64,000 bases of DNA, taken from contig NZ_CP006951.1 in NCBI RefSeq assembly GCF_000830885.1, positions 1,116,001 to 1,180,000 on the forward strand, written 5' to 3'. The notes beneath the pieces were generated by a model. The model searched no databases. It worked only from the letters and a program-made list of their open reading frames with translations, and was not told where the DNA came from. The position numbers and the translations under genes are program-made. This document shows, piece after piece, positions 1 to 64,000 of this stretch (positions are counted from its first letter, which is position 1; the number at the start of each line of letters is the position of its first letter). Source of the DNA: Dehalococcoides mccartyi CG5 (GTDB taxonomy: Bacteria > Chloroflexota > Dehalococcoidia > Dehalococcoidales > Dehalococcoidaceae).

Positions 1-1
1 T

Positions 2-175
2 GACATAACATTACTATCCAAAGAAACCTACGGCTCAGACAGCTGTGGTGACGAGGGTTGCGGCTGTAGTTGCAGCTGTTCAGATGAATCCTGCCACAGC
101 CACCAAGATGCCGAAACCAACGAACTAGACGGTTTAATCAGCAGTTTAAGGCTCAAGGCCTACAAACCGCTTTAA
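2..175 (+). CDS. C-terminal end of an unidentified Cys-rich protein (5' truncated)
   Basis: The frame is open from the left edge of the window to a TAA at 173-175, so only the last 57 residues are visible. The tail is striking: about eight cysteines, acidic residues and histidines within roughly 25 residues, with the run CGDEGCGCSCSC followed by a CHSH stretch. After it comes a short ordinary tail ending in YKPL. Such a tail could bind metal or an iron-sulfur cluster, but that is inference and the family cannot be named from this fragment. It converges on tilS, and the two stop codons overlap by 4 nt. Confidence 0.6.
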   Translation, partial: DITLLSKETYGSDSCGDEGCGCSCSCSDESCHSHQDAETNELDGLISSLRLKAYKPL

Positions 176-1602
176 CCCAACAGCCTGAATTCCACCCGAA
201 GCACCCGGCGGGTATTTTCATCTACCTTGGCGGATTCGCCAATACGGTAACCCACCAGCCAGAGTATTTCCTTGCTGGATATAAGCAGGGGTACTCTGGC
301 CCGCCAGTTTCGGGGAATCTTATTGTCTATCATAAATTCCTTCAGGCTCTTGGCGTCTTCCATACCCAGCGGCTGAAACTGGTCACCCTCGGCGCGGGTA
401 CGAACTATCAGGTCAGTCCCGGCTTTATCCATATCCAGATAGGCTACCAGACTGCTTTCACTTAAATCCAGACCTATCGGCGAAGGCAGTATTTCAGTTT
501 TTACTACCCAGCCGTCCAGAAAAGTTTCCGTCCCCACTCCCAGCCTGTATTCCCCCTGACAAGGCGGGTATGGACAGAGTTCGTCAATCCCCCAGCCCAG
601 CAAATAATGTTCATAATCTACCTGAAAAACCAGCTTATATGGCAGGTCTATCCGCCGCCCGGCAGGCTTATCCATGGTCTGGACAATGTTCTCTATGTGA
701 CGGGCTTCTATATCCTTCAACCCGCCCAGCAGTTCTTCCATCATCTGGCGTAAAAGGTTTCGCTTAAGTGCCGGATGAAGCCGCTGCATCTCTATTTTTT
801 CAATCATAAGCACATCGTCTTGGCGGATTACCAATTCGGCTTTCATCTGGGATGTAACCTCATCCAGCAGAGCCATTTCCTCACCCGCAATAAAAGCAGT
901 ACGGAGTATAGTTTCCTCAAAGGCGGGGTTAATTGTCTTTAACAGAGGCAATACCTCAAGGCGTATTCGGTTTCGCAGAGGTTCTGTGCTCAGGTTCGTA
1001 ATATCCTGTCTGGGCAAAAGCCCAGCTTCGCGGCAGTACACTTGAGTTTCTGCCCGGCCAAGACACAGTAAAGGGCGGATTACCCTTAGACAGCCTGCAC
1101 CGGCTATGGTTCGGTTTAAAACCGGCCTGAGTCCTTGAAGTCCGCGGGTTCCGCTACCCCTAACAAGGTGGAGCATAACGGTTTCAATATTGTCGTCCAG
1201 GGTATGTCCTACCGCTACTGCTGCTGAACCGAATTCGGCCGCGGTTCGGCAGAGAAAAGCGTAACGCATTTCGCGGGCGGCTTCTTCCAGTGACAGGTGG
1301 TGTTCAGCCTGATAAGCCTTGACACTGACTTTCTGCTGGCAAAGGGGTAATCCCAAAGCACTTGCCAGTTCGGTTACATAGGCGGCATCACGGTCAGATT
1401 CTTCTGCCCGCAGACCGTGATTCAGATGTGCCAGCCGCAAACTGAAACCCATTTCCCTGCTTAGTTTATGCATTATGTAAAGCATACAAACGGAGTCAGG
1501 TCCGCCGGAAACTGCCAGCAATATTTCGTCGCCGGCTGAAACCAGTCCCTGTTTTTTTATATATTTACTTACCCGTTCTGTTAAAATCTCGGTATTGTCC
1601 AA
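172..1602 (-). CDS. tilS: tRNA(Ile)-lysidine synthase
   Basis: TilS attaches lysine to C34 of the CAU-anticodon tRNA-Ile, using ATP, so that it reads AUA and is charged with isoleucine. The N-terminal PP-loop ATP-pyrophosphatase motif SGGPDS lies near residues 32-37, followed by the LRLAHLNHGLR region typical of TilS. The C-terminal third (DGDQF-like EGDQFQPLGM, then LKEFMIDNKIPRNWR) matches the TilS C-terminal tRNA-binding domain. The length of 476 residues is normal. It is the last gene of a minus-strand run that starts at 5348 and lies 42 nt after the histidine phosphatase gene. It is essential in most bacteria. Confidence 0.95.
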   Translation of the reverse strand: MDNTEILTERVSKYIKKQGLVSAGDEILLAVSGGPDSVCMLYIMHKLSREMGFSLRLAHLNHGLRAEESDRDAAYVTELASALGLPLCQQKVSVKAYQAEHHLSLEEAAREMRYAFLCRTAAEFGSAAVAVGHTLDDNIETVMLHLVRGSGTRGLQGLRPVLNRTIAGAGCLRVIRPLLCLGRAETQVYCREAGLLPRQDITNLSTEPLRNRIRLEVLPLLKTINPAFEETILRTAFIAGEEMALLDEVTSQMKAELVIRQDDVLMIEKIEMQRLHPALKRNLLRQMMEELLGGLKDIEARHIENIVQTMDKPAGRRIDLPYKLVFQVDYEHYLLGWGIDELCPYPPCQGEYRLGVGTETFLDGWVVKTEILPSPIGLDLSESSLVAYLDMDKAGTDLIVRTRAEGDQFQPLGMEDAKSLKEFMIDNKIPRNWRARVPLLISSKEILWLVGYRIGESAKVDENTRRVLRVEFRLLG

Positions 1603-1644
1603 GGGTATATTACCGCCTTTTAAAACTTATTCAACAAGATATTT

Positions 1645-2268
1645 TCAAATACAACGGCTGTCCTGGTGAAAGCCATTTTCATTAAAAAGTGCCAGATAAG
1701 CTTGGTTGCCCTTAAACTCTATCAGACTTAGACTGCCGATGTGAAGCCTGAAATTGCCCATTTTTTCCAAAGGCAAATCAAGCACCTTGCAAATAATGGA
1801 GAGTATCACGAAATAATGACAGACCACGGCCACATTCTGGTCAGGATGGTCTGCGGCTATTTTGGTGATAACCCGCCATGCGCGGGTCTGAACATCGGTA
1901 AGGGATTCGCCGCCGGGAATGCGGGGCAAGCCGCCCTCAGGATGGGGTTCGGTAAACAGCTCTGTAACCTTCATATTGGTACTGCCCATGTCAACACCTT
2001 CAAACTCGCCTGCCTCTATCTCCCTGAGGTCAGGTGCGGTATTGATGGCAAGACCGTGCTCAAGTGCAATCACTTCGGCGGTTACTTTTGCCCGGCTAAG
2101 AGGGCTGGCATATATGGCAGACAGTTTTTCATCTTTGAGCCGAAGTGCCAGACTACGGGTCTGGCGAAGGCCGTTTTCATTAAGGGGGGTATCACTCAAC
2201 CCGCCCTGCAAACGGCGCTTATTATTCCAGTCCGTTTCTCCATGCCGAATCAAGTATATTCTGGTCAT
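1645..2268 (-). CDS. Histidine phosphatase (phosphoglycerate mutase-like) family protein
   Basis: The protein has 207 residues with the catalytic RHGETDWN motif at residues 8-15 (the phospho-accepting histidine), the second arginine in YASPLSRAKVTAE, EIEAGEFEG in the middle, and a late VVCHYFVI segment supplying the second histidine. This is the full signature of the cofactor-dependent PGM/acid phosphatase superfamily. The substrate is not clear: CobC (alpha-ribazole phosphatase), GpmB-like and general phosphatases share these motifs. A corrinoid-salvage role would suit an organism whose dehalogenases need cobalamin, but nothing in the neighbourhood supports it. It starts 2 nt after the M48 protease gene ends. 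Confidence 0.85.
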   Translation of the reverse strand: MTRIYLIRHGETDWNNKRRLQGGLSDTPLNENGLRQTRSLALRLKDEKLSAIYASPLSRAKVTAEVIALEHGLAINTAPDLREIEAGEFEGVDMGSTNMKVTELFTEPHPEGGLPRIPGGESLTDVQTRAWRVITKIAADHPDQNVAVVCHYFVILSIICKVLDLPLEKMGNFRLHIGSLSLIEFKGNQAYLALFNENGFHQDSRCI

Positions 2269-2270
2269 GT

Positions 2271-3449
2271 CTAGCCTCTGTCCACACTCCGGCGTTTTTC
2301 AAATTCGTCCGCCAGATGGATTCTTTGGGTATAGCTGGGATGATCTTGCGTCAGCCGCTCCAGCCAGTTTGAGGGTTCGGCTTCAGCCAGATTCTGGTTA
2401 ACCAGACGGGTCATAGCCGTCCGAAAGGCAGACGGGTTTTGACTGATATTCAGGGCAAATTCATCTGCCTGCTTTTCTAATTTACGGGTAAAAAGGCTGA
2501 GCACTGGTGAAATACCTATTAACAAAACCGCCAATATACCCCCCAGTAAAGGCAATCCGGCCGGGTCAGAAAGCCCGCTATATTCCATAGCATTGCTTAG
2601 ATAGCTGAAAATAGCCCCCACCACCGCTAGGACTCCGAATAAAACCGCTGCCTGAAGGGAAAAAAGACGCAACATATCATTATGCTGCTGGTGGGCAATC
2701 TCGTGGTACATGATAACCTCTATCTCAGGTATGGAGTAACGGTCTACCATGGTATCGCTCAAAACTATCCGCCGGGTACGCCCCAAACCCATCAGGGCGG
2801 CGTTGGCGGCCGTTCCGCGGGCACTCAGCTCTATAATATATATCCCCCTGACAAATACGCCTATACGCCGGCAAAGCTCTGTAAGGCTGGTTTTCAGTTC
2901 CCCATCGTCAAGGGGTTTCATGGGGTAGAACAGAGGTATCAGCCAGATAGGGGCAATAAAAGTCATGCCCATGCTTACCGCCAGAAATCCCAGCCAGACC
3001 AGCAACCACCAGATATCCGGCCAGGCACCCATAACGGCATAAACCGCCGCTACCAGAAGCACACCCATCACCAGCGTAATTAAAAAAGACTTGGCAGCAT
3101 CCGCAAAAAATGTCTGCCGGGTCTGGCTCAAAACCCCATAGCGTTTGCCCAGAACATACCCGGTGTAATAACCAAACGGCAGGCTGAATATTTCATAAAC
3201 AAACGCAAGCAACAAAAAATAGATACCGGCTGACCAAACCGGGGGCAACCCCAGATGGCTGGTAAGCTCGGAAGACAGACCGCTAAAGATTAAAAATGAT
3301 GCCGCTATGGCAATAATACCCGTTTGAATATAAGCAAACCGGCGTTGAAGCCGGCTGTAGTCTCTGGCTTTTTGCTGGCGTTCCGTATCCAGCCCAAGGG
3401 GAGAGTTCAAAGTATCTTCGGGGGGAAGAGCCAGTTCACCTTCAGGCAT
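2271..3449 (-). CDS. M48 family (Ste24/HtpX-like) membrane zinc metalloprotease
   Basis: This 392-residue integral membrane protein has hydrophobic segments around residues 40-60, 70-95, 115-140 and 145-170. The zinc motif HEIAH lies near residue 250 in VIMYHEIAHQQHND, two more hydrophobic segments follow, and the third zinc ligand is probably the glutamate of EKQADEFAL. This order is that of CAAX-protease-1-like M48 enzymes, which cleave membrane or lipidated substrates. The ATG shares its A with the stop of the upstream DUF2344 gene, so the two are probably translationally coupled. The physiological substrate is unknown. Confidence 0.88.
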   Translation of the reverse strand: MPEGELALPPEDTLNSPLGLDTERQQKARDYSRLQRRFAYIQTGIIAIAASFLIFSGLSSELTSHLGLPPVWSAGIYFLLLAFVYEIFSLPFGYYTGYVLGKRYGVLSQTRQTFFADAAKSFLITLVMGVLLVAAVYAVMGAWPDIWWLLVWLGFLAVSMGMTFIAPIWLIPLFYPMKPLDDGELKTSLTELCRRIGVFVRGIYIIELSARGTAANAALMGLGRTRRIVLSDTMVDRYSIPEIEVIMYHEIAHQQHNDMLRLFSLQAAVLFGVLAVVGAIFSYLSNAMEYSGLSDPAGLPLLGGILAVLLIGISPVLSLFTRKLEKQADEFALNISQNPSAFRTAMTRLVNQNLAEAEPSNWLERLTQDHPSYTQRIHLADEFEKRRSVDRG

Positions 3450-4093
3450 CAGGCCTCCAGAACAAGCCGTATACGCTCCACTGACAGGGGAAATTCGGAA
3501 ATACCCAAAGCTTTGGTTATCTGTTCAGGGCGGCCTGCCCCTTTGCTGTCGCACTGGAGAAGCATCCGCAGGCAGAGCATATCATCAGCCAGAGCCAGCA
3601 CTTCCAGTTCAGCTACCTGAGCACGCAAATCATATTCTTTAACCTTGTCCTGACGCTGCAACTGCCAGACAAGGCTGTCTTTGGCCATAAAGTCATCTAC
3701 CACCTGCCGGCACTCCGAAAGGGACATTGAAGTCCGCACCGTTACAACGTACTCGGCCTGACGCACCAGTGCCTGAAGTGAATCCTGTTCAAGGGGTACA
3801 ACACAGCTTTGGAGTATCTTGATGCCCTCCGGCAGCTGGCGGTTTATCAAATCTTCAAAATAATGGGGACTGAGAGCGCCAGAAGTATACAAATCCATAA
3901 ATTCAGCCCGGCTGGTATACCCCACCGGCAAGGGTGATGCCAAAGCCATGCGCGGGTGAGGGTTAAACCCTTCTGAATAGGCGGGTTCTACTCCGGCCCG
4001 GTAAAAGGTCCTTTGCCACAGGCGTATTATGTCAAGGTGAGAAATAAACTTCAGGTTTTCTCCCCTTTGGTATTTAATTCTTAGACGCTGCAC
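3449..4093 (-). CDS. TIGR03936-type radical SAM-linked protein (DUF2344)
   Basis: The opening MQRLRIKYQRGENLKFIS, then SHLDIIRLWQRTFYRAGVEP and GFNPHPRMALASPLPVG are the conserved blocks of DUF2344 proteins. In many bacteria these are fused to, or sit beside, a radical SAM protein of the B12-binding type and an RNase E/G. No such partner is next to it here; the upstream neighbour encodes a CBS-domain membrane protein and overlaps it by 20 nt. The biochemical role of the family is not settled. The length of 214 residues is normal for a stand-alone copy. Confidence 0.8.
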   Translation of the reverse strand: MQRLRIKYQRGENLKFISHLDIIRLWQRTFYRAGVEPAYSEGFNPHPRMALASPLPVGYTSRAEFMDLYTSGALSPHYFEDLINRQLPEGIKILQSCVVPLEQDSLQALVRQAEYVVTVRTSMSLSECRQVVDDFMAKDSLVWQLQRQDKVKEYDLRAQVAELEVLALADDMLCLRMLLQCDSKGAGRPEQITKALGISEFPLSVERIRLVLEA

Positions 4094-5348
4094 GTTTTTC
4101 CTTTGTTATCAGGACTTCATCAATCTTCATACCCTTCATACGGGTAATCACCACTTTGAGATTCTGCAGTTTTATTTGCTGACCCTGCTTGGGTATATAT
4201 CCCAAACGATCCAGTATCAATCCGGCAATAGTCTCATAATCACCTTCGGGTAAGTCCAAATCCATTTCAACATTAGCTTCTTCTATCCGCATACTACCGT
4301 CTACCTGAAAGGTGTACTCATTAATAGACTCGTAATCTTTTTCAGCATCCGCCAGCTCATCACCTACCGGTCCGACTATCTCTTCCATCAGGCGGGAAAG
4401 ACTTACAATACCAGCTGTGCCGCCGTATTCATCTATAACTACACACATGCGGAAGTTCTTTTCCCGCATCTCATTAAAAAGCTTGCCGATTGGCTTGGTT
4501 TCAGGGGCAAAATAGGCCGGCCGCATCAAATCGTCAACCGAATCCTGCGGGGTATGAGTACCCTTGGCCAGTGCCATCAGCACATCTTTAATGGATAATA
4601 TGCCCAGTACATTATCCATATTTTCTTCGTATACAGGGAAACGTGACATGGGAGACTCGGCATATAAATCCAGAAAATCTTTCAGGGTCGAGCCTTTTTC
4701 CACGCTCTCCACTTCCGGTCTGGGAACTATCACTTCCCGTACCGGCCGGTCAGAAAACTCAAATACTTTATGCAGAAGCTCGGCCTTATCTTCTTCAACC
4801 GTGCCCTCTTTATGGCCTACGGTTATCATGGCCCGGATATCGTCTTCGGCCACCAGAGAACTCTTGAGCGAAGGGCCGCCGAACAACTTGGTAAAACCAG
4901 AGGATATCCAGCCGAGCAAAGCCACCACAGGTGCAAATATTTTAGAAATTATTTCTACAACAGGGGCTACCGAAAGGGCTATTTTTTCAGAATGCTGGGT
5001 AGCCAAAGTTTTGGGTGTAGTTTCGCCGAAAACCAGCAATATTATAGTAACCCCGGCAGTGGCAATAAGAACGCCTGTTTCATTGCCCCATACCGAAACC
5101 GCCAGAACAGTACCCAGAGCGGAAGCGGCCGTATTTACAAAATTGTTGCCCAGCAATACGGTAGAAAGAAATTTTTCAGGCCTTTCCATTAATTTGGAGA
5201 CTTTGTCAGCTCCTTTTACCTTGCTTTGAACCATGTTTTGCAGGCGGAAACGCTGCAGTGAGATAAAAGCAGTTTCAGAGCTGGCAAAAAAGGCGGAAAA
5301 AACAACACACAGAACGAAGAGTATAAGGTACCATGTCTCGGTACTCAT
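4074..5348 (-). CDS. CNNM/HlyC-CorC family membrane protein with CBS domains
   Basis: The 424-residue protein starts with a DUF21 (CNNM) transmembrane domain of about 190 residues containing SSETAFISLQRFR and the LLGNNFVNTAASALGT segment. A CBS pair follows (about residues 205-335, including RFPVYEENMDNVLGILS and VVIDEYGGTAGIVSL), then a CorC_HlyC domain to the C-terminus. Relatives are annotated as hemolysins, but family evidence favours a role in Mg2+/Co2+ homeostasis. It is the first gene of the minus-strand run towards tilS. The divergent tsaD starts about 120 bp away. Confidence 0.9.
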   Translation of the reverse strand: MSTETWYLILFVLCVVFSAFFASSETAFISLQRFRLQNMVQSKVKGADKVSKLMERPEKFLSTVLLGNNFVNTAASALGTVLAVSVWGNETGVLIATAGVTIILLVFGETTPKTLATQHSEKIALSVAPVVEIISKIFAPVVALLGWISSGFTKLFGGPSLKSSLVAEDDIRAMITVGHKEGTVEEDKAELLHKVFEFSDRPVREVIVPRPEVESVEKGSTLKDFLDLYAESPMSRFPVYEENMDNVLGILSIKDVLMALAKGTHTPQDSVDDLMRPAYFAPETKPIGKLFNEMREKNFRMCVVIDEYGGTAGIVSLSRLMEEIVGPVGDELADAEKDYESINEYTFQVDGSMRIEEANVEMDLDLPEGDYETIAGLILDRLGYIPKQGQQIKLQNLKVVITRMKGMKIDEVLITKEKRAASKN

Positions 5349-5446
5349 TTTGAAGAAAACCTCACTAACCTAGGCTACAAAGCCTGGATATTTATAATAA
5401 CATTGACCTATATGGGTGTCAAAGGGTTTAGCCCTTGACATTGTCT

Positions 5447-5456
5447 ATGATATAAT
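5447..5456 (+). promoter_or_regulatory. Extended -10 promoter of tsaD
   Basis: TATAAT at 5451-5456 is preceded by TGA, giving an extended -10 (TGnTATAAT). The TTGACA at about 5436 is too close to be its -35. Transcription would begin around 5462-5464, only a few bases before the tsaD ATG at 5466, and no Shine-Dalgarno sequence lies between, so the mRNA is probably nearly leaderless. Confidence 0.55.
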
Positions 5457-5465
5457 CCTGTTTAT

Positions 5466-6446
5466 ATGAAAATACTGGGTATTGAAAGCTCCTGTGACGA
5501 AACTGCGGCCTCCGTGGTGGAAGATGGGGTAAATATTCTCTCCAACCGGATATCTTCACAGATAGATATCCACTCCCGTTACGGCGGAGTAGTCCCCGAA
5601 GTGGCTTCCCGCCAGCACCTGCTTTCCATATTGCCGGTTATTAAAGACGCACTGGAGGAAGCCCGCACTGGTCTTGATGAGATTTCCGCCATAGCCATAA
5701 CCAATGGACCCGGGCTGGCAGGCTCTCTGATAGTGGGGGTAAATGCCGCCAAGGCCATAGCCGCTGCCCGCCGTATACCTCTGGTAGCGGTAAACCACCT
5801 GCACGGCCATATCTACGCAAACTGGCTTTTCGGCAAAATACCGGAGTTCCCCTGCCTGTGTCTGACTGTTTCAGGCGGGCATACGGACTTGGTGCTGATG
5901 AGCGGACACGGGCAGTACCAACTGCTGGGACGCACCCGTGATGATGCCGCCGGAGAAGCCTTTGACAAAGCCGCCAGAATACTGGGATTAAGCTATCCGG
6001 GCGGACCAGCCATAGACAGAGCCTCCCAGGATGGCCAGGCTGTACTTGATTTGCCCCGTTCATGGATACCAGGCAGTCATGACTTCAGTTTCAGCGGGCT
6101 AAAAACAGCCCTTCTCAGGCTGGTGGAAAGCGGTGAAGTTTGTTCGGTAAATGATGCCGCCGCCAGCTTTCAAAAAGCAGTGGTAGACGTGCTGGTAACC
6201 AAAACCATAAACTGCGCCCAGGAATATAATGTGAAGCAGATACTTCTGGCAGGCGGAGTAGCTGCCAATAATCTGTTGCGTAAACAGCTAAGTGAAAAAT
6301 CCTCCCTGCCGGTTTCCATACCGCCGATGGGGCTTTGCACCGACAATGCCGCCGTAATAGCCTCCTGCGGCTATTTCCGCTTTATATCCGGCAAGCAAGA
6401 CGGGCTGGATATGGATGTATTGCCGGCACTGTCAGTTACTTCCTGA
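5466..6446 (+). CDS. tsaD: tRNA N6-adenosine threonylcarbamoyltransferase TsaD
   Basis: TsaD (formerly Gcp) transfers the threonylcarbamoyl group to A37 of ANN-reading tRNAs together with TsaB and TsaE. The Kae1/TsaD signature is complete: start [21 protein letters not shown], metal-binding HLHGH in [35 protein letters not shown] and the C-terminal NAAVIA block. The length of 326 residues is normal. It is transcribed alone, away from the CNNM gene, and is followed by a weak hairpin and the long spacer before groES. Confidence 0.95.
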
Positions 6447-6474
6447 AGTGATTGACAATCTTTTTTTGGCAAAT

Positions 6475-6504
6475 AAAAAAGGAACCCGTTTCCGAGCTCC
6501 CTTT
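6475..6504 (+). terminator. Possible weak terminator after tsaD
   Basis: An A-rich stretch AAAAAGGAAC pairs imperfectly (about 8 of 10) with GCTCCCTTTT across a roughly 10-nt loop and ends in four T. It is placed 30 nt after the tsaD stop, but it is weak. Confidence 0.4.
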
Positions 6505-6510
6505 TACAAC

Positions 6511-6539
6511 CTGTACAGTATTTGAGGCGGCCTGTACAG
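6511..6539. repeat. Two copies of the palindrome CTGTACAG, 21 bp apart centre to centre
   Basis: The octamer CTGTACAG occurs at 6511-6518 and 6532-6539. Each copy is a perfect palindrome and the centre spacing is two helical turns, the geometry expected of a cooperative operator. No gene starts nearby: tsaD ends 65 bp before and groES starts 400 bp after. No cognate regulator can be named. Confidence 0.5.
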
Positions 6540-6600
6540 TTTTCAAAGACCATCCAGATCTTCATTAACTGTAACCATTGTAGACCAGTATCAAAGATCT

Positions 6601-6669
6601 TACTATCGTACTTATTACGTAAATTGACTGCGCATTTATGCTTAGTACTTTAATATACTATCGTATATT
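6601..6669. repeat. Spacer element with direct repeat TACTATCGTA and an AATATAC/GTATATT dyad
   Basis: TACTATCGTA occurs at 6601-6610 and again at 6656-6665. The second copy is embedded in a perfect dyad, AATATAC at 6652-6658 and GTATATT at 6663-6669 with a 4-nt centre. TTGACT at 6624-6629 has only a poor -10 (TACTTT) after it. The wider spacer 6447-6938 contains no convincing ORF. Its repeats suggest regulatory DNA or an undetected small transcript, but the function is unknown. Confidence 0.4.
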
Positions 6670-6832
6670 TTTAAGCCGGGAGGTACTTTTCAGTCTCTGT
6701 TAAACCCTGCTATCTGACTATCCCAAGACCATATAGAGAGTTTATACCCTTGGTTGATATAGCTATATTTATTTTTGCAGCTATATTTCTTCTTATTTTA
6801 CCCTAAATACCTGTAATTATCTCTGTATACAG

Positions 6833-6861
6833 TTGCAGGTAACCTTTCAGTACTGTATTAT
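6833..6861 (+). promoter_or_regulatory. groESL promoter
   Basis: TTGCAG at 6833-6838 and TATTAT at 6856-6861 are separated by exactly 17 bp, a sigma-70-type promoter. The start of transcription is expected near 6868, at the left edge of the CIRCE-like operator. Confidence 0.7.
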
Positions 6862-6868
6862 ATTGCTG

Positions 6869-6895
6869 TTAGCAGTCTCGTACTGAGACTGCTAA
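6869..6895. promoter_or_regulatory. Variant CIRCE (HrcA) operator of groESL
   Basis: TTAGCAGTC at 6869-6877 and GACTGCTAA at 6887-6895 form an inverted repeat with a 9-bp spacer, the CIRCE geometry. The canonical arms are TTAGCACTC and GAGTGCTAA; here both arms carry the compensating C-to-G / G-to-C change. The pairing continues inward so that the arms are 11 bp with a 5-nt centre. It lies at the predicted start of transcription, as expected for HrcA repression. Confidence 0.8.
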
Positions 6896-6938
6896 AAAAT
6901 TGCCGCATAAATATAGTTAAATATTAAAAGGAGGAATA

Positions 6939-7235
6939 ATGGCAATTAGATTCGAACCCCTGCACAACATGGTACTCATCCAGCCCCAGGAAAAACAGGA
7001 TATGAGCAAAGGCGGTATCATCATACCTGACGCCGCTCAGGAAAAATCCCAGGAAGGCTTGATTGTAGCCGTGGGCCCCGGCCGTCTGGATAAAGATGGC
7101 AAGCGCGAAACCATGAGCATCAAAGTTGGAGAGAAGGTTCTTTTCCCCAAATTCGGTGGTGTTGAACTTAAATCTGGCGGCGTGGAATATATCATCATGC
7201 CCGAGAGCCAGATCATGGCTAAAATCGTAGGCTAA
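6939..7235 (+). CDS. groES: Co-chaperonin GroES
   Basis: GroES forms the heptameric lid of the GroEL folding chamber. The 98-residue product has the family layout: RFEPLHNMVLIQPQ at the start, the mobile-loop region KGGIIIPDAAQEKSQEG near residues 23-39 and VLFPKFGGVELKSGGVEYIIM at the end. A strong AGGAGG precedes the ATG. It is co-transcribed with groEL (27-bp gap) behind the variant CIRCE site, so heat-shock control by HrcA is likely. Confidence 0.97.
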   Translation: MAIRFEPLHNMVLIQPQEKQDMSKGGIIIPDAAQEKSQEGLIVAVGPGRLDKDGKRETMSIKVGEKVLFPKFGGVELKSGGVEYIIMPESQIMAKIVG

Positions 7236-7244
7236 ATTTTTTAA

Positions 7245-8876
<1,632 letters not shown>

Positions 8877-8896
8877 GACCCAAACGGGTTAAACAG

Positions 8897-8926
8897 AAAA
8901 GGGCGAGACTTCGGTCTCGCCCTTTT
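8897..8926 (+). terminator. Rho-independent terminator of groESL
   Basis: A 9-bp GC-rich stem (GGGCGAGAC with GTCTCGCCC) closed by a TTCG tetraloop, extended by A/T pairs and followed by CTTT. Confidence 0.95.
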
Positions 8927-8963
8927 CTTTACTCAAAACTATATTTATAAATAGATACGTTGT

Positions 8964-10223
8964 CTAGTCTTTCAGTAAACAGCTCACCTTTTCTTTATCA
9001 ATCTGCCCCACCAGAGCCAGCCGCATCTCAGGTTTCCTGAAATACTCCCCTGCCAGTTCCATTACGCTTGTCAGGGTCACCCCGTCTATCAGGCGGATAA
9101 CATCTTCATGGGTGTTTACCCTTCGGCATAACAATTCCTGAGAGCCTATCCATTTGGCCATATAGCGGCTGTCTTCCATAGCCAGCTGAATCCGCCCCTT
9201 GGACATTTCCTTAGCCTTTGTCAACTCTTCTGCGGTTATAGTTGTCTTGGCGGCTTCCATCTCCGAAAGTATAGCCTCTATGCAGGCCGTCAGATTTGCG
9301 GGGTCTACAGCGGCAAATATGGAAAAAGCCCCTGTATCATGCAGGAACTCCGTACCGGACTGGACAGAATAAGCCAAACCCAGATTATCCCTGACATGGG
9401 CAAAGAGACGGCTACTCATGCCGTCACCCAGTATGGTATTTAGTATACTGAAAGCATAACGGCGGTTATCCAGCCGGTTCATACCCGGCATTGCCAGCAT
9501 CAGGTTAATCTGCTCTGCATCCCTTTTGTCTACCCCTACCGGACAGGGGTTGCCGGAATGATAAGGTTCAAAAGTCTGAACTATATTCTGACCGCCCAAA
9601 CCGCTGAAGGCCTGACTGATAGCCGAAACCGCGGGTGAGTGCTTTATATCTCCGGCTACTGCCACCACTACATTGGCCGGGTTATAATGGCAATGCATGA
9701 AACTAAGTAGTCTCTGCCTGTCCAGACCTGCCACACTCTGGCGGCTGCCGGCTATATCCCTGCCCAAAGGGTGATTCGGCCAGAGTATTTCATCAATCAA
9801 CAGACCTACCCGGTGGGAAGGGTTGTCCATGCTCATGCTTATCTCTTCGTAGACAACCTTGCGTTCTTTCTCAAGGTCTTCAGGATCAAACACAGGGGTT
9901 ACCAGCATATCCGAAAGCACATCCAGTGCCAGAGCAAATTTGTCACTGCCCACTTTGGCGTAGTAAAGGGTGGACTCACGGTCGGTAGCCGCATTCAAAA
10001 TACCACCCACCCCCTCTATGGCGCTGGAAATAAGCTGGGAATTGGGGTACTTGGCACTCCCTCTAAATACCATGTGCTCTATAAAATGGCTGGCGCCGGC
10101 TTCACAGTCTTTTTCATAACGTGAACCCACCCCTATATATATGCAAATGGTAACCGAACGGCTGGCAGGCATGTGGTGGCTTATCACCCGAAGGCCGCTT
10201 GGCAAAACACTTAATTCATACAA
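8964..10223 (-). CDS. M16 family zinc peptidase (YmxG/mitochondrial-processing-peptidase-like)
   Basis: The inverted zinc motif HxxEH appears as HFIEH in GASHFIEHMVFRGSAKYP, and the usual downstream blocks follow (NAATDRESTLYYAKV, GMSSRLFAHVRDNLGLAYSV). This is a single M16 unit of about 420 residues like B. subtilis MlpA (YmxG). The frame is open further upstream to 10265, but I chose the TTG at 10221-10223 because GAGGTG lies 5 nt before it and the family normally starts YELSVLPSGLRV at this point. A role in peptide turnover or processing is inferred; substrates are unknown. It is divergent from hypA. Confidence 0.88.
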   Translation of the reverse strand: MYELSVLPSGLRVISHHMPASRSVTICIYIGVGSRYEKDCEAGASHFIEHMVFRGSAKYPNSQLISSAIEGVGGILNAATDRESTLYYAKVGSDKFALALDVLSDMLVTPVFDPEDLEKERKVVYEEISMSMDNPSHRVGLLIDEILWPNHPLGRDIAGSRQSVAGLDRQRLLSFMHCHYNPANVVVAVAGDIKHSPAVSAISQAFSGLGGQNIVQTFEPYHSGNPCPVGVDKRDAEQINLMLAMPGMNRLDNRRYAFSILNTILGDGMSSRLFAHVRDNLGLAYSVQSGTEFLHDTGAFSIFAAVDPANLTACIEAILSEMEAAKTTITAEELTKAKEMSKGRIQLAMEDSRYMAKWIGSQELLCRRVNTHEDVIRLIDGVTLTSVMELAGEYFRKPEMRLALVGQIDKEKVSCLLKD

Positions 10224-10267
10224 ATAAACACCTCGCTTCTTTTTGAATAATAAACATGGTCTCAAAG

Positions 10268-10319
10268 GGTGTCAAATGGAACCGGTGGATTAGACACCTA
10301 ACCATGTCTGCTTTATAAT
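10268..10319 (+). promoter_or_regulatory. hyp operon promoter with overlapping dyad
   Basis: TAGACA at 10291-10296 and TATAAT at 10314-10319 are 17 bp apart. An inverted repeat GGTGTC (10268-10273) / GACACC (10293-10298) overlaps the -35 and could be an operator. No regulator is identified. Confidence 0.65.
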
Positions 10320-10335
10320 TAAACAAGGCGGAAAA

Positions 10336-10695
10336 ATGCACGAACTGTCAATAACCGAAGAACTGCTTAAAACCATTGTAGCCAAGGCAGAGGAAGCCAA
10401 AGCCCGAAACGTCAGCCGGATAAATCTGGTTATCGGCGAATATGCGGGCGTGGTGGAAGACAGTGTAAAAATGTGTTTTGAGATACTCAGTCAGGATACA
10501 ATAGCCAATGGGGCAGTTCTGGAATTCAGCCGTATACCTGCCAAGTTCCGTTGTCGCCTGTGCGGCCATACCTTCCCTTCCGGCCAAAATTTACTTGTCT
10601 GCCCGGAGTGTCAGGGCTGGAATGCCGAAGTGATAGCCGGCAACGAATTTTTTATTGAAAGCATTGAGGTAGATGATGAAAGTCAAAGTTCTTAA
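10336..10695 (+). CDS. hypA: Hydrogenase nickel-insertion protein HypA
   Basis: HypA delivers nickel to [NiFe] hydrogenase precursors with HypB. The start MHELSITEELL carries the N-terminal nickel-binding MHE motif. The structural zinc site is formed by CRLCGH and CPEC (two CxxC pairs, near residues 74-94). The length of 119 residues is typical. It is the first gene of the hypABFCDE operon and overlaps hypB by 23 nt. No hydrogenase structural genes lie in this window, so it must act on enzymes encoded elsewhere. Confidence 0.95.
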   Translation: MHELSITEELLKTIVAKAEEAKARNVSRINLVIGEYAGVVEDSVKMCFEILSQDTIANGAVLEFSRIPAKFRCRLCGHTFPSGQNLLVCPECQGWNAEVIAGNEFFIESIEVDDESQSS

Positions 10696-11329
10696 AAATA
10701 TAACCGATATGAATGACCAGCTGGCCACCCGAAACAAGCATATGTTTGCCGACAAAGGCATACTGGTTATAAATGTCATGTCTTCGCCCGGTGCCGGCAA
10801 AACCAGTCTGCTTTTAAAGACTATCGAGCTGCTGGGGAATGATGCCCGGGTGGGTGTGATAGAGGGTGATATTGCCTCAAGCGTAGATGCCGAAAAGATA
10901 GCCGCAACCGGCTCGCAGGCTATCCAGATAAATACAGATGGGGGTTGTCACCTTGACGCCAACATGGTTGCAACCGCCGCAGACGGGCTGGAACTGGACA
11001 AACTGGATATCATTTTTATTGAAAACGTGGGTAATTTGGTCTGCCCGGCCGGTTTCCAGCTGGGTGAAGCCAAAAGGGTAGTTCTGGCATCCGTGCCGGA
11101 GGGTGATGATAAACCAACCAAATACCCCTTTATGTTCAGAGATACAGACGTAATAGTCATAACCAAAATGGATTACCTGCCCCTCAGTGATTTCAATATG
11201 GAATCCTTCCGCAAAACAGTGCTGGGTCTCAACCCGGACGTCAAAATAATTGAGCTTTCAGTAAGGAATGGACAAGGGCTGGACGAATGGATAGCCTGGC
11301 TGAAAAGCAACCTTTTACAGAGGCAATAA
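10673..11329 (+). CDS. hypB: Hydrogenase nickel-insertion GTPase HypB
   Basis: HypB is the SIMIBI-class GTPase that powers nickel insertion. The P-loop MSSPGAGKTSLLLKT begins near residue 37, with EGDIASSVDAEKI, the metal-site region GGCHLDANM and VCPAGFQLGEAKR in order, and NKMD-equivalent ITKMDYL. The N-terminal histidine-rich nickel-storage stretch found in some HypB proteins is absent, so it is the simple form (218 residues). hypF starts directly after its stop. Confidence 0.95.
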   Translation: MMKVKVLKNITDMNDQLATRNKHMFADKGILVINVMSSPGAGKTSLLLKTIELLGNDARVGVIEGDIASSVDAEKIAATGSQAIQINTDGGCHLDANMVATAADGLELDKLDIIFIENVGNLVCPAGFQLGEAKRVVLASVPEGDDKPTKYPFMFRDTDVIVITKMDYLPLSDFNMESFRKTVLGLNPDVKIIELSVRNGQGLDEWIAWLKSNLLQRQ

Positions 11330-13621
11330 ATGCCCGCACCTAAACAAACCAAACGGTTTGCCTTCACACTTAGCGGTGTTGTCCAAGGGGTGGGTTTCCG
11401 CCCGTTTGTTTACCAGCTGGCCGCCAAACACCGCTTAGCCGGCTGGGTCAGAAATACCTCCGCCGGAGTGGAGATTGAGGCAGAAGGTGCAAGGCAGGCA
11501 CTGAACGCCTTTTCAGAAGAATTGACCAGTCTTAATCCGCCTCAGTCAGTTATAAAAACATTCAAACAGACTGAAATACCTTTAACAGGCGAAGAAGGGT
11601 TTGAAATCAAACCCAGCCAGAGTCTTGCAGGCCGCTTTCAGCTGGTCTCACCGGATATAGCCACCTGCACCGAGTGCCAAAAGGATATCTTTGCTCCCCG
11701 AAACCGCCGTTACCGCTACCCCTTTACCAACTGTACCAACTGCGGACCCCGTTTTACTATCATCGAAGATATACCCTATGACAGACCCCTGACCACCATG
11801 AAGAACTTTAAAATGTGCCCTGACTGTCAGGCCGAATATGACAACCCTTTGAACCGCCGTTTTCATGCCCAGCCGAATGCCTGTCCGATATGCGGCCCCC
11901 GCCTCTGGCTGGCCGACAAAACCGGTACAGAGCTTTCAAATACCGATACCATAGCAGAAGCCGCAAAACTGCTTCAAGACGGTCAAATTTTAGCTATACG
12001 GGGCCTGGGAGGCTTTCTGCTGGCCGCCGACGCTACCAATCCACAGGCCGTAGCCACCCTTAGAAACCGCAAGCACCGCCCTTCAAAACCCTTTGCGGTT
12101 ATGCTGGCAAATCTGGAAGAAGCCCGAAAATACTGTTCCATATCCAAAGAAGAAGAAAACCTCATGGTTTCACCCGCCGCACCCATAGTCCTTTGCAGGT
12201 GGAACAAAGAAAGCCCCGTTTGCCCTGAAACTGCCCCCGGTCAAAATTATCTAGGCATTATGCTCTCTTACACCCCTCTCCACCATTTACTTCTTAAGGA
12301 AATAAACAAACCCCTTGTCATGACCAGCGGCAATCTGAGTGAAGAGCCCATTGCCAAAGACAATGACGAAGCCCTGAAAAGGCTCTGCAATATCGCGGAT
12401 TATTTTCTGCTCCACAACCGTCCCATCTACTCCCGTTATGATGACAGCGTGGTCATGTATGAAGCAGGCGAAAAGAGGGTGCTCAGACGGGCCAGAGGCT
12501 ACGCCCCTTACCCTGTCCAGACCCATTTCAAGGGCAAGGAAGTACTGGCCATGGGGCCGCAGGAAAAGAACACTTTCTGCCTGCTGAAAGACGGTTACGC
12601 CTTTGTCAGCCAGCATATAGGGGACATGCAAAACCCGGAAACACTGGACAGCTTTGAAGAAACGCTGGCGGTGTACTTGAAACTGTTCCGCTCAAAACCT
12701 GAAATAATAGCCGCCGACCTGCACCCCGGTTACATCGCCACCGCTCTGGCAGAAGAATGGTCTGACAGGCTTGACATACCTCTGGTCAAAGTCCAGCACC
12801 ACCATGCCCATATTGCATCCTGTCTGGCTGAACACGGCTGTGACGATGAGGTTATAGGGGTGGCTCTGGACGGCACGGGTTATGGTCTGGACGGGAATAT
12901 CTGGGGCGGGGAATTTTTCTGCGGAGGTATAAAACAGGGATTTAGCCGCCAAGCCCATCTAGAATATTTGCCGCTCCCCGGAGGCGAAGCCGCCATCAAA
13001 AAGCCTTACCGCACAGCGGTGTCATATGTCTATACCCTGCTGGGAGAAGAAGGCTTGGGCTTTTTTAAAGATATAGACCCGGAAAAACTGGATATTATAA
13101 AAAGCCAGCTCAACAAAAAACTGAATTCCCCGCTCACTTCCAGTACCGGCAGGCTGTTTGATGCGGTTGCCGCCCTGTGCGGAATCTGCCGGGTGGCCAA
13201 CTATGACTCACAGCCGGCCATAGAGCTGGAAGCCGAGGCAAAAGATACTGAATTTGCCCAGTTCTACCCCTTTGAGTTAGACTTAGACAAGGGCATTTAC
13301 CTGATTCGGCTGAAAGGCATACTGGAAGGTGTGCTTTCGAACATCAAATCAGGCAAAACAGCCGCTTATATATCGGTAAAATTTCACAATACTGTCAGCC
13401 AAATAGTTCTGGACACCTGCCGCAAGCTTTCAGCCGAAAGCGGGCTTACAAAAGTAGCTCTTTCAGGCGGGGTTTTCCAGAACAGACGGCTTTTCCGGCA
13501 GGTGATACAACAGCTGGAAACAGAGGGGTTTAAAGTGCTTACCCACAAGGAAATCCCCTCTAATGACGGCTGTATATCACTGGGTCAGGCGGTAATAGCC
13601 GCCAACCAAGGAGGATTATAA
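11330..13621 (+). CDS. hypF: Carbamoyltransferase HypF
   Basis: HypF makes the carbamoyl group that becomes the cyanide ligands of the [NiFe] site and passes it to HypE. Domains in order: acylphosphatase (GVVQGVGFRPFVYQLA, residues about 12-28), two C-x2-C-x18-C-x2-C zinc fingers (about residues 107-185), a YrdC-like domain (about 200-390) and the Kae1-like carbamoyl-transfer domain with HHHAHIASCLAEHG. The length of 763 residues is full size. It begins directly after the hypB stop and overlaps hypC by 1 nt. Confidence 0.96.
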   Translation: MPAPKQTKRFAFTLSGVVQGVGFRPFVYQLAAKHRLAGWVRNTSAGVEIEAEGARQALNAFSEELTSLNPPQSVIKTFKQTEIPLTGEEGFEIKPSQSLAGRFQLVSPDIATCTECQKDIFAPRNRRYRYPFTNCTNCGPRFTIIEDIPYDRPLTTMKNFKMCPDCQAEYDNPLNRRFHAQPNACPICGPRLWLADKTGTELSNTDTIAEAAKLLQDGQILAIRGLGGFLLAADATNPQAVATLRNRKHRPSKPFAVMLANLEEARKYCSISKEEENLMVSPAAPIVLCRWNKESPVCPETAPGQNYLGIMLSYTPLHHLLLKEINKPLVMTSGNLSEEPIAKDNDEALKRLCNIADYFLLHNRPIYSRYDDSVVMYEAGEKRVLRRARGYAPYPVQTHFKGKEVLAMGPQEKNTFCLLKDGYAFVSQHIGDMQNPETLDSFEETLAVYLKLFRSKPEIIAADLHPGYIATALAEEWSDRLDIPLVKVQHHHAHIASCLAEHGCDDEVIGVALDGTGYGLDGNIWGGEFFCGGIKQGFSRQAHLEYLPLPGGEAAIKKPYRTAVSYVYTLLGEEGLGFFKDIDPEKLDIIKSQLNKKLNSPLTSSTGRLFDAVAALCGICRVANYDSQPAIELEAEAKDTEFAQFYPFELDLDKGIYLIRLKGILEGVLSNIKSGKTAAYISVKFHNTVSQIVLDTCRKLSAESGLTKVALSGGVFQNRRLFRQVIQQLETEGFKVLTHKEIPSNDGCISLGQAVIAANQGGL

Positions 13622-13836
13622 TGTGCCTTGCAGTCCCTGCCAAAATAATATCCCTTGAAGACAGCGTGGCGGAAGTGGATCTGAACGGAACCACTTATAA
13701 AGCCAGCGTCATGCTTACCCCTGAAGCCAAAGTGGGTGATTACGTACTGCTCCACACCGGCTATGCCATACAGGTAATAGACGAAAAAGACGCTCTGGAA
13801 ACTCTGGAAATATTCAAACAGATGGAGATGCTTTAG
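13621..13836 (+). CDS. hypC: Hydrogenase assembly chaperone HypC
   Basis: This 71-residue protein starts MCLAVPAKI; Cys2 is the residue that contacts HypD and the hydrogenase large subunit. It carries the Fe(CN)2CO unit together with HypD. The gene is packed between hypF (1-nt overlap) and hypD (3-nt gap), preceded by AAGGAGG. Confidence 0.95.
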   Translation: MCLAVPAKIISLEDSVAEVDLNGTTYKASVMLTPEAKVGDYVLLHTGYAIQVIDEKDALETLEIFKQMEML

Positions 13837-13839
13837 CCT

Positions 13840-14934
13840 GTGAATTTCATAGAGGAATTCCGAAACAGCCAGTCAGGGCGTACCCTGCTGGAATACATAA
13901 ATAAACGTTCCACCAAGCCTGCCCGCTTTATGGAGTTTTGCGGAGGGCATACCGTAGCCATTTTCCGTTACGGCATCCGCCAGCTGCTGCCGCCCCATAT
14001 TGAAATGCTGTCAGGACCGGGCTGTCCTGTCTGTGTAACCTCTACTGCCGATCTGGACAAAGTCATAGCCCTGTCCAGACTGACCGGGGTCATCATCTGC
14101 TCATTCGGTGATCTTTTGCGGGTTCCCTCCAGCCGCCAAAGCCTGCTGGAAGTGCGGGCGGAAGGGGCAGACGTACGTATTGTTTACTCTACCATGGACG
14201 CACTGGAGATAGCCCGCCAAAACCCTGCCAAAAAGGTTATCTTTGTGGGTATAGGCTTTGAAACCACCGCCCCCACCATTGCCGCTTCGGTAATTCAGGC
14301 GCGTAATCAAGGGCTTGATAATTATTATGTAATGTCGCTCCATAAAATAACCCCTCCCGTCATGCGGGCTATACTGGACGCGGGTGAAACCCGTCTTTCG
14401 GGCATAATCTGCCCCGGACATGTTTCTTCCATTACCGGCAGTAACGCCTGGGAGTTTATCCCCAAAGACTACCATCTGGCCTGTGCCGTTTCCGGTTTTG
14501 AAAGCCTGGACATACTCTACTGTGTCAAGTCACTGGTAGACCAAGTGGAGGACAAAACTCCCCGTCTGGATGTCAGCTATTCACGGGCAGTCAAACCCGA
14601 AGGCAACCTTGCCGCCCTGAAGATTATGGACGAAGTATTTGATATCTGCCCGGCCAACTGGCGCGGCATAGGTATTTTGCCCGAAAGCGGTCTCTGCCTG
14701 AAACCAGAATTTGCCGCTTTTGATGCTGAGAAAAACTTTGAAATAAAACTCTCCGAACCCAGCCGCGAAACACCCGGCTGTTTGTGCGGCGAGATTATTA
14801 AGGGCACCCGGACACCGCTGGAATGCAAGCTGTTTTCAAAGGTTTGCACCCCGGAAAATCCGGTCGGGCCGTGCATGGTCTCCTCTGAGGGCACTTGTGC
14901 CGCCTATTACCATTACGGAGGCAAACTTGGATAA
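13840..14934 (+). CDS. hypD: Hydrogenase Fe-cofactor assembly protein HypD
   Basis: HypD is the [4Fe-4S] scaffold on which, with HypC, the Fe(CN)2CO group is built. Conserved blocks are present: FMEFCGGHTVAIFRYGI (about residues 30-47), SGPGCPVCVT (about 62-71), GFETTAPT, and C-terminal cysteine motifs CLCGEIIKG and CKLFSKVCTPENPVGPCMVS with further Cys residues. It starts with GTG 3 nt after hypC and overlaps hypE by 8 nt. Confidence 0.95.
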   Translation: MNFIEEFRNSQSGRTLLEYINKRSTKPARFMEFCGGHTVAIFRYGIRQLLPPHIEMLSGPGCPVCVTSTADLDKVIALSRLTGVIICSFGDLLRVPSSRQSLLEVRAEGADVRIVYSTMDALEIARQNPAKKVIFVGIGFETTAPTIAASVIQARNQGLDNYYVMSLHKITPPVMRAILDAGETRLSGIICPGHVSSITGSNAWEFIPKDYHLACAVSGFESLDILYCVKSLVDQVEDKTPRLDVSYSRAVKPEGNLAALKIMDEVFDICPANWRGIGILPESGLCLKPEFAAFDAEKNFEIKLSEPSRETPGCLCGEIIKGTRTPLECKLFSKVCTPENPVGPCMVSSEGTCAAYYHYGGKLG

Positions 14935-15934
14935 AACTAAGATATTACTGGCCCATGGTTCGGGCGGACGCCTGACCCATGACCTTATTTCCAAATACCT
15001 TGTCCAATCCCTGTCAAACCCGCTTTTAAACAAGCTGGACGACGCGGCTGTTTTTAAAACCGGGGGCAATATGGCTTTTACCACCGACAGTTACGTGGTA
15101 AGCCCCATTTTCTTTCCCGGCGGCAATATAGGCAAACTGGCAGTCTGCGGTACGGTAAACGACCTGTCTGTCATGGGGGCTGTCCCCAAATACCTCAGCC
15201 TGTCATTTATCATTGAGGAAGGGCTGGACATAACCGTTCTGGAGGAAATCATACAATCCATTGCCGCTGCCGCTAAAGAAGCCGGGGTAGAAATAGTGAC
15301 CGGAGACACCAAGGTAGTCAATATCGGCAAAGCCGACAAGATATTTATAAATACGGCCGGGGTAGGCTTCATACCCGAAGAGCTGGATATATCCGGTTCC
15401 AACGCCCAGCCGGGTGATGCGGTAATTGTATCCGGCACTATGGGCGACCATGGTATTGCCATTATGGCTCAGCGTGAAGGACTGAACTTTAAAATAGCAG
15501 TTGAAAGTGACTGTGCTCCTTTAAACGGGCTGATAGCCGATATGCTTAAAGCCTGCCCCCGAATACACGTCATGCGTGACCCCACCAGAGGCGGGCTGGC
15601 CACCACCCTTAACGAAATAGCCGCCCAATCACAGGTAGGTATAGAGCTTGACGAAGAGTCCATACCTGTCAAACCGGCAGTGGGCGGTGCCTGCGATGCG
15701 CTGGGGCTTGACCCGCTGTATGTAGCCAATGAAGGCAAGCTGATAGCTATCCTGCCTGAGGAATTCGCACCAAAAGTACTTTCGGCTATGAAAGCCCATC
15801 CGTACGGAGTAGACAGTGCCGTTATCGGGCGGGTCACTGCCAAAAACCCGTCACGGGTCAGCATCCGCACCCCGCTGGGGGCACTTCGGATACTGGACAT
15901 GCAAAGCGGCGAGCTCTTGCCCCGCATCTGCTAG
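14927..15934 (+). CDS. hypE: Carbamoyl-dehydratase HypE
   Basis: HypE dehydrates the carbamoyl group on its C-terminal cysteine to a thiocyanate; the protein ends PRIC, with that catalytic Cys as the last residue. The start region LLAHGSGGRLTHDLI and the later DPTRGGLATTLNEIA block are diagnostic of the PurM/SelD-like HypE fold. The frame is open from a GTG at 14897, but GGAGG at 14917-14921 sits 5 nt before TTG 14927 and the family starts there, so I use the TTG. It is the last gene of the hyp operon and is followed by a terminator. Confidence 0.93.
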   Translation: MDKTKILLAHGSGGRLTHDLISKYLVQSLSNPLLNKLDDAAVFKTGGNMAFTTDSYVVSPIFFPGGNIGKLAVCGTVNDLSVMGAVPKYLSLSFIIEEGLDITVLEEIIQSIAAAAKEAGVEIVTGDTKVVNIGKADKIFINTAGVGFIPEELDISGSNAQPGDAVIVSGTMGDHGIAIMAQREGLNFKIAVESDCAPLNGLIADMLKACPRIHVMRDPTRGGLATTLNEIAAQSQVGIELDEESIPVKPAVGGACDALGLDPLYVANEGKLIAILPEEFAPKVLSAMKAHPYGVDSAVIGRVTAKNPSRVSIRTPLGALRILDMQSGELLPRIC

Positions 15935-15955
15935 CATAACCGGACAAGCATTGAC

Positions 15956-15994
15956 ACAGGCTGGACAGCTATTCTGCCCGGCCTGTTTTATTTT
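15956..15994 (+). terminator. Terminator of the hyp operon
   Basis: A 13-bp stem (ACAGGCTGGACAG with CTGCCCGGCCTGT; one mismatch, one wobble), a 5-nt loop, and TTTATTTT directly after. Confidence 0.85.
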
Positions 15995-16023
15995 CCACCA
16001 TCCGCATTATTATTTAAAACATA

Positions 16024-16078
16024 TTGACAGCGCATCTTTATACACTATAATATCAGAGATATTGAATGAATGTTCAAT
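16024..16078 (+). promoter_or_regulatory. Promoter and operator of the tetR operon
   Basis: TTGACA at 16024-16029 and TATAAT at 16046-16051 are 16 bp apart. Just downstream, ATTGAA (16061-16066) and TTCAAT (16073-16078) form an inverted repeat with a 6-bp centre in a TGAATGAATGTTCA context like many TetR-family operators. The regulator probably represses its own operon. Confidence 0.75.
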
Positions 16079-16096
16079 GAATTTTAAAGGAACACC

Positions 16097-16717
16097 ATGC
16101 CAGAAACAATTAAAGCAGATAACCGCAAAATGCAGGCTGAAAAACGCCGCCGTGAGATACTGGACGCTGCCCTTAAAATATTTGCCGAACAAGGCTATCA
16201 GGGGGCAACCATAAGCCAGATATCCGAAACCGCCGGAACTTCGCTGGAACTGCTTTACCATTACTTTCCCAACAAAAAAGCCCTTATGGAGGCGGTAATA
16301 GCCGAAAACAGCTTCCTGCCCATGCTAAAAAACATACTGGGCAAACCCGGCAACCAAAACATACAGACTGTCTTAACTAAATTGTGTCTGGAATTTTACC
16401 GCCTGCTTGAAAACAAAAAAGAACTGGTAAGCGTGTTTTTACGGGAGGGAACCAGCAACCCGACGGTGCGGCAGGTATGGTTCGGTATGCTCGCCCAAGG
16501 GGCTCTTTCCTTTAAAATATTTCTCGACCAATATGTGGAACGGGGAGTGCTGAAAGCCCACTCCACTGATATTTCCGCCCGCAGCCTCATGTCGGCAACC
16601 GTTATGCTTTACCTGACTAATGAAGCCTTTGGAGAAGGGTTTGCCAAACCGGCGGAATTCATAACCCAGATGGTAGCCAACCAGCTTAGCGGTATAGAAA
16701 TTCGCCAAAAAGAATAG
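16097..16717 (+). CDS. TetR/AcrR family transcriptional regulator
   Basis: The 206-residue protein has an N-terminal TetR helix-turn-helix at about residues 15-62 (REILDAALKIFAEQGYQGAT, then ISQISETAGTSLELLYHYFPNKKALMEAV). The C-terminal helical ligand-binding domain is too divergent to suggest a ligand. An inverted repeat at the likely start of transcription suggests autorepression. A two-helix membrane protein gene follows 9 nt later and is presumably the regulated target. Confidence 0.9.
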   Translation: MPETIKADNRKMQAEKRRREILDAALKIFAEQGYQGATISQISETAGTSLELLYHYFPNKKALMEAVIAENSFLPMLKNILGKPGNQNIQTVLTKLCLEFYRLLENKKELVSVFLREGTSNPTVRQVWFGMLAQGALSFKIFLDQYVERGVLKAHSTDISARSLMSATVMLYLTNEAFGEGFAKPAEFITQMVANQLSGIEIRQKE

Positions 16718-16726
16718 GAGAATAAA

Positions 16727-17050
16727 ATGAAACTGGAACGCAAACACGGCATCGGTATTATGGCTCTTAGTTGCCTTATTCTTACCGGAGCGGTACTGAT
16801 ATTTATATCCGTACCGGATTGGGGTAATTTTATCGGTTCATACTTTCAGGGAGTGAACCCAGATGAGTATTCCCCGCAGGTCGCGCCTTTGCTAAGCACA
16901 TGGAAAAGCCTTTTCAGCCCGCTGCTTGCCCAGGTAGGCGGTTATATGAAGGCAGCCGGCATCTTCGGGGGTTGCGCCTTAAGTATTATGGGACTGATAG
17001 CCATGTTTGTGGGTATCAACATCGTCCGTCAGAGTGCAAAATCCATTTAA
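16727..17050 (+). CDS. Small membrane protein with two transmembrane segments, unknown function
   Basis: I do not recognise this 107-residue protein. It has hydrophobic segments at about residues 9-29 and 80-102 with a more polar loop between them (about 30-75). GGAGA lies close before the ATG. Its place directly behind a tetR gene and within the same transcript suggests TetR control, possibly in response to a membrane-active compound, but there are no transporter motifs. Confidence 0.7.
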   Translation: MKLERKHGIGIMALSCLILTGAVLIFISVPDWGNFIGSYFQGVNPDEYSPQVAPLLSTWKSLFSPLLAQVGGYMKAAGIFGGCALSIMGLIAMFVGINIVRQSAKSI

Positions 17051-17081
17051 TAACTCTTTGACAAGTAATACCGAATAAAAG

Positions 17082-17123
17082 CTAAATTGCCCCCAGGCGG
17101 AGTTGACTTTGGGGGCAATTTAG
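17082..17123. repeat. Perfect 14-bp inverted repeat before the tRNA cluster, with an embedded -35
   Basis: CTAAATTGCCCCCA (17082-17095) pairs perfectly with TGGGGGCAATTTAG (17110-17123) across a 14-nt loop. As RNA it could end the tetR transcript, but it lacks a U tract. The loop contains TTGACT (17103-17108), which with TAAGAT (17127-17132, 18-bp spacing) forms a plausible promoter for the tRNA cluster. Confidence 0.7.
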
Positions 17124-17155
17124 TAGTAAGATACTTCTCTAGATTTTTACAGTTT

Positions 17156-17232
17156 AGGAGTGTAGCTCAGTCCGGTAGAGCAGCGGTCTCCAAAACCGCC
17201 GGTCGAGGGTTCGAATCCTTCCACTCCTGCCA
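17156..17232 (+). tRNA. tRNA-Trp (CCA)
   Basis: The acceptor stem AGGAGTG pairs with CACTCCT. The anticodon loop CTCCAAA gives anticodon CCA, GTTCGAATC is the T loop, the discriminator is G and the 3' CCA is encoded. It is the likely effector tRNA of the trp T-box at 35 kb, whose TGGC matches this G discriminator. Confidence 0.97.
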
Positions 17233-17237
17233 TACTG

Positions 17238-17324
17238 GCCGAGATGGTGGAATGGCAGACACGCTAGCTTGAGGGGCTAGTGAGTGATGAGCTCGTGGGA
17301 GTTCAAATCTCCCTCTCGGCACCA
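17238..17324 (+). tRNA. tRNA-Leu (GAG)
   Basis: The acceptor GCCGAGA pairs with TCTCGGC. The anticodon is GAG, there is a long variable arm as expected for leucine tRNA, and the discriminator A and CCA are encoded. It lies 5 nt after tRNA-Trp. Confidence 0.96.
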
Positions 17325-17337
17325 ATAAGTTATAGGG

Positions 17338-17412
17338 GCGGAAGTAGTTCAGCGGTAGAATGCCTCCTTGCCAAGGAGGAGGTCGCGAGTTCGAATCTCG
17401 TCTTCCGCTCCA
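17338..17412 (+). tRNA. tRNA-Gly (GCC)
   Basis: The acceptor GCGGAAG pairs with CTTCCGC, the anticodon is GCC in CTTGCCAAG, the discriminator is T and CCA is encoded. It is third in the cluster. Confidence 0.96.
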
Positions 17413-17449
17413 AAATCATTTAGCTGGCGTAAAATCTAGTCTTTGGCTG

Positions 17450-17524
17450 GGCGACGTAGCCAAGTGGCAAGGCAGGGGTCTGCAAAACCCCTATTCAGCG
17501 GTTCGAATCCGCTCGTCGCCTCCA
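17450..17524 (+). tRNA. tRNA-Cys (GCA)
   Basis: The acceptor GGCGACG pairs with CGTCGCC, the anticodon is GCA in CTGCAAA, the discriminator is T and CCA is encoded. It is fourth in the cluster. Confidence 0.96.
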
Positions 17525-17980
17525 AAACTCCTTCGTCACTCATCAATTTTCTTTTGAACTTTGTCTTACCTTGAAAATCTTTATTTACCAACCCTGCATT
17601 AACCGTCATTACCTTCACTTATATTTTGTTTCAACACAGTTTAATATCCTAAGGGGATATCTATTAATCTAAACTGGGGTTGAACATGGCAAAATATCAA
17701 CAAATCCAAACTTTACCGAACATTCCCTGCACCAAAAAACTTTCACCGAGAGTGCCTCCCGACGGCATAATATAGCTGGATAAACGCAAGCAAAATATTC
17801 TGCTAATCTATCTATCTGCCTATTTGAAATCGGGTAGCGTCCAGCAGGGCGTGCCAAAACAGACCCGTGTCACTTAGTTTATATTTCAAACCGGACACAG
17901 GCGTATATTTCCGAAGGAACAGGCTATTGCCCCAAAATCCGCTTTTGAAAACAGCCGAGGAAATTTATAGCTTTTTGCCG
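17525..17980. other. 456-bp spacer without a recognisable gene
   Basis: This stretch is AT-rich next to the tRNAs and mixed further on. A 62-codon minus-strand frame at 17669-17857 has no good start context and no protein-like composition. A small dyad ATATCC/GGATAT lies at about 17645-17661. I see no other feature. Confidence 0.5.
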
Positions 17981-18397
17981 TTAAACCCTGCGGCGAATTG
18001 ATTTCAGGCGATAACCCAGCAAAGCCAGCAAAGGAACAGATATAAAAAATGACATAAACAGCCAGTCCGAGTTCTGGTTAAGGTGGGTAACTTCAGCCAG
18101 CCCCAGAGTTAATACCCCTCCCAAAACAGCCCCCAACCCGCCAATTCTGGCAGAACCGGAGTAAGCCGTTTTATAACGCAGCCAGACCATAGACAGGCAA
18201 AGACCTAACGGATAACCCAGTACTATTCCCAGAATAGCCCCACCCAAAGCCGCAAAACCGGCTGAATCAGAGCCTATGACAAACACTGCCAGCCTGCTCA
18301 GCATAACCGCACCCGCAAGCCCACCCCCAAGCATGATAACAAATGCCAGTACATGTTTAAGAAAACCCGGGGCTGCAAATATATTTTTTAATTTCAT
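17981..18397 (-). CDS. Hypothetical membrane protein (about four transmembrane segments)
   Basis: I do not recognise this protein. From the ATG at 18395-18397 it has 138 residues with hydrophobic segments at about 12-35, 45-70, 85-105 and 110-130, and glycine-rich helices (AALGGAILGIVLGYPLG). The open frame extends upstream through the antisense of tRNA-Leu, which cannot be real coding, so I start at MKLKNIF. It is divergent from tRNA-Leu(TAA). Confidence 0.7.
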   Translation of the reverse strand: MKLKNIFAAPGFLKHVLAFVIMLGGGLAGAVMLSRLAVFVIGSDSAGFAALGGAILGIVLGYPLGLCLSMVWLRYKTAYSGSARIGGLGAVLGGVLTLGLAEVTHLNQNSDWLFMSFFISVPLLALLGYRLKSIRRRV

Positions 18398-18419
18398 TAT
18401 TCCAGTATAGCTTTTTTCC

Positions 18420-18448
18420 TTGAAAGAAGCACCGCAAGACGCTAAAAT
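18420..18448 (+). promoter_or_regulatory. Promoter of tRNA-Leu(TAA)
   Basis: TTGAAA at 18420-18425 and TAAAAT at 18443-18448 have 17-bp spacing, 14 bp before the mature tRNA. Confidence 0.65.
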
Positions 18449-18462
18449 GGCGTTACTAATTA

Positions 18463-18547
18463 GCCGGGGTGGCGGAATCGGCAGACGCAGCGGACTTAAA
18501 ATCCGCCGGAGCAATCCTTGTGGGTTCGACCCCCACCCCCGGCACCA
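18463..18547 (+). tRNA. tRNA-Leu (TAA)
   Basis: The acceptor GCCGGGG pairs with CCCCGGC. The anticodon is TAA in CTTAAAA, with a long variable arm, discriminator A and encoded CCA. Confidence 0.96.
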
Positions 18548-18562
18548 CTTTGAGGCTGTCAT

Positions 18563-19121
18563 ATGCCTTTACTTTTTATCCTTCTAAGTTATCTGCTCGG
18601 AACTTTTCCTGCAGCCTATCTGGCCGTATACCTGAGCCAAACCGGAGATATCCGCCTGAAGGGTGACCGGAACATGGGCGCCCAGAATGCCTGCCGTTGC
18701 CTTGGCTGAGGCGGGGCACCCAGTTTCACTTTTGACCTTACCAAGGGTTCTTTGGCCATCATGCCGGCTCTGGCGGCTAGTCTGGATACCGGCTGGGTCA
18801 TGGTTTGCAGGTTGGCTGTGATTATCGGACATAACTAGCCTGTCTGGCTGAGTTTCAGTGGAGGACGCGGGGAAGCAGCCGCCATAGGTGCTGGTAATTG
18901 CCACCCAGCCGATGCTTTTTATGGGCAGGCTGGGTCTGCTGGTGCTGATATTTACCTCCAGCGTTATTGCCGCATCTGCGGTTATGTTCAGACTTTTATG
19001 GCTGGCGGTCATGATTTACGGCCTGCCCGGCGGAGTTATCGCTTACAGCATCGGACTGCCGGTAGTAGTGGGGCTTACCCATTACATGCGCACCCTTAAA
19101 GGCCGCTCTCAAACCACATAA
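18563..19121 (+). pseudogene. Broken glycerol-3-phosphate acyltransferase-like (PlsY family) gene
   Basis: Reading from ATG 18563, the translation has the PlsY layout: SYLLGTFPAAYLAVYLSQ, a degenerate GDRNMGAQNACRCLG in place of the family GSGNxGATNxxRxLG, FDLTKGSLAIMPAL, IIGHN-PVWLSFSGGRGEAAAIG, then a hydrophobic end. Three lesions break it: TGA at about 18707 and TAG at about 18836 (both where tryptophan TGG would fit) and a one-base frameshift near 18885, after which the frame continues as VLVIATQPMLF to the stop at 19121. The intact family makes lysophosphatidic acid from acyl phosphate in the membrane. Another functional copy presumably exists elsewhere. Confidence 0.85.
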
Positions 19122-19147
19122 AAAAATCCGGGTTTAAACCCCGGATA
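19121..19147 (-). terminator. Terminator of the HTH gene at 19174
   Basis: ATCCGGG (19127-19133) pairs with CCCGGAT (19141-19147). Read on the minus strand it is followed by seven T. Confidence 0.85.
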
Positions 19148-19173
19148 ATTTACATATTGCCACCATTGGAAAC

Positions 19174-19587
19174 TCAGGACTTTTCTGTCCAGCCCAGTTT
19201 CTGCCAGAGCCGTTCAAACCAGCCCTGTTTAGGTGTGCTGTCAGGGGTATTCTCACCCGGTGCATTAAGCAGTTTAAGCTGACTCTCCATTTGTTTAATC
19301 TTTTCAGTAGCCGCTCCTAGCTGGGCAGCCAAAGCCAGATTTTTTTCATGAAGTTCACGGACTACATCCATAAACTGGATAGGGGTTTGGATAGTCTGCA
19401 GAGAAAGGTCTTCCTCGTCTTCCTTCTTCAGGTCAGAGGGAATTTCATAAATACGGTATTCCTCGCCAAAAGAGCCGGGAACCAGTTCTGCCTGTATCTT
19501 GCCGGACTTGATATAACGCCGAATGGTACGGGTGGAAACACCCAGTAAATCAGCGGCTTGGGCAATAGTCATACCTTCTTTAGTCAT
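19174..19587 (-). CDS. Excisionase/MerR-like helix-turn-helix protein with coiled coil
   Basis: The 137-residue protein begins with a MerR/Xis-type HTH: MTIAQAADLLGVSTRTIRRY (about residues 6-25), followed by IKSGKIQAELVPG and a winged strand ending YRIYEIP. An acidic linker (about 53-65) leads to a heptad-rich helix (about 75-108) and a Trp-containing basic-amphipathic tail (GWFERLWQKLGW). It is not near an integrase, so a regulator is more likely than an excisionase. The ATG at 19587 lies at the predicted start of transcription, implying a leaderless mRNA. Confidence 0.75.
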   Translation of the reverse strand: MTKEGMTIAQAADLLGVSTRTIRRYIKSGKIQAELVPGSFGEEYRIYEIPSDLKKEDEEDLSLQTIQTPIQFMDVVRELHEKNLALAAQLGAATEKIKQMESQLKLLNAPGENTPDSTPKQGWFERLWQKLGWTEKS

Positions 19588-19589
19588 GG

Positions 19590-19626
19590 CTTGACAAGTG
19601 TAGGCAAAGATACAAGTTTTGTCAAG
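19590..19626 (-). promoter_or_regulatory. Promoter of the HTH gene, flanked by a CTTGACAA/TTGTCAAG dyad
   Basis: On the minus strand, TTGACA (19620-19625) and TACACT (19597-19602) are 17 bp apart. The -35 forms one arm of a perfect 8-bp inverted repeat whose other arm (19590-19597) lies at the -10/start region. This suggests autoregulation. Confidence 0.6.
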
Positions 19627-19696
19627 GGGTCAAAAAACTTTAGCCGAAAACTGTGTGACAGGCGAATTAAAATACCGCAGGCAAATAGCCGCAAAT

Positions 19697-19730
19697 GGAA
19701 AAGCCGGGGATGTTATCCATACCCCCGGCT
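19697..19730 (-). terminator. Terminator of the DUF5679 gene
   Basis: Read on the minus strand, AGCCGGGG- and CCCCGGCT-type arms (19703-19709 and 19723-19729) with a 13-nt loop are followed by TTTT. Confidence 0.65.
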
Positions 19731-19754
19731 ATTTCAACAAACAGACAAAAAACC

Positions 19755-19895
19755 TTATGCTTTGCCGATTTTGAACATCTTGGTTGCGCAATCGGGGCAA
19801 ACACCCTGAGTGGCGGGACGGCCGTTCTTCATGGTGATCTGCTTGGTATTTTTCATTTCCTTCTTAGCGCGGCATTTCATACAATAACCCTGCAT
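19755..19895 (-). CDS. Small zinc-ribbon protein (DUF5679 type)
   Basis: This 46-residue protein starts MQGYCMKCRAKKEMKN and contains a second pair in GVCPDCATKM, giving two CxxC knuckles. This layout, with the intervening KQITMKNGRPATQG, is that of the small DUF5679 proteins (YCxxC...GxCxxC). A strong AGGAGGT lies 8 nt before the ATG and a terminator follows, so it is a monocistronic gene. It probably folds as a single zinc ribbon. The function is unknown; nucleic-acid binding is a guess. Confidence 0.85.
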   Translation of the reverse strand: MQGYCMKCRAKKEMKNTKQITMKNGRPATQGVCPDCATKMFKIGKA

Positions 19896-19985
19896 AGCCT
19901 ACCTCCTATTAGATTTGTATAAACGATAAAACACTCTGAACGCAATGTCAAGCCTTTAGCAAACATTTTTTAGCTATATTTCAGT

Positions 19986-20597
19986 TTAGCCCCCTCCGGC
20001 AACCGCTCCAAGTATCTCTTCAAGGCGTAAACCTTTGATAATCATACTGATAGCAATAGCCGCCAGAAACAGGCTGAAAATCCGTGACATAGCTTTGAGA
20101 CCACCCCGTCCCATGTAGTGAACAAACCATTCGCTGGACTTAAAAATGAGCCATGTTGCCAGCATATTCAGGGCAAAGGAAATTAGTACTATATACAGGG
20201 GAAATTGGTTTACCAGCAAAATCAGGGTAGTGATAGTGGCCGGCCCCATGGTAAGGGGAGTGCCGATGGGTACAACCGCCACCATTTCCTCTTTGATAAC
20301 CTCTACCATATGCCCGCTGGTCATATAGCGTATGGCAAAAAGAAGCAGGATAAGACCGCCGGCAATGGCAAACGCCCCTACGGATATGCCCATCAGGTCC
20401 AGTACCAGCTTGCCCATGAAAAGAAACAACAGCCCCAGTAAAGAGGCGGTAATAACCGCAAGATTAACTACCTTTTTACGTTCTTCGGCAGTGGATTGGT
20501 CGGTAATGGATATTACAAACGGCAAATTACCCACTGCGTCCACCACGATAAACAGCGGCACAAAGGTCAGCAGAATATTATTCCAGAAATCACTCAT
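19986..20597 (-). CDS. MarC family integral membrane protein
   Basis: The 203-residue protein has about six transmembrane segments and MarC hallmarks: FVPLFIVVDAVGNLPFVISITD at the start, GISVGAFAIAGGLILLLFAI (about residues 72-91) and IGTPLTMGPATITTLILL (about 113-130). Although the family is named for multiple antibiotic resistance, no transport substrate has been established. It is a single gene, divergent from the SRPBCC gene. Confidence 0.92.
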   Translation of the reverse strand: MSDFWNNILLTFVPLFIVVDAVGNLPFVISITDQSTAEERKKVVNLAVITASLLGLLFLFMGKLVLDLMGISVGAFAIAGGLILLLFAIRYMTSGHMVEVIKEEMVAVVPIGTPLTMGPATITTLILLVNQFPLYIVLISFALNMLATWLIFKSSEWFVHYMGRGGLKAMSRIFSLFLAAIAISMIIKGLRLEEILGAVAGGG

Positions 20598-20711
20598 ATT
20601 TTAGTAAACCTCTACTCCAGAATGCTATGTCCTGACGGCATATTCTGTCAACAGATATTATTCTTATTGCCAGCAGGTTTATAATAGCTGGCAAAGGATG
20701 CGAGTAATTTT

Positions 20712-21158
20712 TTGATAAAATATTTTTTCAAAACTGTCTGGCACTTTGACGCCCCACCTGAAAAAGTCTGGGAGCTGATTAAAGATGCCCGCAGCATGCC
20801 GGAATGGTGGCCGGGAGTAAAACGTTTTGAAATACTGTCTAAAGAACGGGAACTGCAGCCGGGTTGCCTTATACAGGCTTCCGTAAAGGGGCTGACCGGA
20901 GACCTTAACTTTGAACTGGAAGTAAGCAAGGCAGTACCCTGCCATGAAATCGTAATGCTAAGCAGGGGAGACTTGATGGGGCAGGGAGTATGGACACTTA
21001 CCCCTGACAATGGCAAGACCATCAGCACCTATATCTGGGAAGTAACCACCACCGGCAAACTGATGAATGCCATAGGTTCTGTCTGCAAGCCGGTATTTAT
21101 CTGGAATCATAACAGGGTAATGACAGCCGGCTTTAAAGCCCTTAAAAAACGCCTCTAA
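20712..21158 (+). CDS. SRPBCC (START-like) superfamily protein
   Basis: The 148-residue protein starts at a TTG. The helix-grip pattern of the polyketide cyclase/SRPBCC family is visible: WHFDAPPEKVWELIKDA, MPEWWPGVKRFEIL, LEVSKAVPCHEIVMLSRGDLMGQGVWTL, and a C-terminal long helix ending NRVMTAGFKALKKRL. Such proteins bind hydrophobic ligands in a cavity; the ligand is unknown. It is convergent with the unknown gene at 21163, with a 4-bp gap. Confidence 0.8.
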   Translation: MIKYFFKTVWHFDAPPEKVWELIKDARSMPEWWPGVKRFEILSKERELQPGCLIQASVKGLTGDLNFELEVSKAVPCHEIVMLSRGDLMGQGVWTLTPDNGKTISTYIWEVTTTGKLMNAIGSVCKPVFIWNHNRVMTAGFKALKKRL

Positions 21159-21162
21159 TAAA

Positions 21163-22140
21163 TTACTTGGAGCTCAGAGACAAAGGCAGCAGATAAGTTT
21201 GACCGGGTTTGCGGTTAAGATATGACTTGGTGTATTCCTGGGGGAATGAATACACTATTTGAACCTTGGGGTGTTCCAGCCAGAAAAGGAAAACGCCCAC
21301 CACCTGCGGTTTAGTGCCGAACGGCCCTATCACCATGTTGTAGGTGGTCTTTACTTCATCATAAATAGACTCAAGTATATTGCGGACTGCCCATGGGTTG
21401 TCCGCCGGAGCCTGCCGCACCTCCACCGAGGGCTGGGAAAGCAGGTACTCATTGTTTTTTTCAGCATACTTCAGGTATTCAAGGTTACTGTCCCGGGGAG
21501 CGGTTATAAGGGCAATGGTGCGGGTGGGATTAAACTGCTTCCAGACCGAAAGTGCCCGTTCGGGTTCAAAACCCAAGAAAAGCACCAGAACATTGTCTTT
21601 TTCCAGAGATATATTTCCGAAGTAATTTGTAACCGTACTTATCTGCTGGACACCCTGAGTCAAACGGGTGGGGGAGTAGGACTGGGTGGTATGAATCATA
21701 CGGGGCAATCCCAGATTAGTCTCCGCTACCAGATAATGCAAAAGCCCCAGCAGATACACCTTGGTAAAACCAGAAATGTCCACGGTTATAAAAGGCTCTT
21801 CGGAATCTTTGGGTTTGCACCTGTGCCAGATACTTTTTAACTGACCAATACCGTCAACCGGATCTTCGCGCTGACAACGGATAACAAATAAACCCTCGGC
21901 TGTCTTCCGTGAGAGGATAGACTGTATTTTGGCAAGGTTAACTTCTACTAATTCTTCATGGCGGGGTTCTTCAATCACAAAGATAATGGAATATCGTGCC
22001 CGGAAATTCGGGCTCATCCGCTGGATAGAAGCTACACACCGTTCCTCAAAACTGGCGCAACAGATAAAAAGGTCATCCGGCCCGTATTCATTCAGACGGG
22101 TCAATACCTCTATCAAAATTGGTTCTTCAGCCGCCTTCAT
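21163..22140 (-). CDS. Unknown protein with two CARF-like Rossmann halves
   Basis: The 325-residue protein is not assigned to a family. It shows internal pseudo-repetition: DLFICCASFEERC (about residue 22) is echoed by NVLVLFLGFEPER (about 188), and VDISGFTKVYLLGLL (about 122) by VIGPFGTKPQVVGVF (about 272). DxSxxxK and PxGTKPQ resemble the ligand-loop motifs of CARF domains, which bind cyclic oligoadenylates. No CRISPR genes are near, so the CARF idea is inference. The open frame runs up to 22236, but GGAGA just before ATG 22138-22140 fixes the start. No effector domain is obvious, so it may be a stand-alone sensor or a ring nuclease-like protein. Confidence 0.6.
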   Translation of the reverse strand: MKAAEEPILIEVLTRLNEYGPDDLFICCASFEERCVASIQRMSPNFRARYSIIFVIEEPRHEELVEVNLAKIQSILSRKTAEGLFVIRCQREDPVDGIGQLKSIWHRCKPKDSEEPFITVDISGFTKVYLLGLLHYLVAETNLGLPRMIHTTQSYSPTRLTQGVQQISTVTNYFGNISLEKDNVLVLFLGFEPERALSVWKQFNPTRTIALITAPRDSNLEYLKYAEKNNEYLLSQPSVEVRQAPADNPWAVRNILESIYDEVKTTYNMVIGPFGTKPQVVGVFLFWLEHPKVQIVYSFPQEYTKSYLNRKPGQTYLLPLSLSSK

Positions 22141-22328
22141 GGCTTCTCCAGACAAACCCGCATTTTGCCCAAATATAAACGGAATCAGTCCATAAGTCAA
22201 ATTGCTCCAAAGCAGGCTACGGACACTACCGCCCAAATATCCCCCGTTATATCATTCATAACCCCCATTTAAAGCCCTTTAACAAACAGCTATAATGGTA
22301 TAATCTAAATACCGGACAGGAGAGTGAC

Positions 22329-22730
22329 ATGCTGTATTTTGCATACGGACAGAGCCTCAGCCGAAAACAGATGAAGGAAATCTGCCCGGATGCCACCCCA
22401 AAACAGAGTGCCACGCTGGCTAACTACAGGCTGGTTTTTCTGGGTTATTCACGCAAGTGGCACGGGGCACTGGCCAGCATCAAACCTTCCCGCGGTGACA
22501 GGGCTAAAGGAGGACTTTACGAGATAAGCGAATCCGGACTGCGCAAACTGGACGCCCATGAGGAATATCCGGCTAACAGCGAACGGATAAAAGTAAATGT
22601 CCATAACGAAGACGGGAGTCTTTTGGAAGCCTTTACTCATACCCGCCGCCGCTCTGATGACGAGGCCAAACCCTCCGCCGAATACTTGACGGTAATCCAG
22701 CAAGCCTATCATGAATGGGGGCTTGTCTGA
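22329..22730 (+). CDS. Gamma-glutamylcyclotransferase-like (AIG2/GGCT) family protein
   Basis: The 133-residue protein starts MLYFAYGQSLSRKQM, the glycine-rich substrate loop of GGCT-fold proteins (usually YFAYGSNL). The ARFS-like segment and the catalytic glutamate region (KLDAHEEYP near residue 76) follow. Members act on gamma-glutamyl amides or related compounds by cyclotransfer; the substrate here is unknown. It is monocistronic, with GGAGAG before the ATG. Confidence 0.82.
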   Translation: MLYFAYGQSLSRKQMKEICPDATPKQSATLANYRLVFLGYSRKWHGALASIKPSRGDRAKGGLYEISESGLRKLDAHEEYPANSERIKVNVHNEDGSLLEAFTHTRRRSDDEAKPSAEYLTVIQQAYHEWGLV

Positions 22731-22744
22731 CCCCTGGACAGCTT

Positions 22745-22768
22745 TTGACAGTTTTAAATCACTGTCAA
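22745..22768. repeat. Dyad TTGACAG / CTGTCAA after the GGCT gene
   Basis: Perfect 7-bp arms at 22745-22751 and 22762-22768 with a 10-nt centre and no U tract. It could be a weak 3' hairpin or an operator. Confidence 0.4.
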
Positions 22769-22866
22769 GGGAAGGAATAAAATTAGCTTAGACAGCACAT
22801 CATCTATCACCCGTTAACCTTTGACAAAGGAGTAACCAAAGCGATACCCGGATTTTCTCACAGCAA

Positions 22867-22886
22867 CAGATAAACAGATTTATCTG
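22867..22886 (+). promoter_or_regulatory. Hairpin in the leader of the L25 gene
   Basis: CAGATAAA (22867-22874) and TTTATCTG (22879-22886) pair perfectly across a CAGA tetraloop, ending just before the AAGGAGG ribosome site. The position would suit translational autoregulation by L25, but that is inference. Confidence 0.45.
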
Positions 22887-22904
22887 ATTTGAAGGAGGCA
22901 CTAA

Positions 22905-23561
22905 ATGACTGGTATCAGCCTGGCACTTAAACCCAGACAGGTTTTTGGCAACAAGAACAAACTCATCAGAGCCCAAGGGCTAACCCCTGTCCATATCTTC
23001 GGGCACGGACTGAAATCACTGGCACTTCAAGCCGACACACTGGAACTTGAATCAACCATCAACCGGGCCGGCAGTTCACATCTGGTGAATATCAAGCTGG
23101 ACACAGACAAAAAAACCCGCAAAGTATTTATCCGTGAAATTCAGCGCAACCCTATAAAAGGTTACCTTGAGCATGTAGATTTTTACCAGATAAATCTGAA
23201 AGAAAAAGTAACGGCGGAAATACCCATCCACTTCAGCGGTGAATCATCCCTGCTCAAAGAAAAAGGACACAAACTGATAGCCCCCTTTACGCACCTTACT
23301 GTTGAAGCCCTGCCGGATGACCTTCCGCCAGAAATACATATTGACCTCTCCCAGTTTGACACTCTGGAGAAAGACCTTTACATAAAAGATATCATCCTGC
23401 CCGGCGGAGCCAAAATCCTGAACGAGGCTGACCTTCTGGTAGCCAAGGTAAGCGAAGTCCACCTCAAGGTAGAAACCACGGTGGCAGTCAACCCGGCTGA
23501 GGAATCTGTGGAGAAACCTGTAGCCCATATTGAAGAAAAAGAAAGCACTGAAAAGGAATAG
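22905..23561 (+). CDS. rplY: 50S ribosomal protein L25 (CTC form)
   Basis: L25 binds 5S rRNA. The 218-residue CTC-type protein has the N-terminal L25 barrel ([52 protein letters not shown]) and the extra C-terminal TL5-like domain with [14 protein letters not shown] and [17 protein letters not shown]. An acidic Lys/Glu tail closes it. AAGGAGG lies 9 nt before the ATG. Confidence 0.95.
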
Positions 23562-23574
23562 TTATCCGTCCTTC

Positions 23575-24426
23575 ATGATAATAGATTTTCATACCCATAT
23601 TTTCCCTCCCGAAATCATTGCAGCCCGGCAGGAATACACCTGCCGGGACAGCTGCATGGGGCTGCTTTATTCAAACCTCAAAGCCAAAATGATAACCGCA
23701 GACGAGTTGGTAGCGGCACTGAATGAAGCCGGCGTGGATAGGGCAGTGGCACTGAATATCAGCTGGGATTCAGATGAACTGTGTACATTTACCAATAACT
23801 ACCTGCTGGAATCTGCCCGCCGTTACCCTGAAAGGATTATTCCGTTTTGTGCTTTACCCATTTCAAACCCGTCTGCCAGCCTTAATGAGCTGGAACGCTG
23901 CCTCAGTCTGGGGGCAAAGGGTATAGGCGAACTCCGTACCGAACGGCCGGAAGAACTGGCTCTTCCGCCATATCAACCCTTGTTTGAGCGTATAGCACAG
24001 AAGGGCTTGGTTTGCCTGTTTCATGCTTCAGAACCGCTGGGGCATATCTATCCCGGAAAGGGTCTTGCCACTCCGGAAAGGTTTTACCCGTTTATTTCCC
24101 GATACCCCAAGCTTAAACTGGTACTGGCCCATCTGGGCGGGGGCATGCCCTTTTACCACCTTATGCCGGAAGCCGCCAAGGTGCTTTCAAACACCGCCTA
24201 TGACACCGCGGCCGCCCCTTTCCTGTACAACCCTGAAATTTATCAGCAGGTGATAAAACTGGCCGGAGAGACTAAACTCCTTTTCGGCAGTGATTACCCC
24301 CTCATGCCTTATGACCGCACCTTAAAACACCTACTAGATGGACGGCTTGAGACTGATATACAGGCAAAGATACTGCGGCAAAACGCACTTGACTGGTTAA
24401 ACAAAGGGGAAACGGGTCTTGGCTGA
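23575..24426 (+). CDS. Amidohydrolase-2 family metal-dependent hydrolase
   Basis: From ATG 23575 the protein begins MIIDFHTHIFPPEII, carrying the HxH metal motif at residues 5-7. FHASEPLGHIYPG supplies a further histidine, AHLGGGMPFY another, and FGSDYPLMPYDR the late aspartate near residue 247. This is the amidohydrolase-2 (ACMSD-like) pattern. The substrate is unknown. The longer open frame to 23530 would overlap rplY and lacks a ribosome site. The stop overlaps the thpR start. Confidence 0.88.
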   Translation: MIIDFHTHIFPPEIIAARQEYTCRDSCMGLLYSNLKAKMITADELVAALNEAGVDRAVALNISWDSDELCTFTNNYLLESARRYPERIIPFCALPISNPSASLNELERCLSLGAKGIGELRTERPEELALPPYQPLFERIAQKGLVCLFHASEPLGHIYPGKGLATPERFYPFISRYPKLKLVLAHLGGGMPFYHLMPEAAKVLSNTAYDTAAAPFLYNPEIYQQVIKLAGETKLLFGSDYPLMPYDRTLKHLLDGRLETDIQAKILRQNALDWLNKGETGLG

Positions 24427-25000
24427 AGGACTTATCCGCACTTTCATCGCCATAGAACTGTCACCTGAGCTTAAAACCACACTCGGCGGTATCCAGAATT
24501 CGCTGCCTATACCCTCTCAAGCTATTAAATGGGTAAAACCCGAGTCTATCCACCTGACTCTCAAATTTCTGGGGGATACCCCGCTAAGCCAGATTGAGAG
24601 TATCGTACAGGGCATGGAGAAAGCCGCACTGGCCTGCCCTGCCTTTACCCTATCAACCACCCGAATAGGGGCTTTCCCTTCACTTTCAAACCCGAAGGTT
24701 ATCTGGCTGGGGCTGGAAGGTGAGACCGATAAACTGCAAACCACCTTCGCCGAAGTTGAGAAAAATATTTCCCGGCTGGGATTTCCAACAGATACACGGG
24801 AATTTGCTCCTCACTTGACCCTTGGGCGTCTTAGGGAGAATGCCGGTAGAAATGATATAGAAACCACTGCCAAAATACTCAAATCCGCACCCCCTATCCC
24901 CCAAACCAGCTTACACGCCAGCCATATCTGTTTGTTTAAAAGCCAGCTTTTACCCGCCGGACCGTTATATACCAGACTGGCCCAAATCAGCCTTGCCTAG
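24419..25000 (+). CDS. thpR: RNA 2',3'-cyclic phosphodiesterase ThpR (2'-5' RNA ligase family)
   Basis: The 193-residue 2H-phosphoesterase has two HxTL motifs: SIHLTLKFLGDTP near residue 43 and FAPHLTLGRLRE near residue 130. The family opens 2',3'-cyclic phosphates in RNA. The TTG start overlaps the preceding gene by 8 nt, which implies translational coupling. Confidence 0.92.
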   Translation: MAEGLIRTFIAIELSPELKTTLGGIQNSLPIPSQAIKWVKPESIHLTLKFLGDTPLSQIESIVQGMEKAALACPAFTLSTTRIGAFPSLSNPKVIWLGLEGETDKLQTTFAEVEKNISRLGFPTDTREFAPHLTLGRLRENAGRNDIETTAKILKSAPPIPQTSLHASHICLFKSQLLPAGPLYTRLAQISLA

Positions 25001-25071
25001 TCTTGTCAGGAAAAACCTCTTGGAGTATACTCAATCAACTTGAAACAAGGTCTCAGCCGGGAGGTAACTTC

Positions 25072-25275
25072 GTGGAGAATACAAGTTTTCCGAAATGTTT
25101 AAAATGCAATCAGGGTGATCTGCTGCCCCTGTCAGACTTTGGCAGTCAGGGTGCATCCATCCATTACAAAGCTTGGGTCTGCTCTAACCCCGGTTGCGGC
25201 TTCAACCTCAAAATCCGCAACGGGGATATATATATTAACGAACCTATCATAAACGGCAACAACCGCCAGCATTAG
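25072..25275 (+). CDS. Small zinc-ribbon protein, unknown function
   Basis: I do not recognise this 67-residue protein. It has a CLKC knuckle near residue 9 and a second cysteine pair in VCSNPGCGFNLKI, so a single zinc site is likely. The GTG at 25072 is chosen because GGGAGGT lies 6 nt before it; the open frame extends to 25003 without a ribosome site. It sits between thpR and the comF-like gene on the same strand. Confidence 0.7.
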   Translation: MENTSFPKCLKCNQGDLLPLSDFGSQGASIHYKAWVCSNPGCGFNLKIRNGDIYINEPIINGNNRQH

Positions 25276-25314
25276 GCCGGTAAAAGCCAATCTAATCTGC
25301 CTGGGGGCAAACTG

Positions 25315-26016
25315 ATGGCGTTTTTGCATCAATCCTTTAAAGATACATTGCTGGATCTGGTCTTTCCCCAGCAGTGTCTGGTTTGCGGGAAAGAAGGCAA
25401 GCTGTTCTGTGCCAAATGCCATGCCGGTCTCAGCTATATCTCCCCTCCGGTCTGTTCACTCTGCGGTCATCATGTATCAAATGACGGGGTTTGCCCTATG
25501 TGCCTTTCCGGCAAAATCCATCTGGACGGGCTGCGTTCAGTTTTCAACTTTGAAGGCGGTATTGCCCAAGCCATTTATTCCCTCAAATACCACAACCTGC
25601 GTTCGGTTGCTCCGTTACTGGGCACTTTTATGGCAGACTACCTTAAACAAAACCCTATGCCGGCTGATATTATTGTACCTGTGCCTCTCCACCCCAGCCG
25701 TTTGAAATACCGCGGCTATAACCAGTCTCTCCTGCTGGCAAGGGAACTTTGCCGCCAAACAGGTATAGAATTAGCCGACAAATGGCTTGAGCGTTCTCTG
25801 GCAACTGCTTCTCAGGCACGCACCCAAAACCGCATTGAACGTTTGGCAAACGTAAACAACGCCTTTATTTTCAAATACCCCACGACAACCGCCCCCAGGG
25901 TGATTATAATAGATGATGTAGCAACCACAGGCGCTACCCTGAATGCCTGCGCCGCCACTCTTAAAGAGGCTGGTGCCCTCAGTGTATGGGGGCTGACCAT
26001 AGCCAGAGAAAGATAG
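25315..26016 (+). CDS. comF: ComF family phosphoribosyltransferase-like protein
   Basis: The 233-residue protein has an N-terminal zinc ribbon (CLVCGKEGKLFCAKCH, then CSLCG and CPMC) followed by a PRTase-type domain: IVPVPLHPSRLKYRGYNQSLLLA near residues 121-143 and the PRPP-loop VIIIDDVATTGATLNAC near residues 194-210. In competent bacteria ComFC helps DNA uptake; elsewhere the role is open. It lies 13 nt before the hpf start. Confidence 0.9.
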   Translation: MAFLHQSFKDTLLDLVFPQQCLVCGKEGKLFCAKCHAGLSYISPPVCSLCGHHVSNDGVCPMCLSGKIHLDGLRSVFNFEGGIAQAIYSLKYHNLRSVAPLLGTFMADYLKQNPMPADIIVPVPLHPSRLKYRGYNQSLLLARELCRQTGIELADKWLERSLATASQARTQNRIERLANVNNAFIFKYPTTTAPRVIIIDDVATTGATLNACAATLKEAGALSVWGLTIARER

Positions 26017-26029
26017 AGGAGTGTAGAGT

Positions 26030-26569
26030 ATGGAGATTCAGATTACCACCAAGAATTGCCGCCTGGACAACCGTACCCGCAGTTATATCCAACGCAAAAT
26101 GGGACGGATAACCCGCATGCTCCCCCAGATTTCCGAGTTCAAGATTGAGCTTGACGAGGAACAAACCCGTTCCCAGGCTGACCATTTTATCCTTAAAGCT
26201 ACTCTGCATACCGGTACAGACGTACTTTACGCTGAAGAACGAGCCGAAAACCTGCTGACCGCCGCCGACCAGGCGGTGAAAGTGCTTAACCAGCAGATTG
26301 ACCATGCCAAAGGCAAAATGGAAGAAAAAGTACGCAACCGCGAAAGCATACGTCTCAGCCAGCCAAAGGTGTCTTCTCCTCCACGTGAGCCTTTAATCCG
26401 AAAACGCCAACAAGAGGCAAAACCCATGACCGTGGAAGAAGCCGTAAATCAGCTGAATTTATCCGGAGAGGAATATCTGCTCTTTTTAGGTCCGGATACC
26501 AAACGGGTAAATCTGCTTCGCCGCTTTGCTGACGGCAAATTTGAGCTGGTAGAGCCTGTACCCGAATAG
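26030..26569 (+). CDS. hpf: Long-form ribosome hibernation promoting factor
   Basis: HPF pairs 70S ribosomes into inactive 100S dimers. The N-terminal S30AE/YfiA domain (MEIQITTKNCRLDNRTRSYI, about residues 1-100) is joined by a charged linker to the short C-terminal dimerisation domain (EEAVNQLNLSGEEYLLFLGP, about 136-175). The length of 179 residues is that of the long form. A GAGGAGTG ribosome site precedes the ATG. Confidence 0.94.
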   Translation: MEIQITTKNCRLDNRTRSYIQRKMGRITRMLPQISEFKIELDEEQTRSQADHFILKATLHTGTDVLYAEERAENLLTAADQAVKVLNQQIDHAKGKMEEKVRNRESIRLSQPKVSSPPREPLIRKRQQEAKPMTVEEAVNQLNLSGEEYLLFLGPDTKRVNLLRRFADGKFELVEPVPE

Positions 26570-26644
26570 TTTTTAATGCCCGACCACCAGCCCTGATACA
26601 CTCAGGAGACTGCAGGGTCAAATTTAAGAGGTGGATAACAGCTT

Positions 26645-27208
26645 TTGAGTAGAGTTGCACTAAAGAGCCTTGACACAGCCGTCAGAAGGGCTGAAACTGA
26701 TTCCGATATCCGCTGGGATATTTTTAAAATCCAACCAGGTTGGGTTGGGGTAATGGCATCTACGGAAGGAATCTGCCGCCTTACCCTGCCTCAGCCCGGT
26801 CAAGCCGAAGCACTGGGGCAACTGAAACCGCCGCCGGGTGCTACCCGGACTGACAATCTAGTCAGCTCTCTGGCAACTAAACTTGAAAGCTATTTCAAGG
26901 GAATCAGCACGGATTTCCCGTTCAGCCTTGACCTTGGCGGGTATACACCCTTTGAATCACTGGTGTTTCAGGCCTGCGCCCAGATACCCTACGGACAAAC
27001 CGCCAGTTACGGCCAGATTGCCCGCCAGATAGGCTACCCCAAAGCTGCCAGAGCAGTGGGGCAAGCTCTCCATAAAAATCCCGTGCCCCTCATAGTACCC
27101 TGCCACAGGATAATTGCCGGTAGCGGCAAAACAGGCGGTTTTAACGGCGGGATAAATATAAAATGCTGGCTGCTTACACTGGAAGCTAGGAAACCTTCAG
27201 ATTTATAA
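26645..27208 (+). CDS. ogt: Methylated-DNA-protein-cysteine methyltransferase
   Basis: The protein removes O6-alkyl groups from guanine by transfer to its own cysteine. The active-site block VPCHRIIAGSGKTGGFNGG lies near residues 155-173, and the winged-helix sequence PYGQTASYGQIARQIGYPKAARAVGQAL precedes it. The length of 187 residues is typical. It starts with TTG, with GAGGTG upstream. Its 3' end overlaps the convergent chagasin-like gene by 23 nt. Confidence 0.93.
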   Translation: MSRVALKSLDTAVRRAETDSDIRWDIFKIQPGWVGVMASTEGICRLTLPQPGQAEALGQLKPPPGATRTDNLVSSLATKLESYFKGISTDFPFSLDLGGYTPFESLVFQACAQIPYGQTASYGQIARQIGYPKAARAVGQALHKNPVPLIVPCHRIIAGSGKTGGFNGGINIKCWLLTLEARKPSDL

Positions 27209-27569
27209 CTAACGTTTCCAGAGGTACAGCATCCCACGGACGGGAATAGTAAAACCAGAGTTCGGTCTGTTCTTTATCCAAAGCCCTGAAGCGGAAATAT
27301 TCGGTTCCGCCGCTTCCGACCAGAGCAGCATCAGCATTATCAGGCGTATAGGTTTTTTCAACCAGATATATTTTAGAACTGACCGATTCAAAATCCCAGC
27401 TATACCCGGTGCTGGGATTAGACGGCAGGGCTACTATAAATTCGTCACCGGTATGGCACTCTATCAGGGTATCATCGGCGGTATAAGTTTTTACCTGAGC
27501 ACTGCAACCGGAAAAAGCCAAACTGAAAGCGCAAACCAGACTAAGTATCAAACCCGCAAATTTCTTCAT
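27186..27569 (-). CDS. Lipoprotein with chagasin-type (I42) protease-inhibitor domain
   Basis: The N-terminal lipobox is clear (hydrophobic core, then SLAFSGCSA with Cys near residue 21), so the mature protein should be anchored outside the membrane. The domain carries the chagasin L2 loop as NPSTGYSWDF near residues 53-62, a GSGGTEYFRFRAL L4-like segment and the LWFYYSRPW end segment corresponding to the L6 loop. Chagasins inhibit C1-type cysteine proteases. No target protease is nearby. The length of 127 residues is normal. Confidence 0.85.
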   Translation of the reverse strand: MKKFAGLILSLVCAFSLAFSGCSAQVKTYTADDTLIECHTGDEFIVALPSNPSTGYSWDFESVSSKIYLVEKTYTPDNADAALVGSGGTEYFRFRALDKEQTELWFYYSRPWDAVPLETLVINLKVS

Positions 27570-27591
27570 AATTTCACTCCATCAGGCTCAT

Positions 27592-28422
27592 CTACTCCGG
27601 GTTTCCCCCGAACAGTTCTGCCCGGTATATATGGCGTCTGGCCTCGGAAACATGCTTCAGTTTCAAATTCAGAAAACCTGTTTCATACTCACCCATAATA
27701 CCGGCGGCGGCAAAACTAAAATAACAGTTATCCCCGATGATAATATGGTCTAAAGCCCGTATTTTCATCACCATGGCAGCATATACCAGTTCACGGGTTA
27801 CGTCTTTATCTGCCTGTGAAGGCTCGGTCTTGCCGGAGGGATGGTTGTGGACAAAAATAAGGGCGGAGGCATTTTTGGAAATAGCGGCCGCAATCACCTC
27901 ACGGGGGACTATGCAACCGCTGGCCACCGTTCCGCAAAAAAGGTCTGCCACGTCCAGCACCCTGTGCTGGCTGTCCAGATAAATTACCTTGAAAACCTCT
28001 TTTTTAAGACCCCGCATGGCACAGTAAAGGTAGTCAAACACCTGCTGGGCAGTATTGCAGACCGGTTTTTCAATAATGCCATCTTTCAGGTAACGCTGGG
28101 ATACTTCTTTAATAAGTTTGATAGCCACCGAATTGACCGCCCCAATGCCCTTTATGCCTGAGAGTTCTTCAGGTGAGGCCTCCAGCACAGCCCTCAGACT
28201 GCCGAAGTTTTTGATAGCCTCTTTGGCGGCCTGTTTGCAATCACGGCGGGGAGTTCCTAAAGTAAGCAGTAGCTCCACCACTTCATAATCATTCAGCCCG
28301 TCCAGACCGGCCTTTAAAAAACGCTCACGCAAACGCTGGCGGTGCCCTTCATTAGGGTTAGCCGGGGGATTGGAGGAGGGGGTCTCATCGGTCTTATTCG
28401 GCAGACTCATCCGGTTCTTCAT
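27592..28422 (-). CDS. radC: RadC family JAB/MPN-domain protein
   Basis: The 276-residue protein begins with a basic, proline-rich segment and a helix-hairpin-helix region (GLNDYEVVELLL, SPEELSGIKGIGAVNSVAIKL). The JAB1/MPN metalloprotease-like domain follows with FVHNHPSGKTEPSQAD near residue 195 and the late aspartate in LDHIIIGDN. The old DNA-repair assignment is doubtful and the molecular role is open. It is the third gene of the run dnaE - DUF2007 gene - radC and overlaps its predecessor by 29 nt. Confidence 0.93.
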   Translation of the reverse strand: MKNRMSLPNKTDETPSSNPPANPNEGHRQRLRERFLKAGLDGLNDYEVVELLLTLGTPRRDCKQAAKEAIKNFGSLRAVLEASPEELSGIKGIGAVNSVAIKLIKEVSQRYLKDGIIEKPVCNTAQQVFDYLYCAMRGLKKEVFKVIYLDSQHRVLDVADLFCGTVASGCIVPREVIAAAISKNASALIFVHNHPSGKTEPSQADKDVTRELVYAAMVMKIRALDHIIIGDNCYFSFAAAGIMGEYETGFLNLKLKHVSEARRHIYRAELFGGNPE

Positions 28423-28642
28423 TCTGTATCTGCAAATCCGCCAATATTTCTTTGGCCTGAGTAAGGTGTTCCTTTAAAACATACAGACTTACCGGCAACA
28501 TGGTCACCCCCAGATACGAAAATACATGCTGGGCTCCCAGAGTGGACGGAATACCCTCCCCCTCCAGAAAACCCTGCCACATCTCAGCTATTATCTGGTT
28601 CGGGGCTATGCCCGCCAGTTCCAGTTTATCCGCTTGGGGCAT
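28394..28642 (-). CDS. DUF2007 (PII-fold-like) small protein
   Basis: The 82-residue protein contains the DUF2007 pattern: NQIIAEMWQGFLEGEGIPST, then a central hydrophobic strand VSLYVLKEHLTQAKEIL. The family is annotated as putative signal transducers, without a demonstrated ligand. It overlaps the end of dnaE by 17 nt and the start of radC by 29 nt, so the three are probably translated from one mRNA. Confidence 0.75.
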   Translation of the reverse strand: MPQADKLELAGIAPNQIIAEMWQGFLEGEGIPSTLGAQHVFSYLGVTMLPVSLYVLKEHLTQAKEILADLQIQNEEPDESAE

Positions 28643-31600
28643 TATTCTCCAACCTCACATTGGCACTGCCCACCAGGGCAGCAAGCTTATTTTTTAGCTC
28701 CGGACAATAGTATACCCAGATATCAGGCATTTTCAATATGAAAACCCTCTCGTGGTTGACCACGCACAACCGTACTTCGGTTTCACCCGTATATTGCCGC
28801 AGGGTTTCCACTACCTCATTCAGACAGTCAATATCCCGTTCCTCATTTTCAGTTTGCTGGATACATACCACCAAACGCTGCAGTTGGGGAGCCGGAGGCT
28901 CTTTTTCCTCGGACTTTGGCTGGGGGGCATTTATAAATACCGGTGCCGCTTTCTTCTCTGTTTCCGGCTGGTACCGGCTTACTTTTTCGGCATGAATTGA
29001 TACCCTGTCTCCACGAACCACAGCTTTACCTTCCACTAAAAGAATATTCCCCTCTTCCCAGAGGGCCTTGGTTGCGTTATAAACTTTCGGCCAGGCGGCT
29101 ATTTCCACCCGTCCTACCAAATCTTCAATTTCGGCCATAACAAACGGTTTGCCTTCGCGGGTGGCCGAAACCCGCACCGAAGCCACCATACCCGCTACTG
29201 TAACCAGCTGATTGTGGAGTTCCTCATCTATCTGGCCGCACAGGGCGGTAGTTACCTCCAAAGCCGAACTGGCATAGGGGGTAAACGGATGCTCAGATAT
29301 AAATATACCTACCAGCTCTTTTTCCCACTGGAGTTTTTCACGGGTGGTAACCGGTGATTCTTCAAGCTCCAGATTAGTCATGGGTACGGGTGATTGCTGG
29401 CTGAAAAGGTCAAACATAGTAGTCTGGTTTGAATCTTTCATCTTCTGCTCCCGCTGAGCCAATGAAAGTATATTCGGCAAATTGAAAAAGAGAGTTCCCC
29501 TGTCACCCATATTATCCAAAGCCCCAGCCTTAACCAGACTTTCCATCACCCGCTTGTTAAGTGATGAACCCTCGGCCCTGCGGCATAAATCCTCCACAGA
29601 CAGATAGTCCCCGTTGGCTTTCCTTTCGGCCACAATAGGCTCTACTGCCGCCACACCCACATTCTTGATAGCCGCCAGCCCGAAGCGGATTTTTTTAACC
29701 CCGCCTTCGGCTTGTTCTATCTCAAAATTAGCCCCGCTGCGGTTAATATCCGGCGGCAATACTTCTATCCCCATATGGCGGGCTTCGGTAACGGCGGTTA
29801 CCACCTTTTCGGTCACGTCACAAAAAGCCTGAAGATAAGCGGTTATATATTCCACTGGGTAATTAGCCTTGAGGTAGGCTGTCTGATAGGCGATAAGGGC
29901 ATAGCTGGTAGCATGGGCCTTGTTAAAGGCATACCCGGCAAAAGGTTCAACCAGAGCAAATACCTCATCGGCTATCTCACGGGTATAGCCGTTTTTCATG
30001 GCCCCGTCCACAAAATTGGCTTTCTGCTTCTGCATAACGGCGGCAATCTTTTTACCCATGGCCTTGCGGAGTATATCCGCCTGCCCCAGAGTATAGCCGG
30101 AAAAGGTCTGGGCTATGAAGAGAACCTGCTCCTGATAGACAATAACCCCGTAAGTTTCTTCCAGCAGGGGTTCAAGTGCGGGGTGTGGATAGGTGATAGG
30201 CTCAAGCCCATGCTTGGATTTGATAAAACGGGGTATCTGCTCCATAGGGCCGGGGCGGTATAAAGCCACCATAGCACCAATATCCGAAAACACTGTCGGT
30301 TTCAGTTCTTTGATATAGCGGCGCATACCCGTACCTTCCAGCTGGAAAACACCCACTGTTTCGCCGGCTGCCAGCAGTTCAAAGGTCTTTTGGTCGTCAA
30401 GGGGTATGGCCAAGGGGTCGATATCCTGTCCGGTGTATTCTTTGATTACCGCACAGGCCTTGCCCAGTATATTCAGGTTGACCAAACCCAGAAAGTCCAT
30501 CTTGAGCAAACCTATTTTGGCTATGTCTTCCATGGTGTACTGGGTCATGACCAGCCCCAGATTATTCTCCTTGCTGAGGCGCTGCAGGGGTACATGGTCT
30601 GTCAAGGGGTCTTTGGAAATGACTACGCCGGCAGCATGGGTGGAAGCATGACGGGAAAGACCCTCCACCTTGCGGGCGGCATCCACCAGATTGCGGACAA
30701 CGGCATCTTGATTGTACATTTCCTTGAGCTCGGAGCTTTCTTCCATAGCCTTGTCCAGAGTCATGTGAGGGGAGAAAGGTATAACCTTGGCTACCCTATC
30801 CACATCGGCATAGGCCATGCCAAGTGCCCGTCCCACATCCCGCACGGCCGCTTTTGCCCCCAGCGTACCAAAGGTAATAATCTGGGAAACATGGTCACGC
30901 CCGTACTTGCCGACAACGTATTCAATAACCTCCTCGCGGCGGTCATCCTGAAAGTCCATATCAATATCAGGCATTTCCTTGCGTTCAATATTCAGAAAAC
31001 GCTCAAAAACCAGTTTGTATCTGATGGGGTCAAGGGCGGTTATGCCTAGACAGTAAAGCACTATGGACGAAGCGGCACTGCCACGGACACCATAATACAA
31101 CCCTTTTTCTTTTACAAAACGGATGATATCCCAGGTAACCAGAAAGTAATTGGCAAACTCGGTGGTTTTGATAACATCCAGTTCGTACTTCAGGCGGTCA
31201 AGTATCTCCGGGCCGGCATCAGGGTAAAAAACTGGCAGTCCTTCATAGCACAAGTCTGCCAGATACTCATCAGGGGTTTTGCCTTTGGGTATATCTATCT
31301 CCGGCAGGTGCAGACGCCCGAAGTCCAGGCTGACATTGCACATCTCAGCTATTTTGGCGGTGTTTTCAATTGCATCAGGTATATCTTGATAGGCTTCCGC
31401 CATTTCCTGAGGGGATTTCAGGTAAAAATATTCCCCCTCCATCTTCATCCGCTTTTCGTCACTGACCAGTGCATTTGTGCCTATGCAAAGCAGCAAATCA
31501 TGGTAGGGGGCATCTTCCTTGTCCAGATAGTGGGTATCGTTGGTAGCTACCAAGGGAATATCCAGCTCCCGTGCCATAGGTATAAGGACGCTGTTTATCT

Positions 31601-32138
31601 TTTCCAAATCAGGCATGGGGTGGCGCTGGATTTCTATATAGTAGTTTTCAAAAGTTTTCTTGTACCACAGGGCGGCTTCTCTGGCCTCATCATAGCGGTT
31701 TTCCAGTATCAGGCGGGGTACTTCACCCGACGGGCAGGCCGAAAGGCAAACCAGCCCTTCTGAATATTTCTCAAGCAGTTCTTTATCTATACGGGGTTTG
31801 TAGTAAAAGCCCTCCAGATGCGAACGCGAGCTAAGCTGAATAAGGTTATGGTAGCCCTTGTTATTTTTAGCCAGCAGTACCAGATGGTAGTAGTTTTTGT
31901 CTGCCGCAGTTTTGGCGGTGCGGTCACCATATGCCAGATAAAATTCGCTGCCCAGTATGGGTTTTATGCCTGCCTCTTTGGCTTCTTTGTAAAAACGGGG
32001 AATGCCATGCATAGTGCCGTGGTCAGTAATAGCTAGTGCCTCCATGCCAAGTTCCTTGGCGCGGACTACCAGCTGGGAAATACGGCACATGCCGTCCAGC
32101 AGGCTGAATTCGGTGTGGACATGAAGATGACAAAACAT
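28626..32138 (-). CDS. dnaE: DNA polymerase III subunit alpha
   Basis: This is the replicative polymerase catalytic subunit (C family, DnaE1 type, 1170 residues). The N-terminal PHP domain starts MFCHLHVHTEFSLLDG. The palm contains MPDIDMDFQDDRR near residue 400 and GSAASSIVLYCLGI just before it. The fingers, the HhH region and an OB fold (QLVTVAGMVASVR, about residues 985-1000) follow. The open frame continues to 32207, but AGGAAA just before ATG 32136-32138 and the family start at MFCHLHVH fix the start. Confidence 0.97.
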   Translation of the reverse strand: MFCHLHVHTEFSLLDGMCRISQLVVRAKELGMEALAITDHGTMHGIPRFYKEAKEAGIKPILGSEFYLAYGDRTAKTAADKNYYHLVLLAKNNKGYHNLIQLSSRSHLEGFYYKPRIDKELLEKYSEGLVCLSACPSGEVPRLILENRYDEAREAALWYKKTFENYYIEIQRHPMPDLEKINSVLIPMARELDIPLVATNDTHYLDKEDAPYHDLLLCIGTNALVSDEKRMKMEGEYFYLKSPQEMAEAYQDIPDAIENTAKIAEMCNVSLDFGRLHLPEIDIPKGKTPDEYLADLCYEGLPVFYPDAGPEILDRLKYELDVIKTTEFANYFLVTWDIIRFVKEKGLYYGVRGSAASSIVLYCLGITALDPIRYKLVFERFLNIERKEMPDIDMDFQDDRREEVIEYVVGKYGRDHVSQIITFGTLGAKAAVRDVGRALGMAYADVDRVAKVIPFSPHMTLDKAMEESSELKEMYNQDAVVRNLVDAARKVEGLSRHASTHAAGVVISKDPLTDHVPLQRLSKENNLGLVMTQYTMEDIAKIGLLKMDFLGLVNLNILGKACAVIKEYTGQDIDPLAIPLDDQKTFELLAAGETVGVFQLEGTGMRRYIKELKPTVFSDIGAMVALYRPGPMEQIPRFIKSKHGLEPITYPHPALEPLLEETYGVIVYQEQVLFIAQTFSGYTLGQADILRKAMGKKIAAVMQKQKANFVDGAMKNGYTREIADEVFALVEPFAGYAFNKAHATSYALIAYQTAYLKANYPVEYITAYLQAFCDVTEKVVTAVTEARHMGIEVLPPDINRSGANFEIEQAEGGVKKIRFGLAAIKNVGVAAVEPIVAERKANGDYLSVEDLCRRAEGSSLNKRVMESLVKAGALDNMGDRGTLFFNLPNILSLAQREQKMKDSNQTTMFDLFSQQSPVPMTNLELEESPVTTREKLQWEKELVGIFISEHPFTPYASSALEVTTALCGQIDEELHNQLVTVAGMVASVRVSATREGKPFVMAEIEDLVGRVEIAAWPKVYNATKALWEEGNILLVEGKAVVRGDRVSIHAEKVSRYQPETEKKAAPVFINAPQPKSEEKEPPAPQLQRLVVCIQQTENEERDIDCLNEVVETLRQYTGETEVRLCVVNHERVFILKMPDIWVYYCPELKNKLAALVGSANVRLENNAPSG

Positions 32139-32284
32139 AGCTTTTCCTAAGGGCAGATTATAACACAGCCCTGCCATTTGAGGTATGCAGGTGAGAAGGC
32201 ATTTCAAGGCTTAAAACAACCTCAAACAGACAACCTCAAGGTTTGAAGGTGCATTTTTCGCAGATAAGAGTGTAAAATACAGCC

Positions 32285-32995
32285 ATGAAACCAGAATTGA
32301 AAAGATTTTTATATAATGTCTGGAAAACCTTAGCCATACTCCTTATCCCACTGATAATACTCACCCTGACCCTGAGTATACTTATAAACTGCCAATGGCT
32401 GTATGAAAAGGGTTTTGAAAAGTACGAAATCAGCCAGAAAACCGGCTTTACCCCCGTCCAGCTGGAAACAGCCGCATCTACCCTTATCAGTTACTTTAAC
32501 AACGGCGAGGAATATATAGACCTGCAGCTGGAAAAAGACGGGGTAGACGTAACCGTATTTAAAGAACGGGAAATACTGCACTTAAAAGATGTAAAGGGGC
32601 TTGTCCGCCTGAATTATCTGGCTCTGGGCATCTGCCTATTACTTGGCGGAGGATTTTTCCTTTACCTATACTTGAAAAAACAGGCCGGGCGGGTAAAAGA
32701 AGCCGGCATAGTGCTTATTCAGGGGGGAATGTTCAGCCTTTTGTTATTAGGCGGCATCGGGCTTATAGCCATGCTGGATTTCCAGACTTTCTTCACCCGG
32801 TTGCACCTGCTTGGTTTCAGCAATGCCTTCTGGTTGTTAGACCCCGCCAAAGACTATCTGGTAATGTTTTTCCCCAGAGGGTTCTGGGAAGACAGCACCC
32901 TTGTGCTGGGCATTTCAATCGGGGTATTGGCAGTCAGTCTTATGGCCGGCGGTTGGCTACTAAGAAAACCTGCCAGAAGTGACCTGCCTTTTTAA
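32285..32995 (+). CDS. TIGR01906/DUF1461 family integral membrane protein
   Basis: The 236-residue protein has transmembrane segments at about 14-36, 113-130, 147-165 and 207-228. The extracytoplasmic part contains NNGEEYIDL and REILHLKDVKGLV, a pattern (start hydrophobic helix, Y-F-N region, H-x-x-D-V-K) typical of TIGR01906 proteins. Their function is unknown. A hairpin terminator follows. Confidence 0.75.
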   Translation: MKPELKRFLYNVWKTLAILLIPLIILTLTLSILINCQWLYEKGFEKYEISQKTGFTPVQLETAASTLISYFNNGEEYIDLQLEKDGVDVTVFKEREILHLKDVKGLVRLNYLALGICLLLGGGFFLYLYLKKQAGRVKEAGIVLIQGGMFSLLLLGGIGLIAMLDFQTFFTRLHLLGFSNAFWLLDPAKDYLVMFFPRGFWEDSTLVLGISIGVLAVSLMAGGWLLRKPARSDLPF

Positions 32996-33003
32996 TAGCC
33001 AAA

Positions 33004-33029
33004 CGGCGGTAAACCCCGCCGCTTCTTTT
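33004..33029 (+). terminator. Terminator after the TIGR01906 gene
   Basis: CGGCGG and CCGCCG form a 6-bp stem with a 6-nt loop, followed by CTTCTTTT. Confidence 0.65.
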
Positions 33030-33085
33030 CAAGATGCTACATTGCACACCTGTGATAAACAATACAGAACTTCAGTTCTAGCTTA

Positions 33086-33502
33086 CTATGCCTTACTGAC
33101 AGTCAGCAACAGGCGGTACTGGTCTTTGGTAATTTCTGTACCAGCTGCAGGGTAGGGAGTAACGTTAAAGCTGAATTTATAAATGCCGAAATCAGCTACC
33201 GCATCTCCTCCGGCACCTCTTTTAACCATGTAAAACTTGGTCTTTTCGCCGCCAGAGTTAATCTCCAACTGAACCATCACTTCACCCGCCCAGATACACT
33301 GGACACCCTCGGGGCAACGGCTGTCGGATACTACCCCTACGAATTTGATAATCAGATCTTCGCCGGCTATGGCACAACTCTGTCCAGGGGGGAAAGAGAT
33401 AGACTGGTCAAGCCCTGCCGTAGGAGTGTCAACGGAACAGGCCGAAAGGGGTAAACCTAGCATCAGCAAACCGGCAAATATAGTTAAGACTCTCTTGCGC
33501 AT
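33086..33502 (-). CDS. Secreted lipoprotein of unknown function
   Basis: The signal peptide and lipobox are clear (MRKRVLTIFAGLLMLGLPLS then ACS, Cys near residue 22). The mature part contains a paired-cysteine segment DSRCPEGVQCIWAGEV near residues 78-93, seen in various small secreted proteins, and is otherwise beta-rich. I cannot assign a function. The length is 138 residues and the neighbours give no hint. Confidence 0.72.
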   Translation of the reverse strand: MRKRVLTIFAGLLMLGLPLSACSVDTPTAGLDQSISFPPGQSCAIAGEDLIIKFVGVVSDSRCPEGVQCIWAGEVMVQLEINSGGEKTKFYMVKRGAGGDAVADFGIYKFSFNVTPYPAAGTEITKDQYRLLLTVSKA

Positions 33503-33850
33503 ATTTTATCCTTTACCTTTCCGGGAAACACACCTGAAGACAGTCTGAAACACTCTGAAAGCTCAAAGACATCCGGTGCACCAGCGGCAGAGTAATTTTC
33601 AGACATATCTGTTTCCCTCTATCTTATAACGATAAACGGAACTTGCAGATAGCCGCTTATAAAAAGTACCTGCCAACCGCAAGCTAAATAAATACCCGCT
33701 TAAGCACCGTACAGAGTAAAGGCAATAGAAAATCCGGATCTTTTACTAAAAACAAAAACCGACACAATACATTGCTGGCTGGGATAGGCAGATGAATTAT
33801 GTCGGCATTTGCCGGTCAGCTTTAACGAAACACAGTTTCATCAACCGAAT
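33503..33850. other. 348-bp spacer without a recognisable gene
   Basis: It holds the upstream region of the lipoprotein gene and the downstream region of the FmdB-like gene. A short CGGCA/TGCCG hairpin lies near 33812-33825, without a U tract. Nothing else was seen. Confidence 0.5.
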
Positions 33851-34066
33851 TTAGTGGCAGCCGGAACAGCTGGAACAAGAACCGCTTGAACAGGAACCGC
33901 CGCCGCTTCCGCAGGAACCGGTACCTCGGCAGGCAAAACCTGAAACGCCTCTGGCAGAGGGAGTTTTGCATTCAGGGCAAAGAGCTTCCTCATCAGCCTT
34001 GCTGGTAGAGCGGATGTCTTCAAATCTGGTTTTGCATTTTGGGCATACATATTCGTAAATTGGCAT
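33851..34066 (-). CDS. FmdB-type zinc-ribbon protein with Gly/Ser/Cys-rich tail
   Basis: The 71-residue protein starts MPIYEYVCPKCKTRFED, the FmdB/CxxC_CXXC_SSSS regulatory zinc ribbon, with the second knuckle in ALCPECKTPSAR. After residue 44 it changes to a low-complexity tail of glycine, serine and at least seven cysteines ending SGCH, which could bind additional metal. The gene has AGGAGAT before the ATG. The function is unknown. Confidence 0.88.
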   Translation of the reverse strand: MPIYEYVCPKCKTRFEDIRSTSKADEEALCPECKTPSARGVSGFACRGTGSCGSGGGSCSSGSCSSCSGCH

Positions 34067-34244
34067 TTTTATCTCCTACTAAAATTGTATCGTCAAAAGA
34101 GCTTAAAGTCAACGCTTACCTGACATAACTATATATCCCAGATGTAGTTGGCCTCAATAACAGTTTAAAAACTAAATATTGTCCAAGACTCTAAAATTTT
34201 CAAAATAAATCCTGCCGCTAAAAGCAGATACTCCTGAAGCTGGA

Positions 34245-34274
34245 TTGACACTAGTCTATCCCAATAAGTATAAT
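34245..34274 (+). promoter_or_regulatory. Promoter of the Leu-Arg-Val tRNA cluster
   Basis: TTGACA at 34245-34250 and TATAAT at 34269-34274 with 18-bp spacing, about 50 bp before the first tRNA. The region 34082-34244 before it holds nothing I recognise. Confidence 0.75.
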
Positions 34275-34324
34275 CTAGCGGCTTAAGTTGTCCAGATAAC
34301 CCTGATCAACTGGTGACTTGACAG

Positions 34325-34411
34325 GCCGAAGTGGCGGAACGGCAGACGCGCTACGTTCAGGGCGTAGTACCTGTAATAGGTGTGAGAGTTCAAATCTCTC
34401 CTTCGGCACCA
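34325..34411 (+). tRNA. tRNA-Leu (CAG)
   Basis: The acceptor GCCGAAG pairs with CTTCGGC. The anticodon CAG lies in TTCAGGG, with a long variable arm and encoded CCA. Confidence 0.96.
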
Positions 34412-34416
34412 TACCG

Positions 34417-34494
34417 GCGCTTGTAGCTCAGTTGGATTAGAGCGCAGCCCTGCGAAGGCTGAGGTCGTGGGTTCGAGTCCCACCAAGCGCGCCA
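34417..34494 (+). tRNA. tRNA-Arg (GCG)
   Basis: The acceptor GCGCTTG pairs with CAAGCGC. The anticodon loop CTGCGAA gives GCG (reads CGC). The discriminator is G and CCA is encoded. Confidence 0.95.
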
Positions 34495-34504
34495 TATTTC
34501 TTTC

Positions 34505-34581
34505 GGGCGGTTAGCTCAGCTGGTTAGAGCACCTGCTTTACACGCAGGGGGTCATAGGTTCGAATCCTATACCGCCCACCA
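34505..34581 (+). tRNA. tRNA-Val (TAC)
   Basis: The acceptor GGGCGGT pairs with ACCGCCC. The anticodon loop TTTACAC gives TAC. The discriminator is A and CCA is encoded. Confidence 0.96.
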
Positions 34582-34598
34582 TTTTTTGAACGTGAAAA

Positions 34599-34634
34599 AG
34601 CCCCTTTGACTTAACTGTCACGGGGGCTGTTTTT
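34599..34634 (+). terminator. Terminator of the tRNA cluster
   Basis: AGCCCC (34599-34604) pairs with GGGGCT (34623-34628), with an inner GAC/GTC pairing, followed by GTTTTTAT. Confidence 0.75.
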
Positions 34635-34781
34635 ATAAATGGCACTAAACAACTGTCACCGGCTACTATACATGAATTGTTATCTGCTAAAACTGAGATG
34701 AAGTATCGTTATACGTATAACTGGTGTTATAATTTCACCGGTATATCAGGCATTATTCAGATAACAGGAGAGAATTTGATT

Positions 34782-34901
34782 ATGGACACACTGGGTTTTA
34801 TTTTAGCAATACTGGGCATTATGGTGGCAATTTCCTTACTCTATGTCTTAAATTTATCTGCAAAAGCTTTAACAATTTACATCAACAAAAATAAAAAATA
34901 G
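34782..34901 (+). CDS. Small single-span membrane protein
   Basis: From ATG 34782 this 39-residue protein has one hydrophobic helix (about residues 5-31, FILAILGIMVAISLLYVL) and a basic tail ending NKNKK. AGGAGAG lies about 10 nt upstream; a TTG two codons earlier is an alternative start. I do not recognise it. It stands alone between the tRNA cluster and the trp leader. Confidence 0.55.
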   Translation: MDTLGFILAILGIMVAISLLYVLNLSAKALTIYINKNKK

Positions 34902-34970
34902 TAAAAAGTTAAACCCTCCCGCTTAGCCAGTCCCGCAAGAAACTCCGGCAATAACGTAACCAAGATAACA

Positions 34971-35000
34971 TTGACAAAGACATTTTTTATATTGTAATAT
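34971..35000 (+). promoter_or_regulatory. Promoter of the trp operon
   Basis: TTGACA at 34971-34976 and TAATAT at 34995-35000 with 18-bp spacing, giving a start near 35007 at the head of the T-box leader. Confidence 0.75.
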
Positions 35001-35009
35001 TGTTTTACA

Positions 35010-35250
35010 GACTAGGAATGAGATTAGTAGGTCTAAAGCGAAGCTCAGAGAGCCGGGCAAGGTGAGAGCCGGTGCTAGCGCATAGAACTGAATGGACTCA
35101 GGAGTCGCAGGCCGAAAAAGGAAACTTGAGTAGGTTTTGACGGAAGGGCACCGTTATCAAAGCCTAGGGTATCGCTCTGAGAAATCCGGGCCGCACCCGA
35201 AAAAAGATATTCCTGTATTTTTTGCAGGGATAATTAGGGTGGCACCGCGA
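35010..35250 (+). promoter_or_regulatory. Tryptophan T-box leader
   Basis: The T-box sequence AGGGTGGCACCGCG is at 35236-35249, preceded by a typical long stem I region. A TGG specifier triplet lies at 35093-35095 in GAATGGACTC. The antiterminator bulge reads TGGC, whose C would pair with a G discriminator; tRNA-Trp at 17156 has exactly that. Uncharged tRNA-Trp should therefore stabilise the antiterminator and turn on the trp genes. Confidence 0.93.
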
Positions 35251-35255
35251 AGGTT

Positions 35256-35295
35256 AATCCCTCGCCCCTAAAAAGGACGAGGGATTTATTTTTTT
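35256..35295 (+). terminator. T-box-controlled terminator before trpE
   Basis: AATCCCTCG (35256-35264) pairs with CGAGGGATT (35278-35286), followed by a run of T. Its 5' arm follows the T-box sequence, as in standard T-box attenuators. Confidence 0.93.
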
Positions 35296-35312
35296 GCGAG
35301 GTGCCCGTTAAA

Positions 35313-36770
35313 ATGTATTACCCATCTTTAGCCGAAGTAAAAAAACTGGCCGCACAGGGCAACCTGATACCCATCTCTTGTGAGATTATGGCCGACCTTG
35401 AAACCCCGGTTTCCGCTTTTCTGAAAATCAAAGACAGCCAACATTCTTTTCTGCTGGAAAGTGTGGAAGGCGGGGAGCGCGTAGCCCGATATAGTTTCAT
35501 CGGCACCAACCCCTATAAAGTGCTTACAGCCTATCAGACAGATACCGTTCCTCCTCTAACCCAAGTTGAAAATGAACTAAACAAATACCGGGTAGTACCG
35601 GTGGGGGATTTGCCCCGTTTCTGCGGCGGGGCGGTGGGTTTTCTGGGCTACGAGGCAGTTACCCGCTTTGAGGAGTTGCCCTCGCCATCGGCTGACCCCC
35701 TAAATCTTCCGGAAGCAGTCTTCATGCTGGTTGATACCATGCTGGTTTTTGACCACATCAGCCATTCCATAAAAGTACTAAGCTATGTCCATACCGAACA
35801 GGATATTGAAACGTCATATAATCAGGCTATCCGGAATATAGAAAATCTGGTTAACCGCCTTAGAAAGCCGTTGCCCGAAACCTCCCCAAAATCTACCGCC
35901 GCAAGTATCCCCGAAATGAAATCCAATTTCAAACAGGCGGATTTTGAGGGCAAGGTATCCAAAATAAGAGATTACCTTAACTCAGGCGAAGCTATTCAGG
36001 TAGTTTTGTCACAGCGTCTGTCCAGACCCACCTCCGCCCATCCCTTTGACATCTACCGTGCCTTGCGTTCAGTAAACCCTTCACCATACATGTACTATCT
36101 GGATTTCGGTGATTTCCAGATTGTGGGCGCCTCGCCGGAGGTACTGGTACGGGTGGAAGACGGCGAGGTTATGACCCGCCCTCTGGCAGGCACCAGAAAA
36201 CGGGGCAAAACCCAGAAAGAAGACGCCAGGCTTGAGCAGGAACTCCGCCATGACGAAAAAGAGTGTGCCGAACATATCATGCTGGTGGATTTGGGACGAA
36301 ACGATATCGGGCGCATAAGCCAGCCGGGCACAGTCCGCATAACCGACGTCATGGATGTGGAACGCTATTCCCACGTAATGCATCTGGTTTCCCACATTCA
36401 GGGCAAATTAAAACCAAACATTACTCCGTTTGAGGCTTTGCAATCCTGCTTCCCGGCAGGCACAGTCTCAGGCGCACCTAAAATACGGGCTATGGAAATA
36501 ATAGCTGAAATGGAAACCGAAAAGAGAGGCATTTATGCCGGGGCAGTCGGATATTTTTCTTATTCGGGCAATATGGACATGGCTATAGCCATACGCACCA
36601 TGGTTGTCAAGGGAGGCATTGCCCATGTCCAGGCAGGCTGCGGCATAGTAAGTGACAGCGTACCCGAACATGAGTATCAGGAAACATTAAACAAAGCTCA
36701 GGCTTTGCTGAAAGCTCTGGACAGGGCAGAAAATCAGGCATCGGAGAAACCGCATGTTATTACTAATTGA
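35313..36770 (+). CDS. trpE: Anthranilate synthase component I
   Basis: TrpE makes anthranilate from chorismate with ammonia supplied by TrpG. The 485-residue protein has the tryptophan-binding LLES motif in SFLLESVEGGERVARYSFIG near residues 45-64, so feedback inhibition is expected, and the C-terminal catalytic blocks (RPLAGTRKRG, DLGRNDIGR, FPAGTVSGAPK, GAVGYFS). ATG 35313 is chosen, with GAGGTG 9 nt upstream, over an upstream GTG that overlaps that site. It overlaps trpG by 17 nt. Confidence 0.96.
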   Translation: MYYPSLAEVKKLAAQGNLIPISCEIMADLETPVSAFLKIKDSQHSFLLESVEGGERVARYSFIGTNPYKVLTAYQTDTVPPLTQVENELNKYRVVPVGDLPRFCGGAVGFLGYEAVTRFEELPSPSADPLNLPEAVFMLVDTMLVFDHISHSIKVLSYVHTEQDIETSYNQAIRNIENLVNRLRKPLPETSPKSTAASIPEMKSNFKQADFEGKVSKIRDYLNSGEAIQVVLSQRLSRPTSAHPFDIYRALRSVNPSPYMYYLDFGDFQIVGASPEVLVRVEDGEVMTRPLAGTRKRGKTQKEDARLEQELRHDEKECAEHIMLVDLGRNDIGRISQPGTVRITDVMDVERYSHVMHLVSHIQGKLKPNITPFEALQSCFPAGTVSGAPKIRAMEIIAEMETEKRGIYAGAVGYFSYSGNMDMAIAIRTMVVKGGIAHVQAGCGIVSDSVPEHEYQETLNKAQALLKALDRAENQASEKPHVITN

Positions 36771-37344
36771 TAATTACGACAGTTTTACCTATAACCTTTT
36801 TCAGTATTTTTCCGAACTGGGGCAGGAGGTTAAGGTAGTCCGCAATAACAAGGTTACCCTTGATGCCATAGAAGCCCTAGGTCCTGAATATATCGTGATT
36901 TCACCCGGACCATCTTCACCCCTTCAGGCAGGGGTGTCCAATGACATTATCCGCCATTTCGGCCCCAGACTGCCGATCCTCGGTATATGTCTGGGTCACC
37001 AGTGCATCGGGCATACCTACGGGGGGATTGTCAGACAGGCAGACCGGATAATGCACGGCAAACAGTCTCTGATACAGCATAACAACCGGGGTATTTTTAA
37101 AGGTCTGCCCAAAGGGTTTCCCGCCATACGTTACCATTCCCTTATAGTTGATAAACCGACCCTGCCGGAGTGTCTTGAAATAACCGCCTGGACAGATGAC
37201 GGCACCATTATGGGGCTTAGGCACAAAGAGTACCCGGTTGAAGGCATACAGTTCCATCCCGAATCATTCAAAACCGAATGCGGCAAGGAGATTTTGGGCA
37301 ATTTTCTGAAATACTATGCACCTGTATCAGGTAAAAGAGAGTAA
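36754..37344 (+). CDS. trpG: Anthranilate synthase glutamine amidotransferase component
   Basis: This is a class I amidotransferase of 196 residues. The catalytic triad is visible: Cys in GICLGHQCIG near residue 79, and His and Glu in IQFHPESFKTE near residue 168. It supplies ammonia from glutamine to TrpE. A shared PabA role is possible, as in many bacteria with one copy. It overlaps trpE and is followed 4 nt later by trpD. Confidence 0.95.
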   Translation: MLLLIDNYDSFTYNLFQYFSELGQEVKVVRNNKVTLDAIEALGPEYIVISPGPSSPLQAGVSNDIIRHFGPRLPILGICLGHQCIGHTYGGIVRQADRIMHGKQSLIQHNNRGIFKGLPKGFPAIRYHSLIVDKPTLPECLEITAWTDDGTIMGLRHKEYPVEGIQFHPESFKTECGKEILGNFLKYYAPVSGKRE

Positions 37345-37348
37345 ATAA

Positions 37349-38374
37349 ATGATTAAAGAAGCCATCGGGTCTTTAGTTCTGGGTAAATCTCTGACTCTTG
37401 AACAGTCTGCCTCAGTCATGGACGAAATCATGGAGGGAAAAACTACTCCTGCCCAGATTGGGGCATTCCTGACTGCTCTCAGGGTCAAGGGTGAAACCGC
37501 CGAAGAGATAGCCGGTCTGGCAAATGTCATGCGGGCAAAGTCTACCCGTATATCCACCAGCACTCCGGTACTGGACATAGTGGGCATTGGCGGGGACGGG
37601 ATAAACACGTTTAATATTTCTACCACCGCCGCCTTTGTTATATCAGGAGCCGGCATAAAAGTGGCCAAGCACGGCAACCGGGCGGCAAGCAGTATGTGCG
37701 GCAGTGCCGATGTGCTGGAAGCACTGGGCATAAAAATAGATCTAAATGCCGAACAGGTAAAAATATGTATAGAGCAAATAGGTATCGGGTTCATGTTTGC
37801 CCCGGTTTTTCATCCCGCCATGAAATTTGTAGCCCCTTCCCGCCGTGAAATAGGCATCCGCACCGTGTTCAATATTTTAGGTCCACTGACTAACCCGGCC
37901 AGTGCCCAGTACCAGCTTATCGGCGTACCTGAAATAGGGCTGGGTGACAAGATTATTTCAGCCCTCTGCCACATGGATATCAAGCATGCTCTGGTGGTAC
38001 ACGGCCTGGACGGCATGGACGAAATGTCTATCAGCGGAGACTCTGTTATCTGGGAACTGAAAGACAAAGAGATAATCAAATTTCGCCATACGGTTTCACC
38101 CCGAGAAATGGGCTTAGAACAGGTTTCCCTTCAGGCTGTCAAAGGGGGTGCGGCAGAGGAAAACGCACTTACCCTGCGGGCCATACTCTCAGGTGCAAAA
38201 GGGCCCAAACGGGATGTAGTTCTGCTGAATGCGGCCGCCGCCCTGATGGTGGCAGACAAGATTGACACCATTGCCGAAGGTATCTCTCTGGCCGCAGAAA
38301 TAATTGACAACGGGCTGGCACTTAATAAGCTAGAATCTTTGATTAAACTCAGCCAGTCTTTGGCAAGCGGGTAA
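37349..38374 (+). CDS. trpD: Anthranilate phosphoribosyltransferase
   Basis: TrpD joins anthranilate and PRPP. The PRPP/Mg sites are visible: GIGGDGINTFNISTT near residues 76-90 and KHGNRAASSMCGSADVLEALG near residues 104-124. The length of 341 residues is normal. It is in the trp operon with short gaps on both sides. Confidence 0.96.
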   Translation: MIKEAIGSLVLGKSLTLEQSASVMDEIMEGKTTPAQIGAFLTALRVKGETAEEIAGLANVMRAKSTRISTSTPVLDIVGIGGDGINTFNISTTAAFVISGAGIKVAKHGNRAASSMCGSADVLEALGIKIDLNAEQVKICIEQIGIGFMFAPVFHPAMKFVAPSRREIGIRTVFNILGPLTNPASAQYQLIGVPEIGLGDKIISALCHMDIKHALVVHGLDGMDEMSISGDSVIWELKDKEIIKFRHTVSPREMGLEQVSLQAVKGGAAEENALTLRAILSGAKGPKRDVVLLNAAAALMVADKIDTIAEGISLAAEIIDNGLALNKLESLIKLSQSLASG

Positions 38375-38378
38375 AACC

Positions 38379-39158
38379 ATGATTTTGGAACGTATTGTCA
38401 CCGACAACCTGCCTGATTTGGAGCGGAGAAAAATGCGGCTGCCATTAGCAAAACTGCAGGAATTGGTACTGGACATACCCTATCCACCCATTGACATGGC
38501 CATGAAGCTTAAAGGGCGGCAGGTCAGGCTGATTGCCGAGGTAAAAAAAGCCTCTCCGTCAAAGGGTATAATCCGCTCGGATTTTGATCCGGTGGATATT
38601 GCCGGCATATATGCCCGAAACGGGGCTTCCGCCATTTCGGTTTTGACAGAAGAACACCATTTTATGGGAAGCCTTGACAACCTGAAGAAAATACGCGAAT
38701 CAGGGGTGGCATCAAAGCTGCCGCTTCTCCGTAAGGATTTTATCCATGACCCGTATCAGGTATATGAATCCCGCCTGTACGGGGCAGACGCTATTTTGCT
38801 GATAGTAGCCATGCTGTCTCCCGAAAGGTTACAGGAACTGCTTTCACTCAGCCATAAGCTGGGCATGAAATGTCTGGTGGAAGTGCATACCCGGTCAGAG
38901 CTGGAAATAGCTTTAGAGAGTAATGCCCGGATTATCGGCCTGAATAACCGTGATTTGCATACGTTTAAAATAGACCTAACTGTAACCGAAAGGCTTCGCC
39001 CCCTGATACCCCCTGAGTGCATAGTTGTCAGTGAAAGCGGCATTCAGACCAGAGCAGATATTTCCCGTCTGGAAGAACTGGGAGTAGATGCAGTGCTGGT
39101 AGGAGAAGCCTTAACAGCCTCGGTTGATATTGCCGCCAAAATGAGGGAACTGCTGTGA
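38379..39158 (+). CDS. trpC: Indole-3-glycerol phosphate synthase
   Basis: TrpC is a TIM-barrel enzyme of 259 residues that closes the indole ring. It has catalytic-lysine blocks [14 protein letters not shown] near residue 52 and [27 protein letters not shown] near residue 110, plus [10 protein letters not shown] and VSESGI. It overlaps trpF by 4 nt. Confidence 0.96.
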
Positions 39159-39814
39159 TTAAGACTAAGATTTGCGGCTTGACAGAGGTTGGACAAGCCT
39201 TGGCCACAGCCCGGACAGGGGCTGACTTTGCCGGAGTGGTATTTGCCGAAAGCAAACGGCGCATCACCACGGAGAAAGCACTTGAGATAGCCGAAGCCCT
39301 GAAACCACTAAACCCAAGACCGATGCTGGTAGGCGTCTTTGCCAACCAGACGGCAGAAGAAGTAAACCGGATTGCCTCCGTCTGCCGTCTGGACAGGGTA
39401 CAGCTAAGCGGTAACGAAAGCTGGGAGTACTGCAATCAGGTAAACCTGCCGGTTATCAAGGTTATTCACGTTGCTGAAAGCACTACCGCCGAACTGGTTA
39501 TTCAGGAAATACAAGCCGGGCTTAAAGCCCTGAAAAAAACGCCCGTATTCCTGCTGGATACCCATACTAAGGCCTTATTCGGAGGCAGCGGCCAAAGTTT
39601 TGACTGGCAGATTGTAAAACAGGTCTCTCTGAAATACCCCGTCATGGTGGCCGGCGGGCTCAATCCGGAAAACATACAGGGATTTATAAAAATAGCCAAA
39701 CCATGGGGAATAGACGTTGCCAGCGGAGTGGAAACAGACGGGATAAAAGATACAGCCAAAATACACCTTTTCATTGAACGGGTGAAAGATGCGGATGGTA
39801 ACCGGATATGTTAG
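39155..39814 (+). CDS. trpF: Phosphoribosylanthranilate isomerase
   Basis: TrpF carries out the Amadori rearrangement before Trp[14 protein letters not shown] holds the catalytic Cys near residue 6. The enzyme then shows [23 protein letters not shown] and a late glycine-rich phosphate site ([19 protein letters not shown]). It has 219 residues and overlaps both neighbours by a few bases. Confidence 0.95.
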
Positions 39815-40830
39815 TAATAATGAAAAACGATGCAACTCAGGAACAGATAGATAACGTCATCCGTGAGATTACGGATGCAGGCTACCGGGGCATACCCATA
39901 CCGGGTGACCACCGAACCGCCGTCTGCATAGTGGGCAATCAGGGTATGGTGGAGGAAAGCCCTTTTCTGGCACTGGAAGGTGTGAAAGAAGTATTGCGGG
40001 TGACCAAGCCCTATAAACTGGTCAGCCATGAAACCTGCCCCAAACCGACAGTTATCCGTCTGGGAGAGGTAGAAATAGGAAACGGCTGCAAACCGGTTAT
40101 CATTGCCGGACCTTGCTCGGTGGAAAGTGAAGAACAGACCCTCCGGATAGCCCTTCAGGTAAAAGAGGGCGGTGCCAAGCTCTTCAGGGGAGGGGCATTC
40201 AAGCCCCGCACTTCACCCTACAGCTTTCAGGGTTTGGGCAAAGCCGGCCTCAAAATTCTGGAAAAAGTACGCTCTGAAACCGGACTGTTTATTGTTACCG
40301 AAGCCACCGACTCTGAAAACCTGAAGCTGGTTGAAGCCAGCACAGATATTATCCAGATTGGTGCCCGAAACATGCAAAATTACTCTCTGTTACGCCGGGC
40401 AGGCCAGACAAAAAAGCCGGTCATTTTAAAACGGGGGCTGTCAGCCACTATTGAAGAACTGCTGATGGCAGCCGAATATATAATGGCCGAAGGCAACACT
40501 CAAGTTATTTTGTGCGAACGGGGTATCCGCACCTTTTCGGACAATACCCGCTTTACACTAGACCTAAGCGCCATCCTGTCCGTCAAGGCCTTAAGTCACC
40601 TGCCCATTATAGTAGACCCCAGCCATGCCGCCGGACGCCGTGATTATGTTATCCCCCTGTCCAGAGCAGCCATTGCAACAGGGGCAGACGGACTGATAGT
40701 AGAAGTCCATTCAGACCCGCCCAGCGCTCTGTCTGACGGAGCGCAGTCTTTGTATCCGGAACAGTTTTGCCAATTGGTTAAAGAGGTGGAATATTTAAAT
40801 ATGCTGGGAGTAGAAAAATGCCTAAAGTAG
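39808..40830 (+). CDS. aroF: 3-deoxy-7-phosphoheptulonate synthase (DAHP synthase, type I-beta)
   Basis: This enzyme catalyses the first step of the shikimate pathway (PEP plus erythrose 4-phosphate). The N-terminal ferredoxin-like regulatory domain ([20 protein letters not shown], about residues 1-70) precedes the KDO8PS/DAHPS barrel: [32 protein letters not shown] and [11 protein letters not shown]. It is inserted between trpF and trpB, overlapping both, so aromatic precursor supply is under the same T-box. It has 340 residues. Confidence 0.94.
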
Positions 40831-42017
40831 ATAGCACCGGTAAACCGGGGTATTTCGGCAAGTATGGCGGGCAGTTTGTACCTGAAATACTGGTGCCAGT
40901 CCTAAACGAACTGGAACAGGCTTATGAACAAGCCAAAAAAGACGAGTCTTTCCAGTCACGCCTGAAATCCCTTTCAAACACCTTTTCGGGGCGGCCCACT
41001 CCGCTGTATCTGGCAGAAAGGCTGACTGAACATCTGGGGGGTGCCAGAATTTACCTGAAAAGGGAAGACCTGGCCCATACAGGTGCCCATAAAATCAACA
41101 ACGCACTCGGTCAGGGGCTGCTTGCCTTGCATATGGGAAAGAAAAGGGTAATTGCCGAAACAGGGGCGGGGCAACACGGGGTAGCCACCGCAGCTGTTTG
41201 CGCCATGCTGGGGCTGGAATGCATTGTCTATATGGGCGAAGATGACATCAAACGTCAAGCCTTAAACGTATTCCGCATGAAGCTGATGGGAACGGAAGTC
41301 AGAAGCGTATCTTCGGGCAGCCGTACCCTGAAAGACGCCATCAATGAAGCTATGCGTGACTGGGTAAGCAACCCGGAGACCACTTATTATATAATCGGTT
41401 CGGTGGTCGGCCCGCGCCCTTATCCGGCTATGGTACGGGATTTTCAGGCAGTTATCGGGCAGGAAACCAAAGCCCAGTCCTTAAGACAGCTGGGAGGACT
41501 ACCTGACTGCATTGTTGCCTGTGTTGGCGGAGGCAGCAATGCCATGGGTATTTTCTATGATTTCATACCGGACCAAAGCGTACGTCTTATCGGGGTGGAA
41601 GCTGCCGGCAGCGGCATCCGCACCGGCAAACATTCGGCCACCCTTAGTGCCGGCAAGGTGGGTATACTCCACGGTGCCATGTCATATCTGCTTCAGGACG
41701 AACACGGACAGGTGATTGAAACCCACAGTATTTCGGCCGGGCTGGATTATCCCGGCGTAGGCCCTGAACACAGCTACCTGAAAGATAATAAGCGGGTGGA
41801 ATATGTTTCGGTCACAGATGAAGAAGCCCTGAACGGCTTCAAACTGCTATGCTCGCTGGAAGGGATAATGCCTGCTCTGGAATCTTCCCACGCCATTGCC
41901 CATGCCCTGAAAATAGCAGGCGGCATGCCGAAAAACAAAAATATAGTCATAAACCTCTCCGGCAGAGGGGACAAAGACATGGATATTGTTCAAAAAGCAA
42001 TGGGGGTAAAGATATGA
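40818..42017 (+). CDS. trpB: Tryptophan synthase beta chain
   Basis: TrpB is a PLP enzyme that condenses indole with serine. The PLP lysine is in [13 protein letters not shown] near residue 93, with [12 protein letters not shown] before it, [10 protein letters not shown] near residue 239 and GRGDKDMD at the end. It has 399 residues and is of the standard TrpB1 type. The stop overlaps the trpA start (ATGA). Confidence 0.96.
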
Positions 42018-42781
42018 GCCGTGTCAGTGATGCATTCCAAAAACGAAAATCTCTTATAGCTTACATAACAGTCGGCTACCCGGATATTGAAACCACCCTG
42101 CGGCTGGTGCCTCTGCTGGAAGAAAACGGGGTAGATATTATAGAGCTGGGTATTCCCTTCTCAGACCCGCTGGCAGACGGAGTTACTATTCAAAATGCCA
42201 GTTATCAGGCACTCCAGAACGGGGTGACGCCTGAAGTCTGTTTATCTGTTGCCGCCCTGCTCAAAGAAAAAATCTCCATACCCATGGTATTCATGGGTTA
42301 CTATAACCCCATTTACAATTACGGACTGACCAAGTTCTGCCAAAAGTGTGCAACTGCGGGTGTAAGCGGATTTATTATTCCTGACCTGCCGCCGGGAGAA
42401 GCCCAAGACATAGACTTTGCCGCCACAGAAGCCGGCTTGGATATAATCTTTCTGTTAGCCCCCACCAGTACCGACGAACGGATTAAGCTAGTTGCCGCCA
42501 AATCACGGGGGTTTATTTATCTCGTTTCCCACTCAGGCGTTACCGGGGCAACTGCCAACTTGCCGGCTGATTTGAGCAGTTTTGTAAACAGGGTAAGGAA
42601 AACCGCCCGCCAGCCTCTGGCAGTGGGCTTTGGTATTTCAACCCCCGAACAAGCCCAAAATATCTCAAAATTTTCCGACGGGATAATAGTAGGCAGCCGT
42701 ATCCTGCAGCTTGTCCAGACAGACCCTTCACTTGAAAAAGTAGCCACATTTATCAGGCAACTCAGACAATCATTAGACTAA
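42014..42781 (+). CDS. trpA: Tryptophan synthase alpha chain
   Basis: TrpA cleaves indole-3-glycerol phosphate and channels indole to TrpB. ATG 42014 overlaps the trpB stop by 4 nt; the longer open frame inside trpB is out of frame with it and not real. Blocks: [11 protein letters not shown]-like start, [20 protein letters not shown] near residues 43-62 with the catalytic Glu and Asp, and the phosphate site GFGISTPEQ. It has 255 residues and is the last gene of the operon. Confidence 0.95.
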
Positions 42782-42845
42782 CCGAAAAATCTGCTTTATG
42801 CTGAATAATTTCGGCTTGCTAATCTTTAAAAACCGGGGGATAGCA

Positions 42846-42870
42846 ACAGGGGAGGTTTAACCTCCCCTGT
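42846..42870. repeat. Perfect 10-bp inverted repeat between trpA and rdhB
   Basis: ACAGGGGAGG and CCTCCCCTGT flank a 5-nt loop. It lies between two converging operons and could end both transcripts, though neither strand has a U tract after it. Confidence 0.6.
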
Positions 42871-42894
42871 CAGACACCGATAATGCAGCCGGTA

Positions 42895-43179
42895 CTAGGC
42901 TACTTTTTTGTGACGGATGACAAGCTGCCAGTCAAGCGCAGCCAGTATCAGAAAAATGATACCGAATATCAGGGCTCCCATCCAGGCTGAAGTCGGTTCG
43001 TTTTCTTCAAGCGAACTGAAATAATGCTGGACGGTGGCAAAGAGTGAAGCTACTGCCAAAAACCCGATAATCCATTCGTACCACTTTATACCAAGCTGCC
43101 GGCGGATAAGCCAAACAACAAACAGAGTCAAGGCGACTGCTACTGCCAGTCCTACGAAAAACATGCTTCCTACCTCCAA
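42895..43179 (-). CDS. rdhB: Reductive dehalogenase membrane anchor RdhB (first pair)
   Basis: This 94-residue hydrophobic protein has three transmembrane segments (about residues 5-25, 35-52 and 65-85) and the RdhB-typical order VWLIRRQLGIKWYEWIIGFL. RdhB proteins anchor the catalytic RdhA on the outer face of the membrane. GGAGGTAGG precedes the ATG, 12 nt after the rdhA stop, so the two are co-transcribed. It resembles the second RdhB at 45114 in layout and in the KWYEWIIG / TWYEWLIG motif. Confidence 0.93.
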   Translation of the reverse strand: MEVGSMFFVGLAVAVALTLFVVWLIRRQLGIKWYEWIIGFLAVASLFATVQHYFSSLEENEPTSAWMGALIFGIIFLILAALDWQLVIRHKKVA

Positions 43180-43191
43180 TTCCTTAAGCTA

Positions 43192-44679
43192 TTAGTAACT
43201 GGTGTCAATACCGTAGGTGAAGTCATCCATATCCCACCACTCTTCGGGGTCTTTCCGCCCGTAATCCATAGCTTTTTCCATATTTGTAAAGAAGCTATTT
43301 AAAAGCGGGGTATTGGCAACTGTGCCCTTAACCACAGCATGCAGGAATGAATCCGGTTTGCTGTTGAAGGGGCAAGTGCCCTGACAAGTGGGGCAGTGAG
43401 GACAATCTGCGGTATTGGTTCGCCAGCCCTCAAATGTGCCCTGCTGAATGCCGGACTTGGCTGAAGCCGGGTTTTCCCAGGTGGGGTCACCCTTCTGGAT
43501 AAGCCCGAAAGGACAAGCATCCGCGCAAATACCGCAGGTTTTGCAGAATTTGTAGGCACCAAAGTCTATGGGCGGAGTGGGCAGCAAGGGCAGGTCGGTG
43601 ATTAACGCCCACATAGCCCGGTTAGTTACCCCGTATTTGGGAGTAATAGTGGGTGAAGACATACGGCCATGTTCGCCCATGCCGGAAAAAGCCGCCAGAG
43701 GGCTGGTAAGGTAACCCTTCATTCCCGGATTCAAGGCCTGATAACCCAAACCGCGGATAAATTCCTGAATCTGCACACCTACCTTGGGCAGGCGGGAATA
43801 AGAATACCAAACAGCATAGTTTTCAGTTATACCAGCCTGGCGACGAGTGCCCTCGAGAGATTGTCTGGCACTCCACATCAGTACCCACTTGCACTTGCGG
43901 GGGATAACCATCTTGGTTGTGGTCTCATAAGCTTCCTCTACGTCTTCAATAACCAGGTCTTTACCACCAATTTTAGAGTGAAAAAACTTCAAAATATCGT
44001 CATCAAGTTCAAGGGCTGCCACATCCGAGCCGCCAAAGAATCTAATGGCAGAGCGGCAGGTTTTAAGGTTTTCTTCGGGAGTACCCTGCCAGACCGGAGC
44101 CCCGAAAACCTGGGGACGGGTAGTAGTATCCAGCTGAGGCCCCAACCACGGAGTAAAGGTAGGGCTGCCGCCGGCCGCCATAATAGCCGCTTGAACATTA
44201 ATCCTTTTACCGCCCATTTCCATATTGCCGGGCCAGGCACCCATCATCATAAATTTGGAAGCATTGCACAGGGCGGTGGTTCGGGTATCTCCCATACCGG
44301 CATAGCCCGGAGTCCAGCCCGGAAACTCCTTGGCCATAGCATCATAAAGAGTCAGGGCCATTTCAGGGGTTTCAAGGTCAGTGGAAGTACCGCCGACAAC
44401 GCCGGCTTTTGTGAAATCAGCTACAGTGGGTCTGGGTAAAGTCTTAAACGTGCCCGCATGGCGGGTAATTTTGGGCCAATCCATTGGTACGGTAGGATTT
44501 TTGAAATCCCTTTCCTTTACCCACCAGGGATTTTTATTGATACCGATTGCCGAAGATGTGACCTCATCCAAATCGTGGAAAACGGGGGCGGCAGCGCTCA
44601 AAGTACCCAAACCTGCTCCGACTACCCCAAGGCTTTTCATAAAATCACGTCGCGAGAGTGTGGAATGGAAATTAGACAT
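43192..44679 (-). CDS. rdhA: Corrinoid iron-sulfur reductive dehalogenase RdhA (first copy)
   Basis: RdhA reductively removes halogens as terminal step of organohalide respiration, with a corrinoid and two Fe-S clusters. The 495-residue precursor begins with a Tat signal (LSRRDFMKSLGVVGAG, residues 8-23). Two Fe-S motifs are clear: CKTCGICADACP near residues 379-390 and CPHCPTCQGTCP near 424-435, both C-x2-C-x2-C-x3-C-P. There is no classical B12 DxHxxG motif, as usual for RdhA. The substrate cannot be read from sequence. Its promoter lies in a 13-bp tandem repeat followed by a conserved leader. Confidence 0.95.
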   Translation of the reverse strand: MSNFHSTLSRRDFMKSLGVVGAGLGTLSAAAPVFHDLDEVTSSAIGINKNPWWVKERDFKNPTVPMDWPKITRHAGTFKTLPRPTVADFTKAGVVGGTSTDLETPEMALTLYDAMAKEFPGWTPGYAGMGDTRTTALCNASKFMMMGAWPGNMEMGGKRINVQAAIMAAGGSPTFTPWLGPQLDTTTRPQVFGAPVWQGTPEENLKTCRSAIRFFGGSDVAALELDDDILKFFHSKIGGKDLVIEDVEEAYETTTKMVIPRKCKWVLMWSARQSLEGTRRQAGITENYAVWYSYSRLPKVGVQIQEFIRGLGYQALNPGMKGYLTSPLAAFSGMGEHGRMSSPTITPKYGVTNRAMWALITDLPLLPTPPIDFGAYKFCKTCGICADACPFGLIQKGDPTWENPASAKSGIQQGTFEGWRTNTADCPHCPTCQGTCPFNSKPDSFLHAVVKGTVANTPLLNSFFTNMEKAMDYGRKDPEEWWDMDDFTYGIDTSY

Positions 44680-44698
44680 TTTTCAATTTTCCTTTTAC

Positions 44699-44745
44699 CA
44701 ATATTTAGTCTTTCCTATAGCCACCTGGTCTTCCCCGAGAGCCAA
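44699..44745 (-). promoter_or_regulatory. Conserved 47-nt leader element of rdhA (first copy)
   Basis: This block in the 5' untranslated region is identical at 46 of 47 positions to 46930-46976 before the second rdhA, while most other upstream DNA has diverged. On the minus strand it starts TTGGCTCTCGGGGAAGACC. It contains a direct repeat GGGGAAGAC / AGGAAAGAC at 20-nt period. A TTG frame in it could encode 16 residues (MALGEDQVAIGKTKYW). An AGGAGG lies at 44757-44762, followed by ATG-TAA. Not recognised as a known riboswitch. Confidence 0.7.
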
Positions 44746-44783
44746 CTTACATACAGCCTCCTAACATATATTTGGTATATTGC

Positions 44784-44834
44784 TAGTATACGATTATAGT
44801 ATACGATTATAGTGGCCGCAGCATAGGTAGTAAA
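44784..44834 (-). promoter_or_regulatory. Promoter and tandem-repeat operator of the first rdhA operon
   Basis: On the minus strand, TTTACT (44829-44834) and TATAAT (44806-44811) are 17 bp apart. The -10 is the start of a tandem repeat: TAGTATACGATTA at 44784-44796 and again at 44797-44809 (plus strand), each with a GTATAC palindrome. A repressor bound here would block the polymerase. The same arrangement precedes the second rdhA. Confidence 0.75.
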
Positions 44835-45008
44835 TAGGACTAAAGGCCTAGTCTTTCTAAGCATTTAGTATATTTCTAGCAGAATATAAAATAGAAAACC
44901 CTGTACGGTACATCCATATAACTAATATTTGAGTTTATATCTACCAGGATATTGGATAACGAGCGTATACAGATATCAGAAAAAACTACCAAATATCAAT
45001 GAGGCTAT

Positions 45009-45043
45009 ATAATCCATAACCTAAACGCCAACAGCTATATCAG
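45009..45043 (+). pseudogene. Relic of the 5' end of a marR gene
   Basis: The DNA from 44784 to about 45043 aligns with 47017 to about 47275 upstream of and into the intact marR. From the operator to the start codon the distances are 225 and 223 bp. At the position of the marR ATG this copy has ATA (45009-45011), and about 35 bp of degenerate coding similarity follow before it ends at the terminator of the second rdhB. GGCTAT before the start is kept. This appears to be the truncated partner regulator of the first rdh operon. Confidence 0.65.
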
Positions 45044-45054
45044 GCCTGGGCAAA

Positions 45055-45090
45055 AACCAGAGGGGGAGACCCAGGTCTCCCCCTCTTTTA
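45055..45090. terminator. Terminator after the second rdhB (bidirectional)
   Basis: AGAGGGGGAGACC (45059-45071) and GGTCTCCCCCTCT (45074-45086) form a long perfect stem. On the minus strand it is followed by GGTTTTTG, on the plus strand by TTTA. Confidence 0.85.
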
Positions 45091-45113
45091 ATCAATACAC
45101 GGGTAATTGAGAT

Positions 45114-45386
45114 TCAGGCTTTCTTTATACGCCTGGCAGCCAATTGCCATGAGATTGCCAGCAGAATAAGGCCGGGCAATCCGATAACCAGCAGGAACAT
45201 AGAGGCTGCTTTGCTCTCCAATTCATCCAGACTGCCAACAAAATTCTGGATGGTAAAGAGAATCAAAGCCATGCCGATAATCCCTATCAGCCATTCATAC
45301 CAGGTAAGACTGAAATTACCCCGTTTCATCAGCCAAACAAGCCCAAGCAGCAGGGCACCGATAATTAAACCAATAATAAGCCACAT
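45114..45386 (-). CDS. rdhB: Reductive dehalogenase membrane anchor RdhB (second pair)
   Basis: This 90-residue protein has three hydrophobic segments (about 2-18, 30-48 and 64-82) and the conserved SLTWYEWLIGIIG block. It matches the first RdhB in length and layout. GGAGAG lies before the ATG, 29 nt after the rdhA stop, so the two genes form an operon that ends at the strong hairpin at 45059. Confidence 0.93.
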   Translation of the reverse strand: MWLIIGLIIGALLLGLVWLMKRGNFSLTWYEWLIGIIGMALILFTIQNFVGSLDELESKAASMFLLVIGLPGLILLAISWQLAARRIKKA

Positions 45387-45415
45387 ATTTTCACTCTCCT
45401 ATAATGCATTGGGGT

Positions 45416-46909
45416 TTATTTGTTATAACCGCCTTGACTTGAGGTAGCGGCACTGTCAAACCCGTAAACCGGCATAGACAGATCCCACCAGGCTTCCTTG
45501 TCTTCAGTCAAACCGTAACCAAAGAATTTATCTGCCTGCCACAAGAATGAATTCAACAACGGCGTAGTTGCCAATGTAGTCCTGACCAGCTCATGGATAG
45601 GAGCATTATTAGTATTGAAAGTACAAGTAGCCATACAGGCACCGCAGCCGTTGTACTCAGTCAAGAAAAGCCAGCAATCAAGGGCATTCGTCCAGTACTG
45701 TTTTCTTCCCGGAGAATGCGTGATATCCGGCTTGCCATAAACAGTCGGCAACTCCCAAGAGGGTTCATGATCTTTGGGTATGGCGTTTACAGGGCAGGCA
45801 TCTGCACACTTGGTACAGGTCTGGCAGAACCGCCAGATACCGGCATCGATGGGGTTAGTAGGTTCAAGAGGCATGTCGGTAACCAAACTGAACACCCCAA
45901 GTATAGGCCCGTATTCGGGGCTGGTGCAGAAGCCATTGTTTCGGTTTCCTTCCGTAATACCGGTTAACTGGGCGCTGGCAATTGCGGGCATCATACCGGA
46001 AAAGGGTGACGCGTAACCGTAACAGGTATAGCCAAGTGAGCGGATAAATTCCTGAATACAATTTTGGATATTACCGAAAAGCCGATAACGAGACAGATTG
46101 GCCGAATACATTATCTGGGATTCGTTAGCCGTCCTGAACATATCTTTGGACATAGGCACAGTGAAACAGAATTCATAAAGCTGTTTATTGGACGGCAGAA
46201 CAAATGTAGTCGCCCCTTCATAACCCTGCTCCACATCTTCAAATAAATATGATTTACCCAATGCAGGCGGCGGGGGGAAATTTTCAACAAAGCCAATGGA
46301 GTTGGCAGCCCCTTTATGATTGGTAAATACCAGCTTGTCTTTAATTTTCTGGTCTATAACACCAAAACCAACCTGCCCTCCACCATAGAAGATTACCGCA
46401 GACCGCAGCATCCGGCTATTTTCCTCAGGAGTACCCTGCCAGACCGGGACACTTAAGCTTTGAGGTGTAGCCACTTTCTGGGGACCCATAAAAGTAGTCA
46501 CATAAGGCAAATTCATAAAATAGCCCGCGCCGGATGAAAGAGCGTAATCTCTCAGTGTCTGACCGGGGGTATCATGGGTAATGGCCTTTACCTTGTTGGT
46601 CAGGACATTGGCGTATCTCTTCTTTATTTCGTCCGCACCCAGATATTTGGCTTGGATACCGGGCGCTTGCGCTGTCTGACGGGCATCCCATCTATTCATC
46701 AAAGACCAGTCAATTTCGGTAGTGGGATTATCCGCCTCCCGGTATTTCACCCACCAGGGTCGTTTCCATTCAGCCTTAGGCGAAGAAATAATATCATCCA
46801 AATCGTGAAAAACCGGAGCAGTTGCCGCCGCAGTTCCAAGACCGGTCCCTAATATCCCCAGTCCTTTCATGAAATTACGGCGACTAATAGTGTGATGGAA
46901 ATTAGGCAT
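45416..46909 (-). CDS. rdhA: Corrinoid iron-sulfur reductive dehalogenase RdhA (second copy)
   Basis: The 497-residue precursor has a Tat signal (ISRRNFMKGLGILGTG, residues 8-23). The first Fe-S motif CQTCTKCADACP lies near residues 361-372. The second is spaced differently from the first RdhA: one Cys in ALDCWLF near residue 412, then CGACMATC about ten residues later, giving C-x9-C-x2-C-x3-C without the usual following proline. The substrate is unknown. It is transcribed divergently from marR (47240), shares its upstream region, and has the same operator repeats and leader as the first rdhA. Confidence 0.95.
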   Translation of the reverse strand: MPNFHHTISRRNFMKGLGILGTGLGTAAATAPVFHDLDDIISSPKAEWKRPWWVKYREADNPTTEIDWSLMNRWDARQTAQAPGIQAKYLGADEIKKRYANVLTNKVKAITHDTPGQTLRDYALSSGAGYFMNLPYVTTFMGPQKVATPQSLSVPVWQGTPEENSRMLRSAVIFYGGGQVGFGVIDQKIKDKLVFTNHKGAANSIGFVENFPPPPALGKSYLFEDVEQGYEGATTFVLPSNKQLYEFCFTVPMSKDMFRTANESQIMYSANLSRYRLFGNIQNCIQEFIRSLGYTCYGYASPFSGMMPAIASAQLTGITEGNRNNGFCTSPEYGPILGVFSLVTDMPLEPTNPIDAGIWRFCQTCTKCADACPVNAIPKDHEPSWELPTVYGKPDITHSPGRKQYWTNALDCWLFLTEYNGCGACMATCTFNTNNAPIHELVRTTLATTPLLNSFLWQADKFFGYGLTEDKEAWWDLSMPVYGFDSAATSSQGGYNK

Positions 46910-46929
46910 TTTTTAATTTTCCTTTTTAT

Positions 46930-46976
46930 CAATATTTAGTCTTTCCTATAGCCACCCGGTCTTCCCCGAGAGCCAA
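46930..46976 (-). promoter_or_regulatory. Conserved 47-nt leader element of rdhA (second copy)
   Basis: Matches 44699-44745 at 46 of 47 positions. On the minus strand the TTG frame here ends one codon earlier (16 codons including TGA) and carries CGG for CAG. An AGGAG lies at 46991-46995, but the ATG-TAA of the first copy is not conserved. Confidence 0.7.
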
Positions 46977-47016
46977 TTTATTTCAGCGATCTCCTTTCAT
47001 ATATTCAATTATATTA

Positions 47017-47067
47017 TAGTATACGATACTAGTATACGATTATAGTTACAGATATTATATTGGTCAA
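47017..47067 (-). promoter_or_regulatory. Promoter and tandem-repeat operator of the second rdhA operon
   Basis: On the minus strand, TTGACC (47062-47067) and TATAAT (47039-47044) are 17 bp apart. The plus strand has TAGTATACGATAC at 47017-47029 followed by TAGTATACGATTA at 47030-47042, the same 13-bp tandem unit as before the first rdhA. It is the likely MarR site and could also influence the divergent marR. Confidence 0.8.
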
Positions 47068-47239
47068 TAGGCCTTAAGGCCAAGAAAGCTAAGCATTTAG
47101 TATATTTTTAGCCCAATAAGACAATACTTAAACCTGCACACCTCATTTTTAAATCAAATATTTGTATTTACCCCCCAAGATATTGTTTAATAAGCGCATA
47201 CACATAGTAGAGAAAACTACTGAATACCAAGAAGGCTAT

Positions 47240-47752
47240 ATGACTCACAGACTAAGGGAAAACGGCTACGCAATATGGTCCACACTTATGCAGGCAAGGG
47301 TTGCTGCCTATCACGTACGCAGAAAAGACCTGCTGGAGTACGGCGTTTCCCCTGAACAGGCGGGCATACTGGAACGTCTGTATCATTCCAAAGACAAAAC
47401 AATGACACCCACCCGAATAGCCGAATTGTATTTCCGTCAGCCAAACACCATTACCGCCATATTGAGAAACATGGAGAAAAAAGGGCTGGTCGAACTCACC
47501 AAAAACTTGGAAAGAAAAAATATGATTCGGGTATCTATTACCGAAAAAGGTATGCAGTTAAGAGAAACTATAAGCACCAATCTCACTGAAACACGTAAAA
47601 TATTTGATGTCTTGTCTGACGAAGAGTTGGACCAACTGGAAAACATGCTCTTAAGAATACGGGATAAATCCATAATCCAAACTTCATCATCCAAATTCAA
47701 TGCTACCCGCAGACTTGATCAAATTCATGAATCTGACGGGCAGATAATCTAA
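47240..47752 (+). CDS. MarR family regulator of the rdh operons (Rdh2R-like)
   Basis: From ATG 47240 the protein has 170 residues. The winged HTH covers about residues 30-110: VSPEQAGILERLYHSKDKTM, TPTRIAELYFRQPNTITAIL, RNMEKKGLVELTKNLERKNMIRVSITEKG. It is divergent from the second rdhA, which fits local repression. I recall that in strain CBDB1 the MarR protein Rdh2R in this position represses the neighbouring rdh genes; assigning this gene to it is inference from gene order. The open frame begins at 47162, but AGAAGG before ATG 47240 and conservation in the relic favour the shorter form. Confidence 0.88.
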   Translation: MTHRLRENGYAIWSTLMQARVAAYHVRRKDLLEYGVSPEQAGILERLYHSKDKTMTPTRIAELYFRQPNTITAILRNMEKKGLVELTKNLERKNMIRVSITEKGMQLRETISTNLTETRKIFDVLSDEELDQLENMLLRIRDKSIIQTSSSKFNATRRLDQIHESDGQII

Positions 47753-47897
47753 CTGTTTTCTCCCTGATGCCGCCATGTATTGGCAAGTTGCGAAAAACAG
47801 CTTGCAATACAGATTAAAATCATTCTTTATCAACACTGTTTCCGCTTGTGAAAATACTTCTGAATTGGTATCCTTTCGGCATAAGGAGACGCCTCTT

Positions 47898-48485
47898 ATG
47901 GAATATAACGTAGAAGTAAAACTGCTGGCCATTACTCCGGATGCCGAAAATCTGGCAGAACAAGCCGGACGATTGTGTTACGCCAGCGGCAATAAACTTG
48001 GCAGCAGCCAGGACTGGCTTCAGACACGCATCAAACAAGGGCACGAAAGCCTGCTTGAGCATGTTTCGGCCACTTTTTATATAAAGGCCTCACGGGTGGT
48101 TACCCATGAGCTGGTCAGACACCGTATTGGCAGTTACTCCCAGCGAAGCCAGCGTTACGTTAAGGAAAATCAGGCCGAGTTTATCACCCCGCCTGAAATT
48201 GCCGAAGAAGACAGTGCCAAACTGGCGCTGTTCAATCAGGCTATGGAAAGCGCCTGGGATTCCTACCGCAAACTGCTGGAAGCGGGCATAAAGCCGGAAA
48301 TAGCCCGTTACGTACTGCCCAATGCCTGTGCCACCGAGATTATCTGCACCTGGAATTTCCGCGAACTGCGGCATATTTTGAAACTGCGCACTGCCCCGTC
48401 CGCCCAGCCGGAAATGAGGGTAGTCGCTAACCTAATCCAAGAGATACTGAAAAAAGAAGCCCCCAAGATATTCGGAGACCTATAA
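47898..48485 (+). CDS. thyX: FAD-dependent thymidylate synthase
   Basis: ThyX methylates dUMP with methylene-tetrahydrofolate, FAD and NADPH. The ThyX signature RHRx7S is present as RHRIGSYSQRSQR near residues 78-90, together with GHESLLEHVSATF before it and LPNACATEI after it. The length of 195 residues is slightly short but complete. AGGAG lies 8 nt before ATG 47898; the frame open from 47775 has no ribosome site. Confidence 0.95.
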   Translation: MEYNVEVKLLAITPDAENLAEQAGRLCYASGNKLGSSQDWLQTRIKQGHESLLEHVSATFYIKASRVVTHELVRHRIGSYSQRSQRYVKENQAEFITPPEIAEEDSAKLALFNQAMESAWDSYRKLLEAGIKPEIARYVLPNACATEIICTWNFRELRHILKLRTAPSAQPEMRVVANLIQEILKKEAPKIFGDL

Positions 48486-48518
48486 GCCACAGGCAATGAG
48501 ATTTCGCCCCCGCTTAAG

Positions 48519-49454
48519 TCAGGCTAAATGACAGGCGCAGAGATGATTTTCGGAAACCCCTTTCAGGGATGGAGTTTCCTGGTGGCAAATCGGTAAATGC
48601 ACCGGGCAACGCCCGGCAAAACCGCAGCCTTGCCCATCTTCGGCATGGTGATGCAGGTCATGACCTTCTTCAAGCTCCAGTGCCAACCCTGCCAGCAGCA
48701 TTTTCGTATAGGGATGAACAGCCGAAGACATATTTCCGCTTTCCATTACCTCAACCAGCTTGCCCCGGTACATAACTGCCACACGGTTGCAAACTGAACT
48801 AATCATCTGTAAATCATGGGAAATAAGCAGGTAGCTTAAACCGTATTCCTCTTTAAGCTCCAGCATAAGCTTGAGCAACTGGTAACGAAGGATAGTATCC
48901 AGCCCGCTCAAAGGTTCATCAGCGATTATTATTTCAGGCCTTACCAGCAGGGTTCTGGCAAGTGACACCCGCTGACGCTGCCCGCCGGACAGTTCCGTGG
49001 GGTAGCGACCCGCAAGTGAAGGCGGAATAAAAGTTTTCTCCATAATGGCTGAAACCAAATCTTGTCTTTCAGCCTTATTTAAGTGCCGGTTTATCTTTAG
49101 AGGCTCTTCCAGAAGCTCTACAAGCCTCATGCGGGGGTCCAGAGTTGAATCCGAGTCCTGCAGTATTAGCTGGACTTCGCGGCGGTATTTTTTGAACTCA
49201 GGGGCATCCATTTTTTGCAGGTCACTCCCCCGGTATAATACCTGCCCGCCAGAAGGGCGAACCAGCCCTGCCAAGGCTCTGGCCAGAGTGGTCTTGCCCG
49301 AACCGCTTTCACCTACCAGACCCAGTATCTCTCCGTTTTTCAGTTCAATACTCACGTCGGAAACAGCCCTGATGGTGTGGTCTGGGTGCTTCAAACGTAC
49401 CAGCGGGTTATGCCTGACTACAAAATGGACTGACAGATTTTCGGCTTTTAACAC
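48519..49454 (-). CDS. Opp/Dpp/Nik-type ABC transporter ATP-binding protein (second ATPase)
   Basis: The Walker A motif GESGSGKTTLARAL, signature LSGGQRQRVSLARTLL, Walker B EIIIADEPLSGLD and H-loop LISHDLQMI are all present. The C-terminal oligopeptide/nickel-type extension ends with a Cys-containing segment (CGFAGRCPVHLPICHQETP), typical of the family. GTG 49452-49454 overlaps the stop of the first ATPase (GTGTTAA) and is preceded by GGATG; an upstream TTG at 49511 would extend it by 19 residues but lacks a ribosome site. It is last in the methyltransferase-transporter operon. Confidence 0.9.
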   Translation of the reverse strand: MLKAENLSVHFVVRHNPLVRLKHPDHTIRAVSDVSIELKNGEILGLVGESGSGKTTLARALAGLVRPSGGQVLYRGSDLQKMDAPEFKKYRREVQLILQDSDSTLDPRMRLVELLEEPLKINRHLNKAERQDLVSAIMEKTFIPPSLAGRYPTELSGGQRQRVSLARTLLVRPEIIIADEPLSGLDTILRYQLLKLMLELKEEYGLSYLLISHDLQMISSVCNRVAVMYRGKLVEVMESGNMSSAVHPYTKMLLAGLALELEEGHDLHHHAEDGQGCGFAGRCPVHLPICHQETPSLKGVSENHLCACHLA

Positions 49455-50416
49455 AGCTTCATCCCGCTTTGGGTATAAAGATGGCAAACCACTCTGCTGT
49501 TGTCCAGACAAACTTCAGGGGGTAATTCTTTAAAACAAATCCCGGTTGCCTGTGGACAGAACGGGGCGAAACTACAACCTTCATTATCTCCCAGTAAATC
49601 CCGGCTTTCAAAACCTGTCAAAGGTATATCAATATAATCTCCGGCTTGCTGGCATTTCATAAGCAGGCGGCTGTAAGGGTGAAGGGGGTTTGACATCAGG
49701 CTTAAGGTATCACCATACTCCACAATCCGCCCGGCATACATTACCCCCAGCTTTGGGCAGAGGGTTTTCAGAGCAGGTAAGTCATGGCTGATAACCAGCA
49801 GGCTGGTTCTTTTGGATGCCTCTTTCAGTATATTCAGGGTGGTGGTACGGGTATTGGCATCAAGTGCGGTAGTAGGTTCGTCTGCCACCAGTAAATCCGG
49901 CTCTGAAAGAAGCGCCATGGCCGTCAGCACTCTTTGGCGCATACCCCCGGACAGCTGGTGGGGATAGCTTTTTAAAATATGTTCAACCGAATGAATATCG
50001 CCCAATCCCAAATCCGAAAGTAACTTTCTAGCCCCCTCCAGCCTTATGTCAGGCCTGTTCAGGTTCACGCAAACCTCGCCTATCTGTTCACCCACCTTTA
50101 AAAGGGGATTGAGAGCGGTAGACTGGTTTTGAGGGATAAGGGCAATCTGCCTGCCCCTTATATGGTTCAGCTCAGCTTCGGGCAGATTTACCAGCTCTCT
50201 GCCGTTGAAAAGTATACTGCCGGTTATAATTTTACCGGGTTGCTGCAGCCCCAGCAGGGTATAGACAAGTACAGTCTTGCCGCAGCCGCTCTCCCCCATA
50301 ATACCCAGATTACAACCCTCTTCAAGGTGCAGATTCAACCCGTTGTTAGCCCGCACCAGACCGGCAGGAGTCTCAAAATAAACGTGCAGGTTGGAAACTA
50401 CCAGCAGGTTTTTCAT
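49448..50416 (-). CDS. Opp/Dpp/Nik-type ABC transporter ATP-binding protein (first ATPase)
   Basis: The 322-residue ATPase has Walker A GESGCGKTVLVYTL, signature LSGGMRQRVLTAMAL, Walker B DLLVADEPTTALD and LLVISHDLPAL. The C-terminal Cys segment (CSFAPFCPQATGICFKELPPE) is as in OppD/DppD. It pairs with the next ATPase to energise import through the two permeases. It overlaps the upstream permease by 4 nt. Confidence 0.92.
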   Translation of the reverse strand: MKNLLVVSNLHVYFETPAGLVRANNGLNLHLEEGCNLGIMGESGCGKTVLVYTLLGLQQPGKIITGSILFNGRELVNLPEAELNHIRGRQIALIPQNQSTALNPLLKVGEQIGEVCVNLNRPDIRLEGARKLLSDLGLGDIHSVEHILKSYPHQLSGGMRQRVLTAMALLSEPDLLVADEPTTALDANTRTTTLNILKEASKRTSLLVISHDLPALKTLCPKLGVMYAGRIVEYGDTLSLMSNPLHPYSRLLMKCQQAGDYIDIPLTGFESRDLLGDNEGCSFAPFCPQATGICFKELPPEVCLDNSRVVCHLYTQSGMKLC

Positions 50417-51252
50417 CTGTCCAGTATCCTTTGCAACCGGGGATCAGTACGGTCTTCAAAACTCATATTGATAAAGGTCAGCCCCAGTATGCACAGGGTA
50501 ATGCACAGTCCCGGCGGCAGATACCACCAGTACAGGTTCTGGACAAATCCTCCCCGTGAAAAAGCATAATGAAGCATCATGCCCCAGCTTTTTTGAGACG
50601 GGTCACCCAGACCCAGAAAACTCATGGAAGCCTCAAGGAGCAAGGCCACCGCCACCACCAGAATAAACTTGGCAGCCACCAGTGGCAATACATTCGGAAG
50701 TACATGCCGCCACATCAGGCGGAATTCACTTGCCCCCATAATACGGGCGGATTCCACGTAACCGCTCTGGCGGATAGTAATCACCTGCGAACGGATTACC
50801 CGTGCCGTCCCCGGCCAGAGAGTCAGGGCGATAACCAGAATAATATTCCAGATACTGGGTCCCAGATATACCGAAAGGAGTATTACCAGAGGCAGAGCCG
50901 GTATAACCAGAAATATATCAGCCATACCCATCAGTACATTATCCAGCCAGCCGCGGCGGAATCCTGCCCAGATACCCACCGCCACCCCCAACAAAGTAGC
51001 CAGAGAGGCAGATACAAAACCCACCCACAGGGATACTCTGGCAGAATAAACCAGCTCGGAAAATATATCCTGCCCCACGTCATTAGTCCCCAGCAGATGC
51101 TGGGCAGAAGGGTGCAGAAAAGCCTGTCCGTAAGTCCACGGGTCATGCGGGGAAATCAGCGGAGCAAATACCGCTGAAAGCACGAATATCCCCAGAAGTA
51201 CCACCCCGAAGAACAGGAGTTTATTTGCGGTCAGTTTTTTAAGGATATTCAT
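50413..51252 (-). CDS. ABC transporter permease (OppC/DppC/NikC type)
   Basis: The permease has about 280 residues with an N-terminal membrane segment, HDPWTYGQAFLHPSAQHLLGTNDVGQDIF in the periplasmic region (a family block) and the EAA loop ARIMGASEFRLMWRHVLPN near residues 180-198. About six membrane segments. The ATG 51250-51252 follows GAGGA and lies 1 nt after the stop of the other permease; the open frame to 51273 is less likely. Confidence 0.92.
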   Translation of the reverse strand: MNILKKLTANKLLFFGVVLLGIFVLSAVFAPLISPHDPWTYGQAFLHPSAQHLLGTNDVGQDIFSELVYSARVSLWVGFVSASLATLLGVAVGIWAGFRRGWLDNVLMGMADIFLVIPALPLVILLSVYLGPSIWNIILVIALTLWPGTARVIRSQVITIRQSGYVESARIMGASEFRLMWRHVLPNVLPLVAAKFILVVAVALLLEASMSFLGLGDPSQKSWGMMLHYAFSRGGFVQNLYWWYLPPGLCITLCILGLTFINMSFEDRTDPRLQRILDR

Positions 51253-51253
51253 C

Positions 51254-52228
51254 TTAAGCTGTCCTCGGATCAAGGCGTCTGTAAAGCAGGTCTGCCGTCA
51301 TGTTAGCCAGCAGGACACAAACTGCAATAATTAAAAAGGCACCCTGAATAAGTGGATAATCACGCGCCCCGATAGCTTCATAAATAAGCGTCCCCATGCC
51401 CGGCCAGGAAAAAACGGTTTCCACCAGCAGTACTCCCGAAAAAAGCATGCCAAACTGAATAGCGGTAACCGTCACCAAAGGGGCAAGTGAATTTCTGAGT
51501 ATATGTTTAAAAAGAATCCGCCCGCGGCTGAGCCCCTTGGCTCTGGCCATCAGGATATAATCTTCTCCGCAAATGGAGATAACCGTATTTCTCATAATCA
51601 GAAAATCATAGGCCGCCTTAAACAGGGTAATAACCAGCAGGGGCAGCGCCATATGCCAGAGCAGGTCTGCAAAATAGGCAAAACCGCTCAGCCCGCCGGT
51701 AGTCACCTTGCCCATGGGAAACCAGCCCAGATTGAAACTGAAAAACATAAGCATAAGCATGGCAATCCAGTAATGAGGCATGGCATAAACCAGCATAAAA
51801 CCGCTGGTCAGACCTATGTCCAGAGGGGTCTTCCGGAAATAGCCCGCCACCAACCCGGCCAGCCCGGCAAGGAGCGCCCCCAGTATAATAGCCGGCAGGA
51901 TAAGTACCAGCGTCCATAGCAGATGCCCGCCCACTGCCTCCAGAACCGGCTGCATATACAGGTACGAGTAGCCCCAGTCACCGCTAAAGAGTCCGCCCAG
52001 ATAGTCACCGAACTGCTGGTATATGGGTTTGTCCAGCCCCAGTTCAGCTGAAAGAGCGGCCACATCCTCCGCGGTATAGTAGGCCTGTTCACCCAGTATA
52101 TTTTTAACCGGGTCTCCCGGCATAACTCTGGGAATAAGAAAATTTAAGGCAATAATAACTATAAGTACGATGCTGTAACGCAGCGCCTTACCCAGAAAGC
52201 TGGCCGCAGGGTGATAATGTCTTTGCAT
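51254..52228 (-). CDS. ABC transporter permease (OppB/DppB/NikB type)
   Basis: The 324-residue permease has IVLIVIIALNFLIPRVMPGDP at its N-terminus (the family start), six membrane segments and the EAA loop ARAKGLSRGRILFKHILRNSLAPL near residues 225-248. It follows the binding-protein gene by about 60 nt. Confidence 0.93.
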   Translation of the reverse strand: MQRHYHPAASFLGKALRYSIVLIVIIALNFLIPRVMPGDPVKNILGEQAYYTAEDVAALSAELGLDKPIYQQFGDYLGGLFSGDWGYSYLYMQPVLEAVGGHLLWTLVLILPAIILGALLAGLAGLVAGYFRKTPLDIGLTSGFMLVYAMPHYWIAMLMLMFFSFNLGWFPMGKVTTGGLSGFAYFADLLWHMALPLLVITLFKAAYDFLIMRNTVISICGEDYILMARAKGLSRGRILFKHILRNSLAPLVTVTAIQFGMLFSGVLLVETVFSWPGMGTLIYEAIGARDYPLIQGAFLIIAVCVLLANMTADLLYRRLDPRTA

Positions 52229-52287
52229 ATTTTATAAAGTGAATAAAGGCTGACCGGGATATAAAAACCCCGGCCAGCCATAATACT

Positions 52288-53919
52288 CTAGGGGGACTGG
52301 ACACTCAAGAAGGAAAATCCGTTAAACACCCCGCCATAGATACTATCTATCACCCAGCCTGACCAACCCTGCCGGTAAGGGTAGACACTCTCAGTCCAGG
52401 CCAGGGCAATACCCGGCAGATACTCGGCGGTAAGTTCCTGTATCCGGAGGTCAAGCACCGCCTGCTGGGCAGGGTCAGCCGTAGCCAGTCTAGCGTCACA
52501 AGCGGCCAGATATTCAGCCGCGTCCAGATTGTGCAAAACACCCTGACCGGTACGTCTGGAGTCAAAGTATCCCGAACCATGCCCGGCATGCATCAGAGTA
52601 CCCCAAGGAGTAGCCCCGAACAGAACCATATCGTAGTCAAGTGCATCTTTTACCGAAGCCCAAGCCGAAAGGTCCAGGGCTCTTATCTCTACCCCAAGCC
52701 CAATCTCAGACAGGGCATCCCGCAGTATTTCAGCCAGACGCATATTGGTAGACTGGTCAGATCTGGCCAGCAGTCTCAGGGAAATATTCTGTCCGGATGA
52801 ATCCTCACGGATACCATCCCCATCTGTATCCAGCAGTCCGGCCGCATCCAGCAGGGCATTGGCCTCTGCAGGATTATATGCCAGAGAAGGCAGGTCAGCA
52901 TTGAAATTGGGGTGGGTGGGGGGAACAAAACCGGTGGTAGGCACACTACCGTAGCCCGCATAAAAGTATTCTATTATCTGCTGGTAGTTTATAGCCGCCG
53001 CAATAGCCTTGCGGACATTTATATCGCTGGCAGGGCCGTCTTCAAGGTTAAAACCCAGAGCAGAGGGCACACCCAGATAGGTGCTGGTCTCAAAGTCTAC
53101 CTTACCGGACTTTATCAGGGCGGGTATGCTGGTATAGGGGAAAGTCCCGGAATAATCCCACCAGGTATCTATATCACCTTTGGCAAGTGATAAAACCAAA
53201 GCGTCCATATTCTGGTAAATATCCACCTCAAGGCGGTCAATGGTGGGCTTGCCCTGAAAATAGTCTTCGTTAGCCTTGAAGATAAACTTGCCGGAAGAAA
53301 GGTCAAAACTTTCAAATACGAACGGACCCGAACCGACTGTCATATCCGTCTGGTTATACTTAAGCGGGTCAGTCACATCCTGCCAGATATGTTTGGGGAC
53401 AATGGAATAGGTCATAAATTCGGTCAGAAGGTTACCGTAGGGACGGGACAGAGAAAGGGTAACTGTATCCCCCGAAAAGCTGACATCAGCTATTACATCT
53501 TTCATCCAGCTGGCCGAAGCAATGTAATCACGGTAGTATTCCACAGAAAAGGCCACATCTTCAGCCGTCAGCTTAGTGCCGTCATGCCAGTAGGCATTAT
53601 CCACAATGGTAAAAACAAATGTCTTAGCGTCATCTGACACTATCCATGATTTGGCCAGCCAGGGCTTGATGGACATGTCATCCCCCAGCCTTATCAGGCT
53701 GTCATGGGTAGTCAGGTTGGTCAGTACCCCGTACCAGTAGTCACTGAAGCAGTTGGTCGTCTTGAAGGGTTTGGTAGAACCGACCTTCAGGGTAACAGCC
53801 GTGGCAGTATCATCTGCATTGGGTGTTGTCTGCTCACAGCCAGCAAACAGGCTTAGCGATATCACTGCCGCCAGACCGATAAGCCAGACTTTCTTAAACT
53901 TTTTCCAATTTTTAATCAC
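52288..53919 (-). CDS. ABC transporter solute-binding lipoprotein (SBP_bac_5 family)
   Basis: This DppA/OppA/NikA-like binding protein of about 543 residues starts at GTG 53917-53919, with GGAGG 11 nt upstream. The lipobox reads SLFAGCEQ (Cys near residue 27). Blocks such as AKSWIVSDDAKTFVFTIVDNAYWHDGTKLTAEDVAFS and VRKAIAAAINYQQI are typical of the family. Ligands of the family include peptides, nickel complexes, opines and heme; which applies here is unknown. The frame open to 53958 overlaps the methyltransferase gene and is not used. Confidence 0.93.
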   Translation of the reverse strand: MIKNWKKFKKVWLIGLAAVISLSLFAGCEQTTPNADDTATAVTLKVGSTKPFKTTNCFSDYWYGVLTNLTTHDSLIRLGDDMSIKPWLAKSWIVSDDAKTFVFTIVDNAYWHDGTKLTAEDVAFSVEYYRDYIASASWMKDVIADVSFSGDTVTLSLSRPYGNLLTEFMTYSIVPKHIWQDVTDPLKYNQTDMTVGSGPFVFESFDLSSGKFIFKANEDYFQGKPTIDRLEVDIYQNMDALVLSLAKGDIDTWWDYSGTFPYTSIPALIKSGKVDFETSTYLGVPSALGFNLEDGPASDINVRKAIAAAINYQQIIEYFYAGYGSVPTTGFVPPTHPNFNADLPSLAYNPAEANALLDAAGLLDTDGDGIREDSSGQNISLRLLARSDQSTNMRLAEILRDALSEIGLGVEIRALDLSAWASVKDALDYDMVLFGATPWGTLMHAGHGSGYFDSRRTGQGVLHNLDAAEYLAACDARLATADPAQQAVLDLRIQELTAEYLPGIALAWTESVYPYRQGWSGWVIDSIYGGVFNGFSFLSVQSP

Positions 53920-53923
53920 CAGA

Positions 53924-54745
53924 TTACTGAACCTCCTTTTTAATCCGGATAAGGGCATCTCTATTCTGGCGTTTCAGCCAGACCTGTCCGCCCTCAGTAA
54001 AAGTTTTACCGCTATCCGTCAGATGTTCTTTCAGCTTGGCAAGCTCTTCCGGATTGAGCCCAGGGTTGTAGGAGAACATCTCCAGCTGGACATCCAGCGG
54101 TATCTGATAATTACGGTAAAACACCTCTACATCGGGGCTGAAACCCATCTGGTAGAGTATGTTGTATATATAAATATAATCAGGCGAGGCCTGCAGCCCG
54201 AAAAGAGTCTTCAGAATAGGGCGGAGGTCGTTGCCGGCAGTGTGGACAATAAACACATTCTTAGCGGCCAGAGTTATCATCTTTTCCAGTGCCAGGCGGA
54301 TATTCTCCATTTCCAGCGAATAAACCGCCATGACATGGTCATGACAGCCTATTTCTTCGGGCAACAGTTCTTCCCACGGCTGGCTGACTAGCCTGATATT
54401 GGCAAGTAACTCTTTTTCAATCTCAGCCATCAGCAAACCTGACTGTCTGGGTGAAGGCTCAATGGCAGTTACTTTTACACCCTGTTTGGCCAGAGGAATA
54501 GCAAACGAACCGGCACCGGCACCAATATCCAGCAGGCTTTCACCCCCGCGGGTAATGCCAATAATCCGTTCAAGCAGTTTCCCGGGGTAATCACGGTTGA
54601 CATACAGGCTCATCCAGCTCTGGTATTTCTGCCAGAAATCCTCGCGGCTATGCCCCTGCCGCTCAAGATTAGCCCTCAGCCCTCTTTGGGCAGTAGCGTC
54701 ATCCCAGGCTTTAGCCCAGTCAATATCCGAAGCAGGTCTGTTCAT
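53924..54745 (-). CDS. Class I SAM-dependent methyltransferase
   Basis: The 273-residue protein has the SAM motif I LLDIGAGAGSFAIPLAKQG near residues 71-89 and post-I acidic VTAIEPSPRQSGLL. A predicted W-x-x-Y-x-x-W segment (EDFWQKYQSWMSLYVNRDYP) precedes it, as seen in some small-molecule methyltransferases. It is the first gene of the operon with the transporter; the binding-protein GTG starts 4 nt after its stop. It may modify or process the transported ligand, but that is inference. Confidence 0.87.
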   Translation of the reverse strand: MNRPASDIDWAKAWDDATAQRGLRANLERQGHSREDFWQKYQSWMSLYVNRDYPGKLLERIIGITRGGESLLDIGAGAGSFAIPLAKQGVKVTAIEPSPRQSGLLMAEIEKELLANIRLVSQPWEELLPEEIGCHDHVMAVYSLEMENIRLALEKMITLAAKNVFIVHTAGNDLRPILKTLFGLQASPDYIYIYNILYQMGFSPDVEVFYRNYQIPLDVQLEMFSYNPGLNPEELAKLKEHLTDSGKTFTEGGQVWLKRQNRDALIRIKKEVQ

Positions 54746-54775
54746 ATCACCATCTCTTATGCAATATTAAGCAAT

Positions 54776-54821
54776 TGCAACTAGTTGCATTAGAATATAA
54801 CAAATACCAGAACCCTGTCAA
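54776..54821 (-). promoter_or_regulatory. Promoter of the methyltransferase-transporter operon with palindromic operator
   Basis: On the minus strand, TTGACA (54816-54821) and TATATT (54794-54799) are 16 bp apart. The perfect 14-bp palindrome TGCAACTAGTTGCA (54776-54789) sits at the expected start of transcription. The divergent MarR gene at 55025 is the obvious candidate for its repressor. Confidence 0.75.
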
Positions 54822-54971
54822 GCCGTAAACACACTTCCAGACTCCGGAAGTAACCTTGCAGAATCACTCCCACGCCAAACGGCAGATTGCAAGCTGAATA
54901 ACCGATATTGGTGCTATATATGTATTATTACAGATGTATATGCGTATTTTTTTAAAGTACTTGCCCTGATA

Positions 54972-54980
54972 TGTTATAAT
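54972..54980 (+). promoter_or_regulatory. Extended -10 promoter of the marR gene at 55025
   Basis: TGTTATAAT (TGn plus TATAAT) with no good -35 at 17 bp. The predicted start is about 38 bp before the ATG, leaving room for the GGGGGAAAG ribosome site. Confidence 0.6.
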
Positions 54981-55024
54981 GGCGCGCACGTTTTATTTAA
55001 TGGGGGAAAGAAACAAAAAGCATA

Positions 55025-55480
55025 ATGGTAGAAATGTTCGACAACCTGAATCACAGACTTTATCACCACTTCAGCTGTACCTATCTAAGTATTTTGCGCT
55101 ATATGCAAAAGCGAATGGCTCACGATACCGAATATACCCTTGAGCAAATGTCTATTTTGAATATGCTCAGAAATCTGGGCAAGGCCGATGTGGATACCAT
55201 GGCCCGCCTTATAATCAAAGAGCCAAACACTCTCCTCCAGATAATGAACCGCATGGTAGAAAAAGGGTATCTGGAAAAACAGAAGATTGGCCGCAAGACA
55301 GTTTACCAGATAACTGAAGAGCACCGTGCCAAGCATAACCCTGAGTTATTCAATGACTATACCCAAGATATTTTTGACTGCTTCACTCAGGAAGAAAAGG
55401 ATAAATATCTTGAGCTTTCAGACAAGCTGTTCAATTCGGTAAACACCAAACTTAACAACTATTTCGTAGAATACGAATAA
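55025..55480 (+). CDS. MarR family transcriptional regulator
   Basis: The 151-residue protein has an N-terminal dimerisation helix, then a winged HTH: YTLEQMSILNMLRNLGKADVD, TMARLIIKEPNTLLQIMNRMVEKGYLEKQKIGR and KTVYQITEEH. The C-terminal helix completes the MarR dimer interface. It faces away from the methyltransferase-transporter operon, whose promoter carries a 14-bp palindrome, so it probably controls that operon. Low sequence similarity to the rdh-linked MarR. Confidence 0.88.
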   Translation: MVEMFDNLNHRLYHHFSCTYLSILRYMQKRMAHDTEYTLEQMSILNMLRNLGKADVDTMARLIIKEPNTLLQIMNRMVEKGYLEKQKIGRKTVYQITEEHRAKHNPELFNDYTQDIFDCFTQEEKDKYLELSDKLFNSVNTKLNNYFVEYE

Positions 55481-55728
55481 TCTCCAGCCCCGTTTATCAA
55501 TCACCGTTGTTCCTCCGCTTTTGACAAATATTGTCTCCAGCCGGAGGGATGGCGGGACTGATATCCCTCTAAAACCACTTAGATTTCAATTTATTTTATT
55601 CATCTGCTAGAATATTTTGTCTGGTGCATTCCGGCAGGCAGATAGCCTGCATTTACTGCCGTCATTCCGGGGCAAAAAACGCCTCTTGTCGGCATATCTG
55701 TTCATCAGCATTTAAAAGAGGTGTTTAA

Positions 55729-56121
55729 ATGGGCGAAATACTGCTGCTGGCGGCAGGCGGGGCTTTGGGTGCAGTCAGCCGTTACGGGCTGAATAACCTT
55801 ACCGTCAAATTGTTGGGAGATAGCTTTCCTTACGGAACCCTGATTGTAAACTGCCTGGGCTGTTTCGTGCTGGGCTTCCTGATGCAGTGGGGATTCAGCT
55901 CCGACAGCCACAATACCCACCTGAAACTTATGCTGACAGCCGGTTTTCTGGGGGCTTTCACCACTTTTTCCACCTTCAGTTATGAAACTTTAGACTGCTT
56001 TAAAAATGGCGACTACTTTAACGGTTTTTCCAATATTCTGGCCAATGTTCTGCTGGGTCTGCTGATGGTATTCATAGGAGCGTATCTGGGCAGTCTTTTA
56101 AAACAGAACAGCGGAACATAA
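55729..56121 (+). CDS. crcB: Fluoride channel FluC (CrcB)
   Basis: CrcB/Fluc is a dual-topology dimeric channel that exports fluoride. The 130-residue protein has the family blocks GGALGAVSRYGL near residue 10, YGTLIVNCLGCFVLGFL (with the conserved Asn) near residue 35, and GFLGAFTTFSTFSYE near residue 70, plus four transmembrane helices. GAGGTG precedes the ATG. The 248 bp upstream contain nested hairpins near 55640-55670, but no recognisable fluoride riboswitch. Confidence 0.93.
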   Translation: MGEILLLAAGGALGAVSRYGLNNLTVKLLGDSFPYGTLIVNCLGCFVLGFLMQWGFSSDSHNTHLKLMLTAGFLGAFTTFSTFSYETLDCFKNGDYFNGFSNILANVLLGLLMVFIGAYLGSLLKQNSGT

Positions 56122-56122
56122 T

Positions 56123-56150
56123 AAAACAGCCTCCGAAAGAGGCTGTTTTT
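56123..56150. terminator. Bidirectional terminator between crcB and the HTH gene
   Basis: AAAACAGCCTC and GAGGCTGTTTT pair perfectly around a CGAAA loop. T tracts follow on both strands. Confidence 0.92.
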
Positions 56151-56170
56151 GTCTGCCCTGAACTTACGAA

Positions 56171-56947
56171 CTAGAGACTGATCAGCGAGTATTCAATATT
56201 GCGGTCTTTAAGGCTGGATACCAAAGCGTATACATCTTCTTCGGTACAAACCACCGCCGAAGACAGCCCGTGCAAAGCGGCATCTATAACTACTCCGGAA
56301 ACATCATAAAGGTAATCGGGTTCTATTCCGGCCCGGTGCAGTGCCGCCACAGATTCAAGCCCGATTGCCCCTACATAACTAACCCCTTTGAGTCTGGTTT
56401 TCAAAAGCTCCAAATCAATATGCCGCGAACCGCCTTTGGCAATACCCGGCACAACCAGCACTGCCACCAGCCCGTAGCTGAATTCAATCAGCCCCTGTAT
56501 ATCGCGTACGCCCACATCTTCGCCGGCTTTGGCATCAGCTTCGGCAATCCCGGTGGACTTGGTCTGGCAATCAGCAGTGGCATACAACAGGCCGTTTACC
56601 ATTTTCAGGCCTACCTGTTCGCCCTGTTTTATATCCTTTTCGGCAATAGCGGGTGATATCACTATCCCGTTTATGACACTGTCTATCCCGTCAAAATAGG
56701 CCTTTACCTCCCGGACATTCTTAAGCACCCAGTTTACCCCTTCGCGGGTTATCTGGTAGCGTGAACGCCCCAAATAGGTAATCATGCTTTCGCCTTCCAG
56801 CTGGCTTATATAGTCTGAAACGGCCTGCGGGGTGATAGACAGCTCTTGGGCTATAGCCCTCTGCTGAATAGTAGGCCCGTGAGTAGCTATCTCAATAAGT
56901 ATCTGGAAACGGGTGGCAAAACTCTTGTTTCGAAGTATCTCTACCAT
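56171..56947 (-). CDS. Winged-helix regulator with C-terminal sensor domain (DUF7839-like)
   Basis: From ATG 56945-56947 the protein has 258 residues. The N-terminal winged HTH is clear: SFATRFQILIEIATHGPTI, QQRAIAQELSITPQAVSDYI, SQLEGESMITYLGRSRYQITREG. The C-terminal half (about 100-258) is unlike common ligand domains; it contains DIKQGEQVGLKMVNGLLYA and two glycine-rich stretches, and may bind a small molecule. Similar two-domain regulators occur in methanogenic archaea (from memory). The predicted transcription start nearly coincides with the ATG, so the mRNA looks leaderless. An open frame upstream to 57088 overlaps the promoter. Confidence 0.75.
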   Translation of the reverse strand: MVEILRNKSFATRFQILIEIATHGPTIQQRAIAQELSITPQAVSDYISQLEGESMITYLGRSRYQITREGVNWVLKNVREVKAYFDGIDSVINGIVISPAIAEKDIKQGEQVGLKMVNGLLYATADCQTKSTGIAEADAKAGEDVGVRDIQGLIEFSYGLVAVLVVPGIAKGGSRHIDLELLKTRLKGVSYVGAIGLESVAALHRAGIEPDYLYDVSGVVIDAALHGLSSAVVCTEEDVYALVSSLKDRNIEYSLISL

Positions 56948-56956
56948 ATCGGGCTT

Positions 56957-56985
56957 ATTATAACCGCAAAGTACCCTCCTTACAA
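56957..56985 (-). promoter_or_regulatory. Promoter of the winged-helix gene (leaderless)
   Basis: On the minus strand, TTGTAA (56980-56985) and TATAAT (56957-56962) are 17 bp apart. The -10 ends only 9 bp before the ATG, so transcription should start within 0-3 nt of it. The GGAGGG between the boxes lies upstream of the transcript and cannot act as a ribosome site. Confidence 0.7.
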
Positions 56986-57068
56986 TCCAGCCATTTATAA
57001 AAGCAGTCTTAAACAAGGCCGCAAGGAGTGTTATACTTACCATAAATATTCCGGATAAGGAAGTGCTG

Positions 57069-57587
57069 ATGTCACCGCGCAAACTCAAGACTGATCCTGT
57101 AATACTGGAAATGCCAGATCAAAAGATGGCGGTTGTCAGGGGAAAGGGTGCTCCGGACAAGGTTTTCTCCCAAATATTCCCGGCTTTGTTTGGCTCTGTA
57201 TATACCCTGAAATTTGACCTGCTGAAGAAGGGATTAGAGTCATTTAAAGTAAGTTGCCCGCGTGCCCGTTACCCTGATGCCCATTTATATCCAAAGGATG
57301 AATGGGTGATTATTGCCGGTATACCGGTACCTGAAAATATAACTTCACTGCCCCAGAAAGAACCCGGTACCGAGGTAAAGCTGGAAACTTGGGAATACGG
57401 CACGGTAGCCCAAATCCTGCATTTGGGGTCTTACGATCAGGAAATGGAATCTGTGGAACGCCTGCACAGGTTTATCGCCGCAAACGGTTATGAGATATCC
57501 GGCCCGCATGAGGAAGAATATCAATCCAAACCGGATGCCAAAGTACTAAAAACCCTTATCCGCTACCAGATAAAGAAACAAAAATAA
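57069..57587 (+). CDS. GyrI-like small-molecule-binding domain protein
   Basis: The protein has 172 residues from ATG 57069, with AAGGA 6 nt upstream. The pattern MPDQKMAVVRGKGAPDKVF, DEWVIIAGIPVPENI, ETWEYGTVAQILHLGSYDQE and ERLHRFIAANGYEISGPHEEEY matches the SOUL/GyrI-like family that binds hydrophobic compounds. No DNA-binding domain is attached. It is followed by the flavodoxin gene 25 nt later; the two may form an operon. Confidence 0.85.
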   Translation: MSPRKLKTDPVILEMPDQKMAVVRGKGAPDKVFSQIFPALFGSVYTLKFDLLKKGLESFKVSCPRARYPDAHLYPKDEWVIIAGIPVPENITSLPQKEPGTEVKLETWEYGTVAQILHLGSYDQEMESVERLHRFIAANGYEISGPHEEEYQSKPDAKVLKTLIRYQIKKQK

Positions 57588-57612
57588 ACCGGGTACAAGA
57601 CAAGGATACATC

Positions 57613-58047
57613 ATGAAATCTTTGGTTATATATGATTCATTTTACGGCAACACCGAGCAAATTGCCCGGTCTGTAGCCAGTGCTATCGGCAGTGGTGCTG
57701 AGGTATGCAGAGCAACCGAAACCAGTCCGTCAAAACTGCTTACCTTTGACCTGGTCATATTCGGCTCGCCGACTCAGGGCGGCCGTCCTACCAAACCCTT
57801 GCAGGAATTGATTAAAAATCTTCCCACCCTGAAAGGTATTAAAGTAGCATCATTTGATACCAGATTTTCCAACCCGATAGTCAAAATATTCGGCTTCGCC
57901 GCTGACCGCATAGCCGCATCGCTGACCCAAAAAGGCGGACAGCTTTTAGCCCCGCCGACCTGGTTCTTCGTAGCGACTGAAAAAGGCCCTCTAAAAGAAG
58001 GCGAACTTGAACGTGCCGCCGCTTGGGCAAAGGAACTCATAAAATGA
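57613..58047 (+). CDS. Flavodoxin family protein
   Basis: The 144-residue protein has the FMN phosphate loop in VIYDSFYGNTEQIARSVA near residues 5-22 and the second FMN loop around GSPTQGGRPTKPLQEL near residue 53. It is a short-chain flavodoxin or flavodoxin-domain protein for one-electron transfer; the partner is unknown. Confidence 0.9.
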   Translation: MKSLVIYDSFYGNTEQIARSVASAIGSGAEVCRATETSPSKLLTFDLVIFGSPTQGGRPTKPLQELIKNLPTLKGIKVASFDTRFSNPIVKIFGFAADRIAASLTQKGGQLLAPPTWFFVATEKGPLKEGELERAAAWAKELIK

Positions 58048-58157
58048 TTTGGGAGGTGGTAGCCTGCCCTTATAGCCGTATAAACCAGATGATTACCGGC
58101 AAACAGTAAAGCGGGCAGCCACCTTCTTTATCAAGTGAAATAGACCTAATAGCCAGC

Positions 58158-59555
58158 TCAGGCCTTGCGGGTATTTCCTCTGGACAGGGACGCAAAGATA
58201 CCCAGAAAACACAGCGTAGTAAAAAGTATCATAGCGGTACGCATGCTGGTCAGAAAACCTTCATAATTCTCCGGACCAATCTGAACCGGCCCCAGTATCA
58301 GGGAAAACAGGAACATAACCACCGCCAAGCTTATCATCTGGCCGGAAAGACGCATGGTGGAAAGCGTTCCTGAGGCCACCCCGTAGTGTTTTCTCTCAAC
58401 CGAACTCATAACCGCATTGGTATTTGGAGAAGAAAACAGGGCAAAGCCCAACCCCAGTAATATCAATGCAGTTATTATAAATACCAGCGGAGTGTCCGTG
58501 CTCAGGGTTGACAAGAAGGCCAGCCCGATAGTAGTTAAGCCCATACCGGCAGTAGCCACAAAACGCGGTTGAATGCGGTCTGAAAGCCTGCCGGCAAAAG
58601 GCGACAGACAGGCCTGAACAATGGGCATAGCCACCAGTACCAGCCCGGCAGATTGGGGACTGAAACCTTTTATATACTGCAAATACAGGCTCATCAAAAA
58701 GCCCACCCCGAAAGTAGCACTGTAATTTATAAGAGCCGCCAGATTGGACAAGATAAACGGACGGTTACGTTTAAACAAACGCACATCAAAAATAGGGCTG
58801 GTGAAATTCAGTTCCCGCCAAATAAACACGCTGAAAGCTATAAGGCCTGCCAGTATATACCAGACTGCAGTCGGGTCAGGCAAAATGGTAGTGCCGGCCA
58901 TAGCCGCCACCACCCCAAGCCCATATACCAGTGAACCCAGATAATCAAATTTTTCACCCTTGGATTCGGCCATATCCCAGCCGCGCATCTTCCAGAAAAT
59001 AAACCCGATAACCAGCAAACCCAAAGGCACATTTGACCAGAAAATACTTCTCCAGCCAAAGTTTTGGGTAAGAAAGCCCCCCAGAAAAGGCCCGGCAGAC
59101 AAACCTATATATACTGCCGCTACATTTATCCCCAGCACCCGTCCCCGCATACCGGGAGGAAAAGCCGAAATGAGAATGGGAGCAGAAGTACCGAATATAC
59201 CGGCACCGCCCACACCCTGAATAATCCGGCTGAATATCAGCCAGCCTTCATTGGGAGAAAGTGCAGAGGAAATTGAAGCCAGAGTATAAATAATGATGCC
59301 GATAGTCAATATACGTTTGCGTCCGTAGATATCCGCCAGCCTTCCGAAAGGCACCAGACAGACCACTGCCGCCAGAATAAAGGCGGTGGCTATCCAGCTA
59401 AGGTGGACGGCATCAATACCGAATTCTTTGCCCATGGAGGGCAAAGCGATATTTATAGATGATGAAATAAAAGGAGTCAGGAAGGCACTTAAGGTCGTAA
59501 CCACCAATACGGCTTCCTGACTTATCTGTCTCTTGGGCAAATCTGGCTGAGTCAT
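58158..59555 (-). CDS. MFS transporter, DHA2 (EmrB/QacA) type
   Basis: The 465-residue protein has about 14 transmembrane segments. It begins LVVTTLSAFLTPFISSSINIALPSMGKEF, with motif A GRLADIYGRKRIL near residue 71 and the motif-C-like GVGGAGIFGTSAPILISAFPPGMRGRVLG near residue 115. Members export drugs or other hydrophobic compounds by proton antiport; the substrate here is unknown. Monocistronic and convergent with the flavodoxin gene. Confidence 0.9.
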   Translation of the reverse strand: MTQPDLPKRQISQEAVLVVTTLSAFLTPFISSSINIALPSMGKEFGIDAVHLSWIATAFILAAVVCLVPFGRLADIYGRKRILTIGIIIYTLASISSALSPNEGWLIFSRIIQGVGGAGIFGTSAPILISAFPPGMRGRVLGINVAAVYIGLSAGPFLGGFLTQNFGWRSIFWSNVPLGLLVIGFIFWKMRGWDMAESKGEKFDYLGSLVYGLGVVAAMAGTTILPDPTAVWYILAGLIAFSVFIWRELNFTSPIFDVRLFKRNRPFILSNLAALINYSATFGVGFLMSLYLQYIKGFSPQSAGLVLVAMPIVQACLSPFAGRLSDRIQPRFVATAGMGLTTIGLAFLSTLSTDTPLVFIITALILLGLGFALFSSPNTNAVMSSVERKHYGVASGTLSTMRLSGQMISLAVVMFLFSLILGPVQIGPENYEGFLTSMRTAMILFTTLCFLGIFASLSRGNTRKA

Positions 59556-59606
59556 AATCTACTTATTATAATCCAAATAGCTCTGGCAGAAAAATCAAAC
59601 CCTTTT

Positions 59607-61337
59607 TCAGAGAATAAGATTCATCAACCCGCCCACCCCGAAAGCCGCAATCAGCATGACCAGTACTGATTTTAAAGCATCTCTCTTTCCCAGTTCGCGG
59701 AAAAGTATTACCAGCGAAGCAATGCAGGGAAACAGCATGGCCAGCACCAAACTGGCAACCACCAGTTGTTCAGGCCCCATATCCAGAGGACCCATCAGCG
59801 CCATAGCCGCATCCTTACGCAAAAAACCCACCACCAGAGGCACAGCCGCTTCAGCCGGCAAACCCAGAATGCCGGTCACCACCGGCTCAGCCACCTTGGC
59901 GATAACATCAAATACTTTAGTGAAATTTAGTATATTTATAACTGCCACTACCCCCAGTATGATAGGCAAAGCCTCTTTCAGAAAACTTTTAATCCTGAAG
60001 GCCAGCTTTTTAAATACCAGATTGACAGGGGGCAGGCGATAGGGAGGCACTTCCAAAAGGAGTTCGGGACTGAAACCGGGGGTAATCTTGTTCAGAATCA
60101 TACCCAGCCCCAGCCAGACTGCAAACAGGGTACCGAAAACCAGAAAAACATACCCTATCCCGAATCCCCCCAGCATGCCAATTATCATGGCCTGCAGAGA
60201 AACGCAGGGCACCGCCACCGAGACCAGAGTAGCCGCAATAAAACGCTCACGACGGCTTTCCAGGCTGCGGGTAGCCATAATAGCCGGCACGTTACAGCCC
60301 AAACCCAGCAAAGTGGGTATAAAGGCAAATCCATGAAGGCCCAAATGGTGCATTACATTGTCCAGCAGCACCGCCAGACGGGGCAGATAGCCGGTATCTT
60401 CCAGTATGCCCAAAACCAAATAAAAGGCTACTATGTACGGCAAAACCATGGCAAACGGCACATACAAACCGCTGGTAAGGAGTCCCAGAGACTCTTTGAA
60501 GTTTATTTCCCCGCCGGACACATTACCCACCAGCAGTCCGTGCAGAAAACCACTGCCGCCTAAAGCATCGGAAAGAGAATGCACTACCGGTGCCCACAGG
60601 TTATCGAAAATGGGGTCAAATACATAACTTATCAGCCCCTCGCCCACAAAACGGACCACCAGAAAAACTGCCGCCATAATCAGCACAGCCATAAACACAC
60701 CCAAAACAGGGCTCACACTGGCATCCGCCAGCCTTTCCCCAAGGGTGTGGTGTCTGTGGGTTATTTGCTGTACTTGGTGAATAATACCGCCGATACGTTG
60801 CCAGCGTTCATCCTGCCCCTGTACGGCCAGAGAAGGAATTTGGGGTGAAAGCAACTGTACCACCAACTGTTTTATACCCTCGCCGCTGGTAGCCGAGGTT
60901 GGAGCTATGGGCACGTCCAGTATTTCCGAAAGCCTATCCAGCTCTATTTTTATGCCCTTGTGGCGGGTCTCATCCCACATATTCATAGCGATAACAGTAG
61001 GCAAACCCCTTTCCAGAAGCTGCTGGGTAAGATACAGGTTTCTTTCCAGATTAGTGGCATCTATCACATTCAGGATAATTACTTCACCCTCTTTGTCAGC
61101 CGCCACTTCGTCCAGCATCCGTCTGGCCACGGTTTCCGCTTCGCAGGTAGGCTCAAGGGTATAAGAACCGGGCACATCTATAACCTCGGCAATTTCATCA
61201 CCCAGCTTCATCTGGCCGCGACTGAAAGTTACAGTCGTACCGGGATAATTGGCAGACATGGTTTGGACACCGGTCAGGCGGGTAAAGACCACACTTTTAC
61301 CCACATTCGGGTTGCCAAAAAGCAAGACCTTTTTCAT
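59607..61337 (-). CDS. feoB: Ferrous iron transporter FeoB
   Basis: FeoB imports Fe2+. The N-terminal G domain has G1 FGNPNVGKS (residues 7-15), the switch region TTVTFSRGQM, G3 DVPGSYTL and G4 NMWDE. The membrane domain contains the two Gate blocks, GCNVPAIMATRSLESRRERF near residue 350 and CVSLQAM nearby. With 576 residues it is shorter than the roughly 700-residue E. coli protein, lacking a large C-terminal part, but ends in a helix. It overlaps feoA by 4 nt and ends the fur-feoAB run. Confidence 0.94.
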   Translation of the reverse strand: MKKVLLFGNPNVGKSVVFTRLTGVQTMSANYPGTTVTFSRGQMKLGDEIAEVIDVPGSYTLEPTCEAETVARRMLDEVAADKEGEVIILNVIDATNLERNLYLTQQLLERGLPTVIAMNMWDETRHKGIKIELDRLSEILDVPIAPTSATSGEGIKQLVVQLLSPQIPSLAVQGQDERWQRIGGIIHQVQQITHRHHTLGERLADASVSPVLGVFMAVLIMAAVFLVVRFVGEGLISYVFDPIFDNLWAPVVHSLSDALGGSGFLHGLLVGNVSGGEINFKESLGLLTSGLYVPFAMVLPYIVAFYLVLGILEDTGYLPRLAVLLDNVMHHLGLHGFAFIPTLLGLGCNVPAIMATRSLESRRERFIAATLVSVAVPCVSLQAMIIGMLGGFGIGYVFLVFGTLFAVWLGLGMILNKITPGFSPELLLEVPPYRLPPVNLVFKKLAFRIKSFLKEALPIILGVVAVINILNFTKVFDVIAKVAEPVVTGILGLPAEAAVPLVVGFLRKDAAMALMGPLDMGPEQLVVASLVLAMLFPCIASLVILFRELGKRDALKSVLVMLIAAFGVGGLMNLIL

Positions 61338-61579
61338 ATACCGGTAACTTCCACCATTACTTTGGAAGCCATGCCATGCCCCATGGCCAGCTGGGTGCCG
61401 TCAACCTTTACGGTAACCGGTCCTTTAAATGACATAGCGCTGATTTTGGTCAATTCCTTGCCCGGCCTAAGCCCCAAAGCTGCCAGACGGTTATTAACCG
61501 CTGTGCCGCCCTCTATGCTGCACACCCGGGCACGGATGCCATTTTTCAGGTTTGTTAAAGAAACTATTTCTTGAGCCAT
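61334..61579 (-). CDS. feoA: FeoA SH3-like protein
   Basis: The 81-residue protein shows the FeoA pattern: RARVCSIEGGTAVNNRLAALGLRPG, KISAMSFKGPVTVKVDGTQLAMG. It assists FeoB. It overlaps feoB by 4 nt and lies 39 nt downstream of fur. Confidence 0.93.
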   Translation of the reverse strand: MAQEIVSLTNLKNGIRARVCSIEGGTAVNNRLAALGLRPGKELTKISAMSFKGPVTVKVDGTQLAMGHGMASKVMVEVTGI

Positions 61580-61618
61580 ATGTATCCTTGTCTATATCTT
61601 ATAATTTCTGTGCTAAAT

Positions 61619-62044
61619 TTACCGGGAATCTTCATTTTTAGAGCAGCTGGCACAATAACCGCTGAAACGCAGGTCTGTATTCAAAACCCGAAAACCGCTG
61701 GCTTCAGGCACATTGCTCAATATATATTCCAGCGGATACTTGAACTCCACCACCTTGCCGCAACCCAAACAAAGTAAATGATAATGCTCACCACCGGTCT
61801 TTATTTCGTAGTAGTGGGTATGCTCATCCAGATGGATTTCCTCTATAAGCCCGGCTTCCTTAAGGGTTTTTAAGTTGCGGTAGATAGTCCCCAGGCTAAC
61901 CCGGGGGAATTTCTTCTGTACTTTCTGATAAATATCCACCGCGGGCATATGCCCCTTGGCTCTGGATAAAACCTCCAGCACAGCCTGACGCTGGCGGCTG
62001 GCACGTGTGCCAATTTGGATATTTCCGGGTAGAGAACTAGTCAT
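61619..62044 (-). CDS. fur: Fur family transcriptional regulator
   Basis: The 141-residue protein has a winged HTH (SRQRQAVLEVLSRAKGHMPA, VSLGTIYRNLKTLKEAGLIEE) and the dimerisation domain with metal ligands: HYYEI and GGEHYHLLCLGCGKVVEF near residues 85-102 and CASC near residue 133. Two CxxC pairs bind structural zinc. Direct linkage with feoAB argues for a Fur-like iron sensor, but PerR and Zur share the motifs. A 7-1-7 box lies just before it. Confidence 0.9.
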   Translation of the reverse strand: MTSSLPGNIQIGTRASRQRQAVLEVLSRAKGHMPAVDIYQKVQKKFPRVSLGTIYRNLKTLKEAGLIEEIHLDEHTHYYEIKTGGEHYHLLCLGCGKVVEFKYPLEYILSNVPEASGFRVLNTDLRFSGYCASCSKNEDSR

Positions 62045-62063
62045 CTCTCTGCTCTCTTGTTAT

Positions 62064-62078
62064 CAGTAATGATTACTG
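62064..62078. promoter_or_regulatory. 7-1-7 Fur-family operator before fur-feoAB
   Basis: CAGTAAT (62064-62070) and ATTACTG (62072-62078) form a perfect inverted repeat around one G. The core TAATnATTA is the pattern of Fur/Zur/PerR boxes. It lies 20 bp before the fur start. Confidence 0.8.
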
Positions 62079-62134
62079 TTATTAGTATATGACAGGGGAT
62101 ACTCTCTGTCAAGCGCTAATGCATTATGCCCGGA

Positions 62135-62163
62135 TTGTAAGCAATCTGCGTCTAGGGTATGAT
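62135..62163 (+). promoter_or_regulatory. Promoter of smpB (leaderless)
   Basis: TTGTAA at 62135-62140 and TATGAT at 62158-62163 are 17 bp apart. The start of transcription would fall around 62170-62173, at or just before the smpB ATG, and there is no ribosome site. Confidence 0.6.
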
Positions 62164-62172
62164 ATAATACAT

Positions 62173-62637
62173 ATGGCAGAATACGTAACCCTGACAACTA
62201 ACCGCAAGGCATTTCACAACTATTTCCTGGAAGAAAAATACGAAGCCGGGATAATGCTGCTGGGCACGGAGATAAAATCCCTCCGAAGCGGCAGAGTAAA
62301 TATGGGAGATGCCTATGTAAAGCCCCAGAGGGGCGAACTCTGGCTGGTAAATGCCCATATTTCAGCCTACGAGTGCAGCGGACATACCAGCCATGAACCA
62401 ATGCGGGAACGCAAACTGCTGATGCACCGCAAGGAAATAGCCCTGCTCATGTCAAAGGTCAAAGAAAAAGGGCTGACACTGATACCGGTTCGTATTTACC
62501 TAAAAAACGATATCGCCAAGGTAGAGCTGTCACTGGGGCGGGGTAAGAAGCTCTATGACAAAAGGGATACCGTAACCAAGCGGGACACCGAACGCGAACT
62601 TGAGCGGGAGGTCAAATACCGCAATTTCCGCCGCTAG
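62173..62637 (+). CDS. smpB: SsrA-binding protein SmpB
   Basis: SmpB binds tmRNA and brings it to stalled ribosomes. From ATG 62173 the protein has 154 residues: RKAFHNYFLEEKYEAGIMLLGTEIKSLR, VNMGDAYVKPQRGELWLVNAHIS, GLTLIPVRIYLKNDIAKVELSLGRGKKLYDKR and a basic C-terminal tail. It lies 14 nt upstream of ssrA, so SmpB and tmRNA are probably made from one region. The frame open to 62089 has no start signals. Confidence 0.96.
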   Translation: MAEYVTLTTNRKAFHNYFLEEKYEAGIMLLGTEIKSLRSGRVNMGDAYVKPQRGELWLVNAHISAYECSGHTSHEPMRERKLLMHRKEIALLMSKVKEKGLTLIPVRIYLKNDIAKVELSLGRGKKLYDKRDTVTKRDTERELEREVKYRNFRR

Positions 62638-62651
62638 TTACCAATTTTTAT

Positions 62652-63003
62652 GGGGACGCGTGGTTTCGACAGGGAAGGTAGGCTACTGGATTGCAGGCTG
62701 AGGTGCCATCCACCTCATTAAACAGGTGGCAAAAAACAACTGGCGAACGTGAACTCGTTCTTGCTGGCTAAATAAGACAGCACATCCTGCTTGGCCCCAC
62801 CTCAACGGGTCAGGTTTGGGTGCCGATTAGTTGAGGTGCCGTTTCCCCAACGCCGATGAGGGGGACGAAAGAAATATCGGCTGGTTTGGCTAAATTAGGC
62901 CGGCAAAAGCTAGCCAGACAAGATTAAATAGACGGATAATCCTGTAGTAGATCCTGGGTCACCTTTTCTGGACGGGGAGTTCGACCCTCCCCCGTCTCCA
63001 CCA
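62652..63003 (+). ncRNA. ssrA: tmRNA (transfer-messenger RNA)
   Basis: The 5' end GGGGACG pairs with CGTCTCC at the 3' end, followed by A and an encoded CCA at 63001-63003. The 3' end also has the T-arm GTTCGAC. The tag frame at 62742-62771 reads GERELVLAG and stops at TAA. It tags proteins from stalled ribosomes for degradation. The last 80 bp overlap, in antisense, the end of the recombinase gene. Confidence 0.96.
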
Positions 63004-64000
63004 GAAACACGGACGAGCCGCTAGGTTCATGACTTAATGGCTCGTTTAAAATATGAATCTTAGATTCTTTCTTTGAAACTGCCACCTGAAAGATAGGCCT
63101 GAAGGGTGGCTTGGCTTTAACTGCTATTACCGAGCGATGCTCTTTCACATCCACATAGACCCCGTCCAGCATGGTAAGTAAAAGCTTTCTCTGCTCTGAC
63201 AAGTTGGCCTTGGACCAGAGCGATGACAGGTTAAGAATAAGATTCCCGGCTTCTTGAGCCACGTCATAGTCAGGTACAACCAGTGATTCCAGACTGAGTT
63301 CCAAGAGTTTCTTCTGCCTTGAGTATTCTTCTTCCGGTATAAGGCCATCCATAAATACCCTAGCCATACGATGGAGTTTGGTTATAGTCAGATCTCTTTC
63401 TTTCTTGACCCTATCTACTTCATCCTTGAGACTTATTATAGATAATACTTCCTCAAGCCATCTTGGTCCTAGCTCTATGGCCGAAACCAGTTCCCTTACC
63501 TGTTTATCTATAACTTGGCAGGCTATTGTACCGCCATGTCCCGGACATTCTTTGATGCTTCTTGAGGCTTTATGCTCTCTGTAATAGCTCTTGCCACTCT
63601 TATAGGTCTGGGCCCACATGGGCATTCCGCAATGTGAACATCTTACCAACCCTTTAAGCAAATATTCCCTGTCAGGTAATGTTTTGAGGGTTTCAGAGCG
63701 GCCGGAGTTTTTCCTCAAGGTTAGCTGGACCAAGTCAAATAATTCCTGACTGATTAAGGCCTCATGAGCACCGGGCATCAGTTTTCCCCGGTGGTTTATC
63801 TGCCCGGTATAGAATGGATTATGCAGGATACTTCTGACTGAGGAACTGGTAAAGAGTCTTGGTCCTGAAACCAGATTGCCGTTGGCATCGGGCAGGTTCT
63901 TGGTATTCCTAGTACGGAAGCCCTGTTCATTTAACCAAGCGGCCAGTTGCGATAGGGTGGTTGTACCGGCGGAATAACGCCTAAATAACCCTTCTGCAGC
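62924..64000 (-). CDS. Large serine recombinase of an ssrA-integrated island (5' truncated by window)
   Basis: The minus-strand frame is open from its stop at 62924 to the window edge at 64000, so the N-terminal catalytic domain is outside. Visible parts: the recombinase domain (AAWLNEQGFRTRN, SVRSILHNPFYTGQINHRGK), the zinc-ribbon domain (LLKGLVRCSHCGMPMWAQTY near 63600), a coiled-coil region and the basic C-terminal part. It is a phage-type serine integrase. Its last 26 codons are the antisense of the 3' end of ssrA, where such enzymes integrate islands in Dehalococcoides. Confidence 0.92.
   Translation of the reverse strand, partial: AAEGLFRRYSAGTTTLSQLAAWLNEQGFRTRNTKNLPDANGNLVSGPRLFTSSSVRSILHNPFYTGQINHRGKLMPGAHEALISQELFDLVQLTLRKNSGRSETLKTLPDREYLLKGLVRCSHCGMPMWAQTYKSGKSYYREHKASRSIKECPGHGGTIACQVIDKQVRELVSAIELGPRWLEEVLSIISLKDEVDRVKKERDLTITKLHRMARVFMDGLIPEEEYSRQKKLLELSLESLVVPDYDVAQEAGNLILNLSSLWSKANLSEQRKLLLTMLDGVYVDVKEHRSVIAVKAKPPFRPIFQVAVSKKESKIHILNEPLSHEPSGSSVFLVETGEGRTPRPEKVTQDLLQDYPSI
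62960..63010. mobile_element. Predicted island attachment site at the 3' end of ssrA
   Basis: The recombinase begins right at the ssrA 3' end, as in the ssrA-specific integration described for vinyl chloride reductase islands of Dehalococcoides. The exact core cannot be read without the other end of the island, so the boundaries are approximate. The tmRNA is intact at this end. Confidence 0.6.

Follow-up and report, generated by a model that had tools for sequence, protein, structure and literature searches.

The two nearly identical blocks that precede reductive dehalogenase (rdhA) genes in this part of the Dehalococcoides mccartyi CG5 genome are arrays of small hairpins with covarying stems, which belong to the sense strand, occupy a leader position and occur class-wide before rdhA and other genes for exported proteins. 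We propose a cis-acting array in the mRNA leader, read by a putative RNA-binding factor that would control translation or mRNA stability, and give this reading a probability of roughly 0.55. The window, i.e. the whole stretch of 64,000 nucleotides that was analysed, contains two copies of the element, both on the minus strand and with 3' ends 19-20 nt short of the rdhA ATGs. Direct comparison of the two 47-mers, which start 66 and 67 nt upstream of the respective ATGs, confirmed the earlier observation of a single mismatch (46 of 47 positions identical). The core pattern of the element has two exact matches in the window, compared to 0.04 expected. The features of the two loci are as follows.

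43192..44679, minus strand: rdhA gene 3' of copy 1 (ORF and domain matches; TAT signal, PF13486, TIGR02486)
44704..44744, minus strand: copy 1 element core (model R1 match, 58.9 bits; 1160704-1160744 in the genome)
44704..44719, minus strand: copy 1 hairpin 2, UAG-GAAAGA-CUA, three inner pairs (sequence; register from the covariation alignments)
44722..44741, minus strand: copy 1 hairpin 1, CUCUCGG-GGAAGA-CCAGGUG, one C·A mismatch (sequence; register from the covariation alignments)
44747-44752, minus strand: ATG-TAA after the copy 1 AGGAGG box (sequence)
44757..44762, minus strand: copy 1 upstream ribosome-binding box AGGAGG (sequence; box kept in 59/67 elements)
44785..44807, minus strand: two operator-like ATCGTATACT repeats upstream of copy 1, outside the RNA element (sequence comparison)
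45416..46909, minus strand: rdhA gene 3' of copy 2 (ORF and domain matches; PF13486, TIGR02486)
46935..46975, minus strand: copy 2 element core (model R1 match, 62.7 bits; 1162935-1162975 in the genome)
46935..46950, minus strand: copy 2 hairpin 2, UAG-GAAAGA-CUA (fold and covariation alignments)
46953..46972, minus strand: copy 2 hairpin 1, CUCUCGG-GGAAGA-CCGGGUG (fold and covariation alignments)
46990..46997, minus strand: copy 2 upstream ribosome-binding box AAAGGAGA, without an ATG at the usual place (sequence)
47018..47040, minus strand: two operator-like ATCGTATACT repeats upstream of copy 2, outside the RNA element (sequence comparison)
47162..47752, plus strand: MarR-family regulator gene, divergent from the copy 2 rdhA (ORF and domain match); the gene may in fact begin with the ATG at 47241

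The RdhA proteins encoded behind copies 1 and 2 are only 35% identical, which excludes a recent duplication as the cause of the 47-mer identity and rules out that the copies are conserved only because of a very recent origin. The sequence-only reading had described the upstream DNA as heavily diverged. This was too strong, since the 200 nt upstream of both copies are 69% identical, compared to 49% for shuffled sequence, and share operator-like ATCGTATAC repeats. Promoter-like sites were found upstream of copy 1 (TTTACT-17-TATAAT, ending at 44806) and of copy 2 (TTGACC-17-TATAAT, ending at 47039). They agree with the earlier placement of the element inside the mRNA, although the transcription start is only predicted and such sites are no commoner in these leaders than in shuffles. 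No terminator-like site was detected in either window leader. Dependence of the element on a MarR operator was considered and rejected, as ATCGTATAC-type repeats precede only a minority of elements. At one locus of another genome (G038, L132), the element again adjoins a MarR gene, whose product is 38% identical to that of the window, with a TCGTTTACGA site.

The block had been taken for a direct repeat without an obvious hairpin, but the repeats turned out to be the loops of two tandem hairpins, ~20 nt apart. The minimum-energy fold of copy 2 contains both of them (CUCGG-GGAAGA-CCGGG and UAG-GAAAGA-CUA). The copies differ at one base only (CAG in copy 1, CGG in copy 2), with the loss of a C-G pair from stem 1 of copy 1, whose 88-nt fold has a z-score of +0.55; hairpin 2 consists of three pairs only in both copies. 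About 70 relatives of the element were found, and those recovered from other genomes by a loop-pattern search form the same two hairpins with stems of different sequence. In the first 16 of them, found by loop pattern and then chosen for their downstream gene and same register, covariation was 0.439, compared to 0.225 in shuffles. For 41 distinct elements it reached 0.465, compared to 0.209 in shuffles and at most 0.144 in slid controls, with double-sided (compensatory) changes at 10 of the 12 base pairs and 77 double-sided-change cells versus 30.4 in shuffles. Counted separately, 24 hairpins that were chosen by eye outside the Dehalococcoidaceae, some of them close relatives, gave 0.780 versus 0.174; most of the alignments were gathered with structure-aware models, which favours structure. 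The sense strand has 46 G·U pairs but 13 C·A mismatches, an excess in favour of the sense RNA being the functional molecule. Covariation, this G·U excess and the fixed leader position thus support an RNA control element, one of the readings initially put forward.

Each hairpin is made of a 4-7 bp stem and a hexaloop with the consensus G-N-R-A-G-A, in which A4 and G5 are present in 41/41 elements for both hairpins; GAAAGA and GAGAGA are the commonest loops. TGRC usually stands before both hairpins. The number of hairpins per leader varies from one to five (the maximum being found at locus L266), and they are spaced by 19-22 nt in the arrays.

Model R1 was searched against 156 Dehalococcoidales and 400 Chloroflexota genomes, with a noise floor of ~27 bits. 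Matches above noise were found in 3/3 Dehalococcoides genomes, in 8/8 genomes of a Dehalogenimonas-type sister genus of the same family and in a few others, and all matches >28 bits among the 400 genomes of the phylum were confined to the Dehalococcoidaceae; sub-threshold matches in other Chloroflexota were mostly chance matches inside coding regions. In the Dehalococcoidaceae, virtually all inspected carriers are either rdhA genes or genes for a divergent protein resembling reductive dehalogenases; their start codons lie ~20-45 nt 3' of the element, and a single orientation of the element relative to the gene was seen in all of them. About one third of the rdhA leaders of Dehalococcoides and Dehalogenimonas-type genomes carry at least one hairpin. 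With a strict stem scan, hairpins were detected in 7 of the 22 rdhA leaders of the present genome, to which the mismatched window copy is added, and in 11/39 in genome G030, where the covariance model adds a few. Some rdhA leaders have one hairpin, and four have a third one. As about two thirds of the leaders lack the element, it is dispensable for rdhA expression in general. The median pairwise identity of the RdhAs that bear it is 33.5%, indicating that the element has been kept while the proteins diverged.

An RdhA scan of the named genomes yielded 18 loci, with a strong element at only three places (one Dehalococcoidales MAG), and a scan of the named genomes with the conserved divergent dehalogenase-like protein gave no match. 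This protein, which has a TAT signal (L008 1558-3027; L043; L119), is preceded by the element in 3/3 genomes examined, and its Dehalococcoides and sister-genus versions share 85-95% identity, a conservation far above that of ordinary RdhAs. Its gene at 898 kb had been considered as OmeA, a respiratory-complex subunit. That assignment was dropped, as Pfam and NCBIfam show a divergent reductive dehalogenase-like protein (TIGR02486, 145 bits, under the 160-bit cut-off). Two further rdhA loci deserve mention: G034:C1:1531819-1534651 contains two adjacent rdhA genes with equal model scores (167.1 bits), which suggests a recent tandem duplication, and the rdhA frame at G001:C1:157985-158401 (plus strand; L074) has one in-frame TGA and may be a pseudogene.

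Model R2, built from a larger element set, was searched against 393 Dehalococcoidia genomes. Supported isolated matches were found in other Dehalococcoidales families, and outside this order the matches reached up to 44 bits (f165, f43 and f46). In other Dehalococcoidia, matches of 28-52 bits precede SBP_bac_5, DctP and Sec-signal genes: the gene 3' of the element encodes a SBP_bac_5 solute-binding lipoprotein at L253 and L255 and a TRAP DctP protein at L127, and Sec-type N-termini were recognized by eye at L251, L252, L256, L257, L266, L267 and L132. The exception is L254, where the gene behind the element has no evident signal; the gene at L265 is ambiguous. Judged from their predicted products, nearly all the genes behind the element outside the rdhA set would thus encode exported proteins. 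The SBP_bac_5 gene at L253 (860-2321) seems to be interrupted near its 5' end, its signal and body being in different frames.

The element has no match in Rfam at the gathering score, and a relaxed E-value (up to 10) gave only chance-level matches, in agreement with the initial reading, in which no known riboswitch was recognized. A candidate 'rdhA motif' (WRC-34-1) has however been published by Narunsky et al. in 2024 as a predicted structured RNA that lies just ahead of genes for reductive dehalogenases, for the most part in Dehalococcoides, with 18 examples and the label of a weak riboswitch candidate (PMC11109978). The window element likewise lies immediately upstream of such genes in Dehalococcoides. 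The elements collected here outnumber the examples described for that motif, extend to Dehalogenimonas-type genomes and to unrelated genes, and have the form of a repeat array. By its description, rather than by its structure, WRC-34-1 may correspond to the rdhA subset of the present elements, i.e. their Dehalococcoides part.

Among the known systems, the RNA targets of the ANTAR proteins EutV, NasR and AmiR resemble the element in having two small tandem hairpins with sequence-conserved hexanucleotide loops in mRNA leaders, and by rule their loops carry A as the first and G as the fourth base (PMC3369931). Two tandem hexaloop hairpins are indeed present here, although some copies have 1, 3 or 5. 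However, the GNRAGA loop does not follow the A1/G4 rule (0/41 for each loop), one to five hairpins stand at a fixed ~20-nt period whereas ANTAR targets have two at variable distance, and the present leaders lack the terminator overlap of the attenuation-type targets. Moreover, an ANTAR protein was found in 0/10 carrier genomes by a search that was positive in 96/201 Chloroflexota. The identification as an ANTAR target was rejected because of the loop rule, the absence of the protein from these carriers and the absence of a terminator. Targets of CsrA/RsmA share purine-rich loops, several sites per leader and the proximity to ribosome-binding sites, but the present loops, among which GAAAGA and GAGAGA predominate, lack a constant GGA, and no CsrA gene was detected in nine carrier genomes, the control searches being positive. 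The boxB RNA of phage lambda has a GNR(N)A pentaloop. By analogy, G1-N2-R3-(A4 G5)-A6 could fold in a GNRA-like manner and offer two flipped-out bases for recognition, although the present loop is a hexaloop in a tandem array, without boxA or phage context.

Upstream of the hairpins, an AGGAGG-like box was found 15-26 nt before TGRC in 59/67 elements, compared to 2/67 in a control window. In 39 of the 59 boxed elements an ATG follows 3-10 nt behind the box, mostly at 4-6 nt (14% expected). For the AGGAGG and ATG-TAA that had been pointed out in copy 1, the box, usually with an ATG, is therefore conserved among relatives, but the reading frame and the peptide vary. This conserved initiation site, together with the ATG-N6-TGA or ATG-TAA read in some copies, could suggest that rdhA is controlled through translation of a leader peptide or of an upstream ORF. 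The conserved leader peptide that had been considered is nevertheless unsupported: the start codons fall at random into the three frames of the element (15/21/16), the element varies in length by single bases (31-44) and 56/67 elements contain a stop in frame 0. The random frame and the single-base changes imply that no peptide is conserved, so that at most the act of initiation would count, and we regard control by such an ORF as most improbable. Many rdhA leaders without hairpins keep an AGGAGG box ~55-90 nt before the start codon (e.g. L018, L022, L027 and L028, in the window's own genome), and the box alone may therefore be functional. In the STAB-SD of cry3A, a ribosome-binding box acts as a 5' mRNA stabiliser. 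A box near the 5' end and the hairpins might likewise shield abundant mRNAs for exported proteins from nucleases, with no dedicated regulator. The conservation of the box despite a variable reading frame, the exported and plausibly abundant proteins encoded and the lack of a terminator in the leader are in line with this, but a stabiliser would need no invariant loop, TGRC flanks or fixed 20-nt period, and we hold it to be unlikely.

The purine loops might also pair, as GRRAGA with UCUYYC, with a trans-acting small RNA or the 3' end of 16S rRNA. Position 3 of the hairpin 1 loop is mainly A or G, as pairing with U allows. However, the loops of both hairpins always have A at position 4 (41/41) even though G also pairs with U, position 2 can be C (GCAAGA) and a candidate small RNA was not identified, which makes such pairing distinctly unlikely. 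Direct sensing of a small molecule, as the label of the published motif suggests, would fit a structured leader ahead of metabolic genes and the position of that motif, as described, directly upstream of reductive dehalogenase genes (PMC11109978). It is hard to reconcile with two or more small similar hairpins without junction or pocket, with their variable number and with the unrelated functions of the genes served, and a riboswitch appears very unlikely. Finally, the period of ~20 nt and the operator-like repeats nearby could reflect a DNA-level site, with a transcription factor bound to two direct repeats two helical turns apart. The stem covariation, the sense-strand G·U excess and the single orientation to the gene in all inspected carriers leave this a near-negligible chance.

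Invariant loops, TGRC flanks, a fixed period and a variable copy number are what would be expected of a multivalent protein-binding site. The proposed leader element would comprise two parts: a ribosome-binding box (AGGAGG), in most cases followed after 4-6 nt by an ATG, and, ~13 nt later, one to five small hairpins ~20 nt apart. The near-invariant loop, which may form a GNRA-like fold and flip out A4 and G5 in the manner of lambda boxB, would be read by a dedicated RNA-binding factor that is probably multivalent or dimeric. Bound beside two ribosome-binding sites, this putative factor would set translation or mRNA lifetime. The location of the array between these two sites and the lack of a terminator-like site make translation or mRNA stability a likelier target than attenuation. 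Promoter-level control by MarR or two-component systems would act separately, upstream. More tentatively, and with somewhat less than even odds, the GNRAGA array and its putative factor may constitute a class-wide post-transcriptional regulon of the Dehalococcoidia, with joint control of the reductive dehalogenases and of further exported proteins, solute-binding lipoproteins among them.

Organohalide-respiring bacteria possess dozens of rdhA genes each, of which few are expressed; the known control of these genes is exerted at the promoter level, by MarR and two-component regulators. An RNA element common to a subset of rdhA leaders points to a second, post-transcriptional layer of control. 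Elsewhere in the Dehalococcoidia the element precedes unrelated genes for exported proteins, which suggests a mechanism of general use that dehalogenase genes have in common with them. The loop provides a handle for fishing out the partner protein of the element. If the proposal is true, the use of rdhA mRNA as an activity marker at polluted sites would be affected, as mRNA and protein need not run parallel.

Two other RNA features were noted in the window. A T-box leader (RF00230, 103 bits) is located at 35005-35272 on the plus strand, upstream of tryptophan biosynthesis genes (~37-42.8 kb), and a tmRNA gene (RF00023) at 62652-63003 on the plus strand. The tmRNA gene of Dehalococcoides is described as a known integration site of dehalogenase islands (PMC3146451).
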